DNA of 64,000 bases from contig JABLTG010000052.1 in the NCBI GenBank assembly GCA_016618085.1, positions 42,356 through 106,355 of the forward strand, in the 5' to 3' direction. The notes beneath the pieces are model-generated. The model saw nothing but the letters and a program-made list of their open reading frames with translations, had not been told where the DNA came from and did no database searches. This DNA comes from Neovahlkampfia damariscottae (lineage: Eukaryota > Heterolobosea > Selenaionea > Neovahlkampfiida > Neovahlkampfiidae). The translations under genes were made by a program, and so were the position numbers. Positions 1-64,000 of the stretch are shown here, piece by piece. Numbering within the stretch: the stretch's first letter is position 1; each line of letters opens with the position of its first letter.

Positions 1-1
1 T

Positions 2-898
2 CCGAATTCTAAGATCATTCTAGTTACAAGTGGTTCAAATTTATTAGAAAGATCAACAAAAAATGTTCAAAGTGCAGCTCATAAATTTTTGAAATCTTAT
101 AAAAATAGTGGTATCGTATTCAATAGATATGTCTCAAAGATTGTCGGAAATAGAATTTATCTCAAATTTAAATCAAGAACATCAACAAGCACAACAATTG
201 AAGAAACTTATATTGAATCTGAAGCTGTTATAGTTTGTGTTGGATTTCGTCCAAATACTTCTTTGTTTAGATCATTTATGTGCTGTTCATTGTCACCAAA
301 AGGATATGTCATTGTAAATCCATACTTCCAAGTGTTAAACAATCAAAATAATATGACGAAACTTGAATTGGCTGAACAAACAAAAAAACTCCTTGAAGAA
401 GATATGAATAATATGATTGATGAAATGGATTGCTTTTCATTGAACGATGATGATGATATTAGTGACTCGTCTGGTTTAGATTCTGATTTGAGCTCATCAA
501 CAGATGATATCAGTTCATTAATGGAACAAGAAACTTTACAAAATAATGATATCAATTCTTCGTCAATGAGAATGGAACCTGTTCATTTTTATATGAATAT
601 TTTTGCAATTGGTGATATTATTGAATTAGAAGAAGAAAAATTGGCGTATTACAGTCATCTACATGGAGATACAGTTGCAGCGAATATCATAAATCTAGAA
701 AGCTCATTAAGTTATGTTGAATTTCAAAAAAAATCCAAACCTTACAAATCAAATCCTAATTTTGTGTCCATTATTTCTGTTGGATCAAATGGAATTGTTG
801 TCAAGGGTAAAAAGATTTTACAAAAAGGAAAATTGGCAATTGTTGCCAAAAATTCATTAGAAAAATTAATGTTGACAAAAACTATTCCTTATTCATGA
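2..898 (+). CDS. AIFM2/FSP1-like NAD(P)H oxidoreductase, 5' end outside window
   Basis: The reading frame is open from the first bases, so the N-terminal FAD-binding part lies upstream of the window. What remains resembles the C-terminal half of apoptosis-inducing-factor-homologous flavoproteins (AIFM2/FSP1 type, pyridine nucleotide-disulfide oxidoreductase fold). It opens with an NAD-domain strand (IILVTSGSNLLE), continues with AVIVCVGFRPNT and has the FAD-contacting FAIGDI motif near the end. Family members reduce quinones at membranes using NAD(P)H. Unusual for the family is an acidic, Ser/Asp-rich insertion (about positions 380-560) between the GxRPN segment and the FAIGD motif. No introns are visible. 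The family call is fairly secure; the exact substrate is unknown. Confidence 0.62.
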   Translation, partial: PNSKIILVTSGSNLLERSTKNVQSAAHKFLKSYKNSGIVFNRYVSKIVGNRIYLKFKSRTSTSTTIEETYIESEAVIVCVGFRPNTSLFRSFMCCSLSPKGYVIVNPYFQVLNNQNNMTKLELAEQTKKLLEEDMNNMIDEMDCFSLNDDDDISDSSGLDSDLSSSTDDISSLMEQETLQNNDINSSSMRMEPVHFYMNIFAIGDIIELEEEKLAYYSHLHGDTVAANIINLESSLSYVEFQKKSKPYKSNPNFVSIISVGSNGIVVKGKKILQKGKLAIVAKNSLEKLMLTKTIPYS

Positions 899-1045
899 AT
901 TAGAGTTATAAATGTTTCTTTATTTTTCTGCATAGAGACCAATAATTTTTTTTTTCCTAAAACGTCACCACGGAAAAATTATTGAAAAAAAACAATCCGT
1001 TAAAAGGAATAAGTAATTTTTTACAAATCTTTATTATAAATTAAT

Positions 1046-1447
1046 TTAAGTTTTTTCATTGTCAATTGACTCCATAAGAGTTTGGAATGAAGGTAATGTC
1101 CTGGATTCTGTTTTTTCTACTTTTTTTTTTTTTTTTTTAGGTGTGTTTGTATTCTCTTTTGTTACAACAAAGCTTCCAAGAACTTGAAAAGGATCATCAA
1201 TTTTTCTCTCTTTGATGTTGTGCTTCTTCAGCCCGTGATAAGGCCATCGTTTAAGATCAACTTCTCTACATAATTTTTTTAAGTCACTCATACTCATTCC
1301 AAGAGATGCAGCTGCTTCATACAGTGGTTTATCAAAGTACCTGGACATGAGCTTCAAAGTTTTCTCTTTTTTATTCACTTCAGTTGAGTCGTCCATTTCG
1401 AAGCCAATAAGCCAATCGTAAAATGATGGTCGTTTTTGTACTCTCAA
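1046..1447 (-). CDS. RWP-RK domain protein, short
   Basis: Encodes up to 133 residues. The centre matches the RWP-RK DNA-binding motif of plant NIN-like/RKD regulators, with a helix (PLYEAAASLGMSMSDLKKLC) followed by REVDLKRWPYH. Here RWPYH replaces the canonical RWPYR, and GLKK follows. The C-terminus has a basic run of lysines (a possible nuclear signal). The frame stays open upstream of the first ATG, which lies at position 1396. Translation may therefore begin there, after RPSFYDWLIGF, or a small upstream exon may exist; no ATG occurs on this strand between 1396 and the next gene. RWP-RK proteins are sequence-specific transcription factors in plants, algae and some amoebae. The domain call is good; the start is uncertain. 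Confidence 0.6.
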   Translation of the reverse strand: MRVQKRPSFYDWLIGFEMDDSTEVNKKEKTLKLMSRYFDKPLYEAAASLGMSMSDLKKLCREVDLKRWPYHGLKKHNIKERKIDDPFQVLGSFVVTKENTNTPKKKKKKVEKTESRTLPSFQTLMESIDNEKT

Positions 1448-1505
1448 ATATATAAAAGCGGCAGTGCTTAATCAAAATTTTAATTGGTTTTTAAACTTTC
1501 CTAAT

Positions 1506-4122
1506 TTATATGTTCGTGTGAGCGGTAGCATTGTGGATTTGAATTAATTTTTCTACCATATATTTTTTCTTTCCAGGTTTTACTCCAAATTTTGACAAAT
1601 GTTTTTTCAAATCCTCAATTGACATAGATTCAAAGTCAGGCATTGCTTGAGGTTCTTTTGATTTTTTTGATTTTTTTTGCCTTTTTTTCTTTGGTTGATT
1701 TTCTGGTTGTGATTGAGTTTGTGAGTAACATGGTTCTTCAGTGTTTTGAGATAGAGTCTGTGAAGGAATTTGAGTCATTAAATTCTGTGAAAAAGATTGA
1801 GTTTCTTCTAAAACAGGTGTAGCTAAAAGTTCTGTCTCCAAATTTGTTGATGTCCTAATTTGTTCACTTGATTCTATTGGAGTGATATCCAAAGAAACTT
1901 GTGGAGAAATTGAAAAAATTGAAGACAAATGATAATCTAAAAGCATAGATCTTGGGTAATCCTTTTCTATCTTTTCTTTTTCTTTTGAAATCTAAAAGAT
2001 AAATATAAAATTTCCTTTACCTCAAGTGTCAAATTTTCATACAATTTTTTGACATTTTCTTTAAAATTTTGTACAAGAGATGAACATTTTGAGTCATATT
2101 TATCTTGTAAAATTACATCTTCATCAATATTTGTATCAGAATTTTCCAATACTTTCTCAATTGTTGTTTCAACTTCTTCTTCAGGAGTGAAAAAATAATC
2201 GTCTTCTGGAACATCATTGTTTAACTCTTCACTAAAAGTTGATTTTTTGGTGTTGATTTCTTCATCAGAATCATCTTCAATTGTGATAGAACAAACACTT
2301 TTTTGAGACAAAATTTGTTCTTCTTCTTTTGATTCCAAGTTCAATTCTTGACTTAAACACACATCATCTGATTTTTCTACAGCAGAATCATTGATACTGC
2401 AAATACTCAAATTGACTAAATTTGTTTCAACAATTTCTTTTGGTTGAGCATTTTCTTCATGCAATTTTGGAGTTTCTTTCATATTTACATCTTCTTTCAA
2501 ATCAGTTTCGGAGTCATCTTGATTGCTTGTTTCATTTTCTTTCTTGTTTTCAGGTGAAAAACTGACACATAAATCATCACTTGAGTGATCTGACTGGGTA
2601 TTTGTTTCAATTTTCTGTGAGGTTGATGAGTAAAGATCAAAATCAAGTATTGAATCACTTAAAGATTTTGGAGCTTTTTGAATTGTGGAATTTCGAGTTA
2701 TGACAGTATCGATTGTTTCATGGTCACTTGTTTCATCCAAATCATGGGAATTTAAAATAGTTTTATATTTTGGAGGAGATTCTTCCTTTTCATCAAGATT
2801 CCGTTTTTTATTTTCTTTTGAAATTGTATTCCCAGAAACAACATCTTCATTTGACTTTTCTGTAAATTTGCTCGTTGACAATCCCCATAGCCTCGGTTTT
2901 GAGTTAAAAAGACTTTCACCCAATGGTTGAGTTAAAGATTCATCGTGAATATTCGAATGATAATCTAAATCTTTTAACAATAAATTTGCAACTTCTTCAT
3001 TTGATTTTCTATTTTGTATTTGAAGCAAAGGCGTATTTGAGTCTAATTCCTCTTGAAAAACTTTAACTTTTTTAGTTTTTTTTGGTGTTTCAATTTCTTC
3101 AACAAGTTCTGTAGGTTTTGGAGGAGGTGCAACTATTTTAATGTTTTTTTTGACTCTTGCATTTTTATTATAACTTGGAATGTATTTTGGTTTTGAATTT
3201 ATATTTTCTTTTAATTCTTTTGCAGCTAATAAAAATCTCTTCACATGACCTGGTTTAGTTACATTCACACAAATTAAATCATCTTTTTCCAACTTTTCAA
3301 ATTTTGTTAAAAGAAATAAAGCAAACTTCACAACAAACTTCCAGTGAGTCATACCCATTTTCTATGAAGGATTCAATATAACTTTCCATTTTCAATGAAA
3401 CTAACCACTCTTTGACAGTTCTGGGAATTAAATCAACTCGGACATTTTTAGATTTTGCATCATATTTGAATTGGTCAAAAATATCATTGGAGTCATTGAT
3501 CTCTTCTTTTTTTGTTTTTTTCTTTGGTTTTTTGTACAGTGCCAATAGTTCAACCACTTCTTTTGGTTTTAATTTTTTAATTTTTGCGCAAAGTTTTAAA
3601 TGTGATGTTTTGGCTTTTTGTTGTAAAGTTGAGATGTTTTTTTGACAAATAAGACATTCATCTGTGTTAAATATAGGTTCTTCTTCTTGTGATTTTTTTT
3701 CATTTTCTCTGCATCTGTTTAAATGTTGCTCTTGTCTTTTTGTGTTGTACAGAGTTAAATCTTTATCACAAAATGGACATTTTGTTTTTTGAGATTCTTC
3801 ATCTGAATTATAACTAGCATATTTTCTGGCAGCTTCTTCATCCAAGCATGCATTTACGTGACTTTCAATTTGCTAATTTTTTGTTTAGTTATTTTTTTGT
3901 TTTTACTTTTGAAGTGTAATTTTGAAATGATATTTGACAAACAAAACAACACTCAAAATTTGAACCATATGACTTTATTTCTTGAGGAGAATTTTCTGTA
4001 ATTTTTTTTTTAATTCTTTTTGTTGAATGTCTAGTTATTTCTTCAGAATCTGTATCAGTATCTGAGTTGTCATAATGTTGTGAACCTTGAAATTTTTTTG
4101 GTTCTTGTTTGATGGATAACAT
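1506..4122 (-). CDS. UBZ4 x3 - SAM - SAP scaffold, SLX4-like
   Basis: Four exons joined by about 30-nt GT-AG introns near 3890, 3325 and 2000. The N-terminus carries three Rad18-type ubiquitin-binding zinc fingers: CCFVC...HVNACLDE (split by intron 1), CPFC...HLNRC and CLIC...HLKLC. Next is a SAM domain (VKEWLVSLKMESYIESF ... LEKDDL ... KPGHVKRFLLAAKEL), itself split by an intron. A long acidic Ser/Asp/Glu-rich region follows, and a SAP DNA-binding motif (MSIEDLKKHLSKFGVKPG) lies near the stop. Tandem UBZ4 plus C-terminal SAP is the pattern of SLX4, the scaffold for structure-specific nucleases in crosslink repair. The SAM domain instead of BTB, and no recognisable C-terminal SLX1-binding domain after SAP, make this an SLX4-like assignment, not a proven orthologue. 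Confidence 0.6.
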
Positions 4123-4170
4123 CTGATGTCTGTTTCACACCTCTTCGTCACTTTCTGAGAATTTCAAATG

Positions 4171-4175
4171 ATTGG
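4171..4175 (+). promoter_or_regulatory. CCAAT-type element before SLX4-like gene
   Basis: ATTGG read on the plus strand (CCAAT in the gene's direction), about 48 nt upstream of the ATG at 4122. One instance of the recurrent start-proximal element described in the findings. Confidence 0.5.
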
Positions 4176-4262
4176 TCAGAATTTCCCGCTTTACAACTTT
4201 TAAAAGAAAATAAAAGTCTCAACAATGATATTAGAATTTGAAATGAATTAAAAATTTAATTT

Positions 4263-5239
4263 TTATTTCTTTAAATTTAAATTTTCCACAAAACTGAAGT
4301 AATTATACAACGGACCGTATTCCATATCATACCAAAAATTCACGGCGATCATCTCTCCATTTTCATCAACTGATTGTTCTACTTGATGAAACCATAAACT
4401 TGGAAGATATAGCATATCACCTGGTTCCAAAGTAACACAATAAGGAGTTGCAAGCTTGAAATTTGGAAACTTTTCAAAATCTGGATTTTTTGGATCAACT
4501 GAAATCCAAGGTACTTCTGATTCTTCATCCATAACTTTCACATCAAATTCTTCATCTTCATTCATTTCATATTGAGCTTGTGGATAAAATTTCTGATACA
4601 AATATGGTAAGTTTGTGGGTGGATAAAGAGTAAAATGCTTTTTTCCTTTAATGACAGTATAAATATTTTCATAATGATCTTTATGTACTGAAGTAATACT
4701 TCTTTTTTCACCAATCCATATGTTAATTGCATCAGGTTCATTTTGAAAAACTTCATTTGCCCATGACGGAATCTTGATGTCATTCCAAATATTTTGAAAT
4801 GAATTTGATCGAAAATTATCATTTTGATGTTGAAGATAATAAACATTTTTTGTCTTTTTTAAAAGTTTTTCCTCCACAAATTTTCCAAAATCCATTTCTA
4901 ATTTTTTTGGTTGTGTGAAATAAAATTTTTTTTTGTGCTCAACCAAAGCATCAGCGTTGCCAAATGGAGTCACATCAACGATAACTTTTTGGTTCAGTTT
5001 TTTTTTTAGGTATTCATAATTCCATTGTTTTAATGCTTTCCAATTTTTTGCACCATTTTTGATGATACATGGTTTATTTTGTGAAACAAATTCTTGGTGG
5101 AATTTCAAATTCGAAATTGGAGTTTCAATTATTTTGATACATTCTCCATAATATTCTAACTTTATTAAAAGTAATGCTGCTTCAAACCTTGAGTTAATGA
5201 ATTCAAATTGCTACATGCCTTCTCTGTCTCATTTTGCAT
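4263..5239 (-). CDS. JMJD7: JMJD7-like JmjC lysyl hydroxylase
   Basis: A JmjC-only 2-oxoglutarate/Fe(II) oxygenase. The start is set at the ATG at 5239: a 17-residue first exon ends at ...LTQ and a 32-nt intron (GTTTGAAG...GTTAG) joins it to EYYGECIKIIETPISNLKF, restoring the JMJD7-type N-terminus. The iron-binding HxD is SVHKDHYENIY and the distal His is in LPSLWFHQVEQS. The surrounding text (GKKHFTLYPP, LEPGDMLYLP) is typical. Human JMJD7 hydroxylates a lysine in DRG1/2 translation-factor GTPases; the same role here is inferred from the family. Length (about 300 aa) suits the family. It is divergent to the mitochondrial ribosomal gene at 5406. Confidence 0.82.
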
Positions 5240-5253
5240 GTTTTTTGGTTTAT

Positions 5254-5265
5254 CCAATCAATTGG
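5254..5265 (+). promoter_or_regulatory. Paired CCAAT/ATTGG element, JMJD7-bL33m divergent promoter
   Basis: CCAATCAATTGG, two CCAAT boxes back to back, 14 nt upstream of the JMJD7 ATG. A separate CCAAT at 5360-5364 lies 41 nt before the bL33m ATG. The 166-nt divergent spacer therefore carries elements facing both genes. Confidence 0.5.
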
Positions 5266-5405
5266 TTCAAAATTGAGAATTTTTTTTTTTTGAACAATTC
5301 AAAACAAGGTACTTTCCAGTATTCTCAGTTTTTGATAAATCATGCTCTTTTTTTTTTGACCAATGAAATCCTTTTTATTTGCTTCAAAAAAAACCTTTGT
5401 AACGA

Positions 5406-5582
5406 ATGGCGAAGAAAAAATCTAAAACAATTTTGATAAAACTGTTAAGTACAGCAGGAACAGGTTTCTTTTATACAACACAAAAAAATACAGTTACTTT
5501 ACCACATAAATTAGTTTTATCCAAATATGATCCAGTTGTGAAAAGACACGTACTTTTTTCAGAAACAAAAATAAAAAAATAA
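5406..5582 (+). CDS. MRPL33: Mitochondrial ribosomal protein bL33m
   Basis: A 58-residue intronless gene, easily missed because it is so short. It starts [20 protein letters not shown] and continues with the bL33 core ([28 protein letters not shown]). bL33 is a small basic protein of the bacterial/mitochondrial large ribosomal subunit. The whole length matches mitochondrial L33 proteins, so start and stop are secure. There is no cleavable targeting extension beyond the basic N-terminus, as in other eukaryotes. Only about 20 nt separate its stop from the stop of the convergent gene at 5602. Confidence 0.88.
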
Positions 5583-5601
5583 CCTATAAAAAAATAAAAA
5601 T

Positions 5602-6360
5602 TTATTGAAGTTCATCAAAGTTGAAATTGGACTCAAAGTCATTCACTGAAAATAAAAAATTAAAAATGTTTAAAAAACAAACTATCAAAAAGAAGTCCTG
5701 AATCATATGTCGTAGCATCGTCTAATTTTGTGTTTACAAGAAAATCAGTATCCAATTCTTCATTTTCAAAATATTCTTCGTTGAAAAAATCAGTTGTGAA
5801 TTGACTGTACAGTGGTTGTTCATTTTGCTGTTTTTGTATTGTTTGTTGAGCTTGAAGACTTTTTTTTAATGAATTCACTGCTAAATATAAAAAAAAAATT
5901 GAATTTTATCTTACGCTGTTTTTGATAACTCACTGCATGCTGACTCACCAAAAAATTGAATTCTGTTATTTGCTCTCGTACTTTCAGGCGTATTCCGTAT
6001 GCTTTGAAGAAATCAGGATTTTGTTCTTCAAGTTTATTCCAAACTGTAACGGTTAAAAATTTTGTTTTCTTTTACCCAACGTTATAAAGTTTGGTTCAAT
6101 ATTTTGATAAATATGAAGTGCGGTTATAGCTTCTTCTTGTGTCATATACAAACGTAAACATCTTTCTATTAGATTTTGAACCTTGAATTTTTTATAAATT
6201 TTTTTTTTTTTTAAACCATTTTTATTTCGTTAGGTGTGAACTTCTTCTTTTGAGAAAGTTCGTTTAATTGCGGTGTATTTGGAGCTGGACTTGTTGAACT
6301 GGTAGAATTGGAAGAAGGGTTGATTTTTATCCTTTGATTCTTCTGGTTCTGGTTTTGCAT
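5602..6360 (-). CDS. A_thal_3526-domain protein (plant-type uncharacterized family)
   Basis: Five exons with 32-37-nt introns. The start at 6360 gives a Gln/Asn/Ser/Thr-rich N-terminus (MQNQNQKNQRIKIN...), then KKKFTPNEIKMVQNLIERCL, then RLYMTQEEAITAL, PNFITLVWNKLEEQNPDFF and KAYGIRLKVREQITEFN. This matches the roughly 55-residue A_thal_3526 (TIGR01589) domain, best known from plant proteins of unknown function. The C-terminus is Gln-rich, then acidic. A longer reading frame starting near 6437 is in a different frame over the N-terminal part and was not used, because only the frame starting at 6360 runs into the conserved domain. Function unknown. Confidence 0.7.
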
Positions 6361-6384
6361 TTTTCTTCACCAAGTGACTGTGTG

Positions 6385-6389
6385 ATTGG
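6385..6389 (+). promoter_or_regulatory. CCAAT-type element before A_thal_3526 gene
   Basis: TGATTGGCTG on the plus strand, 25 nt upstream of the ATG at 6360. Its position supports that start over the longer out-of-frame alternative. Confidence 0.45.
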
Positions 6390-6548
6390 CTGATGGACAA
6401 AAGAGGATAAAACATATTCTTATTTTGAAACATACTCAAAGAAGGATAAAGAAATGCTCAGAAGCAGAAAAATATTTCTGCAGACCAAATGTGAACAAAA
6501 TTACATTTCCATCATAAGGAATTTTGTATATCCAAATTATTCATTTAT

Positions 6549-9548
6549 TCACAAAAATTCTGACAACTTTTTGGCACATTCTTCTTCTGACATTTGCTCA
6601 AAAGGTATACGACAGAATTGGATCAACTTTTCTTGAGCAATTTTTTCTTTTGCGATCTCTTCTTTTGTTTTGAATTTTTTTTGTGGCATTTCATCTTCTT
6701 CTTCTTCTTCATCATCAGAGTATTCCAATTCTAGTGCTCTTTTTTTTGCTAATTTAACCACACTTTCAGGAAATTTGCAAATTTTAGCAACATTTATGCC
6801 AAAAGATCTTTTTTCATCACCTTCTTCGACTTTGTACAACATGGTGAGTCTATCTTCTGTTTCTTGAACACAGACATGCTTATTTCCAATTGAATTATCA
6901 TCTTCTTCCAATTTTGCTATTTCATGGAAATGTGTTGCAAACAATCCAAAACATTTTTTGTTTGTTGCCAATTCATCTGCGATTTCAATTGCAAGTCCAA
7001 ACCCATCATAAGTTGAAGTACCTCTTCCTAATTCATCAACAATCACAAAAGAATGTTCAGTTGCGTTTTGAAGTATTGATGCTGTTTCATGCATTTCCAG
7101 ATAAAAAGTTGACATTCCTCTCATTTGACTATCATTAGCTCCAATTCTGGATAAAATACCATCTCTGACACTAACAATTGCCTTTTCACAAGGTACAAAA
7201 CATCCTATTTGAGCTAATAAAATGTTAACACCAATTTGACGAATGTAACTACAAAAATTACAAAAAATAAACATTTACGTTGATTTTCCACCCATGTTTG
7301 GACTAAGAGATAATTAATAAAAATATTGGAATACCCTGTGATAATATAAAACGTTTTCTTTTTTCTGTCCATTTCTATGTCATTTGGAATGAATGAAATT
7401 CCCTCTTGAAGTTCTAAACAAGGATGACGACTTTCTTTCAACATAATATAATCACATGATGCTTCTCTAATTTCTGGTCTCGTATAAGGTATTGTTGCAG
7501 CCATGGATGCAACAGCGAAACTAAAATTTAATGATTTTTGGAATTTTATACCTTGATAATATATCCATTTCCACAATAGCTTCAGATACTTCTGTGAGTG
7601 GAGTCAAATATGTGCAGACTACTTTGTTAAATTTTTCAACAATTGCACTTTGTTGAGCTTCATAAGCTTCTCTGAGATCTGTAAAATTTTCTACATACTT
7701 TTGCAAAGCAGGATGTGTGAATTCTTGTTTTTTAGCTTTTTTTGATCCCACTCTCTCAGCTCCTATTTTTTCTAATTTTTTCAAATCTTTTTCGGCAATG
7801 AAAAATTTAATTTTTCCTCCTTCATCTTCTCTAACAACATCACAATCCATGTTTTTTACCATATCATCTTGAAGATGTTCGATGTTTCTGTATAATTCTT
7901 TCATCTCAGCATCTAAGCTTTGAAGTTTTTCATCAAAACGTGTTTGTATCATGTAAATCTTGTCTGCAACTTTTTCAAAGTCAACCACCTGCCTGATGAC
8001 TCCAACCAATGCAGCAAGGTTTTCACCATGTTCTGCGAATTGAAATTTATTGAGCAATACATCCTCATTCTTTCCTCCATATTGTAGTACTGCTTCTTCA
8101 AAATCTGGTAATGTAGCACAAAAATCATGAATTTGGACAAAATCTGTAATCTTTCCTTTCAATTTATGAACTCGATTGAAAATTATATCTAAATCTGGAA
8201 CATTTCTCAACAATTCTCTGATAGATTCAGTGAACATTTGATCTTCTGTGAACGATTCAACAATGTCCAATCTTTCATCTAAAATTTAGTGAATTCAAAT
8301 AGTGGTATTTACTAATTCTATCTACATCCATGAGCGGTTGTCTTATCCAAGTTTCTAATCTTCTTGAAGCTATTTTAGATTTGCATGAATCCAAAAGTCC
8401 GCATAAACTGTGACTCTTTGGTTGATTTGGTAATTTTGGAATATTTAATGCAGTGAGTGTTGCTTGATCCAACTTCATATATTCATTCAATTTCAATAGT
8501 TGTAATTCCTTTGAAAACGAATTTCAATAAATTTGATCTTACAAAATAACCATAATTATCTTCATCAGCCAATAGACCTAAATGATGTATTGCACAATAA
8601 ACTGCGGCTGCACCAAATTTTTTCTCATAAATAAGTTGGACATTTTTTTCACCTGTGAGAGTATGCATGTTAATCACCAAGTCTTCTTCAGCATGTTCAT
8701 AATCCTCTATAATAATTTAATTAATAAACATTTGAACTACTCTTTTTCTTATCTGTTATTAATAAGTCACATTCAATTGCGATGTCTTTCATTTTTTTGT
8801 CAACATGATCATCAACTTTGGATGACTTAAAAGCAAAAAGAATTTCTTTGGCTGAACTTTGTGCGATTGTTCTTTGAGTGACCGAAAAAAGTTGATCATC
8901 TGTATATTCATTGATATAAATGATTCTTTTATCAGAATTGATGATACAAATTCCAATTGTCTGAATAAATTTTAGAACGTATGTTAGATTTATTTTACAT
9001 GTTGTTTATTGACTAATTTGTAATAAATTGAGGCTACAGTTGAAGAGGAATTTACACCATCAAAATCATCACCGATTATATCATCAAAATCACTGTGATT
9101 TCCAGGAGTACCTGTTCTTGTTTTCTGAGAATTTAATTTTTTTTTAAAGTTTTTTTTACTTCATATTTTCCATTAATCCATTCATAATAATTTACTTTTT
9201 TGTTCATAAAATTGAATATATGTGACAATAAAGATACTAACTTGTTGGAAGTAAATTTTAAACATGTCAATCCGCTTCAAAAATTAGGAAAGTCATTTTT
9301 TTACGTTGATATAGTTTCAAGACCACCATCATATCTTTCAATTTCTTCAGCTATATACTTTGCATCATTTTCAAAAGTGACATAATAATCTTCATGCTAC
9401 ATTTTAGAGAGAAAAATAATATACTTTATATTTAAAGAAATGAAGAGTGTTTTCGGGTTTCTGGAATTTTTTAATTCCAATATCAACTTACTTTGTTCAT
9501 TAGCTCTTTGTAGAAGCGAGTAAACTTCTCATCGAATTCCTTTGCCAT
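6549..9548 (-). CDS. MSH2: DNA mismatch repair protein MSH2
   Basis: A multi-exon MutS homologue. It starts at MAKEFDEKFTRFYKEL. The connector/lever region contains YMKLDQATLTALNI, SLCGLLDSCKSKIASRRLE, WIRQPLMDVDRI and ERLDIVESF, which are diagnostic of MSH2 among MutS paralogues. The C-terminal ATPase has GPNMGGKST (Walker A, encoded on a 24-nt exon at 7279-7302), SFVIVDELGRGTST (Walker B) and ATHFHEIAKLEE. MSH2 pairs with MSH6 or MSH3 to bind mismatches in the nucleus. The C-terminal extension is acidic/Lys-rich (DDEEEEEDE...) and the helix-turn-helix tail (IPFEQMSEEECAKKLSEF) is intact. Length is close to the usual 900-940 residues. Confidence 0.88.
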
Positions 9549-9908
9549 GTTCACTTTTTCAAACGAAAAAAAGAAAAATAGTTTGATTGGCTGTTTGAAC
9601 TGGAGGATGGAATTTTCAAAGAAACAATTGATCACTTCGGTCTGTGAATTTCTTGAAATGAAGAACAAAAAGATACATTTACTGTTGCATCAGATAGTTT
9701 AAAAGCATCCAAATATTATGATGAAACTTCAAAACCTTCAACAAGTCTTTTAGAAATTTTTGAAGCAGGTGTGAAAGCACTCAGAATTTGATCAAGTACA
9801 ACAATAAATGTTTTTTCAAATCTAAAAATAAAACTCTTCATAAAACAACCAATCAATTTTCTTTTCAAATTCTCAACTGAAAGCAAACCAAAACCCAAAA
9901 GTGAAAGA
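9549..9908. other. Intergenic spacer, no convincing gene
   Basis: 360 nt between the divergent MSH2 and F-box/GTPase genes. It holds an ATTGG at 9586-9590 (38 nt from the MSH2 ATG) and a CCAAT at 9849-9853 (56 nt before the F-box ATG). A plus-strand stretch of about 40 codons (around 9665-9780) and an antisense frame over the same bases are open, but neither has an ATG in frame or a recognisable family, so no gene is called. Confidence 0.4.
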
Positions 9909-11765
9909 ATGGAATTTCAAGAAATACCACCTGAGATTGTTTTAGAAATATTTTCTTTTATTGATTTAAATTTAAATTCACTGACAGTTCTAGAAAATGT
10001 TTGTACCATTTGGAGAGAAGTAACAAAAAAAAAATAAACTAAAAAAAAAGGTTTGTGAAGTATATAAAGCAGGAAAACCAAATAATTTCACAGTTACAGT
10101 CATAGGACCATCAGGAGGTGGTAAAACTAGTATGATGGCTAGATTACTTTCACAAGAAGGATATATTAAAAAATGGGTTTTGAAAAATCATTTGGAATCA
10201 AAAATGAATAAAGATATCAATAATTTAAAACAAGGAGGAAAATCAAAAACATTAGAACAATTGTTATTTTATTTAGAACATGGTAGTTTCTTTGATAAAA
10301 CATTAGATGAAATAAAAAAAAAAAAAACAGTAAAAAGAATTTTACACTTAACTTTAGTTACACGTTAGAAGAATTGGATTTGGAACTAAAAGAGATTATT
10401 CATATTCATTTATAGATACACCAGGTAGTTTAGTAAAGAATATGATTAGAGGAATGTCTTTGGGTGATTTATGTATCCTTGTTGTAAAAAATATTCATCA
10501 ATCTAATGAATTTATAGATTTCTGCTGATTCAGAAGAATTTCAACATGCTATTGAAAACAAAGAATTTTCAGATGCTCTAATAGGTATCAAATCACTTGG
10601 AAAGAAATTATTAATTGCAGTTAATAAAATGGATAAAGTTCAATATTCACAAAAGACATTTGAAATATTATCAAATAAATTAGAAACTCTAACAAAAAAA
10701 TATCAATTAAAATGGTAAAGAATCAAGAAAATATTAAAAATTAAATTAAGTGAAATTATACCAATTTCAGGATTAGAATGTGATAATTTAGTTGATTCTC
10801 ATATTTCAACTAATTTATATTGGTATAAAGGACCTAATTTATTATCAATGATTGATTCATATTCAAATTCACATAGAATTAATTCAATTGATGAATGTTT
10901 TAAATTATTACAGTCAAAAACATTACCTGAATATGAAAAAGCAAAAAAACCACTTAGATTTGTTGTCAATAAAGTTTACAAGACTTATGGGACTATTGTT
11001 TCTGGAATGATATTTTCAGGAATTATTTCAGAAGGGGATCATATTACTATTGAACCAAAAGGTGTTTCAACAACAATTTCTCAAATTTATCGAAACAATA
11101 TTAGGTAAATCAAAATTATTTTTTAATTTACGGAAATAGAGTTGAATCAGCTCAAGCAGAAGATTATGTTTCTATTTCACTTGGATATCATGAAATTGAA
11201 AGAGGTGATGTTATTGGACCTAAAATTGGATATTCACCAATTGAAGTTGAATCATTAATTGCCAATGGTATATTTTGAATTATTTCTTTTTACTCTTCAC
11301 GTAGTGTTGAATATTCGACCAAAAACTAAAATTAAAAATGGATTTGAACCTTTATTGTTTGTTCATTCAACATTTGTACCTTGTAAAGTTGAAATAACTG
11401 GAATGGTTGATAAGAAATCATTAAAAGTTAAACAAGTTGAATTGGACTCCGATACTATCATTAAATATAATGAATTAGCAGAAATGAAAATTACACCATT
11501 AAAACCTTTATCCATGGATTTATTTTCTGAATGGAAGAGTTTAGGAAGATTTATTTTGAGAGATGGATCATCAAGACATGTTGCAGTTGGAAGAGTTCAT
11601 TCAATTAAACAAAAATCAAAAAATATTCAATTTGTTCATCCATCTTATATTAAAGTTCAAAAGAAACCAAAAAAAGAGATTATAAAAGATAGATCAAAAG
11701 AAACACTGGTAGAAGATGGAATTTGGAAATCCTTTATTTTTGATGATGAAGCATGGAATCAGTAA
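9909..11765 (+). CDS. F-box domain fused to EF1A/HBS1-like translational GTPase
   Basis: Seven exons. Exon 1 encodes an F-box (EIPPEIVLEIFSFIDLNLNS ... VCTIWRE). A 31-nt intron (10020-10050) joins it in frame to VCEVYKAGKPNNFTVTVIG and the P-loop GPSGGGKTS. The GTPase domain then shows GKSKTLEQLLFYLE (as in EF1A/HBS1), IDTPGSLVKNMIRGMS (G3), NKMD (G4) and ISGLE. Two beta-barrel domains follow, including LGRFILRDGSSRHVAVGRV, which matches EF1A domain 3. The catalytic His of the DxPGH motif is Ser here (DTPGS), so GTP hydrolysis may be altered. F-box proteins recruit substrates to SCF ubiquitin ligases, so a link between translation-factor-like binding and ubiquitination is possible but inferred. 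All six introns are short and restore frame. Confidence 0.68.
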
Positions 11766-11769
11766 TAGT

Positions 11770-11963
11770 TTATTTTTTGATTAAATTCTTCCAATTTTGA
11801 TTCATTTCTTTTATTATTTTTAGCGCAAATTTTGAATCAAATATTTTTGAATCATAACCAAAACTATTTTCAAGTTTTCCGTCTGTTGTTTTGTCATAAC
11901 CAATGAAGAATTTCATCTAATTTTGATTTCTTGACGTCCTGCTTTTGCCAAGGAGGTGCTCAT
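11770..11963 (-). pseudogene. C-terminal remnant of family I inorganic pyrophosphatase
   Basis: The frame ending at 11770 reads KFFIGYDKTTDGKLENSFG, then YDSKIFDSKFALKIIKEMN, then QNWKNLIKK. It resembles the last ~45 residues of eukaryotic soluble pyrophosphatases, where DGKPEN... and FAL.II...H..WK.L occur. No catalytic core can be found upstream on this strand before the next gene, and the only nearby ATG (11963) gives a short peptide that joins poorly. It lies 4 nt from the stop of the preceding gene. Most likely a truncated duplicate; a 3' exon of an unrelated small gene is possible. Confidence 0.4.
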
Positions 11964-12188
11964 TCCTTTAAATTGTGTCACAAAGAAAAGAGTAAACAGC
12001 AGAAAGGAAGTACATAGTAAACACACTCAGATATTAAAATTTCACTCAGGAAGTTATTCATCTAATCCACAATAAGAATTGTGTTTTATGTTTTATGTAA
12101 ATTGAGTCATGGTCATCACGAACTTTAATTCCAAATGAGTCAAATTGGATTTTACATTTTCGAAAAATTTACTTGCTGCTGTAACCTG

Positions 12189-12193
12189 ATTGG
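12189..12193 (+). promoter_or_regulatory. CCAAT-type element abutting a start codon
   Basis: TGATTGG ends only 3 nt before the ATG at 12197. If the element is promoter DNA, the 5' untranslated region of this gene must be extremely short or the element must lie inside it. Confidence 0.4.
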
Positions 12194-12196
12194 ACA

Positions 12197-13168
12197 ATGA
12201 GTTCATCCGAAAGACATGAAGAAACTCGTTCTTTTGCAAAAACTTCGAAAAAACTTCTTGCTGCAGGAAGTTCAGCATCATTTGTTACTCTGCTGTTCAA
12301 CTTTTCAGATCATACCAAAGTCAGATTACAAGTACAAAACAACAACAACAAAAAACTTTACAATTCCTTTGTTGATGCTTGGATAAAAATTGGAAAACAA
12401 GAAGGAATAGGAGTATTATTTGGAAGAGGGTGAACCAAAACATATAATTAAAAACTGTAGTCTAACCGCATCATTAATTAGAGAAATGTCATATTCTTCT
12501 GTGAGAATAGGAATGTATGACACAATCAAAGCAATTTTACCAAAAACTAAATCAGGTGATTCAAGTTTAATCAACAAAATTTTGGCTGGAGCTACAACTG
12601 GTGCTATAGGTAGTTCCTTTGTCAACCCATGCGATTTGATCAAAGTCAGACAACAAGGTTAAATAAGAGACAATTAACATTTTTTTTAGCTGTTTTTCCA
12701 GGTGAAAAGATGCCTTACAAAAATTTTTTTACAGCCGTGAGAGATATTGTCAAACAAGATGGTTTTCGTGGTTTGTACCAAGGAGTTGGTCCAACAATCG
12801 TAAGGGCAGCTGTAGTTACTGCATCTCAAATGGGTGCATATGATCACTCGAAACAACATTTTCTCAACAATGGCTGGGATGATAACTTCAAATTACATCT
12901 AATGTCTGCTCTTATCGCATCTGTGAATATGGCATTTTGGAGTTCGCCTGTTGATGTCATTAAAAGTCGATACATGAATGATTTATCAGCATCCAATCGT
13001 TTATACAAATCAGGTTTTGATTGTTTCATGAAAACGATTAAAAATGAAGGAATTCTAGCACTTTACAAAGGAGTAATGCCAAATTATTTTAGATTGGCTG
13101 GACATTGCATTTTAGCACTTCCTATTTATGAACAGTTCAGAATGTTTTTAGGTTTAACGACTGTATAA
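12197..13168 (+). CDS. Mitochondrial carrier family (SLC25) protein
   Basis: Three exons (introns near 12430 and 12660) give about 300 residues, the usual carrier length, with three ~100-residue repeats. Carrier signatures: repeat 2 NPCDLIKVRQQ and repeat 3 SPVDVIKSRYMN are intact. Repeat 1 reads NFSDHTKVRLQ, so the signature proline is missing. Matching second-helix motifs (FRGLYQGVGPTIVRA, LALYKGVMPNYFRL) are present. The sequence looks closest to the uncoupling-protein/dicarboxylate/oxoglutarate branch (LLAAGSSASF, KVRLQVQ), but the transported solute cannot be read from the sequence. Acts in the mitochondrial inner membrane. Confidence 0.8.
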
Positions 13169-13173
13169 ATAAC

Positions 13174-14439
13174 TTATTTATTCTTTAATTCATCAATTTG
13201 TTTTTGCAATTCTTCAATTTTTTTTCTTGGATCTAAATATGTTTCTAAAACTTCTTTTCTTTCGTTCCATTCTTTTAACATTAAATTTTTCAATTCAACA
13301 TAACATTTGAATTGTTGTGATTTCCATTTTTCCAGAACATTCAATTTTGATTTTTGAATTTGGTCTTCAGATGCTTGATGTTGTAAAAAACAATCTTTGA
13401 TATCTTCTTCAATGTCAGTTGATTGAATTTCTCCTTTTTTAAATTTTTGAAGAAATAATGAAACTGAATCTTTTTCAAGAATTTCATTCAACCCTTTTGT
13501 AATATTGCATGCAAAAATATCAATTGAATTTGATTTCTCTTCTAAGAATGTTTTGTCTTCCCATTTTTCAATTAATATAGTCGCACATTTGTTGTAAATA
13601 TTGTCATAGTCAATTTCAAAAGGATCATCAACTTTTTGTAAAAGTATTTTATATTCTTTTTTGAAAAGGTTATTTAATATTTCATTAAGTTCTTTTTTTT
13701 TGAATTTTAAAACAATTTCATGAATCCACATTTCTCTGAGGTTTTCATCTTTATGAAAGTATTCTAATAAATTTTCATTTCTGTTTTCATTTAAAAATTT
13801 TTCAACTTCTTCTTGTTCTTTAATTTCTAAAATAAAATTAATTATAATTTCATTGTATTTTTGAGTAATATGATAATCTGATTCATCCATCCAAATTTGA
13901 TAATCTTGTTTTTTTGAATCTTTTAAAATAGAAATGAATTCATTTGCCAAGTCATCAGAAATTTCTTTTGTAAAACTTAAATCTAAATGTAATAAATTAT
14001 CAATGATTTTGAGAGCTTCTAAATCCATTTGGTTCATTGCATCTTCAGTTAGATTTTTACATTCCCATTCTAATGTGACATAATTTACTGAATTTAATAA
14101 TCTTTTGATAATTATTTTGTCCAACATTTCTTTTGATGTTTCAACTTCTTTAACGTGTTTTTTTAAATCTTCAAGGTTCAGAATTCCTCCTCTTTCACGT
14201 AAATCATCTTGATATTGTTCTACTAAATGGTAAACTGGTATAAAATTTGAAGCTTTAACAAATGCTTGTGAACCAACTAAACTTTTTAATTTTGTTTCAT
14301 TTTTTGATTCCAAAATTTGGTCAACAATTTCAGGATTTGAGAATGAAGTAATTTCAATGTAAAGTTGTTGTAGAATTTTCTTTAAAGTCACTAAATCATT
14401 TTCCGCAAATGCTGTCTTTACTAAATCAAAATTGTTCAT
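13174..14439 (-). CDS. Hypothetical charged helical protein
   Basis: An intronless gene of about 421 residues from the ATG at 14439; the reading frame extends four codons further upstream without an ATG. Rich in Lys, Glu, Asn, Leu and Ile, with no transmembrane segment and no motif I recognise. The C-terminus (DPRKKIEELQKQIDELKNK) is a short coiled coil. Repeated E/K/L patterns suggest an all-helical protein. It ends 5 nt from the convergent mitochondrial carrier. A CCAAT at 14448-14452 lies 9 nt upstream. Function unknown. Confidence 0.6.
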   Translation of the reverse strand: MNNFDLVKTAFAENDLVTLKKILQQLYIEITSFSNPEIVDQILESKNETKLKSLVGSQAFVKASNFIPVYHLVEQYQDDLRERGGILNLEDLKKHVKEVETSKEMLDKIIIKRLLNSVNYVTLEWECKNLTEDAMNQMDLEALKIIDNLLHLDLSFTKEISDDLANEFISILKDSKKQDYQIWMDESDYHITQKYNEIIINFILEIKEQEEVEKFLNENRNENLLEYFHKDENLREMWIHEIVLKFKKKELNEILNNLFKKEYKILLQKVDDPFEIDYDNIYNKCATILIEKWEDKTFLEEKSNSIDIFACNITKGLNEILEKDSVSLFLQKFKKGEIQSTDIEEDIKDCFLQHQASEDQIQKSKLNVLEKWKSQQFKCYVELKNLMLKEWNERKEVLETYLDPRKKIEELQKQIDELKNK

Positions 14440-14506
14440 CTCTTCATCCAATCAGATCAGTTTCCAAAAGTGATTTTAAACCTAAGCAAAGAATAGACAT
14501 ATTTAT

Positions 14507-15010
14507 TTAAAAACTTTGTGCAAATATTTCTTGTGGTGGTGTTTGTAAATCCTGTTGTAATTTAATTTCTTCTTTGAATACTTTAATCTTTAAATCACGC
14601 ACTTCAAAAGTTGCTCTCATTAAACCTCTTAATCTTGGATTAACTGTGTCTAAAGGTGTTAAACCCTTTTTATTTTTTGTATAAATATCTGAACCTTTTT
14701 CTATCAAGAACAAAATAATTTTTGATTCTTTTTTTGATGTACAACTGATGTGAAGTGGAGCTGAAAAATTAGAAAGAAGATTTTTTTTTTACTATCTCCA
14801 TTTTCGTCTGTGTGACATAATAGAGTTTGTACAAGTTTTCTATCTGGTTTATTTATTATTTCGTTGATTTTTTTTGTTTCTGCATTTTTTAGAGCTTCTA
14901 ACAGGTTTTTGAATATTCTTATGGTTAAATATTGTATTTTCTTACGTGTCAACGGTTTCTATTTTTTCTATTTTTTCAACTTGTTCGCTCAAAGAAACAA
15001 AATTGCTCAT
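14507..15010 (-). CDS. Small ankyrin-repeat protein
   Basis: Three exons joined by about 30-nt introns near 14930 and 14775. It starts MSNFVSLSEQVEKIEKIETV. The first helix pair is poorly conserved. After the second intron the ankyrin consensus appears as TPLHISCTSKKESKIILFLI, then EKGSDIYTKNKKGLTPLDTV. A charged tail follows (RDLKIKVFKEEIKLQQDL). Ankyrin repeats mediate protein binding; no partner can be named. A CCAAT element sits at about 15023, 13 nt upstream of the ATG. Confidence 0.65.
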
Positions 15011-15067
15011 CTGGTTGATTGACCAATTGAAAAAATGAAAGGTGCGGTTTGAAAAATACTAAAATCT

Positions 15068-16411
15068 TTATTGCAAAAAAATAATCTCCCATTTGGTTCT
15101 TGGAAGAACATATTTTACTACTTTTTCATCAGAATCAATATTATCACCTCTCAAACTATCCTCCAAACTCAAATCAATTTTCAAAATTTTATAAACTCTC
15201 AATTTTTTGGATTTATCGTAAAATTTCGATTTTGAAGCCCATGTTGGTTTATAATATTCATATTCTTTCAATATTTTTTCATGCAATTCTTTCAATGTAA
15301 ACAAATAAAGATAGATTTTTCTGAAATGATAAGTATTTTTTTCACGAACAAAAACAGCAGGTTCGTTTGGATTTTGAATTTTGAAATAAGGATCTGCAAT
15401 TTTATAGCATAATTTACAAAATGGATTTACGGTTGAATCATGTACTGTTGCTTTAAATTCATCAGAAACTCCTTTCTTTTTCCATTCCAGAAATTTTTCA
15501 TATTCAACTGTATCATTGGATAATCTGATCATTTCTGAGGCAATTCTGTTGGTATCATTTAAATCTTTGATGTATAAAAAAGATTTTTCAGATGGTGCAA
15601 ATTTGGAAATGGATTCAGTTCCAACAAAAACAGGAATTGTTCCCATCATCAAACTTTCAAAAAACTTTTCTGACACAAAATCTTGTTTCGCAAAATTTTC
15701 AAAAGCTAAATAAAACTTATAATGTTGAATTATATCTAATCTTCTCATATCTTTGGTTTTCAATGCTTTTTTGTCTTCTTTGATGTTATTTTCGCATTCT
15801 CCATAGGAATCAATGGAAACTCCAAGCTCTTTCAATTTTTTCAAAATTTCAATTCGTTTTGTCTCATCTCTGTACCAACAATTTGAAATAAATGCTGAGG
15901 CCAAAGCATTTTTTGTTTTTAATTGAGGTATTTTCATAAAATCAAAATTAGATGACAAGAAGCCCACTGTAATATTCGATGATAATTTGGTATTCATGTA
16001 GAAATCGAATCCATGATGTTCAATATTCTCCTTTGAATATAAGACTGTTTTTTGAGTTGAGCAATATTTTTTTTCTTTCTCTTCTGTTGAATCAGAAATA
16101 AAAACATCCGCTTCATAAATTGTTTCATTATTTAATTCATTTGTGACAAAACAATTGATGTCACAATTCTCTGATAATTTAGATATACCTTTTTTATAAT
16201 CATGAAATTGCAAGTTTTTTGCGTAATTTGGTGAAACAACGATTAAAATTGGGTGAAAAAATAAATCTCTTTTGTGATGGTAAAAATTACATTTTGGATG
16301 TATAAAATGTTTTTGAGTGTTGTTTTGTTCGTATTTTGGTGAATAAAAGTACAAAAGGATTGTGATAAGAAATAACAGCACAAACAACCATCGAAAAATT
16401 TTTCTGTTCAT
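15068..16411 (-). CDS. Alpha-1,3-fucosyltransferase (GT10), type II membrane
   Basis: An intronless gene of 447 residues. A short cytoplasmic N-terminus (MNRKIFRW) is followed by one signal-anchor helix (LFVLLFLITILLYFY), the Golgi type II topology. The catalytic domain carries the GT10 pattern: YGECENN, then HYKFYLAFENFAKQDFVSEK, then FFESLMMGTIPVFVG. These correspond to the GDP-fucose-binding K.....EN....DYvTEK.....l..G.vPv. motif. It transfers fucose to glycoprotein or glycolipid acceptors; the acceptor is unknown. Length is typical. A CCAAT at 16415-16419 abuts the ATG. Confidence 0.85.
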   Translation of the reverse strand: MNRKIFRWLFVLLFLITILLYFYSPKYEQNNTQKHFIHPKCNFYHHKRDLFFHPILIVVSPNYAKNLQFHDYKKGISKLSENCDINCFVTNELNNETIYEADVFISDSTEEKEKKYCSTQKTVLYSKENIEHHGFDFYMNTKLSSNITVGFLSSNFDFMKIPQLKTKNALASAFISNCWYRDETKRIEILKKLKELGVSIDSYGECENNIKEDKKALKTKDMRRLDIIQHYKFYLAFENFAKQDFVSEKFFESLMMGTIPVFVGTESISKFAPSEKSFLYIKDLNDTNRIASEMIRLSNDTVEYEKFLEWKKKGVSDEFKATVHDSTVNPFCKLCYKIADPYFKIQNPNEPAVFVREKNTYHFRKIYLYLFTLKELHEKILKEYEYYKPTWASKSKFYDKSKKLRVYKILKIDLSLEDSLRGDNIDSDEKVVKYVLPRTKWEIIFLQ

Positions 16412-16520
16412 CGTCCAATGGAAATAGTTACCAAGAATAAAATTAAATTTTTATTTTTATTTTTATTATTTTACAGAAATTAATGTAAAGGAAAATTATC
16501 CAATTAACAAACAATTTGAC

Positions 16521-17081
16521 ATGGCCAACAGTGAACTGTTAAAGGCAATTTATTCGGATGATGTTGAAGCAGTACTAAAGATTGTGGAGGAAGGAATCCA
16601 TGTTAACGTTGAATATGAGGAACTAGGCTTTCAATGGAAAGAACTTGCCTATGGCATTGAATCTGATTTTTATGAATTCATTGGAACTGACAAAAAATAT
16701 GGTGACACAATACCATTAACACCTTTACAATGTGCTTCATTTTATGGTCGTGAAGATATTGTCAAAATTTTTTTATCAGAAGGTGGTGAGAGTCAACAAA
16801 AAAATTCAATTACAAATGAAACTGCAAGAGATATTGCTGGACACTCAGAAAATCATCACATTGTAAAATTATTTAAACATTTTGATCAGGATAACTTGGT
16901 GAAAAAAAATAGAAAACTTCACGAAAAAAAGGAAAAAAAAGAAAAAAAAAAAGAAAAGAGTAAAGAGAATAAAGAAAAAAAACAAAAAGAAAAAGAAGAA
17001 AAAAAAAAGAGAATGGAAAATAAAAGAAATAAAAAGAAAAATAAAGAACAAGAAGAGGATGAAATGGAAATTGAGGACTAA
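16521..17081 (+). CDS. Ankyrin protein with Lys/Glu-rich tail
   Basis: 186 residues. The N-terminal half holds ankyrin-type helices (LLKAIYSDDVEAVLKIVEEG and TPLQCASFYGREDIVKIFLS, then HHIVKLFKHF). The C-terminal ~65 residues are almost purely Lys, Glu and Asn (KKEKKKEKSKENKEKK...), encoded by a purine-only stretch, and end in an acidic EEDEMEIED. The tail may be a nucleic-acid-binding or nuclear segment (inference). It diverges from the fucosyltransferase across about 110 nt, with a CCAAT at about 16500. Confidence 0.6.
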   Translation: MANSELLKAIYSDDVEAVLKIVEEGIHVNVEYEELGFQWKELAYGIESDFYEFIGTDKKYGDTIPLTPLQCASFYGREDIVKIFLSEGGESQQKNSITNETARDIAGHSENHHIVKLFKHFDQDNLVKKNRKLHEKKEKKEKKKEKSKENKEKKQKEKEEKKKRMENKRNKKKNKEQEEDEMEIED

Positions 17082-17330
17082 ATAAAGAAATTTACATTTT
17101 TAGAAAGGTAAAATGAATAAAAAACACTTTTTAAAGGTCTTTGAAAAGAGATTCGCTATCTTTTTGGCTTACAAAATGAAACTTTAAATGATTGATTTTG
17201 ATAATTTAAATTTAACGCCTAGATGATTACAAGAATCTTTGTGAAATTCAAATCAAAAACTAAATTTAGTTATTTAGGATGATTTAATTTATTATTTAAG
17301 TCGTTCAAATTTTTTTTTGTAATTGTCCTT

Positions 17331-18018
17331 ATGTTTCAAATTTCGTAAGACAAACAAACATGTAATTCTTTCAGAGACAAAAATAACAGTACAGTGAAAT
17401 CAAAATTTTACTTAAAAAATAAGCCAATTTCAAAGAATCATCCAAAGACTTCTTTTGAGTCTTTTGATTTAAAGACCATCATTAAAATACCAAAGTTTGA
17501 AACAAAAAATGAATGGTTAGCAGTCAATGGTATTTTTATCTTTTTTTTAATAATTCTTAGTTGTTGAATTCTATCATAACACTAATTTGATTTATGGATG
17601 CATGAATGAAAATTGCACTTGCAAAACATGTCCTCAAATGAAAGCTGGACAACAAGTTGAATATCTCTGGCATGATGGAAAAGAATATCCGAAACCAACA
17701 AGAGTCCCTGCTCCTCAATATGTTGTGATGCTCATGAACTGGATTGAAGTCTTATTGAATTCTGAAAAATTGTTTCCTGAAGATGCAAACTTTCCTGAAA
17801 AATTTCCATTGATTATCAAAAAAATTTTCAAAAGACTTTTCAGGGTTTATGCACACTTATATTATTACCATTATTCTGAGTGCATTAAACTAAAAATTGA
17901 TAAACATTTGAATACTGTATTCAAACATTTCATGTTGTTTGTGAATGAACATGAATTAATTTCATCCAAAGAGTTAAAAGTATTGAGAAATGTTATAAAT
18001 GAAATTATCCATCATTAA
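17331..18018 (+). CDS. MOB kinase activator (MOB1-like)
   Basis: Three exons. Exon 1 is tiny (ATG at 17331, MFQIS). The second intron lies at about 17529, between NEWLAVN and VVEFYHNTNLIYG. The MOB core is clear: NEWLAVN, CTCKTCPQMKAG, YLWHDGKEYPKP, APQYVVMLMNWIE, LFPED, RLFRVYAHLYYYHY and HLNTVFKHFMLF. Zinc ligands (two Cys in CTCKTC and two His in YAHLYYYHY) are present. MOB proteins bind and activate NDR/LATS kinases in Hippo/mitotic-exit signalling. The first exon assignment is less certain than the domain. The 17082-17330 spacer shows nothing recognisable. Confidence 0.8.
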
Positions 18019-18053
18019 TAAATTTTATCTCAAATTCTTCATTGACCCATTCT

Positions 18054-18058
18054 ATTGG
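18054..18058 (+). promoter_or_regulatory. CCAAT-type element before the 18081 gene
   Basis: CTATTGGCTG, 23 nt upstream of the ATG at 18081. It supports 18081 as a genuine start even though that frame meets an in-frame TAG. Confidence 0.4.
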
Positions 18059-18080
18059 CTGTTTCTTTTTTTTTCATCAC

Positions 18081-18704
18081 ATGAGCACACCAGAAAAAAC
18101 TCCGATCAAAAAAAACAATTTAGAAAAACAATCAACTGGAAATAATAAATATACCATTGAAAGATCAACACCAAGTGTTAGAATAAACCAAATATTAAAC
18201 AACTAGAAATCTGATTATGACAAAAAAGCACACATCGTGAATATCGTACTTCAAGTGATTAATATTATCTTTGGATTCGCTGTAATGAGTTTAAGTATTT
18301 TAAGATTTGCTGGAATTGCAGGTGCAGGCTATTGGAGATGGGCAAATTTTGGTAACACCATTATTACCATCTACATTACGTAAAATTAAAAAGAACTAAC
18401 ATCAAAAGATTCTTTGGATTAATGATGATAATTTTGTGTTTGGTTTTTCCAGATATGTTGTATCATTTCTTTGGATGGTATCAACAAATGTTGACAAGAG
18501 GATTATTTTATGTTTTGTAATTAAAAAAAAACAATAATTAACAAATTGAATTAAAATAGCTTAGGATGCATTATATTATCACCTGGAGCTGCAAATATAA
18601 TAATTGGAATATTTCTAATAATTTTAGGTATATTGTATATTATTTTTCATTGGATTCGAATAATTCCTTCTCCAATTCCTTTAATACCGATATATCATAA
18701 ATAA
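18081..18704 (+). CDS. Four-TM protein resembling COPI-associated family, in-frame TAG
   Basis: From the ATG at 18081 a hydrophilic Lys/Asn/Thr-rich segment runs ~40 codons to NQILNN, then a TAG (18204-18206), then the same frame continues as KSDYDKKAHIVNIVLQVINI. After the stop come four hydrophobic segments across three exons (introns near 18378 and 18520). The last pair, LTRGLFYV...LGCIILSPGAAN and IIIGIFLIILGILYIIFHW, resembles the COPI-associated protein family (PF08507; GRGLFYxxLG...G). Removing the candidate 32-nt GT...TAG intron that ends at this TAG shifts the frame and gives another stop, so it does not explain the TAG. Either the sequence has an error, the real first exon is elsewhere, or the gene is broken. 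Confidence 0.45.
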
Positions 18705-18748
18705 TTTTCATTTTCTATTTTTTTTATTTCATTTCCTGATTCATTTTC

Positions 18749-18753
18749 ATTGG
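18749..18753 (+). promoter_or_regulatory. CCAAT-type element before Misato
   Basis: CATTGGTTCAAACC, 28 nt upstream of the ATG at 18782. Confidence 0.4.
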
Positions 18754-18781
18754 TTCAAACCATCCATTTTATTTTGTCGTC

Positions 18782-20481
18782 ATGGTGAAGGAAATCATAA
18801 CTCTTCAACTAGGAAATTATTCAAATTTTGTTGGAGCTCATTATTGGAATATTCAAAATGAATTATTCAATTTATTTAAAGACAAAGGAATGATTAATTC
18901 CGATAATGTTTTTCGTTATGGAGAAACAAACAAAGGCATCTTGACCTGTTGTCCAAGAGCTTTAGTTTTTGATTTATCAGGTACTTTAGGATCATTAAGA
19001 AAACATGGAAATATCTATGATCCATCAAAAGAACAAAAAGATGACGAGAAGGAAATTACTTGGCACGGAAAAATGCAAACTATTCAAAGTGAAGAAAAAC
19101 CTGAAAAATCAAAATATGTTGAAATGATTGATGAAAATAAAAAGTATAGTTATGATGAAATCAATGAAGATTTGACCAATAACTGCTTAACTTGGTCAGA
19201 TTTTCTTGAAATTAACTATCATCCAAAATCTGTTTCCACTATTCAAAATCATGTAACTGATAAATTTGATGATTATTTAGATGGTAATTTATTAAGTTCT
19301 TTGGTAATTGTTCAAAAATAACTTATGTTTCCAATAGGATTTTTATGATGATACACTGGATCAAATTAGGTTTTTTCTTGAAGAATGTGACAGTTTGCAA
19401 GGATTTCAATTTTTTTCAAATACAAACGATGCATGGTCAAAATTCTCTCATGATTTGAATCAATTGATTCGAGATGAAATATCAACAAAATATTCAATTT
19501 TTACATTTGGTTGTGATTCAAATATACCTTGGAAAGAAGAACAAACAGAAAATCAAGTTATGATTGATAATTGGAAAAGAAAATTAAACACAGCAGTCAG
19601 TTGTGTTGATTTACATGAAAGTAGTTCTGTTTATATTCCTTTGTCTGCTGCTAATTTCAAAGATGATTCTTTTAAACATATTAAATTTGATCCACAAAAT
19701 AAGTATCAAACATCAGCTATTCTTGCATCTTCTATTGATAGTTCAACATTGGCCTTTCGAAAAAAAGATTCAGATATTAACATGGATCATGTAAAGAGAA
19801 AATTGAATGTTATGAATTCAATGAGATTATCTTCATTATGTACATCTGTCCCATTTCCAATTCAAAGTAATTCAAATTGTTGATTAATTTTCAATTTTAG
19901 GAGAAAAAACATTTTTTGAAATTTTAGCTGATTTGAAACCTATTCATTCAACAGAATTATTATTTTCATTATCACCTGGAATGAAAAGAAACTCAAAAAA
20001 TTCAGATCCTTATTCAAAATATTCAATATTTCGTGGAATCACATCTACTAAATTATGGCCAAAAAAAGTATTGAATGATGAAGCAAATGACTTTTATCAA
20101 GATTGTAAAAGTCATTTAGATATGTTTAAAAGATATAATGAATTAACAAAATCTTATTATTCAATTGAGTAAACAAAAATATTGACTAATTTTTTCAGAG
20201 ATGTGTTTTCACAATCCTCACCAACTTCATTCACATTTCCAAATTTTTTTGATAAAAACATTGTCGAAGATGGTTTCATTGATAAAAAAGAAAGAGAACA
20301 AAGAGTTTATTTGTACCCTCAAATGACAAATATTCAAACAACTAAAGAGTTAAAACCATTCATTCAAGAAAATTTGAATTTCTTGAAAACTGTAAGAAAA
20401 AATGATTTCAAATTGGGATACGATGAATTAGAAGAATACAAAGAACATCTATTTCAATTATCTGATGATTATTCCCAATAA
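18782..20481 (+). CDS. MSTO1: Misato / DML1 tubulin-like protein
   Basis: Four exons with about 30-35-nt introns near 19303, 19870 and 20170. The N-terminus is the Misato segment II: EIITLQLGNYSNFVGAHYWN, then ETNKGILTCCPRALVFDLSG, then LGSLRKHG. The middle has the family's WSDFLEINYHPKS, and the tubulin-like half has DSLQGFQFFSNTNDAWSKF. Misato/DML1 proteins are GTPase-less tubulin relatives needed for mitochondrial distribution and for microtubule or TCP-1 functions. Total length (about 530 aa) matches family members. Strong call. Confidence 0.85.
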
Positions 20482-20697
20482 ATTTGCTGTTACCCATAAT
20501 TTTAATTTCTATCATTTTGACTTTGTTTTTGTTGTTTCTTGTAATTCATGTTAATGATTTGCCAATGATTAAACTCTACCGAGATCTCCTAAGACATAAT
20601 TGAGGACAAAAACTACCTAAGAAGTCTGAGGCCTTTTTTTGCAAAATCAAATTTATTTGTGAAGATTCCTGTCATTTGGTTGGTGGATTTTTTTTTA

Positions 20698-21748
20698 ATG
20701 AAGAAGGAAGAATCAGCTTTTGTGCATTTGACCTGCGGTGCTTTGGCTGGTGTATTTTCAGATGGTGTAGTTCATCCAATTGATACAGTTAGAGTTCGTC
20801 AACAAATGATAGTCAATAAAACACATAAACCAACTTCTGCAACTTCAACATTTTTTTCAATGTTAAAAAATGAAGGTGTTACTTCAATTTACAAAGGATT
20901 TAATGCTGTTCTAGTTGGAACAATTCCAGGACATGCATTATATTTTTATGGATATGAATTTTCAAAACATCAACTCAATAAATACCTAAAAATCAACGAC
21001 GATAATAATCCTTTGATTCATTTTACATCTGGTATATTGATAATTTTGTTAATTTTTCATAGGAATTGTCGCTGACGTTTTTGGTAGTTTAGTAAATTTG
21101 ATTTCAAATTTTAAACTATTTTCAAGACTTGGACACCAATGGATGTTATTAAACAAAGAATGCAAAATCAAATTAAAGGTACTGATGGATTAACTGAACA
21201 AAGGTATAAAAATTCATTTGATTGTTGCAAGAAGATTGTCAGAAATGAAGGTGATTTTTTTTTTCACTAACACAAAGCAGGTTACAGAGGTTTATTTAAA
21301 GGATATTGGTTAGGTCTTGCAACTTATGGACCTTTTGTAGCTATTTATTGGACGTTATATGAACAATTCAAAATTCTATCAAAAACCCTTTTAAACAAAC
21401 CAACAGTTGATGAATTACCTTTTTATGCTTATACTATCTCAGCTGGACTTGGAAGTGGAATTTCAGCAGTTGTAACATGTCCTTTGGATGTCATTAAAAC
21501 AAGAATTCAAAGTAAATCTCAATTCATTTGATCATAAAATATAGTAAATCATGATCATAAACAATATGAAAGTGCATTCGATGCATTAAAGAAAATTCAA
21601 AAAGAAGAAGGAATGAAAGGATTCTTCAAAGGTGTAAAGCCAAGAAGTTTATGGTTGTCAGGAGGAACTGCAGTTACAATGCTTTTTTGTAAGCAAAATT
21701 TTAATTGACATTTTTGAATTAGACGAAGAATTAAAGAAATTATTTTAA
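20698..21748 (+). CDS. Mitochondrial carrier family (SLC25) protein
   Basis: Several exons with introns near 21032, 21093, 21250, 21510 and 21690. All three carrier signatures are canonical: HPIDTVRVRQQ, TPMDVIKQRMQ and CPLDVIKTRIQ. Each is followed by the second-repeat glycine motif (SIYKGFNAVLVGTIPGHALY, GYRGLFKGYWLG, GMKGFFKGVKPRSLW). About 300 residues in total. The substrate cannot be assigned; similarity to the SAM/mitoferrin-type branch is only an impression. Its stop lies 7 nt from the stop of the convergent sirtuin. The spacer 20482-20697 contains no gene I can support. Confidence 0.82.
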
Positions 21749-21755
21749 ATTTGAA

Positions 21756-23208
21756 TCACTCTTCATCCACAATCCCATAATCATTTTTCATTTCAGTTGT
21801 TCTTTCAAATCTTTCAACAACAATTTTTCCTTGGTTGTCATTGGTTAACAATTGAATTCTACTCATTCCTAATGGATCAGATAATTCAAGAGTGAATGAT
21901 TCTTTTCCTTCGAGAATATCTTCAATATTATGAATCACTTCGAAAATTGGATTTTTTTGATTTTCTTTCAACGATTTTGAATTCACATTTGAAATATAAC
22001 CTCCAGAATGTTTTTTAAGATTTTCATAAATTTCATCAATTAAACTTTTGATAGTTGTGAATTTTGGAGTACCTTCTGGTGATTCTAAATCAATTTCTGG
22101 AATGTTCAAACTGCATGTATCACTTTTTAATATTGTTCTTTTTAAATCTTCTTCTCCACAGCCGGTTAATGTCAAAATTAATCCTTTGGATTCATACTTT
22201 TTCATTTGGACTGCTTCAAATTGATCAAAGTGATACGGTTCTGGAGTGACCATTTCTGGAACATCAAATGATTTTTTGATCTTTTTTCTGAGTGAATAGT
22301 CTTGTAAAATGTTGATTGTGTTAAAATTGAAATTTGTTAATTCTAATTCTTTCATAACTTCCAACATGAATTCATCTGTTTTAGAAAATGTTCTGATGGT
22401 TGAAATATCATCATCTTCTTGTTTGAGAAATCAATATTTTCTTACAATCTGTTTTTTGTAAATTTACAATTACCAAAGATCCAAATTTGTTTTTCCCACA
22501 ATTCAACGTTGGAAAATCACAAGCAGGTTTCACTTTCATGCTTGTCCCTAAAACTAAAGCTAAATCAGCATTCATTGAATTATTTATTGCCTCTGAAATT
22601 TCATCATCCCACAATTTCTCTCCAAAATGAATGATTGTATCTTTCAATGCATTTGAGCATTCATCACATTTTCTACCTGTTTTATGAGTTGATTTTTTGG
22701 TAACATCTTTTGTTGTATCAAATGTTCGAACATAGATTTTTCCACATTGATCACAGTACTCCTTATATTTGTTCCCATGAATTTCTGAAATATTTTCAAG
22801 AGAAGTTCCTGATCGAAGATGAAGTCCATCAATATTTGTACTGATTATATGTTTCAAGTAACCCTTTTTAATTAATTCTGATAAAGCAAAATGTGAGAAA
22901 GTTGGTATTGCTTCTTCAACTCTAATTTCGTCAATTGAAACACCTGAGTCTTTTAAGGTCCAAAGACCTTTTGGACCTCGATAATCTTTTGGATTTTTTT
23001 TTTAGAAAAGTGATGATCAAATACCTGGTATATCAGCAGCGGTTGATATTCCTGCTCCTGTGAAAACTACAAAATGTTTTGATTGTTTAATTAATTGTGC
23101 AGTTTTTTTTGCTTTTTGTTTCATTTTTTCATCTTCTTCAATGTATTCCAACAATTCTTCTTCTGTTACATGTGACGTAGAAGGTGCCACAACATCTCTT
23201 TCAGTCAT
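21756..23208 (-). CDS. SIRT7-type (class IV) sirtuin, copy A
   Basis: Three exons. The NAD-binding start is FVVFTGAGISTAADIP, then after a roughly 37-nt intron DYRGPKGLWTLKDSG. Next come ISTNIDGLHLRSG (NxD), the catalytic His in ISEIHGN, zinc Cys pairs CDQC and CDEC, DTIIHFGEKLWD, LALVLGTSMKVKP and VIVNLQKT. DYRGPxGxWT and HFGE.. are class IV (SIRT6/7) marks, with the overall pattern closest to SIRT7. Likely a nuclear/nucleolar NAD-dependent deacylase. It has a long, less conserved C-terminal region of about 200 residues. It lies directly downstream of a second sirtuin on the same strand, suggesting an old tandem duplication. Confidence 0.85.
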
Positions 23209-23234
23209 TCTTTTTTGACAAAAAACTCTTGATG

Positions 23235-23239
23235 ATTGG
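23235..23239 (+). promoter_or_regulatory. CCAAT-type element before sirtuin A
   Basis: GATGATTGGTCGG, 27 nt upstream of the ATG at 23208, in the 80-nt spacer after sirtuin B. Confidence 0.4.
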
Positions 23240-23288
23240 TCGGTATTTTAAGATTTTATTTTTCAAATTCAGAAATGAACCAAGATTA

Positions 23289-24183
23289 TTAATAATATTT
23301 CATTATTTCCTTCATAAATTTGTCACAGTCCGAATGAATGGTAATTGAAGCCATGGTATCTTTCGGAGTATTTTGTTTGTTACAAATTATCAACTTGCCA
23401 CCTTTATTTAAGCAGTCATCAATCAAATCATAAGTTTCAGTCAAAGATAATGATGATCCCAAAACAATTATCAAATCAGATTTTAAGCAATGACTCCAAG
23501 CAGCATCATATTGTTTCTCCAATGAAGGAACGTGGGTATAGTCATTTCCAAAATTTACAATGACATCTCTCAACGATTTAGTTCCACAATTTTCACATAA
23601 TCTATCAGTTTGATGTTCAAAAATTCCATTTTGTTCATTTCTCACCATAAAATCTCTTTTGAACTCTTTCAAACAATTTCCACATTCTTCTATAAATAAA
23701 TTTCCATGCATTTCACATAAATTTCCATTTTCTGAAATTCTTTTGAAACCACTTTTGCAATGTAAATTATCAACATTTGTTGAAATCAAAAATTTTAAAA
23801 TTTGTTTTTCTGATAGCTCAAATAAACTTTTATGAGTAAATGAAGGTTCAAGAGACGCAAAATTTAAGTCTTCCAGTTTTGTATATTCTTCTCCTTTGAC
23901 TCTTCATTATTAAATTAATTGATGTTTACCTTTTTGTCCAAATTCCATTTGTTCCTCTGTAATCTGAGAGACCACAATTTACACTTATACCAGCTCCTGT
24001 GAGGAAAGTGATGTACTTTGAGTTTTTCATCACTTCCACAACATTTTCCATTTTTTCTTGGAAAAAGTCTTCTGAGTCTTCAAATTCAGTGATGTAGTCC
24101 ACTGATTTCTCATTTCTTAAATTTGAGTCAACATATTTTTTAAATTCTTCAATTTCTTCTTCCTCCAATTTTTGTTTCTTCAT
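23289..24183 (-). CDS. SIRT6/7-type (class IV) sirtuin, copy B
   Basis: Two exons with one intron at about 23900. Motifs: FLTGAGISVNCGLSDYRGTNGIWT, LISTNVDNLHCKSGF, catalytic His in CEMHGNLF, zinc Cys pairs CGNC and CENC, VIVNFGNDY, LIIVLGSSLSL and LIICNKQ. All NAD-binding and catalytic residues I can check are present, so it looks active. The N-terminal leader is acidic and coiled (EEEEIEEFKKYVD). It is diverged from its neighbour at 21756 yet shares class IV features, consistent with an ancient local duplication. There is no long C-terminal extension, unlike copy A. Confidence 0.82.
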
Positions 24184-24346
24184 CTCTTTGTGATTTTGTG
24201 TTTAATGAAAAAGGGAAATGATTGGTAAATTTAGATATTTATTTTTCAATTTCAGATTGTAATTCTCCCTGATTCGATTTTCTAATTTAACCAATTCTGG
24301 GTTCTTACAAACTTGAATATTTTGAAGGTGCATTCTAAATTATCAT

Positions 24347-24574
24347 CTAATGATGTTCATCAAAATTAACTATTTTTTTAAAATCATTTTCTTCATCTTT
24401 TTAAAAACCTTCATCATAATCTTCATCATCCCATTCAAATTCTTCAACGTCATATTAATTGAGTTGTTTTATTGTCACTTGAATAAAAAGAAATGTTTAG
24501 AGTCATTTTCTTTTGATTTTTTCAAAAACTTCTTCTTCTTCTCCAATTTGACAAAAAATTCACGAATTTGAACA
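24347..24574 (-). pseudogene. Possible relic of a small coding exon pair
   Basis: On the minus strand an open frame reads IREFFVKLEKKKFLKKS, then a plausible GT-AG join (about 38 nt) leads to FEWDDEDYDE. A second join gives VNFDEHH and a stop at 24347. The frame is closed upstream by a TGA inside the lipase 3' end and has no ATG. The region is therefore either the remains of a gene or accidental. The rest of 24184-24578 contains the sirtuin B promoter element (ATTGG at 24221-24225) and AT-rich sequence with nothing else recognisable. Confidence 0.2.
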
Positions 24575-24578
24575 ATTT

Positions 24579-26236
24579 TTATTTTTCAATCATTTCTATT
24601 ATAGCTCTATATCTTTTGATTCTATGATATTCAAGGCCATTCAAAGGAGCCCAAACATTTCCAGTGAACTCATAATCTTCAGAAATAAAAAATTCTGAAT
24701 CATGAAAATGAAGAACATGAACTTTTTTCAAAGGACATGGGATAAATGAAAAGTGTTTACCACCCCAATAGTTCCATGTGAATGTAATGGTACCCAGTGC
24801 TTGATATATACCACTTGCGATCAATGGATATTTTGGCAATCTTGGAATTGGATCCAAACAGTTTACATAAGGTTCAAATACATCACATAAATATTCGTCA
24901 ATGAATTTAGGAAACCAATCATTTCCAGCCATTGGAGCGCCATATGTTACACAATGATACTTTTTTCCTTCATCAATGTCCTTCTTCTTCATTAAAGGAA
25001 ACAAATTGCAAAATGTGAAAATTTGAGCAGCTGCTCCACCAAGCGAATGACCAACAATGAGAATATGTTTTTTTTTGATAAAGTATTTTTTCCAATTCAA
25101 ATTTAAAAATTCACATGCTCGATTATAGAAACCTGAATGAAACTTGACTGTCAAATCTCCGATTTCTGGGATAACAATGGTATCTTTGTTACAATTCCAA
25201 ACATTAAGGTCAGCCAAAAGGTCTGGTGTGTGTTTCATTTCTGTTCCTCGAAAACAAAATATTACTTCATCGTCACTTTCAAATATTCCCATTTTATGGT
25301 AACCATTCTTACTGTCTGTTGGAACTTCTTTCAATTCATAAGATCCATTTATCTGTTTAAAAGATTTTTCTTTCAATTTGGTTTTTATGTCATTCTCTTG
25401 TTCATAAATAAGATCACAAAAAACTGCACCACGATTCATCCTTGAATACTTGTCATCACCAAAATGAATTTTCTTTGCACTTTGTGAATTAAATTTTTTC
25501 AGCTCTGCAAAATTTAAAATATTTTGAAATAACACTTTGTTGTCTTTCTTGTAAAAATAATCATTTTTGAACATGTGAAAATTTGTTGTCAAAAATGCAA
25601 ATCCACCAAAATCATTTGTGATACAACCAACAGTACTCAATATTGATCCTTCTTGTCCATCGATTGGATAAAATCCTGGGACTTTTACTTTTGAACCAAA
25701 TTTTGTGATAACTTTCAGGTTTTCAATTTGTTGAACTCCAGAAAATATGGATTTGATGAAATCATTTGAGGAATTATTTTTAATATTTGTGACATAGCTA
25801 TTGCAGCTTTTAACTCCGACTTTTTCACCTGTGAGCTGAAAAATTTCTAAAATTGAATTTCCACTCTTGTAATACACTCCTTGTGTGTAAACTTGACAAT
25901 TAAAACTCCTCTTAAATCAAAATACAATTTCAAATTCATTTTTTCGTCATCTGTTAATGGTTCTTTGTGAAAAGAATCAATTATTACAAGTTGTGCGTCA
26001 AAAATATCATTCAATTTAATTTTATCAACTGATACTTCCTCAACTGTGAAGTTTTATCTTAAATATTCTAATGCTGAACGAAATTTATTTTCTGGTTGTT
26101 TAAAAAACTCTTGTTTTTGTTCTTTTTTTTTCACTTCATTTTTATAATTTTTTTGCTCTTTGCTTGATTGTGCTTCGTCTTTATAAAAATAATTATATCC
26201 AAAATATGCAAAAGACACTAAGGCAGCTGTACCCAC
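24579..26236 (-). CDS. Class 3 lipase (triacylglycerol lipase family)
   Basis: The C-terminal ~430 residues are one clear exon (24579-25877): ESDDEVIFCFRGTE, then the nucleophile elbow HILIVGHSLGGAAAQIFTF, YGAPMAGNDWFPKFID (with a family-typical Asp region), and a late His in LKKVHVLHFHD. This is the fungal lipase-like class 3 fold. Upstream exons include a hydrophobic segment (TVVGTAALVSFAYFGYNYFY) suggesting an N-terminal membrane anchor, and a segment reading VSVDKIKLNDIFDAQLVIID. Frames between 25880 and 26060 do not join cleanly by a simple GT-AG intron, and no in-frame ATG was found before about 26300. The start is unresolved and a frameshift is possible. Confidence 0.72.
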
Positions 26237-26517
26237 AACTGTGAGAGTTTTGTTCAGTAGTTTTGTGTCACCAAATATGATTGGACTAATTTTGACTTAT
26301 GAACTACTAAAGTGAATAGATAATAAATTTTAAAAAGACTGGCTATCAAAAAAATTTCATTATTTCATACTGCATTCCTTGTTTTGTGAACATCTTTCAA
26401 AAACTGAAAAATGGAAAATAATATAAAAGCACAAAAAAGTCTCCAATTTGTTTTTCATGAATACTATTACTATTGAATGTTATGGTTTTTTCATCCAATA
26501 GTATTTCTTCACCCTAG

Positions 26518-27201
26518 ATGAACAATTACCAACACAAATACAAACAAAGCAAAATTTTGAAGTTTGAAACAGAATTAAACTGTATATTAGAAACACCTCA
26601 AATTAAAGCACCAAAAGAAGTTCATGTTTTTGTCACATCAAAAAAAGAATTAAAATTAAATGCTGCCAAAAAAATCGTTGAAAATAATCCAAGGTTTTCA
26701 GAGTCCAAATTAATTGTAACTGGATTCAAAAGCTCAAGTAATATCGCAGAACAACCTATTTCAATGGAATCTGGTGAATTAGGTGCAACCAATAGAATCC
26801 ATACAACAAAGAAATTACAATCATTTAAAGAATATCTGAAAGAGAAAAATCCAACATCTTATATTTTTGTTTCAATTGAAAATTATTTTACAGAACCAAA
26901 GAACGGTTCATTATTTGATCATGCAATGGTTATTGTGGAAAATGAATTCCAAAATATTTTCAAATATGTGAGCGATGGAGTTGAAATGAATTCTGAATTT
27001 TATGATGATGCTTTAAAAAAAGGAGGCAAAAATTCAGATGGAACTGGATTGAATATTACTTTGGGAGATATATTTCACTCAAAATATCCTGAGATACCTT
27101 CATCAGATTGGCACGGACACGTAACAAAAAGTGAAACTTTTTCAGGATTAACAAGAACTGAACAAATTATGAGTTCAATCAACAACAAAAAGTTATTTTG
27201 A
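26518..27201 (+). CDS. DUF84/YjjX-like NTPase family protein
   Basis: 227 residues, intronless. Motifs resemble the YjjX/DUF84 inosine/xanthosine triphosphatase fold: VHVFVTSKKELKLNAAKKIV (like VAVGSxNPxKxxA), then SSSNIAEQPISMESGELGAT (like SGVPxQPxxxxETxxGAxNR), then NRIHTTKKLQSF, and YIFVSIENYF (like GIEgGi). Relatives hydrolyse non-canonical purine NTPs to keep them out of nucleic acids. The central GIEGG-type acidic/glycine region is diverged (SIENY), so activity is uncertain. An alternative start exists about 60 nt upstream. Confidence is moderate because similarity is judged from a few motifs. Confidence 0.5.
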   Translation: MNNYQHKYKQSKILKFETELNCILETPQIKAPKEVHVFVTSKKELKLNAAKKIVENNPRFSESKLIVTGFKSSSNIAEQPISMESGELGATNRIHTTKKLQSFKEYLKEKNPTSYIFVSIENYFTEPKNGSLFDHAMVIVENEFQNIFKYVSDGVEMNSEFYDDALKKGGKNSDGTGLNITLGDIFHSKYPEIPSSDWHGHVTKSETFSGLTRTEQIMSSINNKKLF

Positions 27202-27275
27202 TTACAAATAAAGATACTTTTTGTTGAAAGAAACAACCAATGAAATACTTTGACCAACCAAAACGTTTTTCATAA

Positions 27276-27928
27276 ATGGAGAACTATGAAAAATATTTAG
27301 ACTTCCACCAACTTTATCAAATGAAATCGAATTATTACAATACCGATTGTCCACCAAGAGGAGAAATATTGATTAGAACATACTATCCCTTTGTTGGTTA
27401 CTATAAAGAACCTGAAATTACAAAAGAAACTCTTACTGAAGATGGATTTGTTCATACAGGTGACATTGGAAATGGTTGCCAAACGGAACATTAAAAATCA
27501 TTGATAGAAAAAAAAATATCTTCAAGTTATCTCAAGGGGAATATATTGCACCTGAAAAAATTGAAAATATTATGATTCAATCTCCTCTCATCCAAGCAAT
27601 TTGGGTGACTGGAAATTGTTTGCATAATTATATTGTTGCATTTGTAGTTCCTGCTCCTGAAGCAATTCATAAGTATGCAAAAGGAAAGAACAAAAAAGAA
27701 GATTTAGCAACACTTTGCAAAGATGAAGATGTATTCAAATTAATCATGGATGATATGAAACTCTTTGCAGATAAATTAGGATTGAATAAATTAGAAACTC
27801 CAAAGAAAATTTATTTCGGACCAACAATGTGGACACCAGAATCTCAATTATTAACACCAACAATGAAGACAAAGAGAAATGAAATGACCAAACACTATCA
27901 AAAAGAAATTGATGCTTTTTTTCAATAA
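27276..27928 (+). pseudogene. Truncated, frameshifted long-chain acyl-CoA synthetase
   Basis: Covers only the C-terminal part of an ACSL-type AMP-forming ligase: PPRGEILIRTYYPFVGYYK, EDGFVHTGDIG, then in a different frame WLPNGTLKIIDRKKNIFKL, SQGEYIAPEKIENIM and VPAPEAIHKYA. The frame breaks at about 27468-27474 inside the conserved HTGDIG-x-WLPNG motif, where one base appears to be missing. The length and sequence there allow no GT-AG intron. The N-terminal ATP-binding two thirds are absent: the preceding gene ends 75 nt upstream. A fragmentary duplicate is the simplest reading; a sequencing or assembly error at the frameshift cannot be excluded. Confidence 0.7.
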
Positions 27929-27937
27929 ACCTATTAT

Positions 27938-29407
27938 TTAAACAGCCATTTCCATTTTGATTGTTTTTTGTGGTTTGTATCCAACAATTTTGAAATCTTC
28001 AAATTTGAATTTATTGATGTCTGTGGTGTCATTGTCAATCACTAATTGAGGGAAATCTGTTGGTGTTCTTGTGATTTGTTCTTTCAAAGGATCAACATGA
28101 TTTTTATAAATATGAGTATCACCAAGTACGTGAATGAAATCTCCTCTTTTTAATCCACAAACTTGAGCGACCATACATGTCAATAAAGCATAAGAAGCAA
28201 TGTTGAAAGGAACTCCTAATCCCATATCACAACTACGTTGATACATCATGCAACTTAATTCTCCATTGTTTACATAGAATTGACAAAACATCTAAAGTAT
28301 TAGAAACAATTGAATATAATTACATGACAAGGTGGTAATGCCATCACACTTAAATCACTTGGATTCCAAGCTGACATTACAATTCTTCTTGAATTTGGAT
28401 CTTTTTTGATCAGGTCAATACAACCTTGTAATTGATCAATTCCTTTTCCTGAATAATCTGAGTGCATTGTTTGATAATCTGCGCCCCAATGTCTCCATTG
28501 AAATCCATACACAGGACCTAAGTCACCTTCTTCACGTTCTTTTAATCCTCTGCTATCAAGAAATTCTCTGCTTCCATTTCCTTCCCAAATTTTAACGCCT
28601 TTTTCAGAAAGATCTTTTCCATTTGTATTTCCTTGAATGAACCAAATTAACTCTTCAGCAACACCCTTCCAGAACACTATGAAAGGAAATTAAAAAGAAT
28701 TCAAGTTTACCTCTCTTTGTTGTTAAAAGTGGAAATGAATGTCTCAAGTCAAATTTCATTTGTTTTCCAAATAAACTTAAAGTACCAACTCCAGTTCTAT
28801 CGTCTTTAATTGCTCCAAATGTTAAAACTTCTCTTAAGAGATCAAGATATTGATATTCTTCATGTTTTTTTTTGTACAACATGTATTTGTAAGGAATTCC
28901 ATTTTCTATTTCAGTTTCATCTTTATGATATTCTTTATCAACAAAAAATTGATTAGTGTCAATTTTTGGAAAAAAAGTATCACATTTGATATCAGCTAAA
29001 ACTTTTGTGAGGTAAATTTTTTCACATTGAGGTGATTTCATGGCTTCTGCATATAAACTACTTCCTCCAATGATAAATACATTTTCAACATCTTCTTGAG
29101 TTTCTAAATGTTGAAGAGCTTCTTGTAAACTTGAAATGATTTTTGTGTTTTCAACTGGTGATTCAAATTGAAGTGTTGATGATAATATAATATTTAAACG
29201 GTTTTTAAGTGGTCTAAATTTTTCTGGAATACTTAACCAAGTCTTTTTGCCCATAATCACAGCGTTTCTTTTTTTTTCATCTTTGACGGTGAGTGTTGTT
29301 TTTTGAAAGTATTTCATTTCTTTTGGTAATGACCATGGTATTTGACCATTCAATCCAATACCCATGGTCTTTTCTGTTGCTGCTACAACCATTGAGAACT
29401 TCTTCAT
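27938..29407 (-). CDS. DHFR-TS: Bifunctional dihydrofolate reductase-thymidylate synthase
   Basis: Three exons; introns at about 28680-28713 and 28291-28322. The N-terminal DHFR domain: [52 protein letters not shown]. After a short linker the TS domain: [39 protein letters not shown], the catalytic Cys in LPPCH (intron immediately after it), [14 protein letters not shown] and [18 protein letters not shown]. The fusion supplies dTMP and regenerates tetrahydrofolate. DHFR-TS fusion on one chain is characteristic of plants, alveolates and excavate-type protists and helps place the organism. Full-length and apparently functional. Confidence 0.93.
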
Positions 29408-29432
29408 GTTTTAGCGGTTTTTTTTTGTTTAT

Positions 29433-29437
29433 CCAAT
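29433..29437 (+). promoter_or_regulatory. CCAAT element before DHFR-TS
   Basis: TATCCAATCAT, 26 nt upstream of the DHFR-TS ATG at 29407. Confidence 0.4.
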
Positions 29438-29580
29438 CATAATTGTTGTTCTTTTTATTTTTGAATTTCTTTTGTAGAATTTGAAAATGCACAAAAGAAT
29501 CAATTTTTCAAGTTTTTTTTTGGCTCCAAAATTCTCGTATTATTATTGGATAACTTTTTTTTTTTAGCTGAACAACACAG

Positions 29581-29880
29581 ATGAAGTTGCCAATTGTAAA
29601 ATTATTCACCAAAATTGATTGTTGTTTATGTGACACAGCTAAGTTTATTTTAAAAAAAATCCAAGTAAAAAAGTGTTTATTCATTTATTTAATAAATCAG
29701 GTAAAAGTTCCATTTCAACTGCAAGAAATTGACATAACACAAAAAGGAAATGAAAAATATTTTGAATTGTATAAATATGATATTCCAGTAATTTTTGTAA
29801 ATAACAAAGAAGCATGTCGTCATAAAATAAACGAAACAGTTCTGAGAAAAGCTCTGGAAGAAAATGTACAACAAAATTGA
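29581..29880 (+). CDS. Glutaredoxin-like (DUF836) small protein
   Basis: A thioredoxin-fold protein starting MKLPIVKLFTKIDCCLCDTA, with a CxxC-type site (CCLC) at residues 14-17, and KYDIPVIFVNNKEACRHKIN near the end (the cis-Pro IPVIF segment of glutaredoxins). It matches the glutaredoxin-like DUF836 pattern. A 36-nt GT-AG intron (29665-29700) lies after KKIQ. Its length is a multiple of three and it has no in-frame stop, so unspliced mRNA would read through with 12 extra hydrophobic residues. Splicing gives about 87 residues, the normal family size. Probable thiol-disulfide exchange role. Confidence 0.68.
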   Translation: MKLPIVKLFTKIDCCLCDTAKFILKKIQVKKCLFIYLINQVKVPFQLQEIDITQKGNEKYFELYKYDIPVIFVNNKEACRHKINETVLRKALEENVQQN

Positions 29881-30123
29881 TTGCTTGTTACAACTGTTTT
29901 CTAGAAAAATAGAAAAAGAAATAATTCCTAATCTCGGAAAAATAAAAAATATTTTCCGATTTTCAAACAAATTTTTGCTTTTTGATTGAAGATTTGTATT
30001 TAACACAAATTCAGTTCGATAAATTTTTCCGTTCACAACGGTATAAAATCGACATCGAAAATGGATCCTATTGGTGAATTCAGACAAGTCAAAAACTACC
30101 GTTGATTAATAGGAACTAAAAAC

Positions 30124-31488
30124 ATGAAACAACTTTATCGTTCTGGCCTCGTAGCTTTGGTGATCTTGTTACTAGTAACAAATACTCTTCTTCTTTTCTT
30201 GGGGTTCTGTCTGATATCACTCGTATTAATGCATCAATACCATTACTGGTTTCAAGTTGTTTTAAGAGCAAAACCAACAAAAGTAAAACAAAAAATGAAA
30301 ATCTAATTATTTAGTTTTACTATGAAAATAATGAAAGAAACAAAAAAATTTTATCCGAATGCAAAACGTTAAAAGATACATTTGTTCCTTCAATGCTTTG
30401 GTCAAATAGACATGCTCAAACTGTTGGTGCGACATATATAAGATCTTCATCAAAAATAGAATTTGAAAGTGAGGACCTTGTGATGCCTGACGGAGGTACA
30501 ATTAGATTAGATTGGTCAAAAGGTGAACATCGTCCAAATCAGCCTTACGGTGTTATTTTTCCTGGTTTATTAGGTGGTACTTTATCTGCTGAAGTTTCAG
30601 GACATGTTCGTTATTGTCAAAAAAAAGGTATAAAAACTATTGTGTTCAATGGAAGAGGAATTAAAATTCCATTGACACAAACACCATACATTGGTACTTT
30701 TAGTAATGACATAGAAATTGCTATTGAACATATATACGTCAAACTAAAAGAAATGTATCCAAATGAAGGTGATCCAAAACTTGTAGGTGTTGGATTTTCA
30801 ATGGTAAAAAAAAAAAATTTTTAACACAAATTTCACACAAGGGTGCAAACGTTCTTACTAAGTATTTAGGTGAAGTAGGTGATCGTACAAGGTTAATTGG
30901 TGCTCAGACATTTGCAAATCCATACAATTTAGTTCCTTGTCAACCTTTTATCAAAACTAATTTCTGGAGTAATTTATTTTATAATATTTTGTACATTGGA
31001 ACAAAGAAACAGTTAGTTGAGAAGATGACAGAAAAAGAAAAAGAAATGTTTCATGGTCTCGTAAATTTAGATGAATGCTTGAAAGAAGAAGATACTATTG
31101 AATTAGACAAGAAAGTAAAAAAAACAAAACTGACATGATAGTTAATATTACCTTTATATCCTCATTATGAACATATTGACCATTTAATGGATGACCAAAG
31201 TTGTTATAGACATTTACACAACGTTAAAATTCCTTTGGTGTCTGTTTCATCTCTTGGTATGTTTTTTTTTTTTAAATTTGTTTTGCAGATGATCCTGTTT
31301 GTCCAAAACATGTGATTCCAAAGATTTTGTTTGATGCTTCAAATCCAAATATAATTTTTGCAACTACAAAGTTTGGAGGGCATGTCGGTTGGCTTGACCG
31401 TCCTTCTTTGAATTCATCAACATGGATGGAAAGAACTTCAGTTGAGTTGATACACTCAATTTCAAAAGTTTCAATAGAAACTCAGTAA
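30124..31488 (+). CDS. ABHD1/3-type (EMB8/YheT) alpha/beta hydrolase
   Basis: Five exons joined at 30283-30314, about 30804, about 31121 (27 nt) and about 31258. The N-terminus is a signal-anchor helix (SGLVALVILLLVTNTLLLFL) followed by YHYWFQVVLRAKPTK. Then ABHD1/3 motifs: PSMLWSNRHAQT, LDWSKGEH, GVIFPGLLGG, TIVFNGRG, the nucleophile elbow GVGFSMGANVL (intron splits it after Met), the acidic residue in SLDDPVCP, and the catalytic His in FGGHVGWL. Family members are membrane-anchored esterases/phospholipases; the exact lipid is unknown. Length about 390 aa fits. It ends 27 nt before the convergent AlkB-like gene. Confidence 0.82.
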
Positions 31489-31515
31489 AACCATTTTATG
31501 ATGAAACAACTTTTA

Positions 31516-32220
31516 TTATTGATCTACCCAAAAACTTGACGTTGAAAATTCTTTTTCTCTTCCTACAATATTTGGAGCAGATCTAAATGTGAAATTTAGT
31601 CTTCCTGGTAAATTTTCAAATGGACTTGTTCCAATTTTGACTTCGGAAAAATGTCAAAAAAATTGAATGTTACCTTTATCAACAGAATGTTCCAACATTC
31701 TTTCAGGACCTCCCCATATTAAAACGTCACCTGATTCTAAATTAACAAATTTTTCTTCTTTCAGTAGTGGTTTCAAACCAAAAGTGCATGTTGATCCTAA
31801 TGAAATTGACACAATTGGATGATCATTATCACCATCATTTTCATCCGAATCTCGGTGCCATGACATTCCTTGTTCATTTGAATAATAAAGTAACAAAAGA
31901 TGAGTTATCTTCATGTCTGGTAGTTTCTTCGATTTCTCTTGTGCCAAATCTACCAATTCACTACAGAGCTTTGTTAAAGTTTCATATTCTGGAAAATCGG
32001 TTATCTCTCTGTATATTCTTCCTCTTGAATCCATATTTAAAAGATATTCTCCATTTTTCTTTTTATAAAATCCAGAATCACCATTTTCTTTTTTTCCTAA
32101 ATCCAAAGCAAGTTCCAACAGAAATTTTTGGGTTTTTTCCGGTAGAATACTTTTCATATGCACAGTTGCAGTAGATAAATTTTCAATTGATGCTTCTTTT
32201 GTTTTCTTCACCAATTCCAT
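31516..32220 (-). CDS. AlkB-like 2OG-Fe(II) dioxygenase
   Basis: Two exons (intron 31641-31673). Start at the ATG at 32220. The double-stranded beta-helix core shows LLLYYSNEQGMSWHRDSDEN (HxD iron ligands), IVSISLGSTCTFGLKP, ESGDVLIWGGPERMLEHSVD (distal His), and in exon 2 LPGRLNFTFR with the 2OG-binding arginines. These are all catalytic residues of bacterial AlkB-type nucleic acid demethylases. It likely removes alkyl lesions from DNA or RNA; which substrate is not shown. Length about 220 aa is like AlkB. A second 2OG oxygenase lies directly upstream on the same strand. Confidence 0.82.
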
Positions 32221-32312
32221 GCAATGGACCAAACATATCTGATTGCTGTTTTATTGGGTGATTTTCTAAAAATAATTTCAATTTGAAAGATCAAACAAAA
32301 TATAAAAATAAT

Positions 32313-33173
32313 TTATTTCAATTTTTTTTTTCTGTTTTTCTTTTTAATTGTCAAAAATTTCTCTGCACCTGCTGCATGTCTCAAAGTTAAAATTGATTTT
32401 TTCTTCCAATCAGTTCCTACAGCTTTTTCTGACATCAAATAAATATCACCGTGACCCAAACTTAATTTAACTCTTTCACCAATAGGTTCTAAATCTTTAA
32501 ACCATTGATAATGCAATGGTAATGTTTCTCCAACACGAACACCAATCACTTTTCTTCTTTCACTATCCCCATGAAATCCGATTCCACAATTTGAAACATC
32601 AAAATAATAATTTCCTTCTGCGACTAATTTTTTACATTTTCCTTTCAAAATTTCTTCAAAAGTATCTCTAACTTTTGATAACAAAGGAACATTGTTAAAA
32701 CTGATTATTGTTCCTTTTCCATTTTTATATTCAGCTTGTTGATATTCTTCTCCAAAGCATAAATTATATCTTGCTGATTTGTTAACTACTCTTCCATACA
32801 TTAATGCTTGTTTATCCTTTTTTAAATCATTTTGTTCTTTATAAAATTCTTCTGATGAAACTATTGTATTTAAAGCATTTCTAAGAATTAAAATATATGC
32901 TTCTTCACTGGAATTCTTTTCTTTTTTTGATAAAGCTTCGTTTAAATTGATCAATTCTGTTTCAATTTTTTTTTGTTCGAAGTGCTTTTGTACTGAAATT
33001 AAATCTTCTTTGTTGAAACCTTCAGAATCCATTTCACCTACTTTTTGCATTCTGACATGGTTTTCACCACAATCTCCAAAAGTAATTGTGAAAGTTTGTT
33101 GAAAAGTTTGTTTTGGTTTATTTTCACTGATGGTTGTTTCAGGATCAACTTCTTCAAATTTTCTTTTACTCAT
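32313..33173 (-). CDS. Divergent AlkB-like 2OG oxygenase of the phage/giant-virus-associated type
   Basis: 286 residues, intronless, with Lys-rich ends. The C-terminal half reads SNCGIGFHGDSERRKVIGVR, then LPLHYQWF, then LGHGDIYLMSEKAVGTDWKK and LTLRHAAGAEKF. HGD is the HxD iron-binding pair and LRHAAG carries a possible distal ligand region. I associate this GIGFHGDSERR...SEKAVGTDW...LRHAAG pattern with a 2OG-Fe(II) family common in bacteria, phages and large DNA viruses, which would suggest transfer; that is recollection, not a search. The N-terminal ~120 residues are charged and not recognised. Substrate unknown. Confidence 0.6.
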   Translation of the reverse strand: MSKRKFEEVDPETTISENKPKQTFQQTFTITFGDCGENHVRMQKVGEMDSEGFNKEDLISVQKHFEQKKIETELINLNEALSKKEKNSSEEAYILILRNALNTIVSSEEFYKEQNDLKKDKQALMYGRVVNKSARYNLCFGEEYQQAEYKNGKGTIISFNNVPLLSKVRDTFEEILKGKCKKLVAEGNYYFDVSNCGIGFHGDSERRKVIGVRVGETLPLHYQWFKDLEPIGERVKLSLGHGDIYLMSEKAVGTDWKKKSILTLRHAAGAEKFLTIKKKNRKKKLK

Positions 33174-33382
33174 TGCTCTTTTCTTTGTTTTTTTTGTGCA
33201 ATTTTTTATAAACCAGTTCTATTTATTGGACAAAAAAATGAATGTTCAATTTTATTTTTGAACTACATCTTGATGTCCTTATGATAGAACTTCCTGAATT
33301 GCTTATCGTGTCTCCAAAGAGTTGGATAATTAATGTTCTCTTTCATCAGTTTGTTAAAAACAACACTTTCCAAGGAATTTGA

Positions 33383-33387
33383 CCAAT
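33383..33387 (+). promoter_or_regulatory. CCAAT element before methyltransferase-ARMT1 fusion
   Basis: GACCAATGAAAATATG: the CCAAT box is 6 nt before the ATG at 33394. The frame extends five codons upstream through this element without an ATG, so 33394 is the chosen start. Confidence 0.45.
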
Positions 33388-33393
33388 GAAAAT

Positions 33394-35535
33394 ATGTTGT
33401 CTTACCAAATTTATCAAGAAGCTCTTTACAAACAAGCAATAAATTCAAAAGATGATTTATTAATAAAAATAGCAACAGAAACCAGAAAAAATATTTGGAA
33501 AGATAATTTTGGAACTCCAACAGTTGAATTCTTATTAGAATATGAAGAAGAAGTCAACAAATTGCAAAAACAATTCAATTTTGAACAAAAATTTGAAAAA
33601 AAGTCACAAAAAGTGATAGAACCACCAAATCAAGATGGGTTTATATCAACTTTAAACGCTATGGGATTCATGAGAGACCAAATAACAGACGAGTATTCAA
33701 AAGAATTTTTAAATTATTCAAAAAACAAAAAAGTGCTTGAAATTGGAGCAGCTTATGGTGTACTTTCTTTGGAATGTTTAAAAAATGGTTCTACTGTTTA
33801 TGCAAATGACTTAGATCCAAAACACTTGGCTGTGTTAAACAAAAAATGGAAAAAACAAAAAAATTACAATGAAAAGTCATTAATCATGGTTCCAGGTAGT
33901 TTTCCAAACGAATTTGATTTTCCAGAGAATTCATTTGATGCTATTTCTATTATTAGAGTTTTACATTTTTTTCATCCAAATGAAATTCATAATGCCATGA
34001 ACAAGTTATACAAATGGTTGAAACCAGGTGGAAAATTATTTGTTTTGAATGAAACTCCATTTCTAAAAAATACTCAAAAGCTTGTTCCAGTTTACGAAGA
34101 ACGTTTAAAAACAAAAAATGAATGGCCAAGTTTTGCAGAAGATATTTCAAAATATGTTGAAGTCTACAGTTCAAATTTACCAAAATTTCTGTTATTTTTT
34201 ACACCTGATCTTTTGTCAAGAGAATTGAAAAAATCAAATTTTAAAATTGAAAAAGTGTCATTTGTCAATCAAAAAGAATTTCCAAAGAATATGGTTTTAG
34301 ATGGAAGAGAAAGTTGTGGTGGAATTGGTATCAAGCCAGTTTTCAAAAAATCATTACCAGCTCCTCTAAAAGGTATTGATTCAAATTTCAATCAATTCAC
34401 TTATATTTCGATTGTCGAAAGAGTACCAAAAATTATTGATAGCATTATTGAAAATAATACTGATTATGAAGAAACTGTTAAAATTGAATTAATGAAATTG
34501 AAAATTTCACTCATGAAAGGTGAAAAACCACCAAAAAGAAATACTTCCAGAAATGAATGGAATTTATACAGAGAAGTATTAGAAAATTATGATGATTATA
34601 CGTGGTTGACATTTCCATGGTTTTTCATGGAAAATATGATTTATCATGAAATTCTTGAAATCACAAATTTTTCAAAGAATTTGATTGATCCTTTTGAAAA
34701 ACAAAAATCAAAAAGTTTGGAAGTTGTTTTAGAGAACCCAAAGATATTTGATATTTTGCATAAATTCTTGGAAAATGATAAAGATGGAGATGATTCAATT
34801 ATAGAATTTTTTGAACATAGTTTATGGGGAAATTTAGAAGATTTATCATTTTCAGGAGGAAATAATGAAAAATTGAAATCAGAAAATTTAAAATCTTTTG
34901 ATAAAATCATCGTAAATAACTCATACCAACTTGAGCATTTTATTAAAAATCTCAAACAAAACAGTGAAATTCATATTGTTCTTGATAATTGTGGATGTGA
35001 ATTATTATGCGATATGATCTTAGCTCATATTTTTATTAAAAAGAAAATTGCAACTTCAATTCAATTTCATGCTAAAAAATACCCAGTTTTTGTTTCTGAT
35101 GTAATGATCAAAGATTTTCATTTTACAATTAATCAATTGAAAAATCATAAAAATTTGAAACATTTTGGTGAAATTTTTGAAAATCATTTAAATTCAAATG
35201 AATGGAGTTTATTTGAACATGAATTTTATACGAGTCCTCTTCCTTTATGGGAAATGCCAAATGATCTCAGAAATGAATTTAAAAAAGCTGATTTAGTGAT
35301 ATTCAAAGGAGACGCGAATTATAGAAGAATTTTGGGTGATTTACATTGGGACTTTAATTCAAATTTTGATTCAATTGTTGAGCATTTTCCAACTTCAATT
35401 TTAAGTTTAAGAACATTGAAATCTGGGGTTATTGTTGGTGTAGAAAATGAAATGATTGAAAAAATGAACTCGGAAGATCCAAAATGGTGCGTAAATGGAA
35501 CAAGAGGTATAATTCAATTTTCAACAAAAAAATAA
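33394..35535 (+). CDS. Class I SAM methyltransferase fused to ARMT1/DUF89 phosphatase
   Basis: 713 residues, one exon. Residues ~105-330 form a class I methyltransferase: motif I KKVLEIGAAYGVLSLE, an acidic second strand TVYANDLDPKHL, motif near SFDAISIIRVLHFF, and post-motif LKPGGKLFVLNETPF. Residues ~340-713 match ARMT1-type DUF89 proteins end to end: LTFPWFFMENMIYHEILEIT, IDPFEKQKSKSLE, the metal site VLDNCGCELLCDMILAHIF, KKYPVFVSDVMIKDF, PLPLWEMPNDL, VIFKGDANYRRILGDLHWDF and LRTLKSGVIVGV. DUF89 proteins are metal-dependent damage-control phosphatases acting on sugar phosphates; ARMT1 was first named as a carboxyl methyltransferase. Here a real methyltransferase domain is attached. Both sites look intact. 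Substrates unknown. Confidence 0.85.
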   Translation: MLSYQIYQEALYKQAINSKDDLLIKIATETRKNIWKDNFGTPTVEFLLEYEEEVNKLQKQFNFEQKFEKKSQKVIEPPNQDGFISTLNAMGFMRDQITDEYSKEFLNYSKNKKVLEIGAAYGVLSLECLKNGSTVYANDLDPKHLAVLNKKWKKQKNYNEKSLIMVPGSFPNEFDFPENSFDAISIIRVLHFFHPNEIHNAMNKLYKWLKPGGKLFVLNETPFLKNTQKLVPVYEERLKTKNEWPSFAEDISKYVEVYSSNLPKFLLFFTPDLLSRELKKSNFKIEKVSFVNQKEFPKNMVLDGRESCGGIGIKPVFKKSLPAPLKGIDSNFNQFTYISIVERVPKIIDSIIENNTDYEETVKIELMKLKISLMKGEKPPKRNTSRNEWNLYREVLENYDDYTWLTFPWFFMENMIYHEILEITNFSKNLIDPFEKQKSKSLEVVLENPKIFDILHKFLENDKDGDDSIIEFFEHSLWGNLEDLSFSGGNNEKLKSENLKSFDKIIVNNSYQLEHFIKNLKQNSEIHIVLDNCGCELLCDMILAHIFIKKKIATSIQFHAKKYPVFVSDVMIKDFHFTINQLKNHKNLKHFGEIFENHLNSNEWSLFEHEFYTSPLPLWEMPNDLRNEFKKADLVIFKGDANYRRILGDLHWDFNSNFDSIVEHFPTSILSLRTLKSGVIVGVENEMIEKMNSEDPKWCVNGTRGIIQFSTKK

Positions 35536-35581
35536 ATATTTGGACCAATAATAATAACTTCCAATCAAAACCTCCATTGCT

Positions 35582-37713
35582 ATGGGCTACAAGTGGAAAA
35601 ATTTTCTTAAGTCTCCTCATAAAAAACAAGATTCTGTTTCAAAGAAGAGGAATGGAATGGATGATATATCTGAAGATGAAGAAGATCCCAAAATATTGAT
35701 TCTGACTCCAAAAACAAAAAAGTAACCATAAAACGTCATTAACCCTTAGACAGAGAATGGAAGAATCAAAAAAAAAATTTCCTAAGCTTAAAATCATCGA
35801 TTCATCGTAATATTTAAAAAAACAATTTTTAATTTTTAGAGCAAAATCAAAAACCAGAACAACAGACAGATCTTATAGAAGTGCCAGGAAGTCAGTTTCG
35901 AAGTATTCACCATTTTCATTTTTAAATGAAGAAGAAATGGAGTAATTAACTATTTCATCCTAACCTTTGAAGCAATAATTCTCCTGAAAAAATATCTGAC
36001 ACTTCAAATGATAGTTTCAATTCTTCTACTGAACTTGATTTAAACAAAACAACAGAATTATCACTGATGTCACCAAACATAGAAAAAGAAACAACAATTC
36101 AACTTACTGAAGAAGAAAAAGAAGAGGATGGATCATTCTATGAAGATTTCGAAGTGTTTGAAGGGTCTAGTTCAATATTTAACTTTCCAGCTAATATTTA
36201 CTCAACAGGAATATTTCCATTTTTAACACAAGAAGAGATTTTAAACTTAATATATGTTTCAAAATCATTCAAGAAAATTGTAGTTTATCTTTTGGAACAA
36301 TTGACATTAAGCACTGTTGCATCACACAAAAATCCAAAAAGTTTCTTTGAATTTCTTTCAAATTTTAGAAATTTAAAAAGCATGATAATTGAAATAGAGA
36401 ATAATGATCAACAACTTGAACAATGGGATTTATCACCATTGATGAATAAATTTAAAAAATTAGAGGAAATAGAAATTATTGAAAAATTGGTTCCATCAAT
36501 GATTCCAAAAGAATCAAAGATTACGATATTAAAAATAGATGATGTTTTGTCAACATTTAAATCATTAAAAAAAGTTACAATTTCTGGAGTTGAAGGTCAT
36601 TTTGATAAAATCTCAGAACTATCTTTGATTGAATTGAATTTAACATTTTGCAAAGAATTGAACGACAAAAAAAAACATGATCCAATTTTTGATATAGATT
36701 TGAAATGGCAAAAATCATTGATTTCATTGAGTTTATTTTCATTAACAGTTCCAACAAAATCCAAGTTTGAATTTCATCCAAGAATTTTCAAAAATTTACA
36801 TCATTTAGAAGAATTGAACTTGAGAAATATTTTATCTATCAAAAGTAAAATGATTGATGATTTGAAATATTTTACAAACTTGAAAAAATTATCCATTTCC
36901 ATTCATGGAACAAAGAAGAACATGATCAATATCAATTCTTTGAAGAATTTAAAGAGTTTAAAAGTCTTACACTTAAACGGAAAATATTTAAAAACAAATG
37001 AAGATTTAGTGATGAATAATTTAGAAAAACTTGAATTCAATGTTTTTCCTCTTGGAAATATCTTCACAGAAAAAAATTCGAATTATTCCATGAGATTAGT
37101 TTTGAAGAATTTAAAGCATTTAGACATGAATCCAAAAAATGAATTTTACCAAAAGTTATCAAGTCAAGAAGAAGAAACAAATGATATTGATGCCTGTTAT
37201 TTATTGAATTTTCCAAAATTAGAATCTGTTACAATAACAAATCACACAAATCTTGATTGTTTGAAAGATTTGGAATATTTGAAACGAGCTCATTTCTCAT
37301 TTAAACCAAGAGATCCAACGATAATATGGGGTCATAAAAATCCAATTTCAATTGATATTCCTCAAATTGAGAGTTTAAAATTATCAGGAGTTGTTGAGAG
37401 TTGTGAAATTAATGCTCCAAAATTAAAGATTATGGAAATTGATGATACCACTGCAAGTATAGATTTTTCAAAGTTGGATCAATTAGAATTATTATTATAT
37501 AACAAATCATATTTTGAAAATACAAATGGTTTCATCCATTTAAAAAATTTGAAAAAATTCATAGTTACAGTTCCAAATCGATTAGAATTTTATTTGACTC
37601 GAAGGATAAACTATATTCAAATTGATATGTTCAAAAAAAATTGTTTAAATCTTATGTCTGAACTGTTTGAAAGAGGTGTTAAATGTGAATCAAATATTGA
37701 GCTGAATCAATAA
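35582..37713 (+). CDS. F-box / leucine-rich repeat protein
   Basis: Four exons. The first three are short (from the ATG at 35582, GYKWKNFLKSPHKKQ; introns near 35723, 35810 and 35945) and encode a basic, Ser/Lys-rich N-terminus. The last exon (36067-37713 visible, joined just upstream) has an F-box-like helix set (ANIYSTGIFPFLTQEEILNL, IYVSKSFKKIVVYLL). About a dozen irregular leucine-rich repeats follow (NLKSLKVLHLNGKYL, HLEELNLRNIL, NLKKLSISIHG). F-box/LRR proteins choose substrates for SCF ubiquitin ligases. Two CCAAT boxes precede it (about 35545 and 35563). The N-terminal exon joins are plausible but less certain. Confidence 0.68.
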
Positions 37714-37744
37714 ATTTTTAATTGTCCAATCATTTAGTTTCTTG

Positions 37745-38519
37745 ATGAAGTCAACTGCAAATGTTTTGATTAAAAACTCTGATGATAATATTGATTTAGA
37801 AGGTAAGATTTTTTTTATTCAAGACCTCAGCAAAAATTTCGAGAAATCTTGAAGCTCCTAATTCAACTTGTATAATTTTTACTCATCCATACTCTAAAAT
37901 GGGTGGATCTATGCAAAATAATGTCACTTATGCGTTATTTAATCATTTAAAACATCAATATAATACAATGGTAATGTTCAATTTTCGAGGAGTTGGTGCT
38001 TCAGATGGATGGTCAACTATAACAGGTGAGTTTGAAAAAAAAAATTAAATTTTCAAAAGGATGGGATGAAAGAAAAGATGTATTAGCTGTCTGTAACTTT
38101 GTAGTATCACTCAAAGATACACCACCAAAAGATATTTATATTATTGGGTAAAAACAAATTATAAATTGAACTCAAAATGTTTTAGTTACTCAGCTGGTTC
38201 AGCGATAGCCTGTGGGTGTGTAGATGAAATGGAAGAAATTAAAGGATACTGTGCAATTGCTTATCCAATTGGATGGTGGAGTTCTTGGATTTTTGGTTCA
38301 CATTACCCAAAAGCAAAAACCAAAAAACCAAAGTTATTTCTTCTTGGTGACTCTGATCAATTCACTTCAGAAGGTACGTTAGATAAGTATTACAAAGAAT
38401 TAGAAGGACCAAAGAAAAAAGTAATTATTCCTGGAGCTGATCATTTTTGGTTTGATTATGAAAATCATTTGGAAGAACACATTGAAAAATGGTTACAAGA
38501 TTTACATCAAAAAGAATAA
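37745..38519 (+). CDS. Alpha/beta hydrolase (COG2945-like)
   Basis: Four exons; introns near 37802, 38025 and 38149, all restoring frame. Motifs: CIIFTHPYSKMGGSM (oxyanion region HPxxxMGG), MVMFNFRGVGASDG, nucleophile elbow IIGYSAGSAIACG (intron splits GG|YSAG), KLFLLGDSDQFTS (acidic residue) and VIIPGADHFWFDY (catalytic His). The HPxxxMGG...FRGVGxSxG pattern is typical of small COG2945-type hydrolases that act as esterases or dienelactone-hydrolase relatives. About 220 residues, complete catalytic triad. Substrate unknown. A CCAAT lies about 20 nt upstream. Confidence 0.78.
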
Positions 38520-38561
38520 ATTTTCCCTCCAACAAACTTATTGGTCAACTTTTTTTAAAAA

Positions 38562-39119
38562 ATGGAAAGAACTGAGGAGACAGATTTGACTTCACAAGAA
38601 ACTATTTCTGTTGATGAGATTAATATTCAGAAAGAAGAAGAAAAATTACCAGAAAATAGTTCTGAAAAGAAACAAGTAGAAAAATTACAAACACCAACAA
38701 CAATCTATAAACTTTTAGGACGTTCTATTGATGGTACAAAGTAAGGAATTAAAAAATTAAAAATTAGAATTCCACCTAGCATGTCAATTTATTCATTTAT
38801 GAGAGTATGGGTTTTTAGTGAAATAAAAGAACCTACAATGCAACCAATAGAAGAATCAAAATTTGAATTACCTCCTGTTGATTATTCACAAAATATTGAA
38901 AGGTATCGTCCTGAAGTAGGAGTTCAGCAAGATGAAAAAAAAGAAACGAAAAATACAAGAAATGGAAAAACCAACGCTGCTTTGAAAATGAACCTTGTAA
39001 ATTGGGCTAAGAATTGTAAAAAACAACATAAAATGAATTATGACGCAAGAAAGCAAAAGTATTTCAATAGATTATTAAAAATTGATGAAGAATCAACAAA
39101 TCCAACAAATTTTGAATAA
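38562..39119 (+). CDS. LIN37-like DREAM-complex subunit (tentative)
   Basis: Two exons (27-nt intron at about 38742) give about 175 residues. After an acidic N-terminus comes TPTTIYKLLGRSIDGTK, then IPPSMSIYSFMRVWVF and a basic C-terminal helix (LVNWAKNCKKQHKMNYDARK). The GRSxDxx...P..xxxYxxxRxW pattern resembles LIN37, a small subunit of the MuvB/DREAM cell-cycle transcriptional repressor, where it reads like LFDRSVD...PLYPICRAW. The match is short and judged from memory, so the name is tentative. The alternative is an uncharacterized nuclear protein. An ATTGG lies about 20 nt upstream of the ATG. Confidence 0.42.
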
Positions 39120-39256
39120 TAAAAATATTTAAAAATATGAAAGAATTTCAACTAATTTCTTATTATTTTATTTCGATTTATTTTTAGTCTTTATTAACCA
39201 ATCATTTGTTATTGTTGCAATAAATTTGATTGGACAAATCCCTCAACAACAAAACC

Positions 39257-41234
39257 ATGACGGATTTTTCTTTATACACTAACGGACTTTCCGAACAAGA
39301 ACAATTGGAAATGATTATGAAAATGTCATTGGAAGAATCAGAAAAAGAAAAAAAAGAAGAAGTTATTGACGACTCCAAATTGAATACAAAAATAATTTCC
39401 CAATGGGTAAAAACAGCAAAAGCATCAAGTCAATATGGTGGATGGAACCCTCAAAATATGGTTGGAAAATCAAATACCTACCCAAAATATGGTGATTTAA
39501 AAACAGCGTTCGTTTTATTTTTTTTTTTTAATTTTTTTTTTATAAAAATAGTTGGGCTCCTTCATCAAGTAATGGAACAAAAGAATGGGTAGAATTAACA
39601 TTCGAAAAACATGTTGTACCTACAAAAATTATAATTTATGAAACTTATAACCCTGGTGCTTGCGTCAAAATTTCAGGAAAAGATAAAAAAGGAAATTGGG
39701 TTGAACTTTGGTCAGGATCAAAACAACCAAATATCGGAAAAGCAACAAAAAATGAACAAAAATTAAAACAAGTTGATTTTCTTGTGAATGAAATTCGTTT
39801 AGATATGGATTGTACAAATCAAACAAGCTATTATGAAATTGATGCTGTTGAACTTTTTGGTACAGAAGTGAAACTTCCAGTTACAGTTGAAACAACAATT
39901 TCATTTGGTCAATGGTACAAAAATACAAACTTTTCAGATATCACTTTTATTGTTGATAATGTGAAAATTCCAGGTCATAAATTTGTAATTGCTAATGGAA
40001 GGTAAATGGATGTTTTTTCAAATTCTAACTTTCTAGTTCCAAACTTTTGAACATGTGTAAAGAAAAATCAGAAATTGTTATAAATGATCAAACATTGGAA
40101 ACATTTGAAACAATTCTCAAATATCTTTATACTGGACGTTTTTCTTTAAATGATTCAACTGTTCAACCTGTTTTAAAAGCTGCTGATTATTTTGAAATGG
40201 TTGAATTACGTAAATCATGTTTTGAATTTATGGTTGCTTCATTGAACAAAGATACAGTTATTGAAACAATGCTTAAAGCACAAAGAAAAGAATTTGATTT
40301 TAATGCTGAAGATTTAGTTGAAAAATGTTCTGAATTCATTCAAGAAAAAGCTTATGAAGTATTTCCAGAAAAAACTTTATATCAATTTGATAGTGAAATT
40401 ATGCTTTCATTAACAAGAGGAGATAAATTATGTATTGATGAATGGGAACTTTATGAAACACTTTTTAAATGGGGTGAAAATACAGTTAAACCTGGTCAAC
40501 AATTAGATGAACATCTTGCTCCAATTATGAAAAATATTAGATGGCCACTTCTTGAACCAGAACAACTTTATAAAGTTAAAACTTCAGAAAACTATGGAAA
40601 GTTCTTAACTGAAGATCAATATATTGAAGCTATTGAATACAATTTAGATCCTTCATTATTTAAAACATCAAAAGAAGTTCAATTTAGAGATAGAGGTAAA
40701 ATCTTTAAAGGTTCAACAATCCTCAATGCAAAACATGGTGCTATGCTTTTAAAACTACTTGGTGGAAAGAAAAAATATACTTTACTTTATCAAGGATCTA
40801 AACATGGTTTTGCTGCTTCAAACTTTCATCAAAAATGTGATGGTAAAGGTGCAACAGTTACAGTCGTACAATCAACTTCTGGTCAAATTTTTGGAGGATA
40901 TAATCCAGTTCCTTGGAATTCAAATGGCGGTTATAGCAATGATTCAAAAACTTATCTTTACACGTTAGTTAACACTACAAAAGTTCCACCAAGCAAATTT
41001 CCAATTATGGCTGGAAAGAATGGTGCTTATTCAAATAGTGGTTATGGTCCAACTTTTGGAGGTGGACATGATCTTTATATTTGTTCAAATTGCACATCAG
41101 CAAATTCAAATTATACAAACTTTGGTTATAGTTTCACTTCTCCTCCAGGATTGAATTCAACACAAAAACAAGCATTTTTAGCTGGAGGTTATAATTTCAC
41201 TGTCAAGGATATTGAAGTTTATTTAGAAGAATAA
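39257..41234 (+). CDS. UIM - discoidin-like - BTB - BACK - TLDc protein
   Basis: Three exons (introns at about 39509-39551 and 40001-40035). The start at 39257 follows an ATTGG by 25 nt. Domains in order: a ubiquitin-interacting-type motif SEQEQLEMIMKMSLEES; a discoidin-like domain like that of FBXL4 (QYGGWNPQNMVGKS, TAWAPSSSNGTKEWVELTF, IIIYETYNPGACVKI); BTB (FSDITFIVDNVKIPGHKFVI, TILKYLYTGRF); BACK; and a C-terminal TLDc (KKYTLLYQGSKHGFAASNF, GQIFGGYNPVPWNSNGG, YGPTFGGGHDLYI). BTB-BACK proteins are adaptors for Cullin-3 ligases. TLDc often occurs with BTB in amoebae. Likely a ubiquitin-pathway adaptor; no target can be named. Confidence 0.8.
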
Positions 41235-41238
41235 AAAC

Positions 41239-42048
41239 TTATTTTAATAAAAAAATTGAACAATCCAAAACATAGAAATCTTGAATAACATCTCCTTGTG
41301 AAATATATGGTAATCTTGAAAAACTTTCAACTTCAAAATTGAATGATTCGAAAATTCCAAACATATCTCCAACTGATTTCTCAAAATTCTGACCATTTTT
41401 GATTAATCTTTGTTGAACATGACCTCCTTCAACTTTTTGGTTCACTGGACAAACCAGTGCTATTAAAATACGAGCTTCATTTCTCAATTTTTTTTTCATC
41501 TCTTTTAATAAATTCAAAGGATATTCACATCTATCTAATACATTTAAACAAGTAATTAAATCAAAATTTTGATTGATTTTATCAATATTTGCATTTTCAT
41601 ATACGTTAAAGTGTTTCTCTTTTAAAGTTTCAATCATTTTTAATGAGGTTTCTGTACATGATATATTTTTACAAAATGGTTTGAATTTTTCAGTTATTAG
41701 ACCACAACCAGCTCCAATATCTAAATGGTTTTCAAATTTCCTTTTTCCAAAAAGTTTTTTTAAATGATCAGATGAAAATAGAAACATGTGACCACAATCA
41801 AGAATTGAATTTGTATCAGTGACTGAATAAAATAAATTTAAAATTGGTTTTCCAAGTATTATTGATAATTGATGAGTGTATGACAATTCTTGCATTATTG
41901 TAAAAAACTTCTTTGTTTCATCGTCATAGGAAAGCAGTAAAAATTTCTTTTTACTTTCATCTTCAAAATTTAATTCATCTATTCCATACTTTAGAGTCAA
42001 AGACTTTCGATTTGATGAGTTTGATAAAGTTTGAGTGAGTGTGTGCAT
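41239..42048 (-). CDS. METTL9: METTL9-type histidine N-pros-methyltransferase
   Basis: 269 residues, intronless. It matches METTL9 (DREV) along its length: FLLLSYDDETKKFFTIMQEL, motif I NHLDIGAGCGLITEKF, DLITCLNVLDRCEYPLNLLK, ARILIALVCPVNQKVE, FGIFESFNFEVESFSRLPYI and a final VLDCSIFLLK. The NVLDRC and SRLPYISQGD segments are diagnostic of the family. Animal METTL9 places 1-methylhistidine on HxH motifs of proteins, including zinc transporters; the same chemistry is inferred here. The stop is 4 nt from the stop of the convergent BTB-TLDc gene. Confidence 0.88.
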   Translation of the reverse strand: MHTLTQTLSNSSNRKSLTLKYGIDELNFEDESKKKFLLLSYDDETKKFFTIMQELSYTHQLSIILGKPILNLFYSVTDTNSILDCGHMFLFSSDHLKKLFGKRKFENHLDIGAGCGLITEKFKPFCKNISCTETSLKMIETLKEKHFNVYENANIDKINQNFDLITCLNVLDRCEYPLNLLKEMKKKLRNEARILIALVCPVNQKVEGGHVQQRLIKNGQNFEKSVGDMFGIFESFNFEVESFSRLPYISQGDVIQDFYVLDCSIFLLK

Positions 42049-42166
42049 TGTAACGAAAGAGAAAAAATACAGTGCAATGGTTGGTCAAAAAAAAAAAGGG
42101 TTTTCTGTGATTATTTTCATTTAATTTTTCTTTTTATTATTACAACATAACGGTCAATCAAATAAA

Positions 42167-42171
42167 CCAAT
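42167..42171 (+). promoter_or_regulatory. CCAAT element abutting RGS receptor start
   Basis: AACCAATCAATG: the box ends 2 nt before the ATG at 42174. Confidence 0.4.
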
Positions 42172-42173
42172 CA

Positions 42174-44132
42174 ATGAAGAGAATTTTGTTGTTCATTTGG
42201 TTTTTGTCACTGGTGCACCTTCTCCACGGAAAGAGTGATTGCTTCATTGAAAAAGGATCTCTTCTGAAATTGACCACCTTAAACACACAAAAAACTAGAA
42301 TAGAGCTTGCCACCTGTGGATATGAAGGATGGACAGCAATTGCATTTAGTAAAACTAAATCCATACAAAACATGACCTATGGTATTATGATAATTGATGA
42401 AATTGACTTATACTCTTATGAATTTTATTCACATTTTGAAATAAACTCAAACCAAGATTACGACATGTACAACAATACCAAAGTAATCTCAACACAATTG
42501 TTATACACTTTATACGGTAAAAGTGCGTTCATCATAGATACAACTGAAGAATTGGATTGGAATTATGCCATAGTTGCTTGTTTAGAAACTTATAAAGATA
42601 GTTATCCGACTGTAGACAACGAAACGGACCTTTGGGTATTTCCAAAACACAATACAATTGATATACTATCGAAGAAAAAATGTATTAGCTTTTCAAGTTT
42701 CTAAAATTTTATTAGCCGCCGCTTTATGTTACCTACAAAATCCAGAACCTGAAAATTTAAACATTAAAACAGATTACATTGAATTGACAATCAGTGAAGC
42801 AGGTTTTCTGATTCTTTTGATGTTAATTGTAATTTATTTTCGAAATGAAGAACCTCTTTCAACAAGAGGTCATGTACCATTTATATCGTTGGTTCTTCAA
42901 TGTTTTATTGTTTTAAATGCACTTCTTTATGATTTTGAATTTGACAAATTTTATCGTTACGGGTGTTTTGTTGATTCTATCATTCTTATTCCTTCAAAAA
43001 TTGTTTTGGTTTATCTGCTGTTACTGGTATTATATTCAAAAAATTAACCTATTTTTAGAATAACATAAGGTATGTCATGATTTTGAACTTGAACAAGAAC
43101 AAACTTCATTTTCATCAAAACTCAAACAAAACTTCAATTCATATTAAATCATTAAGATTTTTTAAAAAAGTGACATCTGACATTTCAACCGTTTTGTCAA
43201 CCATAATTGTTTATTTGTTAGTAATTGCAATTCAATTGTGGATTTACACATTTATTTATATTTGGATGCTTCCAAAAAGTTCAACTAGCTCATTTGAATG
43301 TCATATTTATCTCACACCTTATTTTGAATACATCATTGCAATGCTGTATTTTTTTGTAATTTTAGTTTCTCTTGTTGATATTGCTTCAAATTTCAAAAGA
43401 ATATTTTGTAAACCTTTTGATTTCTGGTTCAAATCTGATCCTTTTGCAATGAGAATTCAACAATTTTTTATTGTTTTTATTATTGTTTCATATTTTGTTC
43501 GTTTGGTATTCGTCATCACTTCAAGAATTATATCTGGAAATGTTGATGCTAAAAAACCTGATGAAAGAGAGACATTGGAGATAATACAATATCGTATGTT
43601 TGAAGTAGGTGCAACTGTCAATTATATTGCAAAATTTTTTGAATTATTTTATTTTTCAGTATTTATATTGCTTGTGACTTTGTTTAGGTATTTTAAAAGG
43701 AGAATATTAAACTATATTCATAAACCTGTGGAACCAAAAAGAGATGTATTCGAAGGGTTGATGAATGATCAAAATATTTACACAATGTTTTTTGAGTTTT
43801 GTAAATCAGAATGGTCAATTGAAAATTTACTGTTTTATGATGATGCTTTGAAATATAGTAAAATTCCAGTGAAAGAAAGAGAAAAACATGCAAAAAGAAT
43901 AATTGAATTATATTTGAATGGTACTAATTCAGAGTTGGAAGTAAATGCTACAAGAAAGGAATGTGATGATTTCAAAGAGAATGTGAAAGAAGGGAATCTT
44001 GATCCTGTGATACTTCAAAGTTTGATAAGAACTGTGATAGTTAATTTGGTGGATACCTTTTCAAGATTTGTCATCACAACTGAATATATCAACTACAAGA
44101 AAACTGTGAATTTTATTGAACAACAAAAATAA
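42174..44132 (+). CDS. 7TM receptor-like RGS protein with DOMON-like ectodomain
   Basis: Three exons (introns 34 nt at about 42680 and 33 nt at about 43028). A signal peptide (LLFIWFLSLVHLLHG) is followed by a roughly 150-residue extracellular domain with Cys pairs and GYEGWTAIAFSKT, resembling DOMON domains (GWxaxGfs). Then seven hydrophobic segments (FLILLMLIVIYF through FSVFILLVTLFRYF) and a C-terminal RGS domain (FEGLMNDQNIYTMFFEFCKS, EWSIENLLFYDDALKYS, VNLVDTFSRFVITTEYINYK). 7TM-RGS proteins act as GTPase-accelerating regulators of G-alpha at the membrane. The ectodomain suggests ligand or heme/sugar sensing (inference). The RGS and TM parts are firm; the DOMON assignment is weaker. Confidence 0.75.
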
Positions 44133-44316
44133 TTGTCAAGAATAAACTTGAGGTTTTATATTTTTTTCTTTGTTGGAAATATTGAGCGATTGTGAAAGGA
44201 ATCCAGCGACGGGTGTCATGAAATCCCAATTCTCCTACAAAGTTCAATTTTTTTCTGGAACTTCAGATTGTTATATTTTTCCTAATTAACTGATGGAGAA
44301 TGAAAAATTTGATGAT

Positions 44317-45327
44317 TCACTTGAAAAAAAGAATTTCTACGTCACAGTATTTGACACAATTCACCACGAACCCAACATGAAATTCAATTTTCAGAATTTC
44401 ATCCAAAAACGTATCATTTTCACCTCCAAAAATCATCAATGTTTCATTTTCAAAGACACTTCCAAAAGCATATCTACCATTTATTCCCATATTAATTGAA
44501 ATTTCATTCCAGGTATTCAATTTCAAATCAAAAATCCAAAGATCATTTAAAAAACTTCTATCTTTTGATTGGCCACCAAAAACAACAATTTGGTCATGTT
44601 TGAGCAGATGTGAGCAATGTCCTGATCTTTCTATTGGCATTAAAATACTATTTGGCATTATTTTTTCCCATGTTTTAAAATTGCATCGATACAAATCATT
44701 GAAGTATTTTGATTGCCCAAATTTGTCATGCGTTTTTCCACCAAATATTAAAAAAGCTTGATCTTTCAAAGCAACCATGGAACAGAAATATCTTGGTTTT
44801 GGAGATCCTGGGAGATTCAAAGCTCTGAATTTATATTTTTCCAAATGAATAACTATTATTTCATTCAAAGGTAATTGTTCCATTTCATGTTCCGTGTATC
44901 CACCAAATACAACCATACGATTTCTTATCAAAATTGATGCATGTGCTGATATATTTTTCAATTTTTTTGATCCTTTTATATTTCTTCTTTCCCATAGATG
45001 AGTTTCCAAATTTAGTGAAAAAAGTAAGTTGGAATATTCTAAATCAAAGGTTGTTCCTCCATAGATAAACAGCTGATTTTTGAAAATAACAGAGCAGTGT
45101 TGTGAAACTGGAGGAGGTTTGTCCTTTTTGGTTGCACATGCTGTACTGAGTAATTCAACTTTCAATGTATTTGTATTAATTTTAAAAGGTGTTGAAGTAA
45201 CAGTTTTAAATGGTAAGTTTGGTGATAAAAAAGTTTCTCCACCATAAAAATACACATTATTGTTGTATAGATTTGCTGATGAATAAATTACTCTTGTATG
45301 AAAATTTGATGTCTTGATTGTTATCAT
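44317..45327 (-). CDS. Kelch-repeat protein
   Basis: 336 residues, intronless. It has about six kelch blades, each with a hydrophobic stretch and GG: NVYFYGGETF, NQLFIYGGTTFD, RMVVFGGYTE, QAFLIFGGKTHD, QIVVFGGQSKD and ETLMIFGGEND. Each is followed by an aromatic/Trp such as THLWERR, KTWEKIMP or NTWNEISI. No BTB or other extra domain is present. It forms a beta-propeller for protein binding. The partner is unknown. The divergent spacer to AMMECR1 carries an ATTGG at about 45413. Confidence 0.8.
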   Translation of the reverse strand: MITIKTSNFHTRVIYSSANLYNNNVYFYGGETFLSPNLPFKTVTSTPFKINTNTLKVELLSTACATKKDKPPPVSQHCSVIFKNQLFIYGGTTFDLEYSNLLFSLNLETHLWERRNIKGSKKLKNISAHASILIRNRMVVFGGYTEHEMEQLPLNEIIVIHLEKYKFRALNLPGSPKPRYFCSMVALKDQAFLIFGGKTHDKFGQSKYFNDLYRCNFKTWEKIMPNSILMPIERSGHCSHLLKHDQIVVFGGQSKDRSFLNDLWIFDLKLNTWNEISINMGINGRYAFGSVFENETLMIFGGENDTFLDEILKIEFHVGFVVNCVKYCDVEILFFK

Positions 45328-45446
45328 TATTTTATGAAGATTTTCTTAAGTGTATCTTTCACTCTTTCCTCAAATCTAACTTGTTCTTTTGGCTAAAAAG
45401 GAATTAATTTCATTGGTGGACCAAGTTGATATATTGAAGTGAAGTG

Positions 45447-46173
<727 letters not shown>

Positions 46174-46253
46174 AAATTTAAATCATTTCTATTTACCCGA
46201 TCAATCTTTATCTTCCAATGTTTATCCTGTGTTGTCATTGGATAAATTTGAAC

Positions 46254-46258
46254 ATTGG
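46254..46258 (+). promoter_or_regulatory. ATTGG element at beta-amylase start
   Basis: ACATTGGAACCAATG: the element ends 5 nt before the ATG at 46264, and a second ATTGG lies at 46237-46241. The frame is open through the element but lacks an upstream ATG. Confidence 0.4.
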
Positions 46259-46263
46259 AACCA

Positions 46264-47698
<1,435 letters not shown>

Positions 47699-47808
47699 AT
47701 ATTATTGTTGTTTTTTCACTTTTTTGTTTTTTGGAACCAATAAAATACAAACAAGTTTACAGTTTCTATTGGTTCAATAATTTTAGACGATAAGAACGGC
47801 AAACAGTC

Positions 47809-49875
47809 ATGACCACTCCATCCACAAAAAAGAAACTCACTACAAGTGATTCAAGTACACCAACTTTTTCAACAAGAAGAGATTCAAATCCAAAAAAGAA
47901 AAATCTTGGTCAAAATCAACCAAAACCTATTGGTACTCAAAACTCACCATCAACAAGTACTATGGCACCAAAAAGGGCTTCTATATCACCTATTGAATTA
48001 CCAAAAAATCTTGTTGCTTCTGTACCAAATATTTGGGGCACTCCTACCAAAAAAAAACCTGTTTCAGTTGAACCACAAAAAAAGGAAATTGAAAAAAGTC
48101 AAAGTGGAATTTCATTTGATTTTTTGAATGAAGAAAATTCAAAGAATAAAGAGGAAATTGTTTTTAAAGGTGAAACAACAACAACAGAACAAAAACAAAC
48201 CTCAAAAAAGAAAAATAAAAAAAACAAAGCAGAAAATGAACAAAATGGTTCTGTCATCATTGATACTGATAAAACAAAAGAAAAAAAAGTAATTGATGAA
48301 AAATCAAAAACTGAAAAAAAATCAACACCTTCCAAATCAACTGAAGAAAATTTAAAAAAAAATGAAAAAGAAACAAAACTAAATCCTGACCAAAAATCAA
48401 AACCAGTTCAAAAAAATGAAGATAAATTAACAACAGAACAACAAAAAACTGAACCAAAACCAAAAGAAGAAAAACCAAAAAAAAATCAAAAAAAAGAAAA
48501 CAAGAACAATTCAACAACAAGTTCAACATCATCTTCAGTTGTTGTTGATGATTTGAATTTGGAAAAACCAAAATCAGTTGAAAAACCTTCAAAAAAGAAA
48601 AAAGAATCAACAACACCAACTGCTTCAACTTCAGCAACAACATCAGGTACTTCAACACCAACCACAGTAGGAAGTTCATCACCTGCAGTGACAACTATTG
48701 AAGGTGTTAAAGATTTAGAACCAAAATCAAAAAAATCAAAGAACAAAAAAAAGACAAGTGCTTCTTCTTCAACAACTTCAACACCAAAAACTAATGTTTT
48801 AAATAAAAAAGAACCGAAAAAAAAAAAAGAAAAAGTTGAAAAAATCAAACCAACAAATGAAACAAATGGAAAAGATACTTCATCCATTGCAGAAGTTGCA
48901 AAAAAAGAAACAGTTTCAAAAAAAGAGGTATCAACAAAAATAGAAACATCTGTTACAAAAAAACCAACTGAAAACAAAAAAGAAAACAAAATTGTTGAAA
49001 AAAAAGAAAATGGAAAACCAAAGACTTCAAAAATGGAATCTGATAAAATCAAACAAGAATTACAATCTAAATTAACAGAAAAAGAAAAAGAAATGAAGGT
49101 ATTGAAAGAAGAATCAAAAAAACAACAAGAAATGGTTTTAACTAAAGAAATTGAAATTACAAAATTGAAACAAGAATTGAATGAATTAAAAGTTAAATTA
49201 TCAGAAGAAGAAGAAAAAGTTAAGAAATATCATCAAGATTTAGTAGAAGATGAAAAAAAAAATAAAAATGAACTTGTCAATCAATTAACAGAAGACACTA
49301 AAATTTTAAAGTTGAAATTTGAAAATTCTGAAAAAGAAGTTAAAGAATTAAATGAAAAATATGTTAATTCTGAAAATGATTTGAAGAAAGAAATTGATGA
49401 AAAAATTAAAATTGAACTTGATTTGAAAAATGCAAAAGATGAAATTGAATCATTGAAATTTGAAATGAAACAAATTTCAAATTCAAATTCAACAGATAAA
49501 GATGTTGCTCTTAAAATTCATGAAGAAATGTCACATCATAAATCACAGTTGGAAACTAAAAATAATGAAATTTCGGAATTAAAAAGTTTACATGAACTTG
49601 ATAAACTCAATTCTCAACTTGAATTAGAAAATTTACAACATGAAATTTCACAATTGAATGAAAAATTAAAAGAACAAAAAATTCATTTTGAATCTATAAT
49701 TCAAAAGGAACAATCAAAATCATCAGAATTGGAAGACAAATTGAATGAAAAAATTACCAATGAATTTGTCAATCAAAGATTACGTAATATGGACAAGAAA
49801 AAAGCAGTTGAATTGTTAGGAAGAGGTTCAATGGCACAAAGTATGTCAGTTTTGTTAATGAAAGAAAAAAAATAA
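47809..49875 (+). CDS. Lys/Ser/Thr-rich protein with long coiled coil
   Basis: 688 residues in one exon. The first ~400 residues are low complexity, dominated by K, E, S, T, N and P (KKKNKKNKAENEQ, STTSSTSSSVVV, TTPTASTSATTS). Residues ~405-650 form a continuous coiled coil (KLTEKEKEMKVLKEESKK ... LEDKLNEKI). It ends with RLRNMDKKKAVELLGRGSMA. No enzyme motif is seen. The size and charge recall ER-anchored p180/kinectin-like or cytoskeletal linkers, but there is no membrane segment, so no name is given. The coding strand is very purine-rich. Confidence 0.6.
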   Translation: MTTPSTKKKLTTSDSSTPTFSTRRDSNPKKKNLGQNQPKPIGTQNSPSTSTMAPKRASISPIELPKNLVASVPNIWGTPTKKKPVSVEPQKKEIEKSQSGISFDFLNEENSKNKEEIVFKGETTTTEQKQTSKKKNKKNKAENEQNGSVIIDTDKTKEKKVIDEKSKTEKKSTPSKSTEENLKKNEKETKLNPDQKSKPVQKNEDKLTTEQQKTEPKPKEEKPKKNQKKENKNNSTTSSTSSSVVVDDLNLEKPKSVEKPSKKKKESTTPTASTSATTSGTSTPTTVGSSSPAVTTIEGVKDLEPKSKKSKNKKKTSASSSTTSTPKTNVLNKKEPKKKKEKVEKIKPTNETNGKDTSSIAEVAKKETVSKKEVSTKIETSVTKKPTENKKENKIVEKKENGKPKTSKMESDKIKQELQSKLTEKEKEMKVLKEESKKQQEMVLTKEIEITKLKQELNELKVKLSEEEEKVKKYHQDLVEDEKKNKNELVNQLTEDTKILKLKFENSEKEVKELNEKYVNSENDLKKEIDEKIKIELDLKNAKDEIESLKFEMKQISNSNSTDKDVALKIHEEMSHHKSQLETKNNEISELKSLHELDKLNSQLELENLQHEISQLNEKLKEQKIHFESIIQKEQSKSSELEDKLNEKITNEFVNQRLRNMDKKKAVELLGRGSMAQSMSVLLMKEKK

Positions 49876-49896
49876 ATTATCATTTCTTTACAGTTT

Positions 49897-51312
49897 TTAA
49901 AATCCTTTATTGAATGTATTAGCCAATAAAATCGAAGTTGTGCCATTAATTGTGGATGAATTAGTGAATGAACTAAAATTGAAGTTTGTATAATTTGCAG
50001 TTCCGAAACCAACAACAATAAAACCTATCATTTCAAGGGCAAATCCTCCAATAATCAAAAGTTTAACGAATAATTTTGTGTTCGCCATTTCTCTGAAAAT
50101 TTGACCAATGATGAAATATATTACAGTTGCAACACCAGACCAAATGATATATTGAAATGATGTTCTTGTATATGAAACTGATTCAGCATAAACATATAAA
50201 ATAAATGATAAATAATAAATGAAACCCATAATCAATGAAACAAAGATTCCAATCAAACGAACATATTTAAAATTATAACATCCATCTAAGATACCACAAA
50301 TACCTCCTTCAAAAACAACAATCTTTCTAATAGATCCTCTTGAAACAAGTAATAATAAAATAGTGAGAAATACTAGTATACAACCAAGAAATAATCCAAA
50401 TGTTGCCAATACCATTCTAACTTTAAATAATGTCATTGTTGGTGATGCTTTGATAATTTTAGCTGCTAATTCATCTCCAGAGGTTAATCCAATACCTAAC
50501 ATTGGTTGACCTAATCCTGAGATAACTGCACAAGCAAATCCAACATACCAATGAAATCTAAGTTTTCCTTTTGAAGTTGTCTTTTCTTTGTTATTATTTT
50601 TTGCTGCATTTTTTTTATTAATTTGTTTAATGTATAAATCTTCAACTTCCATTCTTTTTCTTGTTGTATTTTTTTCAAGAATCATTGAAGAAATACCGAT
50701 AATAATAACTCCTATTAGAGTTGCCAACATACCTAAAATACCAATTATTCCAACGACAATATGTTGTGAGAAAATAGAATTATTAGCAGAATAGGTGATA
50801 ATGGTATATACAATGATTGAGATACCAAAGGATATTGATGTTGAAATACTAACACCTATCGTTTCCTTTAAAAAAATTAATTGTTTTTTTTTAAACAAAC
50901 CATTGAATAACTCCAAGCAGTGAAGCCCAATAAAGGATATAAAGCAATAACAGATACAGGTACAATCCATTCTGAAATGTCAAAATTTACGAAAATATAT
51001 TCAGTTGTCCATAAAGGAGGCCAAACAAATGCAAAAACACCCTTCAATAATTTTAAAAAAAAATTAAAAAATTACAATGACAGGACAGATTAAAAGTCCT
51101 GTTATAGAGTAGAACAGCCATAAATTTTCAAATTTCCAATGAGTTTTTTTTCTTAAACCTCTTTTTTCTCTTGTAAATAAAGGTATTGGAATTCCTACTA
51201 TTCCTAATAATACACCAGCAAAAACTGAAACTATTATACTTACAGCATACAAAATTATTTGTATAACAGGATCATCAGACCTCATGTCAATTGTTGGATT
51301 GTAGAACGACAT
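49897..51312 (-). CDS. RhaT-like drug/metabolite-type transporter
   Basis: Three exons (introns about 51030-51065 and about 50865-50900). The start at 51312 gives MSFYNPTIDMRS, then about ten hydrophobic segments. Two parts resemble L-rhamnose/H+ symporters (RhaT, DMT superfamily): KKTHWKFENLWLFYSITGLL (like WENFWLIYS) and LYPLLGFTAWSYSM. Another is CAVISGLGQPMLGIGLTSGD (like G.xxSG.fsp.xN). A charged cytoplasmic loop (ILEKNTTRKRMEVEDLY...) separates the halves. The C-terminus is Asn/Ser/Thr-rich with NxS/T sites. Likely a small-metabolite or sugar transporter; RhaT identity is by limited motif similarity. Confidence 0.55.
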
Positions 51313-51345
51313 TCTGTTGAACGTTGAAAATGTGTGTGATGTTTG

Positions 51346-51376
51346 ATTGGTGGAAAAATAAAATGATTCTGATTGG
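51346..51376 (+). promoter_or_regulatory. Two ATTGG elements in a 76-nt divergent promoter
   Basis: ATTGG at 51346-51350 and 51372-51376. The spacer between the transporter ATG (51312) and the DUF4116 gene ATG (51389) is only 76 nt, so each gene has an element within 35 nt. Confidence 0.5.
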
Positions 51377-51388
51377 TTCGTTAATACA

Positions 51389-52495
51389 ATGAGTGCAGAA
51401 GAGAATTTGCTGCAACTTGTCACAAACAATCCAAAATTACTTCTAAAAGCCCCGCACTTATCTAATAACTATCATTTCATGAAAAAAGTTTGCAAAAAAA
51501 ACTCAGAAGCTATTCAGTTTGTTTCAAAAAATTTATGGAAAGAAAGAAGCTTTATTTATGATATTTTGAAGATAAATTTAAATAAAACCATGTTATATGT
51601 GCCTAAACAGATGAAAAATGATTGTGATTTTGTTTTGGACCTCGTAGTTTGGAATCATTACCCTATCCAGAATATATCAGAAGATTTTTTGAAAAAAAAT
51701 AGAATTATTATCTCAAAATACTTGAATAAACACGCAGAAGGGTATCAATACATTCCTGAATTCGCTCAAAATGATGTAGAATTTATTGAACTGGCTTTAA
51801 GACAAAATCCCAGTGTGTATTCTTTAATTCCAACAAGATACCAAGAAGATGAAAAATTGATATTGAAATGTGTTCCTTCATGGGGAGTTCCAAAAATATT
51901 ATCCAATTTACCAAAAAAAATGATTGATGATAAATTCTTTATGATGGCTTGTTTGAGAAGAAATGGATTCAGTTTCAATTTCGTTTCACCAAGACTTCAA
52001 ATAGATTATGATATTATTTTACAGGCATCAAAACTTGAGAAACGAATATTATCAGGTATCAATCCAGAATTAAAATCTTTTGATTTGTTTTGGATTCATT
52101 TGGTCAACGACATTGAAGACCAAAGTGTACTGGAATACGCAGACAGAAGATTATTTAATGATAGAAATTTTGTGCTTCAGTTATCATCTATACGTGGAAT
52201 GTGCTTAAAGTATGCTGCTGAAGAACTTCAGGGTGATGAAGAAATTGTTGCAGAAGCGATAAAGAATGATGATGGGATTTTAATGGGAGAAGAATTCTCA
52301 ACTCCATTTTCCTTTGCTTCAAAGGAATTAAAAAATAATAAGAAATTTGCTCTTGAAGCTGTCAAAAAAAATATTTTGAACTTATTTGTACTTCAAGATT
52401 TGAAATTGGATATGGAGGTTATTTGGATAGCCAAAAAATATCATAAATTCATTAGAAATATCAGAACTGAGAATGTAAATTTCAAGTTTAGATAA
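51389..52495 (+). CDS. DUF4116 repeat protein
   Basis: 368 residues, one exon, made of about 10 imperfect repeats of roughly 30-35 residues. Each has an LVLxAVxxNxxxLxxAPxxLKxDxxFV-like pattern: LLQLVTNNPKLLLKAPHLSN, EFIELALRQNPSVYSLIPTR, KFFMMACLRRNGFSFNFVSP, EIVAEAIKNDDGILMGEEFS, KFALEAVKKNILNLFVLQDL. This is the DUF4116 repeat, expanded in Naegleria and some other protists, and of unknown function; it is probably an alpha-solenoid for protein binding. No other domain is attached. Confidence 0.75.
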   Translation: MSAEENLLQLVTNNPKLLLKAPHLSNNYHFMKKVCKKNSEAIQFVSKNLWKERSFIYDILKINLNKTMLYVPKQMKNDCDFVLDLVVWNHYPIQNISEDFLKKNRIIISKYLNKHAEGYQYIPEFAQNDVEFIELALRQNPSVYSLIPTRYQEDEKLILKCVPSWGVPKILSNLPKKMIDDKFFMMACLRRNGFSFNFVSPRLQIDYDIILQASKLEKRILSGINPELKSFDLFWIHLVNDIEDQSVLEYADRRLFNDRNFVLQLSSIRGMCLKYAAEELQGDEEIVAEAIKNDDGILMGEEFSTPFSFASKELKNNKKFALEAVKKNILNLFVLQDLKLDMEVIWIAKKYHKFIRNIRTENVNFKFR

Positions 52496-52832
52496 ACCTG
52501 ATTTTTCAATTACATTCCATAATTTTTTTTGAATGATGATGGATGGTTGAAAATTTTTTTTTTGAATTTATGTAAACATTGGACTGGAAATGTTAGTAGA
52601 GTTTTAAAGTTGAGTTTTATAATTTCATGGTTCATACAATGGGAATTTTACTTAGCAACACGATGGACTTCGTATGGTTTCAAAAACTTCCAAAATTTCT
52701 TTTCATTCAGACAATAAACCACTTACTTTCTATAATGTTGCCTTAAAATTGTCTCGTTCTTCTTTTATTTTGAGGTCGATTTGCTGGCAGATTTTCATTG
52801 GTCCAAGACATTTATTTGAGAAAACAACGAAA
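52496..52832. other. Intergenic spacer, no convincing gene
   Basis: 337 nt between the DUF4116 gene and SRPRB. A plus-strand frame (52529-52717) reads a hydrophobic peptide (VLKLSFIISWFIQWEFYLAT) faintly like TOM7, but it has no ATG in frame and no clean exon join. An ATTGG at about 52799 precedes the SRPRB start by some 30 nt. Confidence 0.35.
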
Positions 52833-53710
52833 ATGAACCCAGTTCTGATAATTGTTGCTATTTTAATTTTGTTGATTGTTTTGTATGTTATAAAATTATC
52901 ACTCTTTAAAAAAACAACAAAAAAAGACACTCTTCTGCTTTTAGGAACAGCTAATACTGGTAAAGAAAATAAAACTAAAAAGATAATAGGAAAAACTGCA
53001 TTATTTTTCAAATTAAAAGCTGGTTCCTTGTTCAAAACTTATACTTCTACCAAAGTAAATGATGAAGTTTTTGAGTTACAAAAAAATGTAAAAAAAAAAA
53101 AAATTAAAAATCAGAAAGAGGAAAAGGACATGAAATATCACGTAGTAGGTAATGATGAAATGATGTTATTAAATTATTCTTAAAAGATATACCAGGACAT
53201 CAAAGCATCAGAAAAAATCAATTAAAGCATTTCATCGGCATAACAAAATCTATCGTATTTTTAATTGATTCATTTGATGTAATGTCAAATCAAAATGAAG
53301 TTGCAGAGTAAAAAAAAAACAAAAATTGAACCATTTTTTTAAGATATATTTATGATTTATTTACAAATGAAGTCGTGGTTAAAAATAGAATTCCAATTTT
53401 ATTTGTTTGTAATAAAATGGATATTGCAATTTTAAAATCAGATGCAATTAAAAAACAACTTCAAAGTGAAATGTAGCAACTTTTTTTCATTTAATTTTTT
53501 TTTTCAAAAAGTGAGAAAATTAGAAAGACAAGAAAGGCTCAACCTGATTCAATTGATGGAACTGAAGTAAATGAACTTGATATTTTGGAAGGTGAAAAAT
53601 TCAATTTTGATAAACATTCACCTGTTGAATTTAAATTCTTGGATGTTTCTGTTGCTAAGAGTAAAAATTATGATGTTTTGTATTCAGAAATATTAAAATC
53701 ATTACAATAA
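52833..53710 (+). CDS. SRPRB: Signal recognition particle receptor subunit beta
   Basis: Five or so exons with introns of about 30 nt. An N-terminal membrane anchor (VLIIVAILILLIVLYVIKL) is followed by a small GTPase domain: LLLLGTANTGKT (P-loop, split by a 30-nt intron at 52960-52989), YHVVDIPGHQSIRKNQL (G3 DxPG), SIVFLIDSFDV, VAEYIYDLF, PILFVCNKMDI (G4) and KKQLQSEM...RKTRKAQPDS. This matches SR-beta, which anchors the SRP receptor in the ER membrane and controls cotranslational targeting. The final FLDVSVAKSKNYDVLYSEIL is the G5 region. The P-loop intron length is a multiple of three without a stop, so retention would insert ten residues into the GTP site. Confidence 0.82.
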
Positions 53711-53794
53711 ATCGTTTTCAGTTCGAAATTTGATCTCTAGTGATTCTTTTATCACTTCCAAAAAAGAGTAAAATCATACCCAAATTTGATTTAT

Positions 53795-53799
53795 CCAAT
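53795..53799 (+). promoter_or_regulatory. CCAAT element before secreted protein gene
   Basis: TTATCCAATCAAACG, 9 nt upstream of the ATG at 53809. Confidence 0.4.
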
Positions 53800-53808
53800 C
53801 AAACGAAA

Positions 53809-54754
53809 ATGAAGAACTTTGTTGTTTTTCTGTTACTTGTGCTGGTGCTCACAACAATGTCCATGCCTATTGATTGCTCAATGAGTGCAAGACTTTTAGA
53901 AGAAAACGAAGAAGAGTTTACAGTCCTCTCAGGAGATCCATGCGAAGGTAAAAATGAAAACAACATTAACAAATTTGAAAGATGGAAGAGTTTGTGAACA
54001 TAAATGTAGTTGTGGAAAAAAAGTTTTATTTAGAGTTGACAACTTAATGAGAACAAATACAGACTTCAAAACAGTTTTTAAAAAAGTTTGCATTCAAAAC
54101 AAATACGAAGTTTATCAAACAACATCAGGTAGAAAAGGAAAAAAAAAAACAATTACAACTGGTGGTCTTGACAAAGGTTTCATGTATTCACAATTACAAA
54201 AAGCTTTAAGGACTGTTGGAAAATCAAAACATTACAGAAGAATCAATAGAGGATTTGGATATCTTTATCATTCTATTATGGCTCCTGTTGAACTTAAGAA
54301 AACAAGAAACCCAAGAAAAGGTGTTAATAGGCGCATTGATTATGCTGCTGTTTACTTAGCCGGTCTTGCTCTTCAATTACGTGATTTTCTCCATGTCTGT
54401 GCAAAGAATCCAGATTGGAAAATAAAAGTGAACAAAAGAGTCAACTCCATCTTCAATAATTACAACAGAAAAAATTATAACAAATACGTTGAAAAATCAG
54501 CAAAACCAAAAGGAAGTGCTATCAAGGCTGCAAAATCCATGAAAACAGAGGTAATGAAATACTTAAGAAAAGAAAATAAAAGTACAATGAAGTATTGCTC
54601 TTGTTCAAAATTAAGAGGAAGTCACAGAGTTTCATATATCCGAAAAACAAGAAGAAAAGGAGGATATGATAGAACAGTTTCATATAAATTTGTTAACTTT
54701 ACTTCATACATCAAAAAAATCGATCGAACTTGCAAAAAAAAATGCCACAAATAA
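53809..54754 (+). CDS. Secreted basic Cys-rich protein, unknown family
   Basis: Two exons (intron of about 38 nt at 53947). A strong signal peptide (MKNFVVFLLLVLVLTTMSMP) is followed by an acidic propeptide-like stretch (RLLEENEEEFTVL). The mature part is highly basic with clustered Cys: CEDGRVCEHKCSCGKKVLFR at the front and KYCSCSKLRGSHRVSYI, CKKKCHK at the end, spaced by a Lys/Arg/Asn/Tyr-rich middle (FGYLYHSIMAPVELKKTRN, YAAVYLAGLALQLRDFLHV). About 300 residues. I do not recognise the family. The architecture suggests a cleaved, disulfide-stabilised extracellular or lysosomal protein (inference). Confidence 0.55.
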
Positions 54755-54850
54755 AATTTCAGTTTTTAAAAGAATTTCAGATCCCATGTTGTTACAAAAG
54801 ATACTTCCATTGTAGGTAAAAAAGATTTTTAATTATTGAATTCATTTGAT

Positions 54851-55853
54851 TTAGATTTGGGCAAGTACTTCAATTTCGAGGGTCTTAAACTTGTAAGTGC
54901 CTCCCATGATGTTTTTAATTCCTTCTGATCCATAATATTCTCCAATAACTGTATATGAGTATCCCAAATTTGAATAAGATCCATCAAGAGTGTTGCTATT
55001 GTTGCAAATGTGAATATCCTATAGTTGTAAATCATTAATTATTTTTGCTTACATGACCTCCGCCGAAAGTACAGTGATATGATGAATGATCATAAATTGA
55101 ATGTGAAACAGCATGAGGAGCATCTTGTTTGTATTTCATCAGTTCTCTTTCATCTGAAGTTTTCAAAGAGAAAATGAAATTATCTTTGTGATATCTGTAA
55201 TTTCCAGTTGATGCCCAAGGGATTGCATTGAATCCACCAAATACATTTCCATTTTCTGATTTGATGACACACAAAGTTTTACCTTGGTGATTGCATTTTG
55301 AATGAAATGTAGAAGATTCAAACCCATCAACACTTGCTTTATAAATTAACTTCCATTTTCCGTTAAATTCACACCATTCATCAATTGTTGCCAACTCTCC
55401 TAATGAGATGAGTGATGATGGCGATTGAAAAGGCCAAGGAAGTGTGTAGAATTCAAATTCATTTTTTAGTTCGATTAACAATTTTTTGTCTGTAGGAAAA
55501 GTTACATTTTTCATTGAACCACTTTCTCGAAGAAAACTTAACACATATTTGAAAAGAGATCCATCTCTATCAATAAAATATCTTCCTTGTTTGTCAGTGG
55601 GTATTTCAAATCTTCCTGAAAAATTGGAAGTAAAATAATTTTCTTCTTGATTAATTTTTTGAGACAGAGTTGATTTGAATGTTGAATAATACATTCCACC
55701 AACATTTAATTCCAATATATCACTATCATTAAAATTGACTCTCTTGATTAATTCTTTTTGTTTTTCCCAGTCCTTTTTTTCACTATCAATCACTTTCTTC
55801 ATGGATTTAGCTTTTTGCATGAATATGTTGAATGTATCGTCAAGGTTTTCCAT
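54851..55853 (-). CDS. KCTD-type BTB + TLDc protein
   Basis: Two exons joined by a roughly 28-nt intron near 55035. After a short coiled coil (AKSMKKVIDSEKKDWEKQK), the BTB of KCTD/T1 type is clear: ILELNVGGMYYSTFKSTL, then ENYFTSNFSGRFEIPTDKQG, then RYFIDRDGSLFKYVLSFLRE. Then TLDc: KWKLIYKASVDGFESSTFHS, NVFGGFNAIPWASTGNYRYH, YHCTFGGGHDIHICNNSNT (join) and KTLEIEVLAQI. KCTD BTBs form oligomers and some recruit Cullin-3. TLDc is of unclear biochemical role, linked to oxidative stress responses. It is a second BTB-TLDc gene in the window, with a different BTB class from the one at 39257. Confidence 0.82.
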
Positions 55854-56041
55854 TTTTTTTTGGTGGGCAATTTTTTTAAAAGCTATTTATAAAGAACTAT
55901 TTGAAATTTCGAAAACTAAAAATAGAATGAACAAATTTCAACTCATCAATGTCCTATTTTGAAGAATCATTCTCATTCATTTTTGAAAAAAAATTGACAA
56001 ACCGAGTGAGGTCCTTTGCTTTGAAGTTTACTGTTTTTTTC

Positions 56042-56046
56042 ATTGG
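56042..56046 (+). promoter_or_regulatory. ATTGG element before BRCT-F-box gene
   Basis: CATTGGTGAATGAG, 8 nt before the chosen ATG at 56055. Confidence 0.4.
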
Positions 56047-56054
56047 TGAATGAG

Positions 56055-57470
56055 ATGAAAAGAAAAATGGAAACCACCTCCACAAAAAACAAAAAAATGA
56101 AAACCAGATTGTTTGAAGGTATAAACTTTCAAGTTTATTTAGAAACAGAGAAAAAAAAAGAAGCTGAAAAGATTATTATTGAGAATGGAGGGATGATTTT
56201 ATCTGAACATTCAATAGTTGTAACTTCTGATGAGTATATAAAAACATTTCCAAAAGATCTATACTACAAAGAATTGAAACATAATTTCTTGAAACCTACT
56301 TGGTTCTCTGTTGAATTTTTAAAAACAGTTGTGGAAAAAAATCAAAAATTTCCATTGTATTCAGTTATGAATTCTGGAGTTTCAAAAAATGACGCGCTCA
56401 AAATGAACTGGGAAAAAATTGATGATTTCTTTGATTACAATAATTGGAAAGAAAAATACAAATTTTTAGAACAACAACCAAAGAAAACTTTGTCAAAAGA
56501 AAACTGCCAATTTTTTTTTGGAAGTGATGTTGATTCTGTGATTGTTTCATTTTTAAGTTTACCAGATGTTTTAAATTTAAAGTTTATAAACAAAAAAACA
56601 AAAGATTTCATCCAAAAAGATTTTATTTGGAAAAATTTATGTGAGAATTTTTTTTTGAACAACTCTAGCATTATGAAAAACAAAAATTTTGATGTAAAGC
56701 CAAAGAGTTGGTATTTATATTTTCGACAAAAAATTTATCCTTTAATGCTTCAGTTGAATGAATTCAAAAACCCAACACAATTTTCCACTGGCATAAAGAT
56801 CTCCAGAAAAAGAGCTTTAAAAGAATTAAAAATAGGAGCATCAAAAATTGGTGGATCACCAGATTTACCAAAGAATATGGAAATACCAGAAAATTCATTA
56901 TTAGCACTACAATTAAACTTGGAAGAAGTTTCAAGAGATAATTTTTTATGTTGGAATTTACCAAAGACTGGAATGTTATATTTTTTTATTACTCTTCCTG
57001 GGTTTGAAACTGGATTCCAAGAATTTGGAAAAGTGATGTATTACAGTGGAGATGTTTCAAATTTAAAAAGAGTTGCGAATCCAACCATTGGCTACGCGAA
57101 TGACGAAGAATATGAAGAAATTTTATCTTTTCCAATGGTGGATTATTTATTATTTGAATCAGAAATTAAACTTTTTGAAAGTGTTGTGGTGCAAACAAAA
57201 GAAAATCACATTGAATTCAAAGAAGGACATTTGATGATGAACTGGGATGAAGGTCAAATGAAACCAGAATTTCCATTTGTTATGGGTGATTTGAAAGAAT
57301 GTAAGGATTTTTCAAATCAAAAGCTGTTTCAAATTATGCAGCCATTTTCCAGCTGTGGATGTGACTACTTCTTTTTTCAATTTATTTTGCCAACTGAACT
57401 TCTTGATGATTTAGAAAATGAAAGTACATGGGAAAAATGTCAAGTCGGAGGAAAGTTATATTCTGTTTAA
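56055..57470 (+). CDS. BRCT-like + F-box + YwqG/DUF1963 protein
   Basis: About 471 residues, intronless. Residues ~20-105 look like a BRCT domain: LFEGINFQVYLETEKKKEAE, KIIIENGGMILSEHSIVVT, and the aromatic strand LKPTWFSVEFLKTVV. An F-box follows at ~165-215 (GSDVDSVIVSFLSLPDVLNL, KFINKKTKDFIQKDFIWKNL). The C-terminal half is DUF1963/YwqG-like: ASKIGGSPDLPKNMEIP, LLALQLNLEEVS, GMLYFFITLPGFETGFQ and FPFVMGDLKECKDF. DUF1963 proteins are uncharacterized beta-rich folds. F-box suggests an SCF adaptor and BRCT suggests a DNA-damage or phosphopeptide link. BRCT is the least certain domain. Confidence 0.62.
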   Translation: MKRKMETTSTKNKKMKTRLFEGINFQVYLETEKKKEAEKIIIENGGMILSEHSIVVTSDEYIKTFPKDLYYKELKHNFLKPTWFSVEFLKTVVEKNQKFPLYSVMNSGVSKNDALKMNWEKIDDFFDYNNWKEKYKFLEQQPKKTLSKENCQFFFGSDVDSVIVSFLSLPDVLNLKFINKKTKDFIQKDFIWKNLCENFFLNNSSIMKNKNFDVKPKSWYLYFRQKIYPLMLQLNEFKNPTQFSTGIKISRKRALKELKIGASKIGGSPDLPKNMEIPENSLLALQLNLEEVSRDNFLCWNLPKTGMLYFFITLPGFETGFQEFGKVMYYSGDVSNLKRVANPTIGYANDEEYEEILSFPMVDYLLFESEIKLFESVVVQTKENHIEFKEGHLMMNWDEGQMKPEFPFVMGDLKECKDFSNQKLFQIMQPFSSCGCDYFFFQFILPTELLDDLENESTWEKCQVGGKLYSV

Positions 57471-57505
57471 TCATTTTTTTTATAATTTAAAAATAAAAAA
57501 TTAAT

Positions 57506-57874
57506 TTATTCAATTGAATTTTTTAAAGAAAATACAGAGAAGCCAAATACATGACCTGATACTACAGCAATAAATATTCCAAAATTATATGACATCAAAG
57601 CAAGCATGATTAAATAACTTAAACCTAAATGAAATGCATAAGATGATAATTTCAGAATTGAATATAATATTTTCATTCCTGTGTTTTTATAATACATTTT
57701 CTCATGTAACAAATATCCCAAAAATTCTAAAAAGACACTCATCATGAAAACCATAACAAGTGTAAATAAATAAACTGTGAGATTGTCGTCATTTTTTAAA
57801 AATGAAAAAATCATAGTGTCATAATTTAATCCAATGTAAAAAGAATCTCTGTGTCCATGTCCTTCATGATTCAT
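57506..57874 (-). CDS. CTR-type copper transporter
   Basis: 122 residues, intronless. Three hydrophobic segments: VYLFTLVMVFMMSVFLEFLG, LSSYAFHLGLSYLIMLALMS and FGIFIAVVSGHVFGFSVF. The second contains the CTR MxxxM copper-relay motif (MLALM) and the third contains the GxxxG helix-packing motif (GHVFG). The N-terminus is His/Met-poor but has HEGHGHRD, a possible extracellular copper ligand. CTR proteins trimerise to import Cu(I). Size and topology fit. It is divergent from the MGRN1-like gene, with shared elements ATTGG at 57906-57910 and CCAAT at 57922-57926. Confidence 0.82.
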   Translation of the reverse strand: MNHEGHGHRDSFYIGLNYDTMIFSFLKNDDNLTVYLFTLVMVFMMSVFLEFLGYLLHEKMYYKNTGMKILYSILKLSSYAFHLGLSYLIMLALMSYNFGIFIAVVSGHVFGFSVFSLKNSIE

Positions 57875-57965
57875 TCTCTTGCAACAATTTTAGAACAATC
57901 TGATGATTGGAACATTTTAAACCAATCATATTTTATAACGAACAACAAAAAGTTCAAGTTGATTT

Positions 57966-58919
57966 ATGGGTAATTCTCTTTACTTTAGAGATAGTTCAGA
58001 TGCTTATAACCCAAGTGAAGCTCCTGTTTTGATGTACGGTGGTCCTCCTACATTTGGACCAAATTCTTATTTAAATCAATCACAATACGATTTTTTTTCA
58101 TCAAACGTAAATTAAAAAATAATTTTTATAATTTTAAAGGAACCTACTGAGCTTCCAGTTGTACCAAAAATAAAAAAAACAATGTTAGTCAAAAGTAAAT
58201 TAAATTTACTTAAAAACTCATTATTGCTGGTTCCTTCTTCTGAATTAAGTTATATAGTTCAATTTGACGTCAATTCAGAAATACCTTTTGAAGTTTCGAT
58301 TTGTCTTTTGTCATCAGAAAAACAGTACTTAAACTATTAATTTAATTTCTTTTTTTAGCCCAGATGACTTTCTATTACAAATACCAAATGTACAAATGAA
58401 AAATGAAAAAACAGTAACATACACAAGTCATTTAGACTATCCAATTGATATGAATATTTATCAAGATGATTCAGTTACCTCTTATCCATTGCTAATTCAA
58501 TTAAAATCAACTGAAAAAGACGAGAATAATGAATATCAGTATCAATTGAATTATTGTTCGATAGATAAAGTTGAAAATAAAAATGACTTTACCATAAACT
58601 TGATGAAACAAAAAATTATCCTAAAAGGTTCGGAAAATTAAATTTCATTTAAAAAAAAACAGGACAAGTATTTGAACTCACTGGAGAAATTTATGGAAAT
58701 GAACAAGAAGATTTAATGAATGAAGATTCAAAGAATTGTGTTATTTGTATCGCTGAAGAAGCAGATGTGGCTGTATTACCTTGTAGACATATGTGCTTGT
58801 GTCTTGGTTGCGCAAAACTATTAAAACAACAATCCAATAAATGTCCACTTTGTAGAACTATCATAGAATCAATTGTTAAAATACCAATTGAAGGCTCAAA
58901 CAACATTCAAGAAGTTTAA
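57966..58919 (+). CDS. MGRN1/LOG2-like RING E3 ubiquitin ligase
   Basis: Several exons with about 30-nt introns (near 58108, 58330 and 58640). It starts MGNSLYF, a myristoylation consensus. The middle holds the conserved beta-rich domain of this family (LNLLKNSLLLVPSSELSYIV, QFDVNSEIPFEVSICL, ... GQVFELTGEIYG). The C-terminal RING is CVICIAEEADVAVLPCRHMC, then LCLGCAKLLKQQSNKCPLCR, then TIIESIVKIPI. RING plus N-myristoyl Gly and the LPCRHMCLC motif are typical of mahogunin/LOG2 ligases at membranes. Likely ubiquitinates membrane cargo; target unknown. Confidence 0.78.
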
Positions 58920-58990
58920 AATTTTTAATAAAAATAATTTTTTTTTTTCTTTTTTTTATTGGTTGCTTTTGTTGGTTTTTGTTTGAATTG

Positions 58991-61900
58991 ATGGAAGACC
59001 CAGAGGAAAAAAATGAGAATGTTATACAGATATTTAATGAATTTCAACCAACTTCTAATGGACTTGTAAAGAAAAGAAAAGAAGAAGAAACACCAAAATT
59101 TGAAATTAAAAGAGAAACTTCGATACCTCAAAAATCTTCTTCATTTACAAAGTTTTTATTGATTTATATTAACGTTTTAGTTATGAATATCAAAGTGGTA
59201 GATTTTTATATTCTATTTCTACCTTGGTACCTTTAATATTGGGTTTATTTCCAATACTAGCTTTGACTGGAAAATTGTAACTGAAAAAAACAACTAAAAC
59301 TTCACTACAGTTCCATTGCTATCATGGTATTCGGATTGACTATAGTTTACATTTTGGATTTTTTATCATTTTCACGTTTTACCTTACCTACATTTTGGGC
59401 AACCATTGGAATATTTTGGGCATTCACATACTTTTCTTCATTGATGTGGTTATGGTAATTTGAAACAAAAATTAAACTTTAACAAAGGACTTCTTTTTTT
59501 AATGCTTTTATTCTTGCTCATGCTGGATTGTATGTAATAACATTTGGGTTTTGGGGCAGTTTACATTCAAATTATTTTAAAAATTGGTCACCAGAATTGA
59601 CAATATTATTTGAAAGATTACTTGTTTCAGTAGGTCCTATTGTCTGTATGCCTTTAGTAATGTCTGTCGTTATAGCTGTGAATGGAATTGAAAATTCACC
59701 TTATTATCTCTCTTTGTATTTATGTGCTGTTTGCTATTTTTTTGTGTCACCAAAAAGAAGCTCTTTTAAAGTTGGAAAAGATGATGAAAATGTTTATATT
59801 CAACAAAGAAATGAATCAATGATACTTGTTTTGTTGACTCAATTTTTACCTTGTTTGTTTTACCTCATCATCATTCATCAATCATTTAAATTTTCACCAA
59901 ATCAAATTATCAATTTTTTCATGCTCCTGTCAATGCCAACTTTATTTTTTTTCACAAAACCAAATCAATTTTTATGGTTTTGGTACAAAGAAGATATTCA
60001 TGCATTTAAGAAAAATTTGATAATTTTCACAGCAAGTTTTATGATTTTATGTTGGTTGGAATTTCACATTATTTTTAAACGATATTCATACCTGTTTATG
60101 ATGCCAGCACCTTATAGTTATATTGTTGTTTCAGTTGGATTGTACACAGCTCTTGGAGTATTTTTAATTCAAAATAGATTCATTTCAGTTTTCCTTGCTT
60201 GTGTTTCAAGTTCTTCAGCTGCTGTTGCTTTGGGTTTTCCAATGTGGATTATACCAGTTGTTTCATTGGCTGGATTTTGTGGAAGCTCTTTTTATTATTC
60301 AAAATCTTTCACTCAATATCTTTTATTTGCTGGTTCATCAAGTATTACTGTAATTTGGTGGTTACATAAATCCTTCACATTTTTGGATTATGAATTTAAA
60401 TTGACTATCCTTCCAATTGATTGGACGATGAGTATGACTGATACAACTTATTTAATTAGTTTACTTTTTATCTTTTTGGTATCAACTCCAATTTTTGCAT
60501 TGAAGAAAATACAATTTTTGACAACAGCCTCACTATTTTTATCAGCAATTTCACTTGCTGTTTTGGAACAATTACTTTATGAACAAGGAGAAGGATTTTA
60601 TTCAAATAATTTCGTTTTGCTTACAACTGTATTGGGAATTATTTTATCATTGGCACTATACAACAAGAATCGAATATCCGTCAACGGAGCAAGTGTCCTT
60701 TTAGCATTATTTTTTTCAAAGCTCGGTATTTTTTTGTTGCCAAATCGTATGGTTATGATTGCTGCTTTTGCAACTTCAGTTACCTTTACAAGAATCTATA
60801 TGTCAGAAACACTTCGTCCAATTTATGGTTGGGGTTATTTCTTAATCACAGGATCTTCATTATTCGTTTTTAGACACAATCTATTAGAACCAATGGCAGA
60901 ATTTGCATTAGGTGAAATTACAGAAAGTAGATTGCTTGGATTAGTTGTATTATCATTGGGAATATTCGTTCTTCCACTTTCTTATAAATTTATGAAACAA
61001 ATTAAATTAATGAGGAAATTGAACATATTTTTGATTGTAATAGGTAGCATATGGTCATTCGCTCAGCCTTCTATGTCAACTACATCTTGGATTCCATGGA
61101 TTATGATACTTGTTGTAATATTTCTCTTGTTGAATGTGTTAGAAATTATTAATTTACCAAACAATACCTACACAAGATCATTGTTATTTTTATTCATTGG
61201 AGTTTCATTTGGATTAGGTTTCAGTGGAACTTGGTTATATAGTTATCATACAATGGCATTAACATGTTGCATTTTTGTGTTGGCAATATTTGTATTGTAC
61301 TCCGCTCATTTTCCAATTGTTGGAGGTTACAAATCATGTTTATCAATTTATTTTGGATTTTTAACACTTCTTCCAATTACTTATTTCACGACATATCAAA
61401 AAATTGAAATTTTGTCATTGTTTAATGCCTTGAATATCTTTTTGGCAATTATAATCAAATTCAAATTAAGTGGACAACCTTTATTGAACGCTACAAGAAA
61501 AGATACAACTGGAATGAGTGTCCCAGACTCAGATGAGTTAGCATTGGTTTCAAATACAGCAACATTTTTCAGTTACTTGATTGGGGTTGTGTTGGTGACT
61601 TTAATTGATCCAACCAAACCATTTACGTACATTTTATTGTCAGCTTTGTTTTTGTTGTTGAATCGTGATAGCAAATTCCTTGTTGAATTTTTAGAACCGA
61701 CTAGATATTTGATAGTTGTTGCTTCAATTCAAATTTCAATGGTTGTTTATTTCTTGAATGATATTTTTGTGGTCTTAAAAGTCGCCGAATCCTTGGATGA
61801 TGTTTTACCTGACATTTTCACAAACATTGGAATTTTGTTATTGATAATCCCATGTCATGCTATATTTGATCTATTCTTATGGAAACTAAAAAGACCAAAT

Positions 61901-62059
61901 GTGAATCAAGTTTTTTTTTCAGCAATTCCTTGCTTCATTGCAATTTTGCTTGTAAAATATGCATCGCTGTATTGGTTGGGCATTATTGGATGTTTTGGCG
62001 CAGTTTTACAAATTTTTACAGCAACTCAATGGTCAAGACAAGTCACTTTTCCAATTTAA
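58991..62059 (+). CDS. Very large polytopic membrane protein, unknown
   Basis: Four exons. Short introns (about 29, 33 and 33 nt) lie near 59150, 59280 and 59455, and the last exon carries 843+ residues. A Glu/Lys-rich cytosolic N-terminus (MEDPEEKNENVIQIF) leads into roughly two dozen hydrophobic helices (FLYSISTLVPLILGLFPILA, SLYLCAVCYFFV, WIIPVSLAGFCGSSF, and so on). Loops carry few charges. No transporter signature is recognised. Its size and repeat-free helix content might suit a plant NEF1-like membrane protein, but that is a guess. Function unknown; location likely ER or another endomembrane. Confidence 0.7.
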
Positions 62060-62095
62060 ATTTTATTTTTTTGTTTATTTTTTTTATTATCACTG

Positions 62096-62100
62096 ATTGG
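62096..62100 (+). promoter_or_regulatory. ATTGG element before RCC1-EGF gene
   Basis: CTGATTGGTTGTT, about 40 nt upstream of the ATG at 62141, with a further CCAAT at about 62117. Confidence 0.4.
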
Positions 62101-62140
62101 TTGTTAATTTCTCTCACCAATCACATTTTGTTACACATCA

Positions 62141-64000
62141 ATGATGAACCAACAACTAATATTCTTGATAGAAATATGGTAAGAAATAGTTGATTTACTG
62201 ATAAAATTTTTTAGTCTAATCCATGTGATATTATCAAATACCATTGGTTTTGAGGCTTTGTCAATTCCTGTTGGTGGAAACACAGAATATCAACTTGGGT
62301 ATGGAAACAACATCTCTGTAAAAGAATTTAACATATCAAAACCTATAGAACTGGACATTATGATATCACCACCAAAAACTCTTTCCTCTTATATCGCTGC
62401 TGGCTGGTTCAATTCGTTTTTTTTTGAAAAATCTTCAGGACTTGGATATTGTGTGGGTTTAGGAGATGTAAGAGCCTTTTTTTTTTCAAAAATTTCCAGA
62501 CAGGTCAACTTATGAATGGTGTTATTGGAAGCTTGAAAGATGTTGGTTCAACAGGTAGCACTTTTCTTGGAATGTCAATTCAAAAATTGTCCGCCTCAAG
62601 AAATCACACTCTAATTGCTAATTCCAATAAAATATATGCTGTTGGTAGTAATATTGTAAGAAAATTTTTTTTTTCTCAAAAATAGTACGGGCAATGTGGT
62701 CGAGTATTTTCTGATGTTTATTTGGAAGATTATCTCGAAATTTCTGGTGTATCTGGAAATAATGTTGCAGCTGGTGAATTTCATTCACTTGTTGTACTGA
62801 CGAATGGAAGTGTTATGGCATTCGGAAGAAATAATGTAACTTTTATTGAACTCATTTATTTTTCATGTAGAAAGGACAATTAGGTTTAGGCACTTCAGGA
62901 TCAATTTCTACACCGACCGTGATACCTGGCTTAGAAAATATCACAGAAATTGCAGCAGGAAGATCTCATTCCTTATTCTTATCAAATAACAGTGAACTTT
63001 ATGTTACAGGAGACAATCAAGTTTTCTTTTTTTTTTACTGAAATTTTTTTTCAAAGTTTGGACAATTAGGTGATGGAACTTTCACTGATAAAAATCTCCC
63101 AACACTACTTTCACCAATTATTCCTGGAATAACCGGAATCGAAGCTTTTGACCACACAGTTTTGGTCACAGCAACAAAAGTGTACAGTTTTGGTTTAAAC
63201 ACAGTTATTTCTTTCAATTTTGGTTAAAATTTTTTCAATAGTATGGACAACTTGGAAATGGACAGACGAAAAATCTTAACACTCCATATGAAATTTCATC
63301 AATTCCTAGACCTCGAAATATTTCAGTTGGTTTTGGTTTCACTCTGGTATCAACGTATAAAACACAAGTCTACCGGTTTGGAAGCAATGATGTTTGTGAA
63401 AAAAAAACTAAAAATGTTCAATAGCAAGGTCAACTTGGTCTCAATTTTGCAACCAATTTAACAACTCCGACGTTATGGCCTGGGGTTTTGGGCGTCGTTT
63501 CAATTACAACAGGATACGAGCACACAATTCTTGCAATTTCTAATCTAACCTGTTATGGAATACAAGCTTTTGATCCTACTGTTTGTTCTGGTCATGGAGG
63601 ATGTATAAGTACAAATTGCTCCTGTGATGATGGTTATGTTGGATTAGATTGTTCAGCATTCACATGTGGTGGGAAAAATGCATCAGATCCAATTGTTTGC
63701 TCTTCTCATGGAACATGCGTTGGAGGTAATAATTGTAGTTGTTCCAGTAATTATACTGGTGATGAATGTGAGTTCAATAAATGCTTTGGAGTTGGGGAAA
63801 ACAGTCCATTAGTATGCTCAGGAAATGGAGCTTGTGTGGGGACTGATACATGCACTTGTAATTCAACTCATGGAGGAAATGAATGCCAAACACCAATATG
63901 TTTTGGAACCCTTGGTACTAATGCTTCTGTATGCTCCTCCAAAGGCTCTTGTATATCACCAAATATATGTAATTGCTCATTTGGGTATATTGGTAGCAAA
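62141..64000 (+). CDS. RCC1-propeller + EGF-repeat secreted/surface protein, 3' end outside window
   Basis: The ATG at 62141 gives a hydrophobic leader (MNQQLIFLIEICLIHVILS). Seven RCC1 blades follow (CVGLGDTGQLMNG, AVGSNIYGQCGR, AFGRNNKGQLGLG, VTGDNQFGQLGDG, SFGLNTYGQLGNG, RFGSNDQGQLGLN). Each is on its own exon, and the six phase-0 introns fall just before xGQL. The protein then changes to EGF/tenascin-type Cys-rich repeats (CSGHGGCISTNCSCDDGYVG, CSSHGTCVGGNNCSCSSNYT, CSGNGACVGTDTCTC) encoded without introns and still open at the window end. RCC1-EGF hybrids are a lineage-typical surface protein class in heteroloboseans. Probably an extracellular adhesion or recognition protein (inference). 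Confidence 0.8.

Follow-up and report, generated by a model that had tools for sequence, protein, structure and literature searches.

A natural-looking single-chain fusion of a class I methyltransferase with an ARMT1-type DUF89 domain in Neovahlkampfia damariscottae

PANK4, in which a pantothenate kinase is joined to a DUF89 domain, is a known DUF89 fusion, and it presumably belongs to another branch of DUF89 than the ARMT1-type domain considered here. Like the protein described below, PANK4 naturally combines a DUF89 phosphatase with an enzyme of small-molecule metabolism (PMC4921024; PMC8669784), but its partner differs from the methyltransferase of our protein, and no fusion between DUF89 and a methyltransferase is described in the literature searched, as judged by titles and the openings of abstracts. 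The natural role of ARMT1 itself is unsettled. The human protein was first claimed as a protein carboxyl methyltransferase (PMC4741683) and was named accordingly, and was later assigned as a sugar-phosphate phosphatase of the DUF89 family (PMC8669784; molecule names in the PDB), a history that agrees with the remark on ARMT1 in a first, sequence-only reading of this DNA. Both yeast YMR027W and human ARMT1 are most active on fructose-1-phosphate, according to PMC8669784. The solved ARMT1/DUF89 chains are free-standing proteins of about 435–491 amino acids, with lengths of 439–472 among the PDB matches, whereas the domain reported here is fused behind a methyltransferase.

The fusion lies in a 64,000-nucleotide stretch of contig JABLTG010000052.1, which is called the window. 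An uninterrupted frame of 713 codons runs from the ATG at 33394 to the TAA at 35533–35535, and both Pfam families score far above their cut-offs within it, bearing out the sequence-only reading of a single intronless frame that joins a methyltransferase to ARMT1. The motifs quoted in that reading are present as well (VLEIGAAYG at residues 114–122, VLDNCGCEL at 529–537 and FKGDANYRR at 637–645). The gene is laid out as follows.

33394–35535, plus strand: whole fused gene, 713 amino acids, ATG to TAA, no intron needed
33386–33442, plus strand: ATG upstream of the gene and out of frame with it, opening an 18-codon frame that overlaps the gene start, read by eye
33394–33621, plus strand: N-terminal extension, residues 1–76, three helices predicted with modest confidence
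33640–34341, plus strand: class I SAM methyltransferase domain, residues 83–316, complete to the final strand and the DGRE end motif
34339–34353, plus strand: join, residues 316–320; the methyltransferase family ends at about 314–316 and ARMT1 alignments start at about 321
34354–35532, plus strand: ARMT1/DUF89 domain, residues 321–713, complete by Pfam, PDB match and model

At the base composition of the window, the chance of a given frame staying open over 713 codons is about 10^-26. The two domains are separated by about five residues, and the ARMT1 half opens with L/V-P-x-x-L, the Kovacikia protein and human ARMT1 aligning from about residue 321 likewise. Methionines stand in frame at residues 1, 90, 93, 165, 202, 300 and 367 and at later positions; as there are none between 300 and 367, no good start codon is available for the ARMT1 half alone. 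M300 falls just before the DGRE end of the methyltransferase, so that an ARMT1 protein started there would carry the last methyltransferase strand, and a start at M367 would cut off the beginning of ARMT1. The GC content is 27.7% in the methyltransferase half and 25.8% in the ARMT1 half, and the codon usage of the two halves correlates with r 0.88. The join is, to judge from the reading frame and the domain boundaries, a natural-looking single-chain fusion. That it is known here from the DNA of one gene in one genome speaks for an artefact of assembly or annotation, in which neighbouring genes were merged by a sequencing error or a mis-join; however, the openness of the frame across the join, the want of a suitable start for a separate ARMT1, the similarity of the halves in base and codon usage and the way in which the domains end and begin where their families do make such an artefact very unlikely.

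The out-of-frame ATG at 33386 could lower translation of the fused gene or could mean that the true 5′ end differs from the one given here. In two models the helices of the N-terminal extension fall at residues 2–18, 21–37/39 and 44–70/71, with block pLDDT values of 58–78 in one of them. For residues 1–76 the PDB contained nothing similar up to E 10, and they are absent from most of the aligned bacterial relatives of the methyltransferase half. An antisense frame of 85 amino acids lies over the gene start (33263–33520, minus strand), with no similar frame elsewhere within the window at a meaningful score.

The window as a whole has the appearance of a compact eukaryotic genome. Near the fused gene are BTB-TLD and EGF genes, and a nearby dihydrofolate reductase–thymidylate synthase gene is split by an intron-like 34-base GT..AG gap, the removal of which restores the frame. 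On the minus strand at 22414–23903, two adjoining frames match Sir2 (E 1.8e-26 and E 3.6e-17) and are likely a tandem pair. A beta-amylase of glycosyl hydrolase family 14 is found at 47057–47695 (E 7.7e-46); this enzyme is uncommon except in plants and some protists. With the bacterial code, ARAGORN found no tRNA genes in the window.

The N-terminal half of the protein is matched by the Pfam family Methyltransf_11 (PF08241) over residues 115–217, with 52.3 bits against a cut-off of 21.2, and by PF13649 with 51.5 bits against a cut-off of 27. Two of its sites were followed through an alignment of 22 rows (A4) and, for the second, a further one of 12 rows (A3).

33733–33759, plus strand: methyltransferase motif I, VLEIGAAYG, residues 114–122, conserved in A4
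33808–33810, plus strand: D139, the acidic residue after the second strand, in 21/22 rows of A4 and 12/12 rows of A3

Within motif I, which we take to bind SAM, G122 is found in 22/22 rows of A4, G118 in 21/22 and A120 in 20/22, and D139 presumably serves the SAM ribose. The half keeps 8/8 of the invariant and 10/12 of the nearly invariant columns of A4, the two departures being F223 for Tyr and S246 for Gly. It was modelled apart, from the 22 rows of A4, giving a good class I model over residues 1–327 (mean pLDDT 87.9) with 1456 Foldseek matches in the PDB at E up to 0.001. These neighbours are varied and include METTL6, phosphoethanolamine methyltransferases and many small-molecule enzymes. 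METTL6 is the top Foldseek match, at 18% identity, and matches this half at E 8.9e-4 by phmmer and E 4e-7 by profile; no METTL6-named family occurs among the Pfam or NCBIfam matches. The best solved matches of the methyltransferase profile are phosphoethanolamine N-methyltransferases (5wp5, E 5.4e-16), mostly over the SAM core, the top alignments ending at profile position 161–168 of 258; the Plasmodium-type chains 4mwz and 4iv0 reach position 225 of 258, with weak scores of about 31 bits. No NCBIfam family matched this half at its cut-off, the corrinoid-associated methyltransferase CpaM (NF043040) falling below with 51.9 bits against 180. Fold and family suggest that this half is most likely a SAM-dependent methyltransferase of small molecules.

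The family to which this half belongs is patchy and was otherwise found in bacteria, bacterial plasmids and phage, in collections of bacterial and viral sequences. A tblastn search of plasmids with the methyltransferase half returned 404 records at E 1e-3, of which 25 were listed and the other 379 counted only, the latter including all or nearly all of the 346 Enterococcus records; the best matches among those listed are from Pigmentibacter ruber (39%) and Piscirickettsia salmonis (36%). Nine phage records match, one of them closely (a Silvanigrella phage, 37%). In genomes the family is rare, with 1/398 in the phylum of Nitrosomonas europaea and 1/244 in the phylum of Nostoc, where the search reports two in-frame TAA codons in the match and the extracted frame of 254 amino acids is open. 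It occurs in 2/3 genomes of the order and 11/385 of the class to which the first genome match belongs; these 11 genomes are of 1.4–2.9 Mb, and 6/11 hold two to five matches. In a tree of 32 rows, the window among them (35 had been found; L092, L121, L098 and L099 were omitted, and there were no other eukaryote rows), the methyltransferase half falls in an 8-row set with SH-aLRT 88, the rest of which is bacterial, plasmid or phage.

The best members among the Pigmentibacter and Piscirickettsia plasmids, the Silvanigrella phage and the Pseudomonadota are 35–40% identical to the methyltransferase half over about 230 amino acids, and share with it the motifs TLNxMG, GAAYG, RVLHF and DGRE, together with TPY, which is TPF in the window. 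The bacterial proteins are of about 240–300 amino acids and, by their open frames, mostly free-standing, in contrast to the fused domain of the window. On L089 and L092, two different Piscirickettsia salmonis plasmids, a queuosine precursor transporter lies downstream of the methyltransferase gene, with one small hypothetical gene between them; the three are possibly a conserved cassette. Other relatives, with about 30% identity to the methyltransferase half, are domains of large synthases in Agrobacterium vitis and Rhizobium lusitanum.

L003, 7977–8762: synthase methyltransferase domain, Agrobacterium vitis
L091, 5965–6777: synthase methyltransferase domain, Rhizobium lusitanum

Each is followed in a very long frame by a carrier domain and a ketosynthase, so that these domains presumably act on carrier-bound chains, and unlike the fused protein neither has a phosphatase. 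O-methylation was considered from these synthase relatives as the reaction of the methyltransferase half and not adopted, as the C- and O-methyltransferase domains studied in PMC5772238 were not distinguishable by sequence. A second fusion of the family was found at L119:274–2262, in a genome of the class with matches in 11/385, where it stands behind an MFS transporter in one frame of 663 amino acids (MFS_1 E 8.8e-27; Methyltransf_25 E 6.2e-11).

The C-terminal half is matched by PF01937 (ARMT1-like_dom) over residues 342–686 with E 7.4e-61 and 206.5 bits, against a cut-off of 25, the match spanning model positions 4–306 of 311. Its best solved match is human ARMT1 (PDB 6umq, E 2.5e-46), followed by fission-yeast and budding-yeast DUF89 proteins. 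The homology with human ARMT1 runs along residues 321–713, end to end, with 31.8% identity over 440 columns and 169 bits, and a fragment from S. pombe aligns at 30.0% and 134 bits. Nearest by score, ahead of both, are Nostoc proteins (L010, 36.7%, 260 bits). The cyanobacterial and Chloroflexota homologues, such as those of Nostoc (L010) and Kovacikia (L001), have the same domain, the same key residues and a length similar to that of the ARMT1 half; they differ in being unfused, with no close methyltransferase relative in the flanks examined. The residues below were followed through an alignment of the window with 32 bacterial rows (A5), chosen by the author from 81 loci.

34984–34989, plus strand: D531 N532, metal site of the VLDNCGCEL motif (residues 529–537), in 33/33 rows of A5
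35098–35100, plus strand: D569 of FVSD, in 33/33 rows of A5, outside the scan patterns
35302–35325, plus strand: FKGDANYR(R), phosphate/metal motif, residues 637–644 (645), conserved in A5
35410–35421, plus strand: RTLK, residues 673–676, with R673 and K676 in 33/33 rows of A5, outside the scan patterns

In the phosphate/metal motif K638, G639, D640 and R644 are found in 33/33 rows and N642 and Y643 in 32/33, while N480, D483 and D574 are also identical in 33/33. The constancy of D531/N532 and of K638–D640 is partly a matter of selection, as the bacterial rows were fetched with two active-site patterns (the DN motif and the KGD.N part) that contain them. The human counterpart of D569 in the alignment is D291, which is changed in PDB 6umr (D291A). 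The DUF89 motifs are common to the window, human ARMT1 (6umq), S. pombe SPAC806.04c and SPCC1393.13 and S. cerevisiae YMR027W, and the residues of DN (D531 N532 of VLDNCG), FVSD and KGDxNYR are present in the window domain, human and S. pombe. Together with the conserved columns of A4, those of A5 agree with the earlier view that both domains are complete and both active sites, by sequence, intact.

A full-length model was built on A5, with the rows trimmed at the start; mixed alignments (A2, A6) had been set aside, as ARMT1 rows fell over the methyltransferase half in them. Its mean pLDDT is 62.4 and its reliable part is the C-terminal 300 residues or so, with block values of about 90 or more at 411–450 and 501–710 and lower ones at 451–500 and before 411; residues 321–402 are poorly modelled, the rows used being without this part. 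Since A5 holds ARMT1 rows only, the methyltransferase half of this model is unreliable and the packing of the domains cannot be judged from it. Foldseek matches 1–19 of the model are DUF89 proteins (E 1.8e-24 to 3.2e-7), including human, fission-yeast and budding-yeast structures and 1xfi, which we take to be a DUF89 protein. With the Pfam score and the human match, this places the C-terminal half within DUF89/ARMT1, as had been proposed from the sequence. The NCBIfam model of damage-control phosphatases, NF040824, scores 23.7 bits, far below its cut-off of 440, and appears to be a model for another branch, as the Nostoc protein L010 does not match it at all. By analogy with its characterized relatives, the ARMT1 half is most likely a divalent-metal-dependent phosphatase for small phosphoesters.

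The past of ARMT1 as a claimed methyltransferase raises the thought that one half might be regulatory, with carboxyl groups of the ARMT1 half, or of proteins, as targets of the methyltransferase. Methylation of PCNA and of itself has been reported for human ARMT1 (PMC4741683), and the methyltransferase half weakly matches the carboxyl methyltransferase CheR (profile against 1bc5, E 1.9e-4; Pfam CheR, E 0.033). Yet weak matches to class I enzymes are many, CheR being one of them, none of the protein carboxyl methyltransferase families reaches its cut-off, and later work, as cited in PMC8669784, assigns ARMT1 as a phosphatase, so that we regard a regulatory role as very unlikely.

The bacterial ARMT1 loci were gathered by a pattern scan of genome contigs, in which 156 matches gave 86 relatives and 80 kept loci; with Kovacikia these make 81. 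The ARMT1-type DUF89 loci (L004–L083) are scattered over Cyanobacteria, Chloroflexota, Actinomycetota (Glycomyces), Spirochaetota, Nitrosomonas and a few others, and no viral relative was confirmed in the viral contigs searched. In a tree of 80/84 rows (the partial rows L042, L049, L077 and L082 being dropped), the ARMT1 half has a very long branch (2.01 changes per column), and its placement is unsettled: two AU tests left standing both its grouping with human and S. pombe (p 0.92) and its grouping with 11 cyanobacterial rows (p 0.81), and the free tree search missed both of these better trees. Because the tree has only two eukaryote rows, we make no claim of gene transfer for this half. Its very long branch means that the substrate may have shifted.

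The two families were also looked for together in bacteria. A close methyltransferase relative (E 1e-5) was found at 0/81 ARMT1 loci, in flanks that extend to at most 8 kb (10 kb at the Kovacikia locus) and in many cases less. At E 1e-8 one was found in 0/25 ARMT1-bearing genomes, chosen by the author from 80 loci and of unreported completeness, with a query that does match in other genomes; conversely, ARMT1 was found at E 1e-5 in 0/12 methyltransferase-bearing genomes, again of unreported completeness, and in 3/3 control genomes. A looser methyltransferase profile gave two weak class I matches among the 4358 open frames of the 81 loci, at L022 (E 9.2e-6) and L023 (E 1.8e-6). These lie on opposite sides of ARMT1, at loci that are sisters in the tree; we read the matches as chance neighbours, though they count as evidence the other way. 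Of seven loci examined by their longest frames, six lack a same-strand frame within 100 bases of ARMT1, the exception being L018 with one at 64 bases. Within the limits of this sample, the lack of co-occurrence argues against an old shared operon, and it lends no support to a shared pathway or to an operon turned fusion.

The sequence-only reading had suggested a coupled reaction, for example on a phospho-metabolite or on the carboxyl groups of a protein; this is not supported, and the sampled bacteria offered no family link. In its two-step form, the methyltransferase would methylate a small molecule either while it carries a phosphate or after ARMT1 has removed it, within a single pathway or repair step. 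By established reasoning gene fusion points to functional association, the phosphoethanolamine N-methyltransferases that best match the methyltransferase profile act on phospho-bases, and small phosphoesters are substrates of ARMT1 relatives (PMC8669784). However, the phosphoethanolamine methyltransferases that align best do so over the SAM core only (positions 35–168 of 258), and the bacterial families have neither a common locus (0/81) nor a common genome (0/25; 0/12), which leaves such a step, in our view, unlikely. Still more doubtful is the specific idea that both domains process the same phosphorylated metabolite and that the early report of methylation by ARMT1 reflects a genuine connection, within a pathway, between methylation and this phosphatase family. 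The same lack of co-occurrence fits an accidental fusion, in which an intergenic region was lost and two unrelated enzymes were joined and kept as harmless, with no joint function. The join is very short, and the methyltransferase family plugs in elsewhere, in large synthases and behind the transporter of L119. What tells against accident is that both active sites look intact despite the long branch of ARMT1, which suggests selection on both halves; we hold accident to be a serious possibility, though short of probable.

We prefer to describe the protein as a two-domain enzyme, a phosphatase and a small-molecule methyltransferase brought together by the joining of two complete genes, and consider this fairly probable as an umbrella reading that the alternatives above subdivide. 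One polypeptide would then hold two enzymes, the N-terminal methyltransferase using SAM to methylate a small molecule and the C-terminal ARMT1 phosphatase hydrolysing small phosphoesters with a divalent metal, by analogy with the action of its yeast and human relatives on fructose-1-phosphate. Of the two genes that would have been joined, the methyltransferase one resembles bacterial genes. On the evidence of the DNA, both halves are expected to be active and one mRNA to span both, and the join would keep the two activities together. A methyltransferase family that was otherwise met here in bacteria, plasmids and phage thus appears as a fused domain in an apparent eukaryote, and the presence of ARMT1 and a genuine SAM methyltransferase in one chain would provide a testable handle on the small molecule that this phosphatase family deals with in some cells.
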